From the IMG/VR virus record IMGVR_UViG_3300025009_000255, positions 1 to 37,685 of that record: a stretch of DNA of 37,685 bases. The stretch is one strand, 5' to 3'. Position 1 is the stretch's first letter, and each line of letters starts with the position of its first letter. Positions 1 through 37,685 of the stretch are shown piece by piece. A model generated the notes under the pieces. The model saw nothing but the letters and a program-made list of their open reading frames with translations, was not told the DNA's origin and searched no databases. The DNA comes from a virus. Position numbers and translations under genes: made by a program.

Positions 1-1314
1 AGCAAGCCTTGTAGGTGTATTTGCTGCACTCGCATAAATTATATCTCCCTGAGTAGTTAAAACACTTTGTAAACTTGCTCCCCAACCTAGTGCTGTAGCT
101 ACACTATTCATAATTAACCCTTGATATCCTGTACCTTTAGCAAGCCTTGTCCATGTATCTGTACCATTGGCATAAATAATATCTCCTGCTACTCCTGATA
201 TGGCTGCAAGCGAAGTTAAGGTTGCGTCTAAGGGTTGAGCATAATCAACTATTGCTCCCGAAGTAGAGATATTAGTATCGGAATCCGTTACACTTGTTTC
301 TATGTTATTTACCGTTGCCCCTGATGCTAAACTTATTCCTCCATCAATATTTACATTTGTTCCATCCCAAAGTAATTTAGCACTTGTTTCTGCTCTTACA
401 TCAGTAGAATCCCAGAAAAGTAATGCTGTATTAACAGGTGTATCTTCTCTTGTGGCTACCAATTGTAAATTAGCTATTGAAGGTGATGTTTCATCTGTTG
501 CTTGTCCAATAGCGAACCCATCTCTTACCTCATCAAATACAAATAAATAATCATCTGATGTACCTCTGTCAACCCTTATACCTGCTGTTCCTGCTGTTAC
601 CCCTGCTCCTGTTTCGCCATAATTCAACATCATGACATTATCTTCTACTAATACAGTTTCTACATTTTGAGTTACGGTAGTGCCATTAATAGTTAAATCA
701 CCACCAATAACTACATTTTGCACCCATGTAAGGGTATCTTCTGCCTCATTTAACTCCCAATAGTTTACATTTCCTAAATTTATACCCATTAATACTGATG
801 TACCTCCATTCCATCCTGATATTGGGTCATCTTCTGTGTAATAAAGGGTTTCATCAAATGTTATTCTTGTAATATTATTTAATAGGTTTGCATCATTATC
901 AAGTAGTGAAACCCCTCTATTTGTCCATTGTACATATTTTTCAGCACTATTTACATTATCCCTTGCCTTTTCACTTAGCCTGTATAAATATACAGGGGAA
1001 ATAATGGGTGCATCATCATAGGATTCATATACATACGCTATTCTATCTTCATAAGGTGCTGTTGATATTGTATGTTCATGTATATCATAAACCCTTACTT
1101 CATTTGTTGTTGCATTTATTATTTCTTTTATCTCATAAATATTTCCTACATAATCAACAATATATCCACCAACAGATAATGTATCAACCCCCATATTTTC
1201 AGGTTCACCAAGTTCTTTTGGCATAACCTTACAAACATAATTATATGCTGTTGCATGAGTAGCAACATCCCTGATTATTGTAGTCCATGAAACGGAAGGT
1301 CTATAACTTGACAT
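1..1314 (-). CDS. Tail fibre / receptor-binding type protein, N-terminal 438 residues (runs off the window)
   Basis: The frame is open from an ATG at 1314-1312 to the left edge, so only the 3' end is missing. The N-terminal ~140 residues look like a virion-attachment domain. Further on are low-complexity stretches of the type GDLTINGTTVTQNVETVLVED, then tandem repeats near the edge with cores GDIIYANGTDTWTRLAKGT and GDIIYASAANTPTRLA. Such repeats are typical of elongated trimeric phage fibres. It lies just downstream of the poly-Thr-tailed gene at 1327-3663 on the same strand, as the last structural gene seen. Function is inferred from composition and position; receptor specificity cannot be read from what is present. 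Confidence 0.75.
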   Translation of the reverse strand, partial: MSSYRPSVSWTTIIRDVATHATAYNYVCKVMPKELGEPENMGVDTLSVGGYIVDYVGNIYEIKEIINATTNEVRVYDIHEHTISTAPYEDRIAYVYESYDDAPIISPVYLYRLSEKARDNVNSAEKYVQWTNRGVSLLDNDANLLNNITRITFDETLYYTEDDPISGWNGGTSVLMGINLGNVNYWELNEAEDTLTWVQNVVIGGDLTINGTTVTQNVETVLVEDNVMMLNYGETGAGVTAGTAGIRVDRGTSDDYLFVFDEVRDGFAIGQATDETSPSIANLQLVATREDTPVNTALLFWDSTDVRAETSAKLLWDGTNVNIDGGISLASGATVNNIETSVTDSDTNISTSGAIVDYAQPLDATLTSLAAISGVAGDIIYANGTDTWTRLAKGTGYQGLIMNSVATALGWGASLQSVLTTQGDIIYASAANTPTRLA

Positions 1315-1326
1315 ATCTTATAAAAT

Positions 1327-3663
1327 TTACGCTGATGTTGTTGTTGTTGTCGTTGTACTTGTAGTGGTGGTTGTAGTAGTGGTTGTAGTTACCTCGGTAT
1401 AAAGGCCTGAAAATGTCATTACTATTTCCAAGGCATACACATCTGTACATAATGCTGTTAATTCAATAGCATTCAAATCACTTGAATCATACCATGTAGA
1501 ATATGCTTGTGTACCTTTTAATGCCTGATACACATTTCCATTACCAAAATTACCATAAGCCTTAACTACCACACTTGCACAATGCTTTCCTAAATCATGC
1601 TGAATAGTTAAATCTGTGGCATTGGAACCCAATCCAAAGCCATAATTAATGGTTGCTGAATCATCTACTGTCCAACCATATTCCTGTGTAAATGATCGGG
1701 TAACAACAGAACCACTTCCGGCTGTTGCCGAAACAACATAAACAGTTGAATTTGCACCTATGGAGCTACTTATCTTACTTGCACTCCATAATTCCGTTGC
1801 ACTTGTTCCACTATCATTAATAATTCTGTGTTGCGCAACGCTATAATTATCTAAACTGTCATGGTCTATTTCAGCCTCAACTACAGATACTACGCTTGTA
1901 GTTATATCAATCCCATTACCTTCTGTTAAAGCATCTAATTTAGCATCAAAGGTTTGAAAATCAGTAGAGGTTAAATATCCTGATTGGGTTGCTGATGCTT
2001 CTTGTGTAACAATAGTATGTTGTGCTGCTGTTAAATGATAATATTCACTTGTAGTTCCACCCTGCAAATTATCTAAATTTCCATGTACTATATCAGCCTC
2101 TATCTGTGCTGTTAACACAATATTTGCTATACTTTCAATCCCTGTTGCTGTGAACCTGGCAATCTCTCCTGATGTTCCACCACTTGCATCATTTACCAAT
2201 AGAGCATTTGTATTGGCAATACCAAAAGTCAATGAATCTTGTTTGCCATCCAATTGATCTTGTATAAGAGAAGTAACTCCATCACAATAATTCAATTCAG
2301 CATAAGAAGCTGTTAGATTATTTATAAAAGTATATGCTGTATTCCAATTTGTTTCCTCTGTAGTAGTGGGTATAACATATCCTGATGTTAAACTAAATTC
2401 TCCTGTTCCATCATTATAAGTAAGTCCTAATGCTGTTGATTCCAGACTTATCAGTTTAATATAATCAGTTAATGCTGTTGCCACATAAGAAACAACATAG
2501 GCCTTATCTACTAAACTTCTGTCGGTATATGTTCCAGACAAATCACTTCCATAATTTACAATTGCACTAAATGTTCCCCCTAATGCAGCAGAAACATAAT
2601 CAGAAAGACTTCCTACAACACTCAATACCCCTGAATTATTTTCAATAGTAGTACCATCAACCAAATCAGCTAAATAGCTTGCTGTGCCGGCTGATGTCAT
2701 TTTTACCTTTTCGTCTGTATTGGTGAAAGAAAATTGATTTTCAAATGGCACAATTTCCTCCACCTCAGGATCATCTCCTTCTAATATGGCATAAACTCTT
2801 AATGCTGAATCATAAGCATCTGCTAATTCCTGATAGTCCAGACTTAATATGTAATGAATTAATGATGTGCTTAGTTTCATTATGTTTTCTTCCAGTTCTA
2901 ACACATTATACCCACTAACCCCTTTTTGTGTATAATATGTAGTTGTATAGGCATACAATAAATCCCTGAGAGCATCCATGTCTATATTATATGCTGTATC
3001 GGTGTCTGTTAATGTTTCAACAGAATATATTTGCAACCCATCTGCCATAGTATATAATATGGTGGAGGTAAGTTCTGCTTCGTATTCACCGGAATAAATA
3101 TTAGCTGCATAAGATACAGTAGGGTTTGAACCCATACTTGTTACTGTATTGCTCCCTTCTGCCATTCCTGACCCTGTAGGTGGTGTTATAGTTAGAACCC
3201 TTGATATTGTGGTTGCATAAGCAGATGAAGCATAAGTAGTACTTTCAATACATGAAAAAGTGGAATTATATCCATCAATGGTAAACGTTACCGCAAGAGT
3301 GGGTTCAGTAAAACTATAAGTATAAGAAACTGATTTTGTATATGTCTGAATAGCATTTACTCCATCTATTACTTGTACTGTATATTCAAAGGTATATGTT
3401 CCTGCTACTACATAAACTCCATCCAAGGGTAAAACAAAGTCTTTATACATTGTTCCACTTGACCCTACTATATCTGATGAAGCTCCATAACTTGTATTAT
3501 TATACATCACCACACTGTTTGCAGCAGTAAGTTTTATATTGCCATATACATAACTTACATTTATCCCTTCACCTGAATAATCTGTGTTATCCGTAAATCT
3601 TACATATTTTGCTGCTACATTAAGATAAAATCTTGGTGTAAAGCTTAAATCAGAATTTTCCAT
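1327..3663 (-). CDS. Large virion/tail-fibre-like protein with C-terminal poly-threonine tail
   Basis: A 778-residue protein rich in Ser, Thr, Ala and Tyr, with predicted beta-rich repeats. The middle (~residues 480-640) has fibre-like segments such as SLTFGIANTNALLVNDASG and EYYHLTAAQHTIVTQEASA, which resemble phage tail-fibre and neck-appendage repeats. The last ~25 residues are almost pure threonine with a few serines, ending SA. A second gene at the other end of the late operon (17311-17841) ends the same way. The leader contains a TAnnTTTG box and a segment nearly identical to that before the portal gene. It follows a hairpin terminator at 3700-3727. Virion role is inferred. Confidence 0.7.
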   Translation of the reverse strand: MENSDLSFTPRFYLNVAAKYVRFTDNTDYSGEGINVSYVYGNIKLTAANSVVMYNNTSYGASSDIVGSSGTMYKDFVLPLDGVYVVAGTYTFEYTVQVIDGVNAIQTYTKSVSYTYSFTEPTLAVTFTIDGYNSTFSCIESTTYASSAYATTISRVLTITPPTGSGMAEGSNTVTSMGSNPTVSYAANIYSGEYEAELTSTILYTMADGLQIYSVETLTDTDTAYNIDMDALRDLLYAYTTTYYTQKGVSGYNVLELEENIMKLSTSLIHYILSLDYQELADAYDSALRVYAILEGDDPEVEEIVPFENQFSFTNTDEKVKMTSAGTASYLADLVDGTTIENNSGVLSVVGSLSDYVSAALGGTFSAIVNYGSDLSGTYTDRSLVDKAYVVSYVATALTDYIKLISLESTALGLTYNDGTGEFSLTSGYVIPTTTEETNWNTAYTFINNLTASYAELNYCDGVTSLIQDQLDGKQDSLTFGIANTNALLVNDASGGTSGEIARFTATGIESIANIVLTAQIEADIVHGNLDNLQGGTTSEYYHLTAAQHTIVTQEASATQSGYLTSTDFQTFDAKLDALTEGNGIDITTSVVSVVEAEIDHDSLDNYSVAQHRIINDSGTSATELWSASKISSSIGANSTVYVVSATAGSGSVVTRSFTQEYGWTVDDSATINYGFGLGSNATDLTIQHDLGKHCASVVVKAYGNFGNGNVYQALKGTQAYSTWYDSSDLNAIELTALCTDVYALEIVMTFSGLYTEVTTTTTTTTTTSTTTTTTTSA

Positions 3664-3675
3664 TTGTTTTTATTT

Positions 3676-3683
3676 CAAATTTA
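3676..3683 (-). promoter_or_regulatory. Candidate -7 box (TAAATTTG) before the poly-Thr fibre gene
   Basis: The minus strand reads TAAATTTG, matching TAnnTTTG, followed by an A-rich leader into the ATG at 3663. About 20 bases around it recur before the portal gene (10178-10185). No convincing -33 TTTG is seen, so this could instead be a shared translation leader. Confidence 0.4.
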
Positions 3684-3699
3684 ACGAAAATAAATGAAA

Positions 3700-3727
3700 A
3701 AAGGCTATGCTCGTAAGCACAGCCTTT
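3700..3727 (-). terminator. Intrinsic terminator after the 315-residue structural gene
   Basis: AAAGGCTATGCT pairs with AGCACAGCCTTT (11 of 12) around a CGTA loop. On the minus strand the hairpin is followed by a T run. It ends transcripts of the gene at 3754-4701 before the fibre gene. Confidence 0.75.
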
Positions 3728-3753
3728 CCAGAGTGGATGAATAGAAAAAAGGG

Positions 3754-4701
3754 TTATTTTTGTAATACTTTTTCTCTTTCGACAACTTTTTCAGCCATTA
3801 AATCTAATATATCCCTGTGATCTGCAAGAAAATCCCTTAATTCAGGGTATTTATCTTCAGAATTAATCACAATACATATATCATTTCCAAATTTCCCTTC
3901 CTCCGGCATCCATCTCCATTTATTCTTTTCTGCATCAAAAGCAATTACCATTTCTGATTCAGCAATATTTATAGCTGCCAATATTTGAATATCTTCACCC
4001 ATTTCTACCCGGTCAAGAAACTCATTATATCCTTCTCCCTTACCACCTGATTTCTTCTCGGCAGTTACTACCTTTTTCTTTAATTCTCTCCTTATGATAG
4101 ATAAATCAAGGTTTTTAACCCCTCTCACTCCATAACTTGCAGCAATCTGACGAACATCTTTTTCTTTCAAATATTGATTGGTAAAAATAACCTGCATTAC
4201 ATTGGTTTCAAGCAAGTCATATTCAACTTCTTTCTTAGCTTCTAATATTTCGCTTCGTACAATGAATTCATCATTATATCTGTCTGCCATGATGAATATC
4301 AGGAAAAACAATAAATCCAATTGACTTTCATTAACATAAGCATCTTTGCCTAATACATAATGCGATGGATTGGGATTCATATTCTTTTCTTTATCCCTTT
4401 TTATTGCATTAGCAGAATAAATCCAATCACCACTTAAACTTTGATTTTTAGAAGTAATTGTTTTTACACAACGATACCTTTTTGGAGCTGGCCATTCGGC
4501 TACTTTAGAATAAGCGTTTACACTTCTGAATTTCGGATGAAACTGAAAATGTATGGGCCATTTAACTTTTTTAGGATCCGCACTGCCATTAGAAATTTCT
4601 TTATAAAAATCTTCAATAACACCAAAAGCCTCTTTTTCTAAGGCACTCATAGAAACTTTCTTTTTGTTGAGGTCTACTCTTTCTTCGTTTAAGTATAACA
4701 T
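3754..4701 (-). CDS. Unknown late structural-module protein (315 residues)
   Basis: I do not recognise a family. The protein is soluble and charged with no signal peptide. A hydrophobic helix is seen near residues 128-138 (LDLLFFLIFIMA), followed by basic, helical stretches, and residues 225-290 look like a small folded C-terminal domain. It sits immediately downstream of the major capsid gene, separated by a terminator-like hairpin, where phages commonly encode head-completion, connector or tail proteins. The leader carries ACACACAC just before the ATG, shared with two other late genes. A structural or assembly role is inferred from position only. Confidence 0.6.
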   Translation of the reverse strand: MLYLNEERVDLNKKKVSMSALEKEAFGVIEDFYKEISNGSADPKKVKWPIHFQFHPKFRSVNAYSKVAEWPAPKRYRCVKTITSKNQSLSGDWIYSANAIKRDKEKNMNPNPSHYVLGKDAYVNESQLDLLFFLIFIMADRYNDEFIVRSEILEAKKEVEYDLLETNVMQVIFTNQYLKEKDVRQIAASYGVRGVKNLDLSIIRRELKKKVVTAEKKSGGKGEGYNEFLDRVEMGEDIQILAAINIAESEMVIAFDAEKNKWRWMPEEGKFGNDICIVINSEDKYPELRDFLADHRDILDLMAEKVVEREKVLQK

Positions 4702-4715
4702 AGTTTGTGTGTGTT

Positions 4716-4758
4716 AAAAAAGATAAAGGGTTCCATATTCAGAAACCCCTTATCTTTT
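4716..4758 (-). terminator. Hairpin between capsid gene and downstream gene, built from the AACCC motif
   Basis: The segment 4718-4732 pairs with 4744-4758 (one mismatch) and, on the minus strand, is followed by TTTTTT. It contains two copies of the genome's recurring AACCCNTTAT-type motif in opposite orientation. It probably terminates or attenuates transcription after the capsid gene. Confidence 0.75.
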
Positions 4759-4764
4759 GGTTAA

Positions 4765-6219
4765 TTATGCATTTTTTATGATATATGATTGATTCATTTT
4801 TAATGCTTGTAGTCCTACATGATCTCTCCAATAGGTTCTTGTAACATCATGTTCACCAGTATAAGGCATATGATTTCCGGCTGCCCCTACTGTCCATAAT
4901 TCTCTCTTACGAGAATAACCATTCATGGCTCGGTATCTCATGGAAATATTTGGTAACGAAATTTTCTTTCCGTTCACATCTTTTGCCTGAACAGTAGAAA
5001 CAGGAAAACCAAATCCCCATTTATTGATTGAATAACCGGCTGCGCCATAAGTCTGTGGATTACTGAATGAATCTACATTTTGGAATACATGCTTAAAGCC
5101 TGAACGCTCAATACATGAAAAACCAAGTTGCAGACCCAATTCTTTTGTTCCTTTTTGACCCAAATAATCATAGATAAGTTTATCTCCTGCGCTTGCAGCA
5201 GTAACAACATCTAATCCTAAATTGTCAATTTGACGTTTGAATTTATGTCCACCCATCCATAAGATTGTAGTGGAATTAATTCCCTGAGAACGGAAATGAT
5301 CTTCTGCCTGATCTAAATCATCAAGGATAAAGTTTTCATCAGCATAAGTACCAGAACCACCAAGACTTGAATTCCATGAATACAACCCCTGTGAGTTCTT
5401 AATGTGGTTTCCAACACCTTCGCTATCGGTAGTTCCATTTGTATTGGTTGTGGTAACAATCAATGCAGCCGGAGCAACTTCACCAAACATAATCAAACCT
5501 TCCTGATAAATATCAAGTCGTCTTTCTGCTCTTGCTAATTCCGGGCTATAAAGATTAAGAATTTTTCCACCATTTTCATACTTCTTAAACCAAGCCTCGT
5601 TAACCAATTGAGTTCCCTCTGCTTTGGTTGATTCAGCTAAAATTTGAGCACAAAAAGTTCTTTTTTCATAACCCTGAGAAACAGCTTTAGGTTGCCCTGT
5701 TCCTGCTCCTTTAGAATGGGTGATTATTGACATTTCAACACCACTCGCAATTTGGTGAGGTGTAGATACATCAACAGCTATTGTTGAATTTAATGGATAA
5801 GCATACAATGTAATTGTAGACCCACTTTCGGTAATCTTATTAATACGAGCATTATAAACATTGCTGCCTTCAGGTACTAATAAGTGAAAACCTACTCTTG
5901 GGTAATAATTGTCATTACTATCCAAATCATCGGCATCAAGAACAAATTTCCAACACTTCAATGATCCATCATCAGTACCATAACTCGATGCCTCGGCAAG
6001 AGTAACAGTTCGGTGAAACATACCTTCTTCAAATACAGACCATTCATCCTGTGATACAGGAAGGAAGCGATCCATTGCTTTCAAAATATCAACAGCCATA
6101 ATACCTTCGTTAAATTTTTGGATAAGCTCCAATGCATTTTGTGGCTGTAAAAAATCAAATGTGCTAAGATAGTTAACTTCGGTTAACCCATCCTGCCTCG
6201 GTAAATAATTATTTGACAT
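4765..6219 (-). CDS. Probable major capsid protein
   Basis: A 484-residue protein whose place directly after TerL, portal and a scaffold-like gene is the standard position of the major capsid protein. Size and composition suit an HK97-fold shell protein: alternating strands and Gly/Asn loops and few Cys. The sequence is rich in aromatic and Asn residues, for example the stretch around GGHKFKRQIDNLGLDV. A hairpin terminator follows it, and its 5' side has an A/T-rich leader with an inverted repeat. I saw no diagnostic motif, so the call depends mostly on gene order and length. Crassvirales capsid proteins are of similar length, but a homology search would be needed for placement. Confidence 0.75.
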   Translation of the reverse strand: MSNNYLPRQDGLTEVNYLSTFDFLQPQNALELIQKFNEGIMAVDILKAMDRFLPVSQDEWSVFEEGMFHRTVTLAEASSYGTDDGSLKCWKFVLDADDLDSNDNYYPRVGFHLLVPEGSNVYNARINKITESGSTITLYAYPLNSTIAVDVSTPHQIASGVEMSIITHSKGAGTGQPKAVSQGYEKRTFCAQILAESTKAEGTQLVNEAWFKKYENGGKILNLYSPELARAERRLDIYQEGLIMFGEVAPAALIVTTTNTNGTTDSEGVGNHIKNSQGLYSWNSSLGGSGTYADENFILDDLDQAEDHFRSQGINSTTILWMGGHKFKRQIDNLGLDVVTAASAGDKLIYDYLGQKGTKELGLQLGFSCIERSGFKHVFQNVDSFSNPQTYGAAGYSINKWGFGFPVSTVQAKDVNGKKISLPNISMRYRAMNGYSRKRELWTVGAAGNHMPYTGEHDVTRTYWRDHVGLQALKMNQSYIIKNA

Positions 6220-6240
6220 AACAATTTCGTTTTTAAGTTA

Positions 6241-6278
6241 TTTAATGTGATTAATCCCTTTCTATTCATCACATTAAA
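6241..6278 (-). terminator. Hairpin upstream of the capsid gene
   Basis: TTTAATGTGAT (6241-6251) pairs perfectly with ATCACATTAAA (6268-6278). It lies between the scaffold-like gene and the capsid gene. The T run after the stem is weak on the minus strand, so it may be an RNA processing or stability element rather than a terminator. Confidence 0.5.
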
Positions 6279-6291
6279 AAAACAAGACTAC

Positions 6292-7719
6292 TTAACGCCT
6301 TATCCCATGATAAGCCATCACTTTCTTTTCTTCTTCCTCATTCTGTTTTTTGTAGTCCGGCATCAACCCCTTATCTTCCGAAACAATATTTTTCTTAGTT
6401 AACTTTGTCCCAGTCCTTTGGGCATACTCATCATCAACTTTTCTTTTTGTTTCTTCAATAAGGTGTTTCCTTATCTCTTTTTTGTAAAGATGTTCAAAAC
6501 TTCGATAAATAAAGTCATCAATAAACTTCAAATGTTCATCATTAGTGGGGTCAATCTTGTATTTACGAACATAATCCTTAATGTTCTTTTCTATTTCGCT
6601 TCGTTGCGAATTAGATACTTCCATTTCAACCAATGGTTCAGATTCACCTTCTTCTGCATCAACATACTTAGTGAAATTAGTGATTTTACCCTTTATTTTA
6701 TCATCCCATGTACTCAATCTTGTAGCCTCCGCTATCCTCGCTTGACTATCCGATTGCTCACGTTCCTTTTGAAAATCAGGTAAATTTGTTTTGTCTTTCA
6801 TCTCCTTAAACTTTTTAATTATAGGAGATACTTCACGCTTTAATTCAAGCTTATTCATTTCAATTTCATCCGCTATCTCTGCCTGTATTCCCTGACTATT
6901 AAAATCTTCATCATCCATGTCCTTATATTTACTATCAGAACGAAAATGAGAAGGTGTTAATTTGTGTTTTTTCTCGAAGTATCTGCGAACTAACCTTGGG
7001 TCATCCTTGGGATTTTCCGCTAAATGATCTTCTACAAGCAAATTTAATGGATTTACATTTTCAGGGTCAAAATTCTTAATTCGTAAAAATTCATCAAGAC
7101 CCTTTCCTGTCTGCTTTCTGAAATGATAAGCACGTACAAATTCTTCATCTTCAAGAAAAGGATTGCTGTTTTCATTGGCTTTTTTAATTAATGCCTGGTT
7201 ATCCTTTTCTAAACTTTGTACTTTTTGAGTTAATCCCTTTAATTCCTGAGTAGCTTGATCAAGGCTATCATAGTTAGTACCAAACACCCTGTTTAGTATG
7301 CCTAACTCTTTTTCAGGTTCTAACTCAACTTTTCCAGATGGAGAATCTGTATGTTTTAATAATTCTGTATATTCTTTCTGAGCATCTTCATCTGTAGTTG
7401 AAATTTCAGGAACATCTTTTTTACCCTTATATTTTTCAACTTCTTTTAAAAACTCATCTTTTGATGTAAATTTTTGTTCACCTATTTTGTATTCTGGAAC
7501 CCCTTCTTTTGATGCTTCACTTTCATCCGGCTTTTTAATTTCTAATCCTTCAAATGCTGATCTTTCAGCAGTAGGGTCTGTAAATTCATGCCTTTCATCT
7601 ACCCTATCATGCTTTGCAGGATCATAATCTTCATCTGCCCTTAACATGCCTGGCTCGTTCATCATTATTCCTCCAACGTTTATTGGAGCATCTGTATTTC
7701 TAAAAATAGGTCTTTCCAT
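6292..7719 (-). CDS. Scaffold-like / head assembly protein
   Basis: A 475-residue, very highly charged protein (Glu, Lys, Asp rich) with long predicted helices. A coiled coil runs around residues 140-180 (segments such as LTQKVQSLEKDNQALIKKA), and another helical region around 245-300. It lies between the portal and capsid genes, where scaffolding proteins are encoded, and its composition is typical of them. No protease catalytic motif was evident. The leader has ACACACACAAA before the start codon, as in two other late genes. Role inferred from position and composition. Confidence 0.65.
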   Translation of the reverse strand: MERPIFRNTDAPINVGGIMMNEPGMLRADEDYDPAKHDRVDERHEFTDPTAERSAFEGLEIKKPDESEASKEGVPEYKIGEQKFTSKDEFLKEVEKYKGKKDVPEISTTDEDAQKEYTELLKHTDSPSGKVELEPEKELGILNRVFGTNYDSLDQATQELKGLTQKVQSLEKDNQALIKKANENSNPFLEDEEFVRAYHFRKQTGKGLDEFLRIKNFDPENVNPLNLLVEDHLAENPKDDPRLVRRYFEKKHKLTPSHFRSDSKYKDMDDEDFNSQGIQAEIADEIEMNKLELKREVSPIIKKFKEMKDKTNLPDFQKEREQSDSQARIAEATRLSTWDDKIKGKITNFTKYVDAEEGESEPLVEMEVSNSQRSEIEKNIKDYVRKYKIDPTNDEHLKFIDDFIYRSFEHLYKKEIRKHLIEETKRKVDDEYAQRTGTKLTKKNIVSEDKGLMPDYKKQNEEEEKKVMAYHGIRR

Positions 7720-7763
7720 AATTAAAATTTTTTGTGTGTGTATGTACTACAAATATATAAAAA

Positions 7764-10166
7764 TTAATTTACATTAGATGTTTCTCTTTGCAGCCTCGAT
7801 TCAAGGGCAATCCTTTCTCCTTGTTCTGCACGTAATAACAATGATTCTACCGTTGCTATCCTTTTTTCAAATTCACTCTCGGCTGGCATAGTAATAGTGG
7901 CTTCAAACATTTTTTCTGCTCTTATTTCCTGAATCTTATTCTTAGATTTATTATTATCTATCTCAATAGCCAACATTGCTTCATTTTGCTTTATCTGTTT
8001 AGATATTTCAAATGCTTGTATATCACTCTTTCTTTTTTCTTCTCCCTGTGCTTGAACCCTTTCTATTTCCATTTGGTGATTCAATTGCCTTTCCTTGTTT
8101 TCAAGGAATGAAATCATAACCCTTACACTCTTTAAAGGAACATTACTTGCTGTCATTTCTTTAAGTAACAAGCCATGTGATGCCCGAATAAGGGGTACAC
8201 CATTCTTTCCTGACTGCATGGCAACAGTAATATAGTTATCTAACTCTGCCTTTTGTTTTTCTGTAGGAGCAGCCTCTACCTTAATTGCATAATTAGTCCT
8301 TACAATCTTTTCACTTATCTGTAATGTTTTTAAGGTATGTTTACCCAATACAGGATAATATGCTTCATAAGCTTCCGGAAAATTCTTTAATAGTATTTGA
8401 GAACGAATACATCCACTTAATGCTATTAACTCTTTTAAATTCATATATGCCTTATATAAAGGTCTTATTGCATTATTAGTGGCATGTAAGGCTAATTCTG
8501 AACCCCTTACGGAGGCATTAGGATCTGGGGTGCTTGCATCTGCAACCTGATTTATTCCTGTTATATCACGAAGCATTTCTATTCTAAACTTAATATCATT
8601 AAGTAGTTCAACCCCTAATTCTCCCAAACCACCTCTTAATTCTTCCATTGGCTTACCTAAGTTATTTCCAAAACCGGATAATCCCATAGGTGTTACCTTA
8701 AATAATAAATCTCCTTTAGTCCTTCGTATTTCTAAAATTGTCATAGGACTTAATTTATTACCCCCTATTTTCAGGTTTGAAATAGAATCAATATTTATAG
8801 CAAGACCCGGAGGTGCTGCATTGGCTTTAGCATTCTGTAATTTCAACATATCAAGCTGTATCTCATTCAATATTGGGATACAACTTTGAACCATTGATTG
8901 ACCCGGCATTTTAACCATCTTTAATGACAATCGAACTTCACCATTTTCTCTTGGTTGCCCGGATTTAATACCATACTCAAAACAATGTTCTGTACCTATA
9001 ATCAAATGGCCATAATAAACATTATTTATTTGTGTTTTTCTTGTTTTTCTTTTTTCTGAATCCTTTTCTTTACCCCATTCTTTACCTTTTTGGGCATAAA
9101 CCCTTTCTTGCCCATAACTACTTTTTACCAATGTATCATAGAATGTATCTGTGGATATGGTTTCAAAAACAAGAACTTTAATTTTGTGATTATCATAAGG
9201 TGTTGGGTTATCCGAAGATAGTCTATTTACTGATGTAGTATAGTTTTTTGACCCTGTATATCCGTTTTCTGTTGCCATTGCATACAAATCATCTTCCTCA
9301 AATCCTTTCTGTCTTAATTCAGCAATTGAATAATTCTCAATGTATCCCCAAAATTCTGCGTTTTTATATAATGGACTACTATCTCTTTGTATAATTACAC
9401 TTGCAGGGTCAACATATTTTATTCTTGTTTTGTTTATTTGGGTATCTAATTCATCCCTTACAGCAGCATAATTTATTTTAATTAAATCACCATATATTAA
9501 ATCCTTTATTTCCTTATCCCAATCCGATATATCAAAATTATGCTGAATCATAAATTCCATTGCTAATTCCTGATTGAGTTTAAAACCTCCCATGCTTTCA
9601 AATAAATTCAATTCCTGCGTATCTTCTGGAACATAGGATTGTTTATCGTATGCCATGCCCCTTCTCTCATATGCTCTTTGCTTAAATGCCTGGGTATAAT
9701 TCTCTTTGTATAATTCCCATTTTGCATCTTCCTTTTCCATAGAACTTATCTTATCTAAAGCTGTTGCTCCAATAACGTGTTCCATAGTGCTAAAAACACC
9801 CAATAATATTCTTACATATTTAGGCATAATAGGTACAATAGACCAGTCAATATTCATTAACCCCTGACGCTTCTCTTCTTTTGTAAACCCTGAATCATAT
9901 TGTGTGGATTGAGTAGTGGTTTCATTATTGATATTTACATCAAAATGAGGTTTATATTGATCGGAATCTTGCATACCATCGCCATAAGCCCTTTGAATAG
10001 CAAATATATCTCGCATAGCATAAGGAGTATCTGCATTTTTCTCTCCATAGTCCATAATATATTTACCATAGCTGACAAACCAATCCTTATCATTCCTTTT
10101 TACATCAGGATTTATGTCATCAGAAGGTCTTTCTATATCTTTAAAATCTGTATTTTTTAGTTCCAT
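7764..10166 (-). CDS. Portal protein
   Basis: An 800-residue protein encoded immediately downstream of TerL, as portals usually are. The N-terminal third has the mixed helix-strand layout of portal clips. The middle region (~residues 480-560) carries a conserved-looking stretch leading into DITGINQVADASTPD, similar in kind to the portal DxTG motif (RDITGI). The C-terminal ~130 residues form a Gln/Glu/Lys-rich coiled coil, common in large portals of Bacteroidota phages. It would form the dodecameric DNA gate and bind the terminase. It starts 29 bases after the TerL stop, behind a shared A-rich leader. Confidence 0.85.
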   Translation of the reverse strand: MELKNTDFKDIERPSDDINPDVKRNDKDWFVSYGKYIMDYGEKNADTPYAMRDIFAIQRAYGDGMQDSDQYKPHFDVNINNETTTQSTQYDSGFTKEEKRQGLMNIDWSIVPIMPKYVRILLGVFSTMEHVIGATALDKISSMEKEDAKWELYKENYTQAFKQRAYERRGMAYDKQSYVPEDTQELNLFESMGGFKLNQELAMEFMIQHNFDISDWDKEIKDLIYGDLIKINYAAVRDELDTQINKTRIKYVDPASVIIQRDSSPLYKNAEFWGYIENYSIAELRQKGFEEDDLYAMATENGYTGSKNYTTSVNRLSSDNPTPYDNHKIKVLVFETISTDTFYDTLVKSSYGQERVYAQKGKEWGKEKDSEKRKTRKTQINNVYYGHLIIGTEHCFEYGIKSGQPRENGEVRLSLKMVKMPGQSMVQSCIPILNEIQLDMLKLQNAKANAAPPGLAINIDSISNLKIGGNKLSPMTILEIRRTKGDLLFKVTPMGLSGFGNNLGKPMEELRGGLGELGVELLNDIKFRIEMLRDITGINQVADASTPDPNASVRGSELALHATNNAIRPLYKAYMNLKELIALSGCIRSQILLKNFPEAYEAYYPVLGKHTLKTLQISEKIVRTNYAIKVEAAPTEKQKAELDNYITVAMQSGKNGVPLIRASHGLLLKEMTASNVPLKSVRVMISFLENKERQLNHQMEIERVQAQGEEKRKSDIQAFEISKQIKQNEAMLAIEIDNNKSKNKIQEIRAEKMFEATITMPAESEFEKRIATVESLLLRAEQGERIALESRLQRETSNVN

Positions 10167-10177
10167 TGTTTTTATTT

Positions 10178-10185
10178 CAAATTTA
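10178..10185 (-). promoter_or_regulatory. Candidate -7 box / shared leader before portal gene
   Basis: The minus strand reads TAAATTTG followed by an A-rich leader to the ATG at 10166. It is nearly identical to the leader at 3676-3683, but no clear -33 box is present. Confidence 0.4.
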
Positions 10186-10194
10186 ACTAAAATT

Positions 10195-12462
10195 TTAATA
10201 TTTATACACCTTCACGAATTCACTTAAATCCACCTCGTCATTATTGGCATGTTGGAGTATTTCCTTATACTTTGATTTAGAACCTTCTAATGCTAATGCT
10301 ACTGCTGTAAAACGGTCATAATGGGTTAAGTCAAATAAACCCCTTATCTGCAAGCAATCATCAATAAATTCAATATGATTTAATGTTGTTCCCCTTTGCT
10401 GAATGTAATCTCTCACATTCCTAAACAACTTTTGTTTTGATTCATCTGATTTTGTATCATAGCCATAAAAAGGTGTCAACTCCTCAAACCCTGATTTATT
10501 TATCTTTATCTGCCTCATTAGATAACCATGATAATTCCATTGTCGGAACCATTCCTCTATTACCGGAACGTTTCTTTCAGGATTCATTATGCCTCCCCAA
10601 TAGATAGATGCTTTAAGAGCTTCCTCTGCAAAATCTTTTGTTTCAGGTGGTCTTTTTTGATAGGTGGCAACAAGTTTAAATGTATCCCATTCTTTTATGT
10701 CTTTCTTATCATCAAGAGAAGGGTCATAATCCCTTACTACAGACAATCCTCCATCAGAACCTTTTTTATTTGATTTAGTCCGACTAAAAGTAAAAGCATC
10801 ACCACCTAATGTATATTGCGGATCAGCAGGATAATAAACCCCTTCATTTCTGTATCTCTTATTACGAACCCTTTCTAATGGTTTTTCTGATATTATCCAA
10901 TCAGCATCACTTCTTTCAGCACAAGAAACAAAAACTACATCATTTCCGAAAATCCCATTCTGCCATTCTAAAAAACCAAAAATACAAGGGTCATAATCAA
11001 ATTCAAGTTCACCCCTTCTAACTTCAAGTATCTCTCGATTGAAATTTATTTCATCAGCGGAAGGGGTAAAACATTCCCTATATGTTAATGGTAATTTCCT
11101 TACATATCCTGCAAGTCCATCAAAATCTTTAGCCTTTCTGTATTTTGCCCTGTTAGCCATTATGTCATCCAGTGAACCCTCTGTTATCATTTTCCCATCT
11201 ACTCCCTTTATAGGTTTTTCTGGTGTATGCATTACAGATGCTCCATATTCATCAATAAAACCACCCCTTCCATCAGCAGCACTCATAAACACATTAACTA
11301 AACCCGATAAGGTTGACCCATTCTTTCGATCTCCCCAATGTGATTGTTCACATAGTTTAGTATATTGTTTCATTGCTTCAGCAGTAGTTTCTTCAACTGT
11401 TGTAGTGTAAATCATCCATCCATTAATATTACCTCCATCATTTAAACATTCCTTCAATGTCTGATGCCTGGCATGAACATCTTCTAATTTTGTTTTACCC
11501 GATTCATCCACATTCAATATGTTTATCCTTCTCTTATCATAGTAACTCTTTCCGGCAGTAGTGGCAAAATCTGATACTGAATTAAGTCCTAACCTATCAT
11601 CCATAAATGTTCCCTTTCCTCCGATATGTATTGCACCAGGCTTTAATGTTAGCCTTGTTTTTACATCAGTGGATCCTTCATGCATGGGTTTAAAAAAAAA
11701 TGGTAGATTATTAAACGGATATACAAGGTGTTTAGTAAACATTTCTTCTCCGTTATTTGAATCCATTCCTTGTATTCCACCTTCCCAATTCATGTGAGAA
11801 GTAATTAGGTTACAATGTATAGATAATGCCCTTGATGACTTACCTGCTCTACGAGCATCCATATTATTAGTACCATGTAGAACCCTTTTACCCCGATCAA
11901 TCCCTAATTCATCTTCAGTAAGGTTAAATAGATATTCCTGAACAACAAACCACCTTCTATCTCTATCCCTATAATCAGGTAGTTTACCTGTAAGCAATAA
12001 ATAATAATTCAGGTAATACCAATGCCACCCACAAATAAATGTAGGCTTGCCTTTTATAAAAAACCATTTACCATTAAACCTATGATACCATTGTGTTTTT
12101 ATCCAATTAATTTCATCCTTAAATTCTGCTTTGTTTGCTTCAAGATATGCCCATATTTCCTCCACAGTCATAAATACCTCCATCGGTTTTGTTGTCTTTC
12201 TTCGCTTTTCACGAAGTAACATATCCGGGAGTTTTTTTAGCTTATCAGGTATTTGTTCGTATTGGAATTTCTGATCTTTAGGTTTTTGGTTAAACCCTTC
12301 TATCAGGTGTATATCTGGGCAAGAAGGAAGTTTAACCCTTATCTCTTGTAAATCCCTGTCATTACTATTTACAACAACCCATGTATCTTCCGGTTCATAG
12401 CTTTTAAGAATATTAACATGAACTGTGGGATATTTCTTTTTTAGTTGTTGTAGATTCAGCAT
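10195..12462 (-). CDS. terL: Terminase large subunit
   Basis: A 755-residue DNA-packaging ATPase-nuclease. Walker A-like ARRAGKSS lies at residues 203-210 and Walker B ILNVDE ends at Asp319-Glu320. The C-terminal RNase H-like nuclease half begins at the Asp of YTLGGDAF (~residue 550) and includes IEFIDDCLQ and a final Asp in FDLTHYDRFTAVALAL. The ~200-residue N-terminal extension before the ATPase is long for a terminase but seen in large terminases of Bacteroidota phages. The gene overlaps the upstream gene by one base and is followed by the portal gene. No separate small terminase was recognised. Confidence 0.92.
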   Translation of the reverse strand: MLNLQQLKKKYPTVHVNILKSYEPEDTWVVVNSNDRDLQEIRVKLPSCPDIHLIEGFNQKPKDQKFQYEQIPDKLKKLPDMLLREKRRKTTKPMEVFMTVEEIWAYLEANKAEFKDEINWIKTQWYHRFNGKWFFIKGKPTFICGWHWYYLNYYLLLTGKLPDYRDRDRRWFVVQEYLFNLTEDELGIDRGKRVLHGTNNMDARRAGKSSRALSIHCNLITSHMNWEGGIQGMDSNNGEEMFTKHLVYPFNNLPFFFKPMHEGSTDVKTRLTLKPGAIHIGGKGTFMDDRLGLNSVSDFATTAGKSYYDKRRINILNVDESGKTKLEDVHARHQTLKECLNDGGNINGWMIYTTTVEETTAEAMKQYTKLCEQSHWGDRKNGSTLSGLVNVFMSAADGRGGFIDEYGASVMHTPEKPIKGVDGKMITEGSLDDIMANRAKYRKAKDFDGLAGYVRKLPLTYRECFTPSADEINFNREILEVRRGELEFDYDPCIFGFLEWQNGIFGNDVVFVSCAERSDADWIISEKPLERVRNKRYRNEGVYYPADPQYTLGGDAFTFSRTKSNKKGSDGGLSVVRDYDPSLDDKKDIKEWDTFKLVATYQKRPPETKDFAEEALKASIYWGGIMNPERNVPVIEEWFRQWNYHGYLMRQIKINKSGFEELTPFYGYDTKSDESKQKLFRNVRDYIQQRGTTLNHIEFIDDCLQIRGLFDLTHYDRFTAVALALEGSKSKYKEILQHANNDEVDLSEFVKVYKY

Positions 12463-13136
12463 TAAATATAGTTTCTTAGTTTATACGGATTTATATCAAC
12501 AGAGTTCTTTCCTTCCATAATCCTTAATGCTACCAATTCGGGTGTGAGTTCAAGCCTTTCCTCGTCAATGAGTAAATATATTGTTCTGCTAAGTTCTTGT
12601 GTGTCATCTGCTGTAAATATTTCCTTAACTAATGTAGACATCTTTTTTTCAAGCGAATCAATTGCGTTTATCTGTTTTGAATCATAATCGCCACCTAAAA
12701 AACTAACCATCATGTTTTCATAAGCCTCTGATAACCCTACTAATTTTGTGTATTTAATGGAATTAAACAACATACAAAAACGAATGATCATTCGGTTAAC
12801 CTGTTCGTTTTTACCCTTTATCATAAACATTATTTTAGGATCAACCTCTTTTCTTTCGTTTACACTAAACCCGGATAACTTAACTGCATATGCCTTTCTT
12901 TCAAGTAGGTTAATTTCCAATAAAGGAGAGTTTATATCGTACATATAGCATATGTATCTTATTGTCTGGTCTTTCTCTATATCAGTGAACCCATCTATTT
13001 TGTCTTTGAATTCATTATAGTCCTTAAGCCTTCTGAACCCCTTATCGTCAAGACAAAAGTTTCTTTCGCTAATAGTATGTACAGGGAACATCATATTAGC
13101 AAAATCGGTATCCTTAAAGTTATAATCCGAAATCAT
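12462..13136 (-). CDS. Unknown protein immediately upstream of TerL
   Basis: A 224-residue mostly helical protein of unrecognised family. Its stop overlaps the TerL start by one base, and its own start overlaps the end of the gene at 13120-13848 by 17 bases, so the three are likely translationally coupled. Its position just before TerL could suit a small-terminase-like or head-assembly role, but no helix-turn-helix or other DNA-binding motif is evident, and it is not assigned. Charged helices around residues 60-130 and 150-200 dominate. Confidence 0.65.
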   Translation of the reverse strand: MISDYNFKDTDFANMMFPVHTISERNFCLDDKGFRRLKDYNEFKDKIDGFTDIEKDQTIRYICYMYDINSPLLEINLLERKAYAVKLSGFSVNERKEVDPKIMFMIKGKNEQVNRMIIRFCMLFNSIKYTKLVGLSEAYENMMVSFLGGDYDSKQINAIDSLEKKMSTLVKEIFTADDTQELSRTIYLLIDEERLELTPELVALRIMEGKNSVDINPYKLRNYI

Positions 13137-13848
13137 ACACGTAAATTATATCCGCACGTTGAACAAAATAATATTTCTTATCCCCATCAAATTGACTGTG
13201 AAATGAGTTTTCAAGCAAATAAGGGGTTCGCTTTTTACTAACACATATTCTTTGCCCTACAAATAGTTCATCCTCAAAATCCTGTTTAACCCCATATTTA
13301 TAATTTTTGTTTCGGGATCCTACTGCTTTTACTGTCCATGATTCTATTTCTGCATTTTCCCTATTTATTTCAGGTATAAACACATTATCGTATTGATTAA
13401 AATCATCCCTGTTTGGCTCTACAAGAATATATCCGTTTAAACAGATTATTTCATCTCCTCTTTTTGCCACTACAAATTCTTCATACCGCAGCACATAATA
13501 AATCTCCCCCTCACAATTTATTTCAATTAAGTCTGTATGTTCATTACCTATAACCGCCAATGACTTAACCCAAACAATATCACCTGGTTTAATTTCAAGT
13601 GTGGTTTCCCATGATGTAGATACCTTGGAATTAACGTTTTCAGAATAGATTAACTTTCTTGGTGTTTTTATTATTTCAACTACCCTTCTTGAATGGGTAT
13701 CTTCATCCCATGATACATCAATATCAATAGTGATATTAGTATTTGCCAACCTTTTTTTTGATGTGTCAATAATGGGTTTCACAATAACCATGTTATTTAC
13801 CAATACTATTTCATCAAATTGTTCCCTTGTTAATTTTATTTTTTCCAT
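13120..13848 (-). CDS. Possible tandem GroES-like (Cpn10-fold) protein in the head module
   Basis: A 242-residue protein with two similar halves. Each starts with a strand like NNMVIVKPI (~18-26) or NGYILVEPN (~140-148). Each continues through a VVEI or VKAVG segment, a GD or VGQ turn (LEIKPGDIVWVKSLA; LFVGQRICVSKK) and a closing strand (YYVLRYEEFVVAKR; KYYFVQRADIIYV). This order resembles the co-chaperonin GroES barrel: xxVLVKP, then VKxGDxV, then a terminal xxxILA strand. Phage co-chaperonins such as T4 gp31 assist capsid folding, which would fit its place near the capsid genes. Similarity is judged by eye; another beta-barrel virion protein is possible. Confidence 0.5.
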   Translation of the reverse strand: MEKIKLTREQFDEIVLVNNMVIVKPIIDTSKKRLANTNITIDIDVSWDEDTHSRRVVEIIKTPRKLIYSENVNSKVSTSWETTLEIKPGDIVWVKSLAVIGNEHTDLIEINCEGEIYYVLRYEEFVVAKRGDEIICLNGYILVEPNRDDFNQYDNVFIPEINRENAEIESWTVKAVGSRNKNYKYGVKQDFEDELFVGQRICVSKKRTPYLLENSFHSQFDGDKKYYFVQRADIIYVYDFGL

Positions 13849-13859
13849 GTCTGTTTATT

Positions 13860-14789
13860 TTAAAATAAGTATTTACTTAAATTTTTCTCTGTGTCCTTTA
13901 GTTCCTGATAATATAAATATGAAGCACTTTCTTCTGATACCATCATTTGTTTAAAGAATGGTGATACCTGAAATGCAGGTTTACAAAAGGCCTTATTATC
14001 TACTTTATTAACCCCTGTATTGTGAAGTATTTTAACCTGTGATAATCTCTCACTATTATCAGTGGCCATACAAAAGTCAAGTTCCTTATCCACTTTCATT
14101 TTGAACCCATATTTCCAAGGAACCCATAACATTGCCCACATTTCTGCTGTCCATGCCTGTATTGGATATTCCTGATCTTTTGGATGATATTTATCTTTAG
14201 TGTTTATCATGTGAACATATAACTGAGTTGAAACCCTTTCTATTTCATCCCATAGTTCATAAGTGCCATTTTTAACTATCCATTGCGCCCCACCTGCTGC
14301 ATCATCATTAGCCTCAACCAATAATGGGTCAATACCTACTATTTCACACATCTCAATAAATAGTTGTTCCCCTTTACTTTTAATGTATTTAGAGTTTAGG
14401 TATGACCTTGCATCTGACAAATACCATACATTATCCTTATCAAATTGATTGAGGTTTATTTTCTCTTTAAATATCACATCCGGGTCTGTATAGAAAAAGG
14501 TATCTGACCCAATATCCGAGTTGTTCTTAATAAATTCTTTCACAAGAAAGGGTTTCAAACTAACATGGTAACGGTTATCTATCCTTGTATCTCTTATTAC
14601 ATGGAATTTACATTTAAAATCATCTTTATGTTCTAATAACTTAAGAATGTATTCACTAACCTTATCAACTCTTTGTCCGATCAAATAATGGGTTTCTGCT
14701 TCATAACCCATTCTTCTGAAATTATTTATTTGTACAAGTGTTTGCCATGCATAAAAAGCATTATCCGGTAATGTAATTAGAAATTTCAT
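13860..14789 (-). CDS. GT-A type glycosyltransferase (GT8-like)
   Basis: A 309-residue protein with a DxD metal/nucleotide-sugar motif, TDPDVIF at Asp102-Asp104. A GGAQWIVK segment follows at ~residues 165-172, and late His residues sit in ILHNTGV, as in retaining GT-A enzymes of the GT8 kind. It would transfer a sugar from a nucleotide donor to an unidentified acceptor in the infected cell. It belongs to a four-gene block (13860-17237) with tightly spaced or overlapping ends: its start overlaps the stop of the preceding gene (ATGA). Donor and acceptor are unknown. Confidence 0.75.
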   Translation of the reverse strand: MKFLITLPDNAFYAWQTLVQINNFRRMGYEAETHYLIGQRVDKVSEYILKLLEHKDDFKCKFHVIRDTRIDNRYHVSLKPFLVKEFIKNNSDIGSDTFFYTDPDVIFKEKINLNQFDKDNVWYLSDARSYLNSKYIKSKGEQLFIEMCEIVGIDPLLVEANDDAAGGAQWIVKNGTYELWDEIERVSTQLYVHMINTKDKYHPKDQEYPIQAWTAEMWAMLWVPWKYGFKMKVDKELDFCMATDNSERLSQVKILHNTGVNKVDNKAFCKPAFQVSPFFKQMMVSEESASYLYYQELKDTEKNLSKYLF

Positions 14790-15919
14790 ATCACTCTTTT
14801 TAATATTGTTAACCCATTATTGTTTGTAAAAATCTTATCAACAACCCAATGTTTATTTTCTTCCATAAATTCATCTATTGCCTTTTTTAACCCAAATCCA
14901 CCACCACCTGAATTATGCCATCCATAGGTTTGTGTGTCATGCATGATAATATATTTTCTTGCCTTGTTACCATGAAGTGTAAGTTCGGCTTTCAACTGCC
15001 TGTACACATGCCATGTATCAATAAACAAAAGGTCTGTTTCCTCTATTTCAATGTCCAGTGTACTTGCCTGAATAAACTTAAAATCAATAATGGGTTTCAC
15101 AATATCATACACCTGGTTAATATTACTGCCATATTCTTTAGGGTCTGTTTTATCTATTGAAATCATTTTTTTAGGATACCCTGCTAATAATCCCCATGTT
15201 GAATTTATTTTCCATACTCCTAATTCTGTTATATGGTTACATTCTAAGGCATATTGTCTAAGTGTATAAATATGTTCGTTAATATCTCCTTTTGTATTAC
15301 AGCGATTGACATATTTTTCCTCAATCTCTTTTTTGGGAATAATATATTTGTGGTCAATATTTTTTAAATACCCTCGCTGAATATCTATCTGGTGTTTGTA
15401 ATTAATATTTTCTTTAACAATATCTGTTTTAGTATCAACCCCTGTATATTTACCTATTAATGAATCAAAACAAAAGAATACCAATTTAGAGCAACCCATG
15501 TATCCTGCCAATTTAATACATGATAATGCAGAAAAATCAGTGGGTTTCAATCCTAATTCAATATTATCAAACACATATCTTGGTTTGTAGGTGTCAAAAC
15601 ATTTTTCTGATTCATGTTTATGTACCAATAATGTTGCAGGATAAGGGTTCACTGTTCTTAGGTTGCAATTATTACAATCGGGATAAACACAATCAACCTC
15701 TATTAATTGATTAGCAACAATTGATTTATGATACCCATCCTTTTGCATAGAATAAACATCATTATCCAAATTCAATTCGTTTACCTTATTTATTGCATAG
15801 TTAATGGCTATTACAACCCCTTCTTTAAAATGTTCTTTTTTAAGTTCTCTTATGCTTTCTCCCCTGCCTACTATATAGCAAGTTTGACCCTTGTATTTGT
15901 TTTTTAAATCTTTCATCAA
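14786..15919 (-). CDS. Two-domain protein: N-terminal DUF115/MptE-like region fused to a SAM methyltransferase-like domain
   Basis: 377 residues. The N-terminal ~190 begin with YIVGRGESI, a glycine-rich nucleotide-binding turn, and continue AINYAINKV and LAGYMGCSKLVFFCFDS. This is the layout of DUF115 / 6-hydroxymethylpterin pyrophosphokinase-like domains found next to surface-sugar genes. The C-terminal ~185 contain ITELGVWKINSTWGLL (SAM-binding loop), DLLFIDTWHVYRQLKAEL and IIMHDTQTYG. These match the class I methyltransferase group that includes CmcI-like and macrocin O-methyltransferase-like enzymes. It overlaps both neighbours in the glycosyltransferase block by 4 bases, so it probably modifies the same glycan. 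The substrate is unknown. Confidence 0.65.
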   Translation of the reverse strand: MMKDLKNKYKGQTCYIVGRGESIRELKKEHFKEGVVIAINYAINKVNELNLDNDVYSMQKDGYHKSIVANQLIEVDCVYPDCNNCNLRTVNPYPATLLVHKHESEKCFDTYKPRYVFDNIELGLKPTDFSALSCIKLAGYMGCSKLVFFCFDSLIGKYTGVDTKTDIVKENINYKHQIDIQRGYLKNIDHKYIIPKKEIEEKYVNRCNTKGDINEHIYTLRQYALECNHITELGVWKINSTWGLLAGYPKKMISIDKTDPKEYGSNINQVYDIVKPIIDFKFIQASTLDIEIEETDLLFIDTWHVYRQLKAELTLHGNKARKYIIMHDTQTYGWHNSGGGGFGLKKAIDEFMEENKHWVVDKIFTNNNGLTILKRVI

Positions 15920-16488
15920 TTATGTACGAATAAACAATGATTTATTTTAAGTTGTTGTTCTTCCGGGAATGTTTTCTTAAATGCTTCTATAAAATATCCA
16001 TCGGCTGCATATTTTGTCCCTAATGGAATTTGTTTAGCTAAGTCTATTCTTGTGGCAAATGAACCCATGTCTATTCTGCCAATACAAGGTACACTATCAA
16101 AAAAACAATACCCTCCATGAGAATGAACCATTTTCCAATAAATTAATCCAGGGTTATTATTGTTCTTTGCATGTGTTATAATCCAGTCCACACATACAGG
16201 AACATAATAATTGTCATCTCCGGTCATTATCACATAATCAGCATCACTCATTTGTTTTCCGTATTCTCTTGGTGTATGCCCCCAATCATTATATTGCTTT
16301 CCCATGTATGAGAAATAAATACGATAATCATTAAATGATTTTACTATTTGTTCTGCCTTATTTTCATTTACATCATCAATAACCACATGAGCTTTCCAAT
16401 TAGGATTGTTTTGGTTTATCAATGAATATAACATGGTGAATAATGGGTTCACCCTATTGAATGTAGGAATAATAAATTCTATTGTCAT
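15916..16488 (-). CDS. Family 2-type glycosyltransferase (short)
   Basis: 190 residues with the GT2 start FIIPTFNRVNPLFTMLYSL, then VVIDD (~35-39) and the metal-binding acidic motif MTGDDNYY near residue 94. It lacks the C-terminal membrane segments of processive enzymes, so it is probably a soluble enzyme adding single sugars. It overlaps the gene upstream and the gene downstream by 4 bases each, indicating one translationally coupled block. Donor and acceptor unknown. Confidence 0.8.
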   Translation of the reverse strand: MTIEFIIPTFNRVNPLFTMLYSLINQNNPNWKAHVVIDDVNENKAEQIVKSFNDYRIYFSYMGKQYNDWGHTPREYGKQMSDADYVIMTGDDNYYVPVCVDWIITHAKNNNNPGLIYWKMVHSHGGYCFFDSVPCIGRIDMGSFATRIDLAKQIPLGTKYAADGYFIEAFKKTFPEEQQLKINHCLFVHN

Positions 16489-17237
16489 TTTTTTGCAATA
16501 TAATCTTTAAGCATCTTTTCATAGTTATAATTCCAATGAGGTAATAACCCTATATCTCCAGTAGGGATTTTACCCTGTAACCTAAGATGTTCAATATGTC
16601 TTTTATGACGTTCCACAACCTGATCCTGTTCTGGTCTACCTTGATCTGATCCTAATCCTGACATGTGATACGATACACCCCAATTATAAAAATAACTAAC
16701 ATCTTTATTTTCAGGTGATGCTTTTGCTACCTTACCACCTGCTGCATGTATTTTTGAAATAAATCTTGAATCATATCCTGCATTATAGTGGTCGTGTTTA
16801 CCCACTTTCTCCCAAATTTCTTTTGTATAAACTATTCCTGCATTGCCAATAGAATGTATGGCTTTAATTTCTTTACTAACCATAGCGACAGAATTTTGCC
16901 AATGCAAAAGGTCATATCCGGGAAAATATTTATTAATGTTATCGGAATGATTTGGAAGGAAAATATCATCGTCATCTGCGATCGCTATTGTGTTATATTT
17001 ACAATTCTCTACTGTAAAATTTTCTTTTTGGCCAATAGTCTTAAATGTTTCTTTCAGATTTATAATGCGAATTTTAGGATGATCGAAATATAATGTCTGT
17101 TTTTCATAATCATTGACAATAAGCATTTCACTTTCTCCTTCATATTCTTGCCTAAGAAATGATTCTATTGCTTCTTCTAATAAGTTAACTCTACCATAGG
17201 TAATAGTTTTATAAGAAATTGATATTGGATTTTCCAT
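16485..17237 (-). CDS. Family 2 glycosyltransferase
   Basis: 250 residues with the GT-A start ISYKTITYGRVNLLEEAIESF, MLIVNDYE and an acidic metal-binding cluster IAIADDDDIFLPNH at residues ~85-98. The catalytic fold appears complete and soluble. It is the first gene of the glycosylation block, directly downstream of the smaller poly-Thr-tailed gene, behind a hairpin and an ACACACAC leader. A plausible but unproven acceptor is the poly-Thr tail of the two virion proteins. Confidence 0.8.
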   Translation of the reverse strand: MENPISISYKTITYGRVNLLEEAIESFLRQEYEGESEMLIVNDYEKQTLYFDHPKIRIINLKETFKTIGQKENFTVENCKYNTIAIADDDDIFLPNHSDNINKYFPGYDLLHWQNSVAMVSKEIKAIHSIGNAGIVYTKEIWEKVGKHDHYNAGYDSRFISKIHAAGGKVAKASPENKDVSYFYNWGVSYHMSGLGSDQGRPEQDQVVERHKRHIEHLRLQGKIPTGDIGLLPHWNYNYEKMLKDYIAKK

Positions 17238-17268
17238 TATTGTGTGTGTCTAAAAAAATAAAATAAAA

Positions 17269-17300
17269 GAATAAGGGGTTCTGTGTGAAACCCCTTATCC
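17269..17300 (-). terminator. Hairpin terminator made of two AACCC motifs
   Basis: ATAAGGGGTT (17271-17280) pairs perfectly with AACCCCTTAT (17289-17298) around an 8-base loop. On the minus strand a U-rich stretch follows. It separates the poly-Thr gene from the glycosyltransferase block and probably attenuates read-through. Confidence 0.75.
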
Positions 17301-17310
17301 GAGTTGTTTA

Positions 17311-17841
17311 CTAAGCACCTGCCGTTGTTGTTGTGGTGGTGGTTGAAGTTGTTGTTGTTGTAGTGGTGGTTGTAGATGTAGTAGTTACATCACCAGACAA
17401 TACCGTTAACTCTAACAACGAATGATTAACCTTATACCTTCTTTTCACTGACTTAATACCAGGTCTTTCGTCATATTCAACATATGATTTCAGTGCATTG
17501 TCAGGGTCAGCCCAGGCAATGATAAAATTATCCTGTTGAACAACCAATGTTTTCACATAAGCTTTACCCTTTCTTTCCAAAAGGTTCATTGACATAACCT
17601 CTCCTTTGTCGGTATTTGACATATATCCGCTTGCCCCTGCTACCGCAGCATAGGTATCATCGAGCAGATAACTATCTACATGGTTTAAATCCCTATACCA
17701 GATAAGGCAGTCGGCCCCTGATGCTTGGGTTTCACATGAGATGATCCTTCCTGAATTTAAAACCCTTGTTTCCGAACCATCGCCAAAGGTCTTTCCATTC
17801 TTTTCTTTAACTGTTGCTTGAAATAAATTTTGTGCAGCCAT
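17311..17841 (-). CDS. Small virion-like protein with C-terminal poly-threonine tail
   Basis: 176 residues. Residues 1-~148 form a compact, probably beta-rich domain with no signal peptide. The last ~25 residues are nearly all Thr with two or three Ser, ending AGA. The same tail type closes the 778-residue protein at 1327-3663. It is the first gene after the leftward late promoter and likely highly expressed, as expected for a decoration or minor head/tail protein. Three glycosyltransferases follow, suggesting its Thr tail may be O-glycosylated. Virion location is inferred. Confidence 0.65.
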   Translation of the reverse strand: MAAQNLFQATVKEKNGKTFGDGSETRVLNSGRIISCETQASGADCLIWYRDLNHVDSYLLDDTYAAVAGASGYMSNTDKGEVMSMNLLERKGKAYVKTLVVQQDNFIIAWADPDNALKSYVEYDERPGIKSVKRRYKVNHSLLELTVLSGDVTTTSTTTTTTTTTSTTTTTTTAGA

Positions 17842-17868
17842 CTTTAATTACTTTAAATTAATACTATT

Positions 17869-17900
17869 CAAATATAACATTAATTTTTCAATGTTTGAAA
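17869..17900 (-). promoter_or_regulatory. Leftward late promoter
   Basis: The minus strand has TATATTTG (17876-17869), an exact TAnnTTTG box. A TTTC sits 20 bases upstream (17900-17897), close to the Bacteroidota -33 TTTG. Start would be near 17862. A recurrent motif copy (AACCCCTTATT, 17900-17910) abuts the -33 region. Confidence 0.65.
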
Positions 17901-17965
17901 CCCCTTATTTTCCCATTCTTTTTTGTATATTGCACCTGAATTTCTCGACTAATTTTTTTATGTTA

Positions 17966-18001
17966 AATCCCTGCCATAAACTTTTGGTGGGGATTTTTTT
18001 T
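17966..18001 (+). terminator. Plus-strand intrinsic terminator in the divergent region
   Basis: AATCCCTGCCA (17966-17976) pairs with TGGTGGGGATT (17985-17995, two G-T pairs) and is followed by a run of T. No plus-strand gene ends just before it, so it may guard the region against incoming transcription. Confidence 0.6.
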
Positions 18002-18029
18002 GTTATTTGTTTTTTTTGACTTATTTTTG
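17999..18029 (+). promoter_or_regulatory. Rightward early promoter
   Basis: TTTG (17999-18002), 19 bases, then TATTTTTG (18022-18029) exactly fits the Bacteroidota consensus TTTG-N19-TAnnTTTG. Transcription should start near 18036, feeding the candidate small RNA and, by read-through, the early genes. Confidence 0.75.
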
Positions 18030-18035
18030 AAGCAA

Positions 18036-18168
18036 ATAATTATTTGAGCAATGCATAAATCACAAAACATAAATCACACATTAAAGACACGTTCTTTGTC
18101 ATTTGCTCAAATAATTAAAGAACTACAACCCCTTGAACATACAACTAATGTTCAGGGGTTTTTTGTTT
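18036..18168 (+). ncRNA. Candidate small RNA / attenuated leader
   Basis: About 130 bases lie between a good promoter and a good terminator. A 15-bp perfect inverted repeat (18037-18051 with 18103-18117, core TAATTATTTGAGCAA) closes a domain. That domain holds two copies of CATAAATCACA (18054-18064, 18068-18078) and a small AAAGA/TCTTT hairpin. Then comes a terminator. It may be a stand-alone RNA or an attenuator for the gene at 18185. The repeats could equally be DNA operators or iterons. Confidence 0.5.
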
Positions 18169-18169
18169 T
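18127..18169 (+). terminator. Intrinsic terminator before the first early gene
   Basis: AACCCCTTGAACAT (18127-18140) pairs with ATGTTCAGGGGTT (18148-18160) with one bulged T, followed by TTTTTT. It sits between the rightward promoter and the ATG at 18185, so expression of the early genes must pass it. Confidence 0.75.
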
Positions 18170-18184
18170 CACAAATAGTTGTCT

Positions 18185-18991
18185 ATGAAAGAGATACCAA
18201 ACATAGCAACATTAAGAATAGATGTTAAAGAATTTAACAGGCATGATAGCACCAAAAGAAATGCTATAATCTACTACTACTACCTAATGTCCTTATATCG
18301 GAAATCAATAATCTACAACTGGTCATACAAAAGGCTTTCCGAAATAACAGGTTTACACCGGACAACCATAAGCGGATACATAAAATTTTTAAAACGATAT
18401 AATTTTATAGAACAACAAGGCAATCATCTTGTGCTTAAAATAAGGCGAGATGAATATGCTAAAACTAAAGTAAAGAAAGGATTATCATGGAAGGAATTTA
18501 AAGAACTATTTAGTATTAAGCTGTTAAAGATTAATATACAACAGCAAGAGTTTATTATTAGAATGAAAAGAATTTATCAAAAGAAAAATTCATTTGTAAG
18601 TCGAAAAGAATACAAAGCATTCTTGAAATTTTACAAAAAAAATAAAAAGAAAATTAAATTAGAAGATAAATCGAATTCTGTAATAACTCATTCAACACGA
18701 TCATTAGCAAAATTGTTTAAACTCTCCGCTTCAACAGTAGGTGTATTATTAAAACAATGGAAAAAAGCAAAAAAAATAGATTATAAAGAAGAATTATCAT
18801 TAATTAAAGAAAATTGTTCTTATGATGAATATAGATTAATGTTAAGTTCATTTAATAAGAATCAACTTTCTTTCTTTCCTGTATATAATGATTATTCTAT
18901 ATTCTTACATAAGGGTATATCTATTTCCTTGCTTAACACATATGGAGAGAATATAAGTATGTACAAAAAACCGACACGACATGTAAAATGA
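18185..18991 (+). CDS. Early winged-helix DNA-binding protein (possible replication initiator or regulator)
   Basis: 268 residues from the ATG at 18185, chosen over an upstream TTG. Two helix-turn-helix-like segments are visible: YKRLSEITGLHRTTISGYIK (~43-62) and TRSLAKLFKLSASTVGVLLK (~175-194). They are separated by a very Lys-rich helical linker. Two winged helices around a basic linker recall plasmid/phage initiator or primosome-type proteins. It is the first gene of the rightward operon and overlaps the RNase H gene by 4 bases (ATGA). The exact role is not determined. Confidence 0.65.
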   Translation: MKEIPNIATLRIDVKEFNRHDSTKRNAIIYYYYLMSLYRKSIIYNWSYKRLSEITGLHRTTISGYIKFLKRYNFIEQQGNHLVLKIRRDEYAKTKVKKGLSWKEFKELFSIKLLKINIQQQEFIIRMKRIYQKKNSFVSRKEYKAFLKFYKKNKKKIKLEDKSNSVITHSTRSLAKLFKLSASTVGVLLKQWKKAKKIDYKEELSLIKENCSYDEYRLMLSSFNKNQLSFFPVYNDYSIFLHKGISISLLNTYGENISMYKKPTRHVK

Positions 18992-19533
18992 ACAATCAGG
19001 ATAATTTTTTAAGAATTTTCACTGACGGATCTTGTTTAACAAATCCGGGCAGAGGAGGATGGGCATTTGTTGTTCTGACAAAAGACTATGATCTCCTGGA
19101 TAATGGGTCAGGAAATGTTTATTACACTACCAATAACCGTATGGAATTAACAGCAGTGATTAAGGGTATTCAATTTTGTATCCACAATTATCCTGAATAC
19201 AAAAGATATATTATTTATTCCGACAGCACCTACGTTGTGGATGGCATTGAGGGGTGGATGAAAGGATGGGCTGAGAAAAAATGGAATGGTGTTAAAAACA
19301 CAGATTTGTGGAAACAGGTACACAGGCTCAAATTTGTGGATAACCTAAACATCAGGGCAAAACATGTAAGAGGGCATAGTGGTAATATACACAATGAGAT
19401 GGCTGATGAATTAGCCGGAATAGCAGCAAGAAGGGAAATGCCTAATCTTCCAAGACTAACCCCTTTAGAGGAGAGAATGGCAATGGATGAAAGTAGGAAT
19501 TTGGATATGGAATTCATGAGAAGATTGTTATGA
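18988..19533 (+). CDS. rnhA: Ribonuclease HI
   Basis: 181 residues with all RNase HI catalytic residues in order: Asp13 in FTDGS, Glu53 in NNRMELTA, Asp79 in YSDSTYV, His130 in VRGHSG and Asp140 in NEMADELAG. The basic protrusion (WMKGWAEKKWNG) is present. It degrades RNA in RNA-DNA hybrids, for example primers during phage replication. It has a ~30-residue C-terminal extension beyond the usual ~155. It is translationally coupled to the upstream winged-helix gene. Confidence 0.95.
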   Translation: MNNQDNFLRIFTDGSCLTNPGRGGWAFVVLTKDYDLLDNGSGNVYYTTNNRMELTAVIKGIQFCIHNYPEYKRYIIYSDSTYVVDGIEGWMKGWAEKKWNGVKNTDLWKQVHRLKFVDNLNIRAKHVRGHSGNIHNEMADELAGIAARREMPNLPRLTPLEERMAMDESRNLDMEFMRRLL

Positions 19534-19562
19534 TTTAACCCTTTCTTTTCGTATTTTTAAAG

Positions 19563-19814
19563 ATGAATAACCTTAATCTTTTTACTATGTTTATCACTAA
19601 TAATTGGATTGAAGAACACTATCCACTAATCGAGGAATCCCTCCTTACAGCACTCAAACAAAACCCTGACATTCCCACAGACAAGATTTCTTTTCGCAAA
19701 AACGTAAAGACAGCTCGATTTGTCTATAATGAGGGGGTTGAACATGAGGATGAAAAGACCCTTTTAATTTTTAGTCTTGACAAATATCCTGTAAGGCTTG
19801 TGGATTCTAATTGA
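19563..19814 (+). CDS. Unknown small protein (83 residues)
   Basis: An acidic 83-residue protein with no recognised domain, 29 bases after the RNase H gene and presumably co-transcribed. It has a helical N-terminal half and a short strand-like C-terminal half (KTLLIFSLDKYPVRLV). A structured terminator-like region follows at 19828-19925. Confidence 0.55.
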   Translation: MNNLNLFTMFITNNWIEEHYPLIEESLLTALKQNPDIPTDKISFRKNVKTARFVYNEGVEHEDEKTLLIFSLDKYPVRLVDSN

Positions 19815-19827
19815 CACAGCTATAAAG

Positions 19828-19925
19828 CGGAATGTTGAAAATGTAGTTTTTCATAGCATTGGTTAATAACAATGTGATTTTTGTTAATAAATAGATTTTC
19901 ACCTCAACATTCCGTTTTTTTTTTT
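19828..19925 (+). terminator. Long structured terminator (possible small RNA)
   Basis: CGGAATGTTGA (19828-19838) pairs perfectly with TCAACATTCCG (19904-19914), followed by about ten Ts. The 65-base interior holds another hairpin (CATTG/CAATG) and a repeated GTTAATAA. The large loop is unusual for a plain terminator. Confidence 0.65.
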
Positions 19926-20007
19926 AACTTTTTTGATAAAACATTTGGAAATTAATAATTTTTACCATTACTTAGCATCTTTAAATATTAATTAATCAAT
20001 TTAAACT

Positions 20008-20193
20008 ATGGCAAAAAAGAAAGATAAGTTAGCAGAGGGCAGGTCAACATCATTTGATCCAGACCTGTTAATAAAGATTGAGCAACAGGCTAAAGAAGAA
20101 GGAAGGACATTTAGTGGGATGGTAAACTTTATGGCATTAAAATATTTGAAAGATATATTTTCGGAAAAACAAAATCAAAATAAAGGGATGTAA
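20008..20193 (+). CDS. Ribbon-helix-helix type small DNA-binding protein
   Basis: 61 residues. A basic N-terminus leads to a strand [20 protein letters not shown] and then a helix [16 protein letters not shown], the Arc/MetJ/CopG layout. Such proteins dimerise and read short inverted repeats. It is a candidate, among others, for recognising the abundant 11-bp motif of this genome, but nothing shows this directly. It starts after a ~190-base gap containing the structured terminator, so it may have its own promoter. Confidence 0.65.
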
Positions 20194-20219
20194 AAATTAA
20201 GGATAAAACGAAAAATAAA

Positions 20220-20648
20220 ATGGAAACAGGAATTGAACAACTTTTAGGCAAGACATTAACTGCCGTAGTAAAAAACAAAGACAATGATGAAATCATTTTC
20301 ACTGTTGATGATGGAACTGAATACAAAATGTATCATAGCCAAGATTGTTGCGAAAGTGTATTAATAGATGATATCAATGGTGACTTAAATGATTTAGTGG
20401 GTAGCCCTATTTTGGTTGCAGAAGAAAATAGTTCAAGTGAACATACGCCTGAACAATTAGCTGAAAAGGAAAAAGAAAAGCAAGAGAAAGGCGATGACTA
20501 TGATAATTATGAAGAAAGTTTCACTTGGACATTCTACAAATTAGCAACCATAAAAGGATACGTTGACATTCGTTGGTACGGTTCATCAAACGGCTATTAT
20601 TCGGAGGGTGTAGATTTCATAAAAATTGGTTCGGAGAACGATTGGTAG
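20220..20648 (+). CDS. DUF7448-like phage protein
   Basis: 142 residues with [27 protein letters not shown] in the first half and [29 protein letters not shown] in the second, which I recall as the signature of the phage DUF7448 family. A charged Glu/Lys-rich insert separates them. The biochemical role is unknown. It follows the ribbon-helix-helix gene by 26 bases. Confidence 0.65.
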
Positions 20649-20708
20649 CTATTGACTGTAACTATGTTATAATGTCAGGTCAAAAAATTGCACCAAAAAT
20701 TAATTCAA

Positions 20709-20732
20709 AATAAAGGGTTATAACCCATTATT
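20709..20732. repeat. 24-bp palindrome: two facing copies of the recurrent motif
   Basis: AATAAAGGGTT (20709-20719), spacer AT, AACCCATTATT (20722-20732). It lies upstream of the gene at 20752. The same arrangement with the same AT spacer recurs at 32193-32216, also between genes. It could be an operator for a dimeric protein or an RNA hairpin. Confidence 0.7.
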
Positions 20733-20751
20733 CACATTAAAAACACATACC

Positions 20752-20958
20752 ATGAAAAACAAAATGAAAACAAAACAAGAACTTGGAAAAATATCATATT
20801 TTCTAAGAGGTGTAAGAAAACAAAGTGGTGGCCAGTCAGGAACAAGAAAATCCATAAGAAGGGTTTCCGGTATTCAGAGTTCACTTCCTTCATCCACTAA
20901 AATTGGTGGAGGTGATGCATACAGAATAAGAAATATCAGAATGACACAAAATAAATAA
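20752..20958 (+). CDS. Small basic protein of unknown function
   Basis: 68 residues, strongly basic (Lys, Arg, Ser, Gly rich) with no recognised domain. It follows an A-rich leader typical of Bacteroidota starts. The composition would allow nucleic-acid binding. It is followed at once by a tRNA-like inverted repeat. Confidence 0.45.
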   Translation: MKNKMKTKQELGKISYFLRGVRKQSGGQSGTRKSIRRVSGIQSSLPSSTKIGGGDAYRIRNIRMTQNK

Positions 20959-20960
20959 CA

Positions 20961-21055
20961 ACAAGTGTGGGCATGACTACAAATAAACAAAAGCTGGTTG
21001 GTTCCAAATTTCGGAGCAATTCGGAGGTCTTGGTTCGATTCTCGCCCACACTTGT
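20961..21055 (+). ncRNA. tRNA-like structure closed by a 12-bp stem (degenerate tRNA, attP core or small RNA)
   Basis: ACAAGTGTGGGC (20961-20972) pairs perfectly with GCCCACACTTGT (21044-21055), 95 bases overall. Just before the 3' strand is GGTTCGATTC, the hallmark of a tRNA T-loop, followed by an acceptor-like strand. The D and anticodon arms cannot be folded convincingly and the T-stem is poor, so it is not called a functional tRNA. Confidence 0.45.
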
Positions 21056-21098
21056 ATCTTCTCAAAATAAAGGGTTCGATTTATTAACAATTAAATAT

Positions 21099-21629
21099 AT
21101 GAAAACTATGAAACTATTAGCAGACATCCTTGATGAACTAACACCTAATGAATTTTTTATCCTTGTCTTTGTGGCAAGAGAAGCAACAAATGGTATAACC
21201 TATTTTTCAATGAGTGAAGCACAGAAAGTTTCAAAAATTGATGATGTAGAAGAAATAAAAAGATGTATTGATAGGCTTATTGAACTTGAGTTTGTTGAAT
21301 TCAGAGATGTGGAGGGTCAATACATTAAAATTAAAGTGATCAATAAAAAAATTAAACCTTCCAATTTAAGGCATAAACCCTTTATTCCCCCAACGTTTGA
21401 GGAGATAAAAGCATACCTTGAAATGGTTAAGGTGAGAAATGGGTATGATATTCCACCGGAAAGGGTTTATGAATACTATGGTGATAGTAATTGGATAGAC
21501 AGCCAGGGTAATCCTGTAAAAAATTGGAAAGCCAAAATATTGAACAATTGGCTTAAGCCACAGTATAAGGTTAATACCAAAAATAATAATGCTAAAGATA
21601 ACACCTACAAACAGTGGGGCAAAGCCTAA
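21099..21629 (+). CDS. Unknown early protein, winged-helix-like N-terminus
   Basis: 176 residues from the ATG at 21099. The frame extends upstream but would overlap the tRNA-like structure, so the later start is preferred. Residues ~10-85 resemble a winged-helix fold (LTPNEFFILVFVAR, then EEIKRCIDRLIELEFVE, a helix before a wing). The C-terminal half has a PPTFEEIKAYLEM segment often seen in replisome-organiser or helicase-loader-like phage proteins. A DnaB gene lies 480 bases downstream. Function is tentative. Confidence 0.6.
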   Translation: MKTMKLLADILDELTPNEFFILVFVAREATNGITYFSMSEAQKVSKIDDVEEIKRCIDRLIELEFVEFRDVEGQYIKIKVINKKIKPSNLRHKPFIPPTFEEIKAYLEMVKVRNGYDIPPERVYEYYGDSNWIDSQGNPVKNWKAKILNNWLKPQYKVNTKNNNAKDNTYKQWGKA

Positions 21630-21659
21630 ATAAAGGGTTCAAACTAAAATTTTACAACC

Positions 21660-21800
21660 ATGTTTAAATTAGCTAAAATACTTAATTACATATCCGAAAA
21701 CAGGGATTGTGTTTACATTTTAATATTTGCCTTATTGGCTGTAATAGCTATTATTGCTGTTGTTTTTTATTCTATAAGTTATGGTACAAACCCCTTATAA
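21660..21800 (+). CDS. Small single-pass membrane protein (46 residues)
   Basis: An ATG at 21660 opens 46 codons with a central hydrophobic helix (VYILIFALLAVIAIIAVVFY) flanked by a basic N-terminal side (FKLAKIL). The stop lies inside the start of the next gene (overlap with 21781). Function unknown; size and topology resemble small phage membrane proteins. Confidence 0.5.
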   Translation: MFKLAKILNYISENRDCVYILIFALLAVIAIIAVVFYSISYGTNPL

Positions 21801-22110
21801 ATGGAATAAATACATAGCCAATAAGGGCAAATGTGATTTCTGTGGGGTAAAGAGGGATTATTATAACTGCCGGATAACAACAGATGGGTTTCTTGCTTGT
21901 CGCACCTGTTATAATAATAAAGGGTCAAAAACAGTGGAGGAGTTCAGGGAATATATAAGGGGTTGCATCCGCAAACTTAAAAACAGGAGGATGCCACCGG
22001 AATACAGGATAGCCTCACGCTATGGAGCTGCAACACATAACCATTATTTTCTATTCTCTTTTGAAAGAAAACTAAAAAAAGCAAAAGAAAAACTCAGGAA
22101 CAAAAAATGA
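21781..22110 (+). CDS. Zinc-ribbon-like small protein
   Basis: 109 residues with CDFC (~19-22) and CRTC (~41-44), two CxxC pairs spaced for one zinc site, followed by a very basic helical tail. It overlaps the DnaB gene by 4 bases (ATGA), so it is coupled to replication. It probably binds nucleic acid, but its family was not identified. Confidence 0.6.
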   Translation: MVQTPYKWNKYIANKGKCDFCGVKRDYYNCRITTDGFLACRTCYNNKGSKTVEEFREYIRGCIRKLKNRRMPPEYRIASRYGAATHNHYFLFSFERKLKKAKEKLRNKK

Positions 22111-23573
22111 AACAGGATTTACTCTCTATATTGGATTATGACAAGATACCTCCACAGGATATTGCAATGGAAGAAGCAGTGATTGGTGGGATATTAATAG
22201 AATCATTAGCATTTGATTTAGTGGTAGATATTTTAACCCCTGATTCATTTTATAAAGAAACCCATAAATTCATATATCAGACTATATTCAACCTCAACAA
22301 AAAAAACAAAGAGATTGATATTCTAACGGTAAAAGATGAACTTCAAAATAATGGGTTATTAGAAAAGATTGGTGGGGCATACTACCTAACTACCTTAACA
22401 CAAAGAACATCATCTATTGCCTCCATACAGGAATGGGCATTAAGGATAAAAGAAAAATACATACGAAGATTATTAATACAAAAATCAACAGAAACAAGAG
22501 ATTCAGCCTATGACGAAAGCAAGGACTTAGAACACACACTTGACATGCTTAATATTACGATTGATACTGTTAATAAAGAAACAACAATCGGAACAGGATT
22601 AACCCATATATCCAGCATAGCTGTTAAAGCAAGCGAAGATTTAAACCATAAGATTGAAAAAGCCAATAGAGGAGAGGTTCTTGGTGTACCTACCGGACTT
22701 ACAAAGCTTGATAGTATGACATTAGGGTGGTTGCCAGGGCTTCTTATTATCATTGCAGCCAGGCCTTCATTGGGTAAAACAGCCTTTATGATTAAATTCG
22801 CTAAGATAGCAGCTAAAAATGGGTATAAAGTGTTAATCTTCTCTATTGAGATGAATGAAATAAGTTTGGTTCATAGGCTGATTCTTTCTGAAACCACTGT
22901 TGACCATGAAAAATACAGATCAGGAAAAGGCATAACTGAAGATGAAATGATGCAAATAAAGGGTTCATCAAAAATCATTGCGGATCTGCCTATTTACATT
23001 GATGATAATCCCTATGCCACAGTATCATATATGCGAAGCCATGCAAGAATAAGAAAGAAAGCAGGGGAATGTGATATGATCATGGTTGACTATTTACAAA
23101 TTGTAACCCCACAAAAAGAAAAAGGCAGATCAAGGGATGAAGAAGTGGGAACCATTACCTCAGGGTTAAAAGCCATTGCCAAAGAACTTAAAGTTCCGGT
23201 TATTGCCCTTGCTCAATTAGGAAGAAAAGTGGAGGACATGAAAGACAATAGACCCAAGCTTTCCACATTAAGAGAATCAGGAAACATAGAGGCTGATGCT
23301 GATATGGTATTGGGAATACACCGACCAAATTATTATGGTGATTTATTTATTGATGAATATGTAGGAGGTAGATCAATAAGTGTATCTGCAATAAATAGGG
23401 GACATCTTATTGTACTTAAACATAGGGATGGGCCTGTGGGATATATCCCATTTTATTATTCCGATAATTTAGCAGTGATAGAAGATGCGGATTATAAAGA
23501 AAGGGTTGCAGTAGATTATGACCCTGATACATATATTAAACCAGTGGGAGATGATGAAGATCTTCCTTTTTAA
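22107..23573 (+). CDS. dnaB: Replicative DNA helicase, DnaB family
   Basis: 488 residues of normal DnaB length. The N-terminal domain begins PQDIAMEEAVIGGILIE. The RecA-like C-terminal domain has LDSMTLGWLPGLLIIIAARP leading into Walker A (ARPSLGKT, residues 218-225), FSIEMN, Walker B (MIMVDYLQIV, Asp328) and ALAQLGRKVED. It would be the hexameric 5'-3' helicase of the phage replisome. No intein is present. Two recurrent 11-bp motif copies lie inside the gene. Confidence 0.95.
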   Translation: MKQDLLSILDYDKIPPQDIAMEEAVIGGILIESLAFDLVVDILTPDSFYKETHKFIYQTIFNLNKKNKEIDILTVKDELQNNGLLEKIGGAYYLTTLTQRTSSIASIQEWALRIKEKYIRRLLIQKSTETRDSAYDESKDLEHTLDMLNITIDTVNKETTIGTGLTHISSIAVKASEDLNHKIEKANRGEVLGVPTGLTKLDSMTLGWLPGLLIIIAARPSLGKTAFMIKFAKIAAKNGYKVLIFSIEMNEISLVHRLILSETTVDHEKYRSGKGITEDEMMQIKGSSKIIADLPIYIDDNPYATVSYMRSHARIRKKAGECDMIMVDYLQIVTPQKEKGRSRDEEVGTITSGLKAIAKELKVPVIALAQLGRKVEDMKDNRPKLSTLRESGNIEADADMVLGIHRPNYYGDLFIDEYVGGRSISVSAINRGHLIVLKHRDGPVGYIPFYYSDNLAVIEDADYKERVAVDYDPDTYIKPVGDDEDLPF

Positions 23574-23588
23574 ACCCATTATTCAAAC

Positions 23589-23963
23589 ATGATAAATTTT
23601 TTACTACATAAAGAAAACGCTAAATTCCTAAAGTTCCTGTATGATTGTCCAAAGGATAAATGGTTAACAATAAATAAGGGGTCATACAAACAATGGGATG
23701 AAATAATTGTTAAGATAATGAATAATGGGTTCTTTAGATTTGAGTGGATTTTTAATTTATCCCCGGAGCAGATGGTGATGATTGCAAAATTCTTCGAGAT
23801 ACCCCTTCCTGAATGGCATAAGGCAATACATAATGGGAAAATACATAAAGACAAGATGTTTGATGATGACAAAAAAAGACACCTGTATTTAACTATCAAA
23901 AAATTCATCTTTAAATTTTCTAAGGATAATACACAATTTATAAAAGAATCAGTTAAATTTTAA
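23589..23963 (+). CDS. Unknown protein (124 residues)
   Basis: A basic, helical 124-residue protein with no recognised domain, 15 bases after the DnaB gene and likely co-transcribed. The spacer holds a recurrent motif copy (AACCCATTATT, 23574-23584) and another copy lies inside the gene. Confidence 0.55.
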   Translation: MINFLLHKENAKFLKFLYDCPKDKWLTINKGSYKQWDEIIVKIMNNGFFRFEWIFNLSPEQMVMIAKFFEIPLPEWHKAIHNGKIHKDKMFDDDKKRHLYLTIKKFIFKFSKDNTQFIKESVKF

Positions 23964-23967
23964 AAAC

Positions 23968-24546
23968 ATGGAACAAAAAATCAAACCTGAAGAATTTTTT
24001 CTTTACAAAGGAAAGACCTATGTAGCCAGGATGGTTACAGACACAAAGGTGGTGGGTGTATTAAGACGATCATCAGAAACAAAAACAGGGTTTATGGAAT
24101 GTGATATTTCAGAAATAGAACGCCCTGTGCAGGTGATATGCAAAATGCTTGCGGTACCTTCAAAGCCAAAGAAAGGAGATATAATCAGGGTATGGGCTAA
24201 AGGTTCTGATATACCCACTATCTCCCGAATGGTAATGCCAATAGAGAATAAGGGGTTTCTCGAAAATCATAAGGTAGAGAGATTGTTGCCTTTCTTTTTC
24301 GGATTGGAACACCGGGAAATACTCGAAGGAAGTTATTTTAGCTTATCACAATTTGCATTATCAGAATCAATGCACAAATGGCTACTTGGAAAACCAACAC
24401 CTGAAGGAGCAAAACATCTTAAAGATAATTACATAGTAGAGGTAGAATTTACTAAAGGAATGGTAGTGGTGCATAATGTGGAAGGGGAATCCATTCCTGT
24501 GATTAAAACTAATATCACCGACGGGGAAAATGAATGGTATGTGTAA
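23968..24546 (+). CDS. Unknown protein (192 residues)
   Basis: A 192-residue protein of alternating strands and charged loops; no family recognised. It follows the previous gene by 4 bases and is the last intact early gene before the IS element. The C-terminal part (IVEVEFTKGMVVVHNVEGESIPV) looks like a small beta domain. Confidence 0.55.
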   Translation: MEQKIKPEEFFLYKGKTYVARMVTDTKVVGVLRRSSETKTGFMECDISEIERPVQVICKMLAVPSKPKKGDIIRVWAKGSDIPTISRMVMPIENKGFLENHKVERLLPFFFGLEHREILEGSYFSLSQFALSESMHKWLLGKPTPEGAKHLKDNYIVEVEFTKGMVVVHNVEGESIPVIKTNITDGENEWYV

Positions 24547-24602
24547 CGTTTAGTATATGAAAAAAATTTATTTAACAACAAGGGCATATCTCATTCAGTA
24601 GA

Positions 24603-24704
24603 ATGGTTGAAATGCTAAATGAGGAGGCAAAACGTGAAATAACAGCAGAAGAAGCTGGATTATTTTCAAGACCTGAATGTGTTTGTGAACTACCCACACA
24701 CTAA
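24603..24704 (+). pseudogene. Short gene interrupted by the IS element
   Basis: An ATG at 24603 opens 33 codons (MVEMLNEEAKREITAEEAG and on). The last few, including CELPTH, come from the IS right end and its stop lies in the IS hairpin loop. The charged N-terminal part reads as phage protein. With the element removed at the proposed junction the frame would end two codons later, so the loss may be small. Boundaries are approximate. Confidence 0.4.
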
Positions 24705-24717
24705 AAAGATGTGTGGG
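24693..24717 (-). repeat. IS right-end hairpin
   Basis: CCCACACA and TGTGTGGG flank a nine-base CTAAAAAGA loop 21 bases beyond the tnpB stop. In this family TnpA binds this hairpin, and the same RNA segment forms the 3' scaffold of the TnpB guide RNA. Confidence 0.7.
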
Positions 24718-24737
24718 CTTCCTGCACAACGCATAGC

Positions 24738-25856
24738 CTAATGGCTTACGTTAGCGTACAAAGGGTTGTCCCTAACCCCAAAATTCTTTATATTATATGC
24801 AGCATTCAAATCCCTATCTATTGAATTATTACACTTATCACAATTGTAAGTTCTATCTGAAAGTTTTAAATCTTTCTTGTGATTTCCACAATTAGAACAT
24901 ACTTTACTGCTTGGTTCAAATCTGCCAATTACAACAAGATTTTTACCTTGCCATTCAGTTTTATATTCAAGCATTGTTCTTAATTGTCGCCAACCCATTT
25001 CAGATATGGCTTTAGCTAAATTATGGTTCTTAACCATATTACTAACTGCTAAATCTTCTAATACAATTGTGTTATACGTGTTTACTAATTCAGTAGATAT
25101 TTTATGCAAGTAATCAGTCCTTTGGTTACGGATTTTTTCTTGCAATAATGCTACTTTTAATTTTTGTTTTTCTCTATTTATTGAACCTTTCTGTTTTCTT
25201 GCAAAGCTTCTCTGTTCAACTCTTAATCTTCTTTGTTGCGATTTGAAAAAGTTTTTATTTTCATACACCACACCATCAGAAGTAATTGCTAAATCTTTAA
25301 TCCCAAAATCAATACCAACAGATGTTTCGGATTTAATTGGTTTTTGCTTTGGTTTTTCTATTTGTGTATCAACCAATATTGATACAAAGTATTTACCAGT
25401 AACAGTTTTGCTTAATGTAACTCTTTTTGGTAATCCTTTGAACAATCTATGATAATCAATAGCAACCTCTTTTAATTTAGGTAATTTTAAAATGTTGTTA
25501 TCAAAATCAACCTCAAAACCTTGTGGAAATGTAACTGACTGCTTAGAGTATCTATTCTTGTATTTAGGAAACTGACCTTTGCCTTTAAAAAAGTTTTGAT
25601 ATGCTGTATCTAAATTGATAATACTATGTTGTAGTATTTGACTTGGACATTCTTTAATGTAATCAAATTCCTTTCTTAATTCTGGAAGTTGTTTAATTAA
25701 ATCATATTTAGATATTGATGTTTTATTTGAAGCATACGCAACAGTCTTGGTCTCTAAACCAAGATTATATACCAATCTATTTACACCAAAATACCTTTGT
25801 AATTGGTTTTTTTGGTCATCCGTTGGGAATATTCTGTATTTGTATCCTTTAAGCAT
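24738..25856 (-). CDS. tnpB: TnpB RNA-guided endonuclease (OrfB_IS605)
   Basis: 372 residues. The RuvC active site appears complete: Asp183 in SVGIDFGIKDLA, Glu267 in IVLEDLAV and the acidic DRDLNAAYNI motif at 347-349. A zinc ribbon is intact (Cys320, Cys323, Cys339, Cys342). N-terminal features typical of the family (YKYRIFPTDDQ, VYNLGLE) are present. TnpB cleaves DNA next to a target-adjacent motif, guided by an RNA from the element's right end, and favours retention of the element. It is divergent from tnpA, with a hairpin-rich gap between them. Confidence 0.95.
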   Translation of the reverse strand: MLKGYKYRIFPTDDQKNQLQRYFGVNRLVYNLGLETKTVAYASNKTSISKYDLIKQLPELRKEFDYIKECPSQILQHSIINLDTAYQNFFKGKGQFPKYKNRYSKQSVTFPQGFEVDFDNNILKLPKLKEVAIDYHRLFKGLPKRVTLSKTVTGKYFVSILVDTQIEKPKQKPIKSETSVGIDFGIKDLAITSDGVVYENKNFFKSQQRRLRVEQRSFARKQKGSINREKQKLKVALLQEKIRNQRTDYLHKISTELVNTYNTIVLEDLAVSNMVKNHNLAKAISEMGWRQLRTMLEYKTEWQGKNLVVIGRFEPSSKVCSNCGNHKKDLKLSDRTYNCDKCNNSIDRDLNAAYNIKNFGVRDNPLYANVSH

Positions 25857-25943
25857 ATATTATTAAATAGTCTAAACTTTTGTAAAAGTACAACATTTTT
25901 ATCTAAATTACAAGTTTTGGTTAAATTTATTTTATTTGATACC

Positions 25944-25996
25944 GTATTTTGTTTAAATCATTCCGTCTTTGGTTGTAAATAATTTAAACAAAATAC
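25944..25996. repeat. 15-bp perfect inverted repeat upstream of tnpA
   Basis: GTATTTTGTTTAAAT (25944-25958) and ATTTAAACAAAATAC (25982-25996) form a strong hairpin ending six bases before the tnpA ATG. In RNA it could hide the tnpA start, as known for other IS200-type elements; as DNA it could be an operator between the divergent genes. Confidence 0.7.
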
Positions 25997-26002
25997 TACA
26001 TT

Positions 26003-26407
26003 ATGCAATCAAATTACATTTCTACAAATCATTCAAAACACTATTTAAAATGTCATCTAATTCTCGTTACTAAGTATCGTAAAAATATGTTAGTTGGTCA
26101 ATTAAATGATGATTTAAAAGATATATTCAGTTCCATAGCAGATAACTCAGATTTTGAAATAGAAGTTATGGAGTCTGATGTAAACCATATTCATTTCTTA
26201 ATTAGGTACATACCTCGCCTATCTATATCCCAAATGGTTCGTAGGCTTAAACAAGAATCTACTCGTCAGTTATGGTTATTGCATCATACTACTTTACGTC
26301 AGTATTATTGGTATCGTAAAATACTTTGGAGTGATGGGTTCTTCGTTTGTTCAATAGGTGAAGCAAGTCCAGATACTATCCGTCAATATATTTTAAGCCA
26401 AGGTTAA
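26003..26407 (+). CDS. tnpA: TnpA, Y1-type HUH transposase (IS200/IS605)
   Basis: 134 residues, near-normal length. The HUH metal-binding motif is HIHFL (His62, His64) and the candidate nucleophile is Tyr129 in TIRQYILSQG. The opening KHYLKCHLILVTKYRK and LSISQMVRRLKQES are standard for the family. It would excise and insert the element as single-stranded DNA at a short target sequence. It appears intact, so the element may be active. Confidence 0.93.
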   Translation: MQSNYISTNHSKHYLKCHLILVTKYRKNMLVGQLNDDLKDIFSSIADNSDFEIEVMESDVNHIHFLIRYIPRLSISQMVRRLKQESTRQLWLLHHTTLRQYYWYRKILWSDGFFVCSIGEASPDTIRQYILSQG

Positions 26408-26422
26408 TCATACCTTTGTCGC

Positions 26423-26632
26423 TTACATCCCATCCACGCTAAAAAGCGATGAATGGGTTTTACGCTCCTTTTTATCAATAGGTATGATAATAACAGCAGC
26501 AGGAACTAAGCATCCCAGAGAAAGCCTGCTTCCATTTTCATTATAGTGTTCACAATCCATACATTCAACATCTTTTGTCATTGTAGCTGTATTCAAATGA
26601 TCACACTCCGCATTAATATAATCACATCTCAT
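26423..26632 (-). pseudogene. Small Cys-rich phage gene truncated by the IS left end
   Basis: The frame starts at 26632; about 53 residues are phage-derived and include CDYINAEC and CMDC pairs that could bind zinc. At ATT-GAT (26474) it enters the IS, and the last ~17 residues (KKERKTHSSLFSVDGM) plus the stop are IS sequence. The native C-terminus is therefore lost or replaced. Confidence 0.55.
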
Positions 26633-26680
26633 AATTTATTATTTTAAGATTTAATAACTTCATTTCATCAGAATAATGGG

Positions 26681-26971
26681 TTACAGATAAAAGCTTTCAA
26701 ACATTATTACTACAAATGACCTTACATATTCAAATAATTCTTTTTTTCCTTCCGGCATTTCCTTTCCTGGTTCACAACTCATAAAATATATCAGGGCTGC
26801 ATCGGTGTGCAGGGCAGAGGCTATATCTGTTAATGTAGTATATGTAGGATTAAATCTACCATTTTCTATTTGGTTCATAGATGTTGTACTCAATCCACAC
26901 ATCTTGGCCAGTTCTTTTTGTGATAACCCTTTATTCTTTCTTAGTTTTGTTATTGTAGCTCCTATATTCAT
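26681..26971 (-). CDS. Cro/CI-type (XRE) transcriptional regulator
   Basis: 96 residues with a clear XRE helix-turn-helix at ~residues 7-60 (KNKGLSQKELAKMCGLSTTS, then MNQIENGRFNP). The C-terminal ~35 residues are hydrophobic and may mediate dimerisation. It is transcribed against the early genes on both sides, as regulators of lysis-lysogeny or early-gene control often are. A TAnnTTTG-like box (TAAGTTTG, 27004-26997) precedes it. A recurrent 11-bp motif lies within the gene. Confidence 0.9.
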   Translation of the reverse strand: MNIGATITKLRKNKGLSQKELAKMCGLSTTSMNQIENGRFNPTYTTLTDIASALHTDAALIYFMSCEPGKEMPEGKKELFEYVRSFVVIMFESFYL

Positions 26972-27016
26972 AACTTTATAATTTAAAAATTTAAGACAAA
27001 CTTAATAAAAATTACA

Positions 27017-27550
27017 TTAATTCCCGATCGGCGCATACATTTTGTATCTTATCGTGTAACCATTAATCATATTTCCTTTTTTTATGGCCCGATATACCTT
27101 CATCCTACTTACCCCAAAGTGCTTCAATAGGTCATTTATACTACTAAAATAAAGGGTTTCAGAAGAATTAAAGGCTTCCATCTTTCGCATTGTACCCTTA
27201 TCATTAACCAAAGCAGCTATATCTTCAGGCATCTTCAGATCATAAAAGGTTTTTTCATCAATAGTGTTGAATTTACAAAATGTCTTTTTTACATATTCAA
27301 GGTTTTCAACGCAATTATTCATCCTATTGCAATCTATATGACTTATAGCATACCCATCAGGCATTGGTTCCAGAAAGTGAGAAGAAACCAAAACATGGGC
27401 ATAATAATGGGTTCCTTCTATAAAATACCTAACATAACTATACCTCCCCACAATAATGGGTTTCAAATATCTCTTTAATACATAAGAATAAACCAACCCC
27501 ATATCTGTTATTCCATATCTATTACCCATTCCTATCATATACACTATCAT
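27017..27550 (-). CDS. HNH endonuclease with C-terminal NUMOD-like DNA-binding domain
   Basis: 177 residues. The HNH core is HVLVSSHFLEPMPDGYAISH followed by IDCNRMNNCVENLEYV (residues ~53-90), the usual arrangement of homing-type HNH nucleases of phages. The C-terminal part (FSSINDLLKHFGVSRMKVYRAI, GNMINGYTIRY) matches the NUMOD1/helix-turn-helix DNA-binding module. It is a free-standing gene with its own promoter, likely a selfish homing endonuclease. Four recurrent motif copies lie in or at the end of this region. Confidence 0.85.
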   Translation of the reverse strand: MIVYMIGMGNRYGITDMGLVYSYVLKRYLKPIIVGRYSYVRYFIEGTHYYAHVLVSSHFLEPMPDGYAISHIDCNRMNNCVENLEYVKKTFCKFNTIDEKTFYDLKMPEDIAALVNDKGTMRKMEAFNSSETLYFSSINDLLKHFGVSRMKVYRAIKKGNMINGYTIRYKMYAPIGN

Positions 27551-27677
27551 AACTACATCTATTTAATTAAAACCTATTAATACACTCAATACAAATCCAT
27601 CCTCTGTTATTCGATATTTTCCATCTGTCCCTCTTATTATTATTCCTTTATTCATAATTAATCACATTTTAATTATA

Positions 27678-27709
27678 CAAATATATGCAATTAATACAAT
27701 ATATCCAAA
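27678..27709 (-). promoter_or_regulatory. Leftward promoter for the HNH gene
   Basis: On the minus strand TTTG (27709-27706), 20 bases, then TATATTTG (27685-27678). This matches the Bacteroidota consensus with near-ideal spacing, about 130 bases before the HNH start. Confidence 0.65.
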
Positions 27710-28204
27710 CTTATTTATGTTTCACTTATATTATACCCATATTATTAGATGTACAAAAATAAAATATAAAATAAAAATGGGATTTTGTGGATGTAGTCGA
27801 TATATATAGGGTACACACCAGATGTGGCGCAAAATGCGGATTTGCGGGGGTGTGGGGGTGTTTTCGGAATCGCATAAAACAAACGAAATGCAGTGCTAAT
27901 AATATATATATGATCTTGCCTATTGCGTGGAAAGCATATATTGTTATATATTGTATGAATCATAATCTTAATTATTGGGCTTATTCCGTTTCCCTAACTG
28001 CCTGATAATCACTCGTGCAAGACAAATGAGAGTATAAGAATGCAGAAAGCGAATGTAAATAGGGCAATTGTGGACAGGTTGGCAGGTGTTCAGGTTGTGT
28101 CCTGATGGTTGTGTAATTAGTAGAAAAATTGGCATCCAGGGCGCAAGATAGGACACAAAAAAAGTAATAATTACCCTTAATTCATTGAATTTACGTATAT
28201 TTAT

Positions 28205-28212
28205 TAAATTTG
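28205..28212 (+). promoter_or_regulatory. Candidate rightward promoter -7 box
   Basis: TAAATTTG matches TAnnTTTG 48 bases before the ATG at 28260. The -33 element is weak (ATTG 17 bases upstream). Confidence 0.45.
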
Positions 28213-28259
28213 AATCACAATTTTAAATTGAAAAAAATTAAATAAGCAATAAAACAACA

Positions 28260-28601
28260 ATGTCAACAAGAAAACATAAGCAGCATAGCTATATAATAGA
28301 TACAATACTAAGGAGCTATAATATAAGTAATACAATAGGTCTTAAGTATAATGAGATAATACTCTTAGTTTCATTATTTTATAGAACCCTTTATTTTGAT
28401 TGTACTTTTAAAAGTACAGTTGAAAACATAACTATAATAACAAACATAAGATATAATACTGTCAGTATGCTATTAAATGACTTAATCAAATCTAAATATG
28501 TAATTAAAATCGGATTAATATATAATATTAGCGATAAAGGTAAACATCTCATAAAAAACTATCTGGCTGTAGTAGAATCTACTAACTTATATTTAAAATA
28601 A
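28260..28601 (+). CDS. Small winged-helix-like protein
   Basis: 113 residues, basic and Ile/Asn rich. The segment from GLKYNEIILLVSLFY through NITIITNIRYNTVSMLLNDL to KSKYVIKIG and YNISDKGKHLI follows the MarR/PadR-type winged-helix order (helix, recognition helix, wing, ISDKG). It probably regulates phage accessory genes. One motif copy lies inside and one just after the stop. Confidence 0.55.
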   Translation: MSTRKHKQHSYIIDTILRSYNISNTIGLKYNEIILLVSLFYRTLYFDCTFKSTVENITIITNIRYNTVSMLLNDLIKSKYVIKIGLIYNISDKGKHLIKNYLAVVESTNLYLK

Positions 28602-28890
28602 TCCGAAACCCCTTATTTCCATATTTTCCTCATCCTTCGCAAAAATCCGACAAGTCGCACAACCGGGTCAATATAAAAGCTGATCTATATCATGCTGTTG
28701 TATGTTCTATAACAGGTATTAAGTTGATGGAACCCATTATTTTGATTTTTCATGAATTTTTATTCATTTGTAATTATTTGAATATCAATAGATAAAGTAT
28801 TTTTTAACAAAATAAATGTTAAAATATTTGCAGAATGATTGTAATGGGTATAGATTTACATAACAAATTCATTCACTAAAAAAATTAGCA

Positions 28891-29667
28891 ATGAAAAAAA
28901 TAGAAATTATGAACTTATTCGCTGAAAATGAGGTGAAAAGTACAAATGTAAAGAGTTTTATTAATAAAAATAAAGCTTTAAAATTGAATTACGAAATATG
29001 TCTTAAATGGCTAAAAATAAAAGAAAGCAAGGAAAGTGAATTTTTATCAAAAAAACAACAAACAAGACAAGCAAAACAATTCGGGTTTTCAGTTAAGAAA
29101 TATATTGTATTAAAAGAAAAATCAGAGCGTTTATTAAATGATTTTTTCACAGGGCATTCAATGGGATGTTATAGAACCCTTTCCCTAATAGGAAATAGAA
29201 CACCTTTTGCAACAAATAATATTCTTAGTATTTATTCTAAGAGTTACAAATTTAAGCCGAGTTATGGTGAAATAAATATAATTTTAACTAAAAAAGAACT
29301 TGAAAATATTGAAAACATTGCCGGAGTTTGGACAATAAAAGGTAAACATCATGCTGCTAAATGGTTGGAATCACGTGGGAATAAACAAAGTTATAGTGTT
29401 AATTTTGTTTCCGGTTATTTATTTGCAGATATTCATGGGAAAACGTTAAAAGAAGCAAAGGACTTATTTGGCAAAAGATTAGTACAATTAAAAAGAGAAA
29501 AATTATCAAATGCGAAATTTGTAGGGTATAAACATTTAAAAGAAGCTGGGGCATGTGATCCAGGAATTAATTCATTTATTGAAAAACATAAACTAAATAA
29601 AGAGTATGGTTATAATTTGGGGTATTTAAAAAGCCTTGAATATAATTCATTTTTAGATAAATTATAA
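28891..29667 (+). CDS. Unknown protein (258 residues)
   Basis: A very Lys/Asn-rich protein of 258 residues with a strongly basic N-terminal third. I do not recognise a domain. A possible start of a conserved region is SLIGNRTPFATNNILSIYS (~110-130), and the second half has a GYKHLKEAGACDPGI segment. It is preceded by ~290 non-coding bases that hold two motif copies, and followed by two strong hairpins, so it seems to be a one-gene transcription unit. Confidence 0.6.
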   Translation: MKKIEIMNLFAENEVKSTNVKSFINKNKALKLNYEICLKWLKIKESKESEFLSKKQQTRQAKQFGFSVKKYIVLKEKSERLLNDFFTGHSMGCYRTLSLIGNRTPFATNNILSIYSKSYKFKPSYGEINIILTKKELENIENIAGVWTIKGKHHAAKWLESRGNKQSYSVNFVSGYLFADIHGKTLKEAKDLFGKRLVQLKREKLSNAKFVGYKHLKEAGACDPGINSFIEKHKLNKEYGYNLGYLKSLEYNSFLDKL

Positions 29668-29735
29668 TCCTGCCAGTTTCGCTAATTCTGACAGGATTAG
29701 CAGGCCCCGGACTGAAACAAATCCGGGGTTTTGGT
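29665..29735 (+). terminator. Double-hairpin terminator
   Basis: First hairpin 29665-29699 (TAATCCTG.CAG with CTG.CAGGATTA), second 29705-29728 (CCCCGGA with TCCGGGG) followed by TTTT. It ends the transcript of the gene at 28891-29667. Confidence 0.85.
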
Positions 29736-29770
29736 AGTGAAAAATGTTTATTAATTAAAAAAAAATAGCC

Positions 29771-30226
29771 ATGAAAACCTACAAGTCTTATATTAAAGAA
29801 TATAATCTAAAAGTTGAAGAGCGAAACACAACCTTTGAAAAGGTAAAGATCACAACTGTCATTGATGCAGCTAACTATATAAGAAAGCATTTATATAGTG
29901 ACGATTTAATTATTTACGAATTATTCTTTATGTTATTGCTAAACCGGGGAAATAATGTAATCGGATTTGTAAAAATAAGTCAGGGAGGCTTAAGTGGAAC
30001 GGTAACAGATGTACGAATGATTTGTAAATATGCTATTGATACACTGGCAACAGCTGTAATTATAGCACACAACCACCCATCCGGGAATGAACAACCAAGC
30101 ACCCATGACATATCAATGACTACTAAAATACAACAGGCATTAAAATTATTTGATGTGACATTATTAGATCATGTCATTATTACTGAAAATAATCACTATT
30201 CACTTTCTGACAATGGTATTTTTTAA
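29771..30226 (+). CDS. radC: RadC-like JAB/MPN-domain protein
   Basis: 151 residues containing the JAMM metal-binding motif HNHPSG with His100, His102 and Asp113 (HxH-x10-D), plus a likely catalytic Glu near residue 50. It carries only the RadC C-terminal domain, as phage and mobile-element versions do, without the N-terminal helix-hairpin-helix. Family role is uncertain; such genes are common in phage and plasmid anti-restriction regions of Bacteroidota. Confidence 0.88.
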   Translation: MKTYKSYIKEYNLKVEERNTTFEKVKITTVIDAANYIRKHLYSDDLIIYELFFMLLLNRGNNVIGFVKISQGGLSGTVTDVRMICKYAIDTLATAVIIAHNHPSGNEQPSTHDISMTTKIQQALKLFDVTLLDHVIITENNHYSLSDNGIF

Positions 30227-30255
30227 CCCATTATTTTAACTTAACAATTAATATC

Positions 30256-30465
30256 ATGAAAATAAATAACACAATAACCGAAGTAAGAAAATCAGGGAAT
30301 AGATTATTAAAAAAAAGTAATAGCAGAATATCTGTAATAGTTTTAACACCTTATTCCACAACAAATGCAAATTATGGGATCCAATTTTGGACAACTGAAA
30401 TGATTAAAATTGGTACTTCAATAAATACAGACAACACAATCAGCACATTTATAGAAAAATTATAA
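30256..30465 (+). CDS. Unknown small protein (69 residues)
   Basis: A basic, strand-rich 69-residue protein with no recognised domain. It lies 29 bases after the RadC-like gene; the spacer contains a motif copy (30225-30235) beginning at the RadC stop codon. Confidence 0.45.
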   Translation: MKINNTITEVRKSGNRLLKKSNSRISVIVLTPYSTTNANYGIQFWTTEMIKIGTSINTDNTISTFIEKL

Positions 30466-30476
30466 AAACATAAAAC

Positions 30477-30791
30477 ATGAACTCAAAAAACTTATCTAAA
30501 ATAATTAAAGGCACAAATGCAGCCTTTGTTAATAAACTTTCTGATGCTGAATGTGAAAAACTTGCAAAAGAAATATTACAAACAAATAAAGTAATAAGTA
30601 AAGAACCGGAACCCATTATTTTCTTCTGTGAAAATTGTGGAAGTAAAAACATAGAGCAAAAGATATGGGTAAATGCTAATACAAATGAAAAATTTGGTAC
30701 TATTAGCGCAATGGATGATCGCTGGTGTTGTGATTGCGAAGAACATGTAAATTTTGTAACAGATCCGAAATTAATTGAACTACCATTTTAA
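30477..30791 (+). CDS. Zinc-ribbon protein
   Basis: 104 residues with CENC (~residues 52-55) and CCDC (~83-86), a single four-Cys zinc site. It is otherwise helical at the N-terminus (LSKIIKGTNAAFVNKLSDAE). It may bind nucleic acid or protein; not assigned. A motif copy lies inside at 30610-30620. Confidence 0.55.
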   Translation: MNSKNLSKIIKGTNAAFVNKLSDAECEKLAKEILQTNKVISKEPEPIIFFCENCGSKNIEQKIWVNANTNEKFGTISAMDDRWCCDCEEHVNFVTDPKLIELPF

Positions 30792-30802
30792 AACTAAATA
30801 CT

Positions 30803-31072
30803 ATGAAAACAAAAGCAGAATTAACCGGTAGAAAAAAAATTGTAAAATTGGTAACTGGATTGAATTATTATTCAACTAAACAAACAATACCGGTATTAGG
30901 GAAACTCCCTTCTAAAAAAATAAATAAAGGTTCTGATCATTCAGATTGGGGAATAGATTTAGGACTTAGAAAAGCAACAATAACTGAAATAACAGTTGAT
31001 AAATTTGATCCACAAAATTATTGTTCAATTATAGTTGATGGAGCTGTTTTACTAAAAGAAATTGATTATTAA
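30803..31072 (+). CDS. Unknown small protein (89 residues)
   Basis: 89 residues, basic N-terminal half and acidic C-terminal half, no recognised domain; part of the run of small early genes, 11 bases after the zinc-ribbon gene. Confidence 0.45.
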   Translation: MKTKAELTGRKKIVKLVTGLNYYSTKQTIPVLGKLPSKKINKGSDHSDWGIDLGLRKATITEITVDKFDPQNYCSIIVDGAVLLKEIDY

Positions 31073-31095
31073 TTACCATTTTTAAACCCCTTATT

Positions 31096-31380
31096 ATGAA
31101 AACAAACGAATTGTTATATAGAGCAGAAAATAGAGGATGCTTTTTGGAATGTACCTGTGTTAATATAAATCAAAATACATGGGATGAATTAATGAAAAAT
31201 AATACAAAAGCAAATCAAAAACAAGCTGTAAAAATTGCTTTATTAGCTGGTGTTATTGATGAACATGAAGCAAAAAAAGAAATAAAAAACCCCTGGTATA
31301 ATCCATATAATCATTATAAAACTAAAACACATTTAATTTATGTTCATTCATGTATAGAACATTTTATAAAAATTAATTAG
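31096..31380 (+). CDS. Unknown small protein (94 residues)
   Basis: A helical 94-residue protein with no recognised domain. Motif copies sit immediately before its start (31084-31094) and at its stop codon (31381-31391), so the gene is framed by the 11-bp sequence. Confidence 0.5.
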   Translation: MKTNELLYRAENRGCFLECTCVNINQNTWDELMKNNTKANQKQAVKIALLAGVIDEHEAKKEIKNPWYNPYNHYKTKTHLIYVHSCIEHFIKIN

Positions 31381-31413
31381 AAACCCCTTATTTTTCACTT
31401 AATAAATATAGAT

Positions 31414-31557
31414 ATGAAAACAAAGAAAATTAAAAAAAGATTAGAATATTTAAGGCAGGAGATAAAAGGTGAGTGCATAAGTTATGGAGAGTTAATGGAA
31501 TTAAAAGCATTAGCAAAATATATCAATATTTGCAACCGGGAAAATAACTACAATTGA
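31414..31557 (+). CDS. Small basic protein (47 residues)
   Basis: An ATG at 31414 opens 47 codons (begins MKTKKIKKRLEYLRQEIKGE), mostly helical and basic. It is short, but has codon use and a leader like its neighbours. Its 3' end is overlapped in another frame by an open frame continuing into the next small gene. Confidence 0.4.
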   Translation: MKTKKIKKRLEYLRQEIKGECISYGELMELKALAKYINICNRENNYN

Positions 31558-31573
31558 AATAAGGGAAAGTATA

Positions 31574-31660
31574 ATGGGTCAAAATGGAAAAACTATTTCA
31601 ATTGCATTTAAAGGAATGGATCCGGCAAAAGTGAAAGAACTAATTCTTAAAAATTTATAA
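31574..31660 (+). CDS. Very small frame (28 residues), possible C-terminal remnant
   Basis: MGQNGKTISIAFKGMDPAKV and on to a TAA at 31658. The same frame is open further upstream, under the 3' end of the previous gene (FATGKITTIEIRESI). It may therefore be the tail of a formerly longer protein or a product of frameshifting. Confidence 0.3.
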   Translation: MGQNGKTISIAFKGMDPAKVKELILKNL

Positions 31661-31663
31661 GCC

Positions 31664-31804
31664 ATGACATACCAAATAATCTTTATTCAGGATACGCAGA
31701 AACCCATTATTGAGATAGTAAATAATGATACAATTCAGGATGCTATAAATAGTCTTATTGCCTTATATGGTAAAATTAAAATAATCAGAATTAAAATAAT
31801 TTAA
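31664..31804 (+). CDS. Small protein (46 residues)
   Basis: An ATG at 31664 opens 46 codons (MTYQIIFIQDTQKPIIEIVN and on). It is Ile-rich, with alternating strand and helix, and carries one motif copy in frame. Unknown function. Confidence 0.4.
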   Translation: MTYQIIFIQDTQKPIIEIVNNDTIQDAINSLIALYGKIKIIRIKII

Positions 31805-31816
31805 TACTTGGAAAAC

Positions 31817-32197
31817 ATGAAAGCAATTAATGAACATATTCAGGTATATGCGATATGGGTAAATGGAAGGGATATTGAAGATATTAATCAATCTTTTCCT
31901 GTCAATACTAATATTGATACTAATATATGGCATAGTGATTTTAAAAAAGCGGTAAAAGATTATTTTAATGCTAAAGTAAAAGATTCTGAAGGTGAGTATG
32001 GATGTTACTCAGAAATATATAAGGACTATCATGTTGGATTATTTTCAATTGATATTAATATTAAAGAATTTGAAAATAAATTTGATTTGGATTTTGATAT
32101 TAATAATGAAGATGTACAAGATATAATTCCTAATTATGTAAATTATGATTTTAATGTTGTTGCCGAAAGAATAGGAAAATTTATTAAATCAAAATAA
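31817..32197 (+). CDS. Unknown acidic protein (126 residues)
   Basis: 126 residues from the ATG at 31817, preferred over an upstream TTG. It is very acidic, rich in Asp, Asn and Ile, consistent with a DNA-mimic or other phage accessory protein, though this is only composition. The stop codon lies inside the palindromic motif pair at 32193-32216. Confidence 0.55.
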   Translation: MKAINEHIQVYAIWVNGRDIEDINQSFPVNTNIDTNIWHSDFKKAVKDYFNAKVKDSEGEYGCYSEIYKDYHVGLFSIDINIKEFENKFDLDFDINNEDVQDIIPNYVNYDFNVVAERIGKFIKSK

Positions 32198-32216
32198 AGG
32201 GTTATAACCCCTTATC
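32193..32216. repeat. Second 24-bp facing motif pair
   Basis: AATAAAGGGTT, spacer AT, then AACCCCTTATC. Same layout and spacer as 20709-20732. It includes the stop codon of the gene before it. Confidence 0.7.
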
Positions 32217-32241
32217 TTAAAAACCTAAAAACGATTTTAAC

Positions 32242-32379
32242 ATGGAAATAACAAAGGAAATAAAACAGACAAACGATTTACTAAGGATGATAGTTAAAAA
32301 TGAAAATTTGACCCCTCTATGCCTTAGATTAATCGAAATTAGAATTAAACTTAATGAACTAACAATTAAAAAACAGTAA
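32242..32379 (+). CDS. Small helical protein (45 residues)
   Basis: An ATG at 32242 opens 45 codons (MEITKEIKQTNDLLRMIVKN and on), predicted all-helical. It sits between two confident genes with no other coding use of the interval. Confidence 0.4.
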   Translation: MEITKEIKQTNDLLRMIVKNENLTPLCLRLIEIRIKLNELTIKKQ

Positions 32380-32383
32380 TATT

Positions 32384-33022
32384 ATGAAAAAAGTAAAAGG
32401 TTATAAAGCTTATAATAAAGGCTTAGTTTGTAAAGATTTTCAATTTGAAGAAAATAAAACATTTACAATTGAAGGAGAACCCATTATTTGTCAGAAAGGG
32501 TTCCATTTTTACGAAAATCCTCTTGATACACTTAATTATTATGATTTGTGCGAAAGTGAATTTACCACCGTAGAAGCAATAGGAAATGTAACTCATAATG
32601 AAGATACCAAAATAGCAACAAATAAAATTAAAATAGGTAAAAAGCTAAGTTTACATGAATTTATAAATGCAAGTATAGCTTATTTAATAGAACAAAATAA
32701 AATTGAAGCTGCATCGGGAAATTATAGTAAACTGGCTGCATCGGGAGATTATAGTAAACTGGCTGCATCGGGAGATTATAGTCAACTGGCTGCATCGGGA
32801 GATTTTAGTAAACTTGAATTAAACGGTAACAAATCGGTAGGTGCAAACATTGGAATAAATGGAACAATAAAGGGAGTTAAGGGTTCATGGATAACCTTAG
32901 CAGAATATAATTCTAATTACGAATGTATATGTATAAAATCTGCAATTATTGATGGTATAGAATTAAAAGAAAATACCTGGTATAAATTAAAAAAAGGATT
33001 ATTCACTGAAACAAACAATTAA
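32384..33022 (+). CDS. DUF7666-like protein with internal nine-residue repeats
   Basis: 212 residues. The first ~110 fit the phage DUF7666 pattern: KGYKAYNKGLVCKDFQFEE, then CQKGFHFYENPLDTLNYY, then ATNKIKIGKKLSLHEFI. Then four tandem copies of AASG(D/N)(Y/F)SKL occur, followed by a beta-rich end (WITLAEYN, KENTWYKLKKG). The repeat block would stack as a small beta-helix. Such proteins are frequent in prophages and phages; the role is unknown. Confidence 0.7.
   Translation: MKKVKGYKAYNKGLVCKDFQFEENKTFTIEGEPIICQKGFHFYENPLDTLNYYDLCESEFTTVEAIGNVTHNEDTKIATNKIKIGKKLSLHEFINASIAYLIEQNKIEAASGNYSKLAASGDYSKLAASGDYSQLAASGDFSKLELNGNKSVGANIGINGTIKGVKGSWITLAEYNSNYECICIKSAIIDGIELKENTWYKLKKGLFTETNN
32708..32815 (+). 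repeat. Four tandem 27-bp repeats
   Basis: Units begin at 32708, 32735, 32762 and 32789, each starting GCTGCATCGGGA and nearly identical, with changes that alter Asn/Asp, Lys/Gln and Tyr/Phe. The low divergence suggests recent slippage. Confidence 0.9.
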
Positions 33023-33035
33023 ATATATAGAAAAT

Positions 33036-33383
33036 ATGGAAACAACTAAATTAATTGCCTTTCTAAAGAAAGCAAAACAGGTGAAGAACAAAACAGATAT
33101 TCCTATTTGTGATTATATTCTGATTAAAGATCAGGAAATGAATGTTACCAATTTGGATATATTTTACAAAATGTATTTTAGCGAACTCGATATGAAATGT
33201 ATTTGCCTTATCCCTTTTGATTATTTGTACAAAATCGCAACAAAGGTAAATAAGGGGAAAATAAACCTGAACATATCGGGTGAAATAATCACAGAAAAGG
33301 GAACATTTAAATATGATATATCAGACATGAATGTTGCTAATGCCAATGATGGTAAACTAAAAAGGGAATACATGGGTTCGTAA
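33036..33383 (+). CDS. Unknown protein (115 residues)
   Basis: 115 residues, mixed helix and strand, no recognised domain. It has the motif-rich codon style of the phage early genes (MGS end) and follows the DUF7666-like gene by 13 bases. Confidence 0.5.
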   Translation: METTKLIAFLKKAKQVKNKTDIPICDYILIKDQEMNVTNLDIFYKMYFSELDMKCICLIPFDYLYKIATKVNKGKINLNISGEIITEKGTFKYDISDMNVANANDGKLKREYMGS

Positions 33384-33416
33384 TTATGAAAAAAACACTA
33401 ACTTTAATAAAAAAAA

Positions 33417-33602
33417 GTGGAAACAGTAAATAGTACAACAAAGAAAATAGATAAAAAAAATGCTAAGATATTTGTTTTGTTAATTTTTATTTTTGGTTTA
33501 GTTGCTTTCTTTAGCTATTTGATTGAAAATTATGAACCCATTATTTCGGATAAACCCGAACCCATTCTTGAAGGATGGGAGGAAATAAAAATTGTTGACT
33601 AA
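33417..33602 (+). CDS. Small single-pass membrane protein, last phage-like gene before the cassettes
   Basis: 61 residues from a GTG start, with a transmembrane helix IFVLLIFIFGLVAFFSYLI after a basic Lys-rich N-terminus and a short acidic tail. It carries an exact phage motif copy (33535-33545) in frame. Its stop codon is embedded in the first attC-type site. No matching cassette start is seen upstream, so it looks like a phage gene at the junction with the array rather than a cassette gene. Confidence 0.55.
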   Translation: METVNSTTKKIDKKNAKIFVLLIFIFGLVAFFSYLIENYEPIISDKPEPILEGWEEIKIVD

Positions 33603-33727
33603 CGGTGGTGGTATGGTTAGTTGCCGATTGCGGACGACACACTATCCATCGACACAGAATTACAAGCGGGTGGTAACGCTTAAAATTAGTACTAATACGG
33701 CAATTAACTATACCACGGGTTAGCTGC
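33594..33727 (+). other. attC-type site A
   Basis: Left GTTGACTAAC (33594-33603), right GTTAGCTGC (33719-33727). The 19-base arms 33608-33626 and 33698-33716 pair with two G-T-type mismatches. About 130 bases, the size of long chromosomal attC sites. Its left end has no matching cassette start. Confidence 0.75.
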
Positions 33728-33747
33728 TGGGCTTTATTAAAATCAAA

Positions 33748-33993
33748 ATGAACTTATACGAAATAGAAGGAAAACTAAGAGACAAAGCAGACAAATGGGA
33801 ATTGCATAATGTCCAAAATGAAAATCGGGAATTGAAAAGCAAAATACACGAACTGGAAAGGAGGATAGGCAATTTAGAAGGAGTAAATAGCAATAAGAAT
33901 TATTTGCTTGAAAGGCTTTTAAACTTGCTTGCAGAAAACGTTTCCCTAAATGAAATATCAAATGAACTTTACGAGCTTCGGGGCAGTCTTTAG
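33748..33993 (+). CDS. Cassette gene: coiled-coil protein (81 residues)
   Basis: 81 residues, almost entirely a charged coiled coil (NVQNENRELKSKIHELERRI and on), with no recognised family. It is the only gene of cassette B (33720 to about 34030). Cassette genes of unknown function are usual. It carries no phage motif copy. Confidence 0.55.
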   Translation: MNLYEIEGKLRDKADKWELHNVQNENRELKSKIHELERRIGNLEGVNSNKNYLLERLLNLLAENVSLNEISNELYELRGSL

Positions 33994-33997
33994 CCTT

Positions 33998-34031
33998 GCA
34001 GCTAACGACTACGGCTATGCACATGTAATTT
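33998..34031 (+). other. Truncated attC-type site B
   Basis: GCAGCTAAC (33998-34006) is complementary to the cassette's own start (33719-33727), followed by a left-arm sequence ACTACGGCTATGC. No right arm or GTTRRRY follows, so half of the site and the start of the next cassette seem deleted. Confidence 0.6.
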
Positions 34032-34054
34032 TAACGACTTAAAAACGAGGAATA

Positions 34055-34387
34055 ATGACACAAGAAGAATTTAACAAAGCACCGTTATTAAACCAAATAC
34101 TGTACGATGAAACAGGTATGTTGGTAGAGAACCACCCAAGTATTGCCGAAGCTATGGAGAAATACCACCAAGCTAAGTTAAAATTATTGGGTATAGCCGA
34201 TGTATCTGTAAAAATTACGGATATGATACACATAATTAACTTTGTAGTAAAATCATTGGCAACAGTAATATTATTTTTTCCAATTGGTGGATGTTTGACA
34301 TTACTATCAATAGTATTTTGGGATGCAAAGTATCTCGAAGTTGGGAATGATATATTGGAAAAAATGATATGGAAGAAAAGGCAGTAA
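34055..34387 (+). CDS. Cassette gene: small membrane protein (110 residues)
   Basis: 110 residues with a soluble helical N-terminal part and a hydrophobic segment at ~residues 70-90 (ATVILFFPIGGCLTLLSIVF), ending KKRQ. No family recognised. It lies between the truncated site B and attC site C; its own cassette start is missing. Confidence 0.55.
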   Translation: MTQEEFNKAPLLNQILYDETGMLVENHPSIAEAMEKYHQAKLKLLGIADVSVKITDMIHIINFVVKSLATVILFFPIGGCLTLLSIVFWDAKYLEVGNDILEKMIWKKRQ

Positions 34388-34429
34388 TTTTCACTGTGCC
34401 TAACGTGACGCAAGTATGAGTAGTGCGAC

Positions 34430-34733
34430 TTTGGAACACGAAACTTTGAATTAATAAAAGAACTAATAACAAATATTTTATGGCTTGGAAAACCGACAAA
34501 CTTCCTTTAGAATACCTACAGCAAAGAGTAAGGTATTATGAAAAGGCAATCAAGAAAACAAAAAAATTAAAAGAAACGGGTTTGATTGTTGGCGATATAG
34601 AATACACAGACGAAGATTTTGAGAGGTCTATAAAAAATTGTGAATACCTTTTGAATGAATTTAAAAAAGCAAGCTATCTAATTGCTGAAAATATGGAATA
34701 AAATATTTGTTATGGCATTTGGAACACTAAACT
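34430..34733 (+). repeat. 288-bp insertion flanked by 16-bp direct repeats inside attC C
   Basis: TTTGGAACACGAAACT (34430-34445) and TTTGGAACACTAAACT (34718-34733) agree at 15 of 16. Inside, a 16-bp perfect inverted repeat (34466-34481 and 34698-34713) tightly frames the gene at 34480-34701. No transposase is present; origin unknown. Confidence 0.7.
34480..34701 (+). CDS. Small protein within the attC insertion (73 residues)
   Basis: 73 residues, helical and charged (YLQQRVRYYEKAIKKTKKLK and on). No domain recognised. Start and stop codons both fall in the flanking 16-bp inverted repeats, so the gene and the repeats seem to form one unit. Confidence 0.5.
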   Translation: MAWKTDKLPLEYLQQRVRYYEKAIKKTKKLKETGLIVGDIEYTDEDFERSIKNCEYLLNEFKKASYLIAENME

Positions 34734-34804
34734 CGATTTTAAGCACAGCAGTAAGCATTACTTATACTTGTTAGTTGCAGTACTTTATTTAAAATTAATT
34801 GATT

Positions 34805-35530
34805 ATGAAATATATGGGAAGCAAGGCGAGATTTACAAAAGAGATTTTGCCGATTATTTTAAAAGATAGAACAAACGAGCAGTGGTACATTGAGCCGTTT
34901 GCTGGAGGTATGAACGCAATTTGTGAGGTTGGGGGCAAACGAATAGCAAACGATATTCATTACCATTTAATTCAAATGTGGAAAGAACTTGTTAGCGGTT
35001 GGATTCCAAAAAAGATTACCAAAGAAGAATATTTAGAAGTAAGAACAGACCAGAGCAAATACCCTGCATATTTTGTTGGGTGGGTTGGTTTTAACTGCTC
35101 TTATTCGGGCAAATGGTTTGGTGGATTTGCTGACGACTACCCTGAAAGTAGAAGAAATAAAAATGGAATTTTACCAAATTACCAAATGGAAGCAATAAAC
35201 AACGTCCCTAAACAGGTTGAAAAAATGAAAGGTGTAATATTTCAAAATAAACCATACTATAAATTGGATTTGCCACCAAACAGTATTATTTATTGTGACC
35301 CACCATATAAAGGCACAACTAAATATGCTAATAACTTTAACCATATCATTTTTTGGAATTGGGTAAGAAATATAAGCAAACAAGGACACACTGTATTTGT
35401 GAGTGAATACAATGCACCTTCCGATTTTAAATGTGTTTGGGAAAAAGAAACAAATAGTCAACTATCAGCAAACGGCAAAATTGGAGGCAACAAAGTATCA
35501 ACGGAGCGTCTTTTCTTGTATTGCAACTAA
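34805..35530 (+). CDS. Cassette gene: D12-class adenine-N6 DNA methyltransferase
   Basis: 241 residues from the ATG at 34805 (a TTG six bases earlier is disfavoured). The SAM-binding motif lies in YIEPFAGGMNAI (~28-39) and the catalytic motif DPPY at 165-168, the alpha-type order of Dam/D12 enzymes. It opens KYMGSKARF as that family does. It methylates adenine in double-stranded DNA at an unknown site, with no partner nuclease nearby. The stop codon sits inside attC site D. Cassette D runs 34771-35572. Confidence 0.9.
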   Translation: MKYMGSKARFTKEILPIILKDRTNEQWYIEPFAGGMNAICEVGGKRIANDIHYHLIQMWKELVSGWIPKKITKEEYLEVRTDQSKYPAYFVGWVGFNCSYSGKWFGGFADDYPESRRNKNGILPNYQMEAINNVPKQVEKMKGVIFQNKPYYKLDLPPNSIIYCDPPYKGTTKYANNFNHIIFWNWVRNISKQGHTVFVSEYNAPSDFKCVWEKETNSQLSANGKIGGNKVSTERLFLYCN

Positions 35531-35580
35531 CGGACGGGTATAAACCATCGTTTTAATGTGGTTTATACCTTGTCAGCAAC
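35521..35580 (+). other. attC-type site D
   Basis: TTGCAACTAAC (35521-35531) is complementary over 10 bases to its cassette start (34770-34780). The arms GGTATAAACCA (35537-35547) and TGGTTTATACC (35559-35569) pair perfectly; the right end is GTCAGCAAC (35572-35580). Confidence 0.8.
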
Positions 35581-35617
35581 TGGCACGGTTAAATTAGTAA
35601 AAACTTAAATTAAAGTT

Positions 35618-36268
35618 ATGAATTTATTAGAATTATTTGCAGGATCGAGAAGCGTGGGAAAAGCAGGTGAACAATTAGGAATGAATGTTTTTTCAGTCGA
35701 TTGGGAACAATACGAAAATATAAACCTTTCAATTGATATTGGAGAATTAACAAAAGAAAATGTACCTTTTATTCCCGATGTAGTTTGGGCTTCACCTGAT
35801 TGCACTACTTACACAATTGCTGCAATAAGCACACACAGAAATAAAACAGAACCAAAAAGCGATTATGCTAAAAAATGCGATACCGTAAACCAACACTTTA
35901 TTGGATTAATTAAAGAATGGTTGGTTATAAATCCAAATATGGTATTTTTTATTGAAAATCCAAGAGGTATGATGAGGCATATGGAATGGATGCAAGAATT
36001 TAAACGACATACTGTTTGGTATTGCCAATATGGAGATGATAAGGCAAAGCCAACAGATATTTGGACTAATTCAAAAACTTGGATACCACGACCAGAATGC
36101 CACAATTACAAGTATGATAAACAAGGTAATGTAATTAATAAACATTGCCACCACGAAAGTGCAAGGCGTGGAGCAAAAACAGGAACACAAGGCAGAAACG
36201 GACATTATGAACGATCAAAGATTCCACACGAACTTTGCAATGAGGTACTTCGTAGTGCTTGTTGCTAA
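35618..36268 (+). CDS. Cassette gene: cytosine-C5 DNA methyltransferase-like protein
   Basis: 216 residues. Motif I is LLELFAGSRSVG (3-14), the catalytic loop is WASPDCTTYT with Cys62 (Pro-Asp-Cys rather than the usual Pro-Pro-Cys), and motif VI is FIENPRGMM (Glu113). It is short and lacks a large target-recognition domain, like many phage versions. The Cys-rich region near residues 155-180 may bind metal. It methylates cytosine if active; the Asp next to the Cys is unusual. Its stop lies in attC site E. Cassette E runs 35573-36385. Confidence 0.82.
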   Translation: MNLLELFAGSRSVGKAGEQLGMNVFSVDWEQYENINLSIDIGELTKENVPFIPDVVWASPDCTTYTIAAISTHRNKTEPKSDYAKKCDTVNQHFIGLIKEWLVINPNMVFFIENPRGMMRHMEWMQEFKRHTVWYCQYGDDKAKPTDIWTNSKTWIPRPECHNYKYDKQGNVINKHCHHESARRGAKTGTQGRNGHYERSKIPHELCNEVLRSACC

Positions 36269-36393
36269 CGTTGAAGCTATGACCAGTAAAGGATTACGGA
36301 GCGATGAATTATCAAAATACACCGAACTGGATGTGAGCTACAACGTTGGATTACCCACTAAAACCTTTATTGGTTATAGCTTGTGTTAGCAAA
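36261..36393 (+). other. attC-type site E
   Basis: GTTGCTAAC (36261-36269), arm AAGCTATGACC (36274-36284), facing arm GGTTATAGCTT (36372-36382), right end GTTAGCAAA (36385-36393). About 133 bases with a long unpaired middle. Confidence 0.8.
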
Positions 36394-36431
36394 TCGGCTT
36401 TTATTATTAATTAATTTAAAATCAAATAAAT

Positions 36432-36815
36432 ATGAGAGAATTAAATTTTAAAGCATGGGATAAGTCTCAAAGATATATGGCTTATCAAGGAAATCCAGAT
36501 TTAGAAACACTATCGAGTTTTATGTTTCATTTTGGGGATGACATTGTAATGCAATCAACTGGGTTTAAAGACAAAAATGACCGTGAAATTTTTGAAGGTG
36601 ATATATTGAGCGATTGGAATGATGTTGATGGAAAACAAGTTCAGTCTTTTATACAAGTTTTTTGGTGCAATCAGTCGGGAGCATGGAAATTAGACAACTC
36701 ATTTAAAAATGATATGTCAAGTGGCGATTTGTTAAGTGATGAATTGTCTGATTTTGCTTATGAAATCACTGGCAACATATATGAATCGCCTGAATTGTTG
36801 CAGCGGTCTGTTTAA
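36432..36815 (+). CDS. Cassette gene: YopX-family protein
   Basis: 127 residues with the YopX pattern: opening RELNFKAWDKSQRYM, then MQSTGFKDKNDREIFEGDIL and a closing YEITGNIYESPELL. The family is widespread in phages and prophages and has no firmly known function. It is carried in cassette F (36386-36886) between sites E and F, so a typical phage gene has here become a cassette. Confidence 0.88.
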   Translation: MRELNFKAWDKSQRYMAYQGNPDLETLSSFMFHFGDDIVMQSTGFKDKNDREIFEGDILSDWNDVDGKQVQSFIQVFWCNQSGAWKLDNSFKNDMSSGDLLSDELSDFAYEITGNIYESPELLQRSV

Positions 36816-36819
36816 GCTG

Positions 36820-36894
36820 TTTGCTAACGAACGGTGGTATGGTGCGGCTTGTGTTGCGCCTTCGGCAAGCTGCATTATACCACATGTTAGGCAC
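36820..36894 (+). other. attC-type site F
   Basis: TTTGCTAAC (36820-36828) is complementary to its cassette start GTTAGCAAA. The 18-base arms 36834-36851 and 36866-36883 pair with a few G-T positions; the right end is GTTAGGCAC (36886-36894). At 75 bases it is a classic attC size. Confidence 0.85.
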
Positions 36895-36928
36895 AGCACT
36901 TATTTTTTAATCTAAAATTAATCGAAAT

Positions 36929-37549
36929 ATGAGAATATTATTAGCGTGTGAAGAAAGCCAAACCGTAACAATTGAAATGCGAAAACTAGGACACGAAGCA
37001 TTTAGTTGTGATTTATTAGAGTGCTCAGGTGGACACCCCGAATGGCACTTACAACAAGATGTAACAGAACTATTAAAACAGCACTGGGATTTAATTATTG
37101 CTTTTCTACCTTGTACATTTTTAACAGTTACCGGGAATAGATGGTTTAATATTGAAAGATATGGTGAAAAAGCAATCCAACGCCACAAAGACCGTGAATT
37201 TGCAATTAAGTTTTTCAAAATGTTTGCTGAGTCTAATTGCGAAAGAGTTGCAATTGAAAATCCAGTAGGCATAATGAGTAGTGAATGGCGAAAACCCGAC
37301 CAAATTATCAATCCTTTTCAGTTCGGTGATGCGTTTGAAAAAAAGACTTGTTTATGGCTAAAAGGTCTTCCGAAATTAGAACCTACAAACATAGTTGAGC
37401 CACCTAAACGAACGGAGTTTGCAAGTGGTAAAAGTATGCCAACTTGGTACGCAGATGCTTGGAGACTTCCAAAAGAGGAAAGAGCAAAATTAAGGTCAAA
37501 AACATTTGAGGGGATTGCGAAGGCTATGGCGATGCAGTGGGCTTCCTAG
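36929..37549 (+). CDS. Cassette gene: second cytosine methyltransferase-like protein
   Basis: 206 residues of the phage family usually annotated DNA cytosine methyltransferase. It starts MRILLACEESQTVTIEMRK, has AFLPCTFLTVTGNRWF with Cys62 (Leu-Pro-Cys instead of Pro-Pro-Cys), IENPVGIMSSEWRKPDQII, FQFGDAFEKKTCLWLKGLP, and ends SKTFEGIAKAMAMQW. It lacks a separate target-recognition domain. Cytosine methylation is expected but not proven for this family. Cassette G runs 36887-37645. Confidence 0.82.
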   Translation: MRILLACEESQTVTIEMRKLGHEAFSCDLLECSGGHPEWHLQQDVTELLKQHWDLIIAFLPCTFLTVTGNRWFNIERYGEKAIQRHKDREFAIKFFKMFAESNCERVAIENPVGIMSSEWRKPDQIINPFQFGDAFEKKTCLWLKGLPKLEPTNIVEPPKRTEFASGKSMPTWYADAWRLPKEERAKLRSKTFEGIAKAMAMQWAS

Positions 37550-37553
37550 TATT

Positions 37554-37653
37554 GTGCCTAACGTTTTGCGTATAAGAGATGTGGCACTTATACGAATGTT
37601 TAAATCAAGGCACAAAGCCCAATGTGCCATATCTTTTATACGCTGTTATGTGC
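37554..37653 (+). other. attC-type site G
   Basis: GTGCCTAAC (37554-37562) is complementary to its cassette start GTTAGGCAC. The 20-base arms 37568-37587 and 37624-37643 pair with three mismatches; the right end is GTTATGTGC (37645-37653). The following bases begin another cassette cut off by the window. Confidence 0.85.
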
Positions 37654-37685
37654 TGGGCGGTTTATCAGCACTAAATTTAATTTAA

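Follow-up and report, generated by a model that had tools for sequence, protein, structure and literature searches.

An attC-like site that encloses a complete gene between its two arms raises the question of whether the gene landed in the site or belongs to it. The window, meaning the whole stretch of 37,685 bp that was analysed, is IMG/VR virus record IMGVR_UViG_3300025009_000255 and carries phage structural and packaging genes. From position 33,597 to its end the window is composed of small genes and DNA methyltransferases with attC-like hairpins between them, and the site in question (site C, 34398-34777) is part of this array. The first-pass annotation had read it as a 288-bp insertion bordered by a direct repeat.

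Architecture of site C and its array

Site C opens with an R'' box and a left arm and closes with a right arm and an R' box, and about 330 bases separate the two arms (Table 1). The outer arms (CAAGTATGAGTAGTGC at 34411-34426 and GCATTACTTATACTTG at 34755-34770) were found to be complementary despite their distance, as the first-pass annotation had noticed, and the 16 paired positions (14 Watson-Crick and 2 G-T pairs) form the imperfect hairpin of L'' and L' arms that is expected of an attC site. The R'' and R' boxes flank these arms at the ends of the site and in the right order. GTTAG of R' occupies 34770-34774, and the R' sequence GTTAGTT fits GTTRRRY at 5 of 7 positions, with the same boxes present in related ordinary sites. 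The length of 378 bp lies outside the range of known attC sites and far exceeds that of the short-loop sites found here.

Both repeats that had been described for the inserted segment were recovered. The direct repeat, TTTGGAACAC(G/T)AAACT, is identical at 15 of 16 positions with a start-to-start spacing of 288, and a repeat this good and equally far apart occurred in 3 of 1,000 dinucleotide shuffles of 34392-34786. The inverted repeat that frames the gene (34466-34481 and 34698-34713) pairs at 16 of 16 positions and overlaps the start and stop codons of the 73-codon ORF; none of 1,000 such shuffles matched it (maximum 14). On the transcript a chain of ORFs would run from MSSATLEHETLN through the 73-aa ORF and MAFGTLNSILSTAVSITYTC to the methyltransferase of the next cassette.

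The 73-codon ORF most likely encodes a small accessory protein of the phage. The product was predicted to form a two-helix structure (pLDDT 87), for which a fold search gave no significant match, and its sequence had no match to Pfam, PHROGs or NCBIfam above the cut-offs used. A search for homologues returned the same phage only from viral contigs and none from genome contigs or phage records. Family searches of the site C loop gave no transposase-like match, in agreement with the first-pass annotation. Elsewhere in the window, an IS200/IS605-like pair is located at 24738-26407, where a minus-strand TnpB-like ORF (phrog_506 transposase match) adjoins a TnpA-like ORF at 26003-26407 that is called from its own sequence.

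The same site C sequence and array are present on a second IMG/VR contig of 72,079 bp (L002/G001), which ends at the same base, so site C is not an assembly error of a single contig; the two contigs may be assemblies of one phage population. No TIGR02249 match (integron integrase) was detected in the records of the window phage (G000 and G001), and the array is classed as CALIN and not as a complete integron since none is present in these records, which may be fragments. Among 12 related records with such sites, which may also be fragments, there was likewise no integron integrase, and one Xer-like match fell below the cut-off. An Xer-like tyrosine recombinase adjoins the attC-like array of the L048 contig (G521, 4220-4999, minus strand); it scored 83 bits against the IntI model, which is short of the cut-off, with model positions 178-254 unmatched. 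Rfam searching identified zero families within the window. Further from the array, two minus-strand ORFs (1327-3663 and 17311-17841) end in long threonine-rich tails (TTTTTTTTTTSTTTTTT).

A second long site is tentatively placed at 33998-34210. Its right arm (ending in GGTATAGCCG) falls within an ORF at 34055-34387, and its local alignment score of 15 was also reached in 4 of 283 random placements.

Table 1. Features of site C and of the surrounding array (window coordinates).
Feature	Position	Strand	Basis or remark
Ordinary attC-like site, 124 bp as measured by the scan script	33597-33725	+	Site scan
Candidate second long site	33998-34210	+	Left arm ACGGCTATG at 34010; degenerate R'
R'' box, GCCTAAC, fits RYYYAAC	34398-34404	+	Same position TCATAAC in L004 and GCATAAC in L023
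Left outer arm (L''), GCAAGTATGAGTAGTGC	34410-34426	+	Pairs with 34755-34770
Short ORF of left half, MSSATLEHETLN then stop	34416-34454	+	Frame 0 reading; putative translation
Direct repeat, left copy, 16 bp	34430-34445	+	Repeat search and shuffles
Inner stem, left strand, ATAACAAATATTTTAT	34466-34481	+	Ends in start codon
Loop gene, 73 codons	34480-34701	+	ORF between inner-stem strands
Inner stem, right strand, ATAAAATATTTGTTAT	34698-34713	+	Contains stop codon; reaches next ATG
Short ORF of right half, MAFGTLNSILSTAVSITYTC then stop within R'	34712-34774	+	Frame reading; putative translation
Direct repeat, right copy, 16 bp	34718-34733	+	Repeat search and shuffles
Right outer arm (L')	34755-34770	+	Pairing with left arm; RNA fold
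R' box, GTTAGTTG, boundary after first G	34770-34777	+	Downstream-cassette homology to L009 starts here
Dam-type (MethyltransfD12) DNA methyltransferase, next cassette	34799-35530	+	ORF from TTG 34799; ATG at 34805
Short attC-like site, TCGTTTTAATG loop	35523-35580	+	Read from sequence
Ordinary attC-like site, 124 bp	36263-36391	+	Site scan
Ordinary attC-like site, 66 bp	36822-36892	+	Site scan
Ordinary attC-like site, 91 bp	37556-37651	+	Site scan

Recurrence of the frame and its inner stem

Pattern scans with the loop sequence identified the flanks of site C (about 62 bp on the left and 60 bp on the right) at two other loci, IMG/VR record IMGVR_UViG_3300017523_000266 (L004) and the Bacteroidetes MAG contig DUOU01000099.1 (L023). 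There the flanks enclose ORFs of 68 and 78 codons, respectively, both unrelated to the 73-codon ORF of the window, while the right flank is 90-95% identical over about 61 bases among the three. The two copies of the direct repeat were found to differ from left to right in the same manner in each frame, with AACTTTGAA at the end of the left copy and AAACTCGATTTTAAGCAC at the end of the right copy; across the three frames the left copy reads AAACTTTGAA or GAACTTTGAA and the right copy AAACTCGATTTTAAGCAC. As this difference is identical in 3 of 3 frames, the repeats belong to the frame and are not a target-site duplication, and the 288-bp insertion proposed in the first-pass annotation did not hold as a recent event with a target duplication. 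A transposon that generated a target duplication is rejected on the basis of the frames in L004 and L023. The short ORF of the left half is longer in L023 (MSSATLEHETLNKNRTNN then stop) and L004 (MSSAPLEYRTLNNHRTNN then stop), and that of the right half runs without a stop through R' in both. The L004 element has a GC content of 37% within a contig of 58% GC, which is consistent with its arrival as a unit.

Searches for the frame in other collections yielded few matches. The right half was detected among 395 Bacteroidota genomes in the L023 genome only, with four weak matches attributable to chance, and its sole match in phage records was a hairpin in Cellulophaga phage phi39:1. Among 117 genomes of the L023 family, the left half had a strong match in L023 only, and a plasmid search returned one weak partial match.

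Seven further gene-in-loop sites were identified in all (L004, L023, L069, two in L076 and two in L132), and in every one the ORF is enclosed by an inner inverted repeat particular to that site. The loop ORFs are of 99 aa in L069 and of 60 and 61 aa at positions 4455 and 5646 of L076; the R' of the former L076 site is GTTGT, and the latter has clear arms without clear R boxes. This occurrence of the same layout with different genes in several unrelated phages indicates that the layout is a recurring way to pack an extra gene and not a one-off insertion. In the window, L004, L023, L069 and both L076 sites, the ORF is framed by an inner inverted repeat of 10-16 bp, and 36 of 2,352 control ORFs of 50-150 codons reached an inner-repeat score of at least 10. 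Eleven control ORFs also had outer arms that scored 9.5 or more, some of them being ordinary cassettes with their own R' and R''. The site scan and the inner-stem test were devised after the first cases had been seen, and L132 served as a check on loci chosen otherwise: its 84-aa ORF with a perfect inner stem of 21 bp and its 70-aa ORF with one of 12 bp, both preceded by an R''-like box, were the two top-ranked of 872 ORFs from later loci fetched mostly by the short-loop pattern.

The inner stem was also examined for covariation in the three sites that share a frame, by use of an alignment anchored outside the stem, in the sequence that flanks it. Each of the 42 cells paired (100%), and 6 of the 14 pairs were changed on both sides; none of 500 shuffles matched this, and sliding the alignment by 1-3 bases reduced pairing to 36-52%. 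These compensatory changes, in three sequences only, show selection of the inner stem for pairing. A chance origin of the stem is ruled out by the shuffles, the control ORFs and the covariation. In 6 of the 8 sites an ATG follows within 12 bases of the stop codon (TAATTATG in L004, L023 and L069). Directly after R', a hairpin of 28-30 bp is present in L004, L023, L069 (near 11,100), L076 (near 5,510) and L132 (after the 84-aa gene); it has a TCGTTTTAATG loop, joins R' to the next R''-like sequence and resembles an empty mini-cassette. This loop also caps several attC-like sites of about 50 bp and an intergenic hairpin in Cellulophaga phage phi39:1.

Short-loop relatives, start codons and folding

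A search for uninterrupted versions of the site had been proposed in the first-pass annotation, and sites with the arm core of site C (TATGAGTAGTGC and GCATTACTTATA, with 55-85 bases between them) were indeed found in 17 viral contigs. That annotation had set an insertion into an intact shorter site against one long form conserved in many cassettes. The outcome was mixed: short-loop relatives of the arms do exist, as an insertion would have it, and the long form, too, recurs as a conserved type of site, which goes against an insertion. In 5 of the 17 contigs the short loop contains an ATG that opens an ORF of 66-313 codons extending past R'; loops of other kinds, with no long ORF, are present in others. 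Near-identical and apparently structured loops that lack a long ORF and may possibly be RNA elements were seen among L121, L125, L126, L129 and L132 and among L127, L133 and L135, with the motifs GGATGGACAACAACTGTAATA and AGGGGTGTCACCCTGCGGAGAT.

The wider group was surveyed by a simple search for the order R'', arm, arm and R' in 1.22 Mb of loci that had been fetched by use of two methyltransferase cassettes. Sites of ordinary length numbered 41 compared with 1 in reversed sequence, with lengths clustered around 88 and 120-132 bp. When the scan was relaxed to admit lengths of up to 330 bp, it gave 81 distinct sites (93 before removal of duplicates) compared with 13 in the control, and 78 of the 81 were on the methyltransferase strand. 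Among distinct sites of 110-330 bp, a loop ATG with an ORF of at least 20 codons past R' was observed in 26 of 49, whereas the opposite strand gave 6 of 49 (Fisher P = 2.8e-5, with related sites not fully independent). From this excess it appears that translation of the next cassette commonly starts within the attC loop in this group. Ordinary sites with a leader and ATG in the loop include L041:4385-4509, L048:1567-1697, L067:4521-4653 and L009:447-576, among others, and the next-cassette ORF in such sites crosses the right arm and R' and extends up to 272 codons. The phase in which an ORF crosses R' carries no information, since one of the phases meets a stop in GTTAG.

Folding differed between the strands. 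Both the outer and the inner stem were present in the RNA fold of 34392-34786 (z -2.4; 0 of 100 shuffles as good) and in the top-strand DNA fold, whereas the bottom strand retained the inner stem and lost the outer one. The minimum-energy RNA folds of L004, L069 and the first L076 site lacked the inner stem. Mismatches in the arms were 91 G-T compared with 21 A-C on the top strand, so pairing is better in the top strand and the RNA than in the bottom strand. It is the bottom strand that recombines in known attC sites, where it folds better than the top strand and has extrahelical bases. The strand bias and the bottom-strand fold thus favour a role in RNA or in the top strand and form the main argument against a standard attC. 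On the side of cassette exchange, the methyltransferase cassette aligns with L009 from GTTAGTTG onward, while the attC upstream is quite different. The cassette boundary is therefore located between G and TT of R', and this position, after the first base of GTTAG, fits exchange of cassettes at R'.

Origin of the gene-in-loop layout

The reading that we prefer, with a probability of about 0.6, is that site C is a gene-in-loop variant of a phage CALIN attC, in a Bacteroidota phage, which would move as a unit and whose ORFs would be coupled in translation. It is built on what can be read from the DNA, namely the paired arms, a frame that recurs around different genes, compensation within the inner stem and a cassette boundary located at R'. 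An attC loop that already held a leader and a start codon may have grown to hold a whole gene, which would then travel with the cassette, the gene, loop and arms being transferred together as a single unit. Ribosomes could cross the short ORF, the loop gene, the right-half ORF and the next cassette by termination-reinitiation and leave the hairpin open; the inner stem may be retained because it closes the loop such that the site can fold, or because it couples the translation of two ORFs. Counted against this reading were the partial fit of R' to its consensus, the lack of an integrase in the records searched, the length of the site, the strand bias, the bottom-strand fold of site C, the boxes of L076, the three RNA folds that lack the inner stem and the small number of sequences, three, behind the covariation.

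That the stems act in mRNA only, in translational coupling or stability of a small-ORF operon at a site that no longer recombines or never did, is possible though we doubt it. The predominance of G-T pairs on the top strand, the loss of the outer stem from the bottom-strand fold alone and the phages without an integrase in the records searched all point in this direction, but the arms are flanked by R'' and R' boxes, the downstream cassette boundary falls exactly at R', and an attC of a related phage is recombinogenic (PMC9892861). Somewhat less probable is a nested arrangement, in which the inner stem and its gene form a mobile module that passes from one attC loop to another, through a recombinase or through homologous exchange within the frame that the loops share. 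The outer frame of the window, L004 and L023 is about 90-95% identical with the gene and inner stem replaced, homology ends within the inner stem, and the same inner-stem plan is present in different outer sites. However, the inner-stem sequences differ, which leaves a recombinase without a shared end to act on, the search did not find any one module in two different outer frames, and neither a donor nor an empty version of the window/L004/L023 frame was found. Such 'inside-out' cassettes of phage integron arrays, with the loop gene pinned by its covarying inner stem and hairpin-plus-gene modules swapped between attC frames as a second level of exchange nested in the first, are a rather unlikely prospect.

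Two decayed attC sites that flank an ordinary cassette, the upstream one without its right half and the downstream one without its left half, could likewise yield arms that match through group likeness, since both halves have the TTTGGAACACNAAACT loop motif and the arms of different sites have TATG..GTGC and GCATTAC-type motifs in common. This is unlikely, and markedly so: the same double loss with arms in register would be needed in L004, L023, L069, L076 and L132, and the inner stem covaries. Most improbable is a small non-autonomous transposon that landed once in an attC loop with a 16-bp target duplication. Such an event would account for the 15-of-16 direct repeat at a spacing of 288 bp with inverted repeats inside it, yet it is contradicted by the recurrence of the frame with other genes in L004 and L023 and by the like difference between repeat copies in all three. 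Moreover, terminal repeats are not shared, and the direct repeats, which are part of the conserved frame, stand off from the inverted repeat by 20 and 4 bp on its outer side, an arrangement that does not suit an insertion sequence or mini-transposon, in which the target duplication would directly adjoin the terminal inverted repeats.

Integrase-less phage attC arrays, methyltransferase cargo and short ORFs in attC are already known. Among the closest parallels to the gene-in-loop attC that we favour is Polaribacter phage P12002L, whose attC2 recombines with attI1 (Qi et al. 2023, PMC9892861); the phage likewise has a Bacteroidota host, and its CALIN is alike in combining attC-like sites with DNA methyltransferase genes and lacking intI, and unlike in that loop genes or loop start codons are not described in the parts of that paper covered here. 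An ORF within the attC hairpin can also help translation, since ribosomes that read it open the hairpin and reinitiate beyond it (PMC8876359, citing Jacquier et al.). The same may apply here, but that ORF is a short helper, whereas the present sites hold a complete ORF of 60-99 codons and a covarying inner stem. The 133-bp veb1 attC illustrates that loop length varies among cassettes without destroying the site (PMC3518468); unlike it, site C is 378 bp with a gene in its loop. A term-based literature search, with few subscription journals among the partial texts that it covered, returned no description of complete genes or next-cassette starts in attC loops.

If the preferred reading is true, attC sites in these phages would be more than recombination signals, as they could also provide the start codon for the following cassette and at times house a whole gene in the hairpin, and they would offer a directly testable case for the loop size tolerated by the integron integrase and for translation through a hairpin. 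Integron annotation tends to miss loop genes; for example, the ACID database allows an ORF-attC overlap of at most 15 bp (PMC2674596). In the site scan performed here, P12002L also has long-loop sites, including one of 406 bp in which the annotated HNH endonuclease gp59 starts in the loop.
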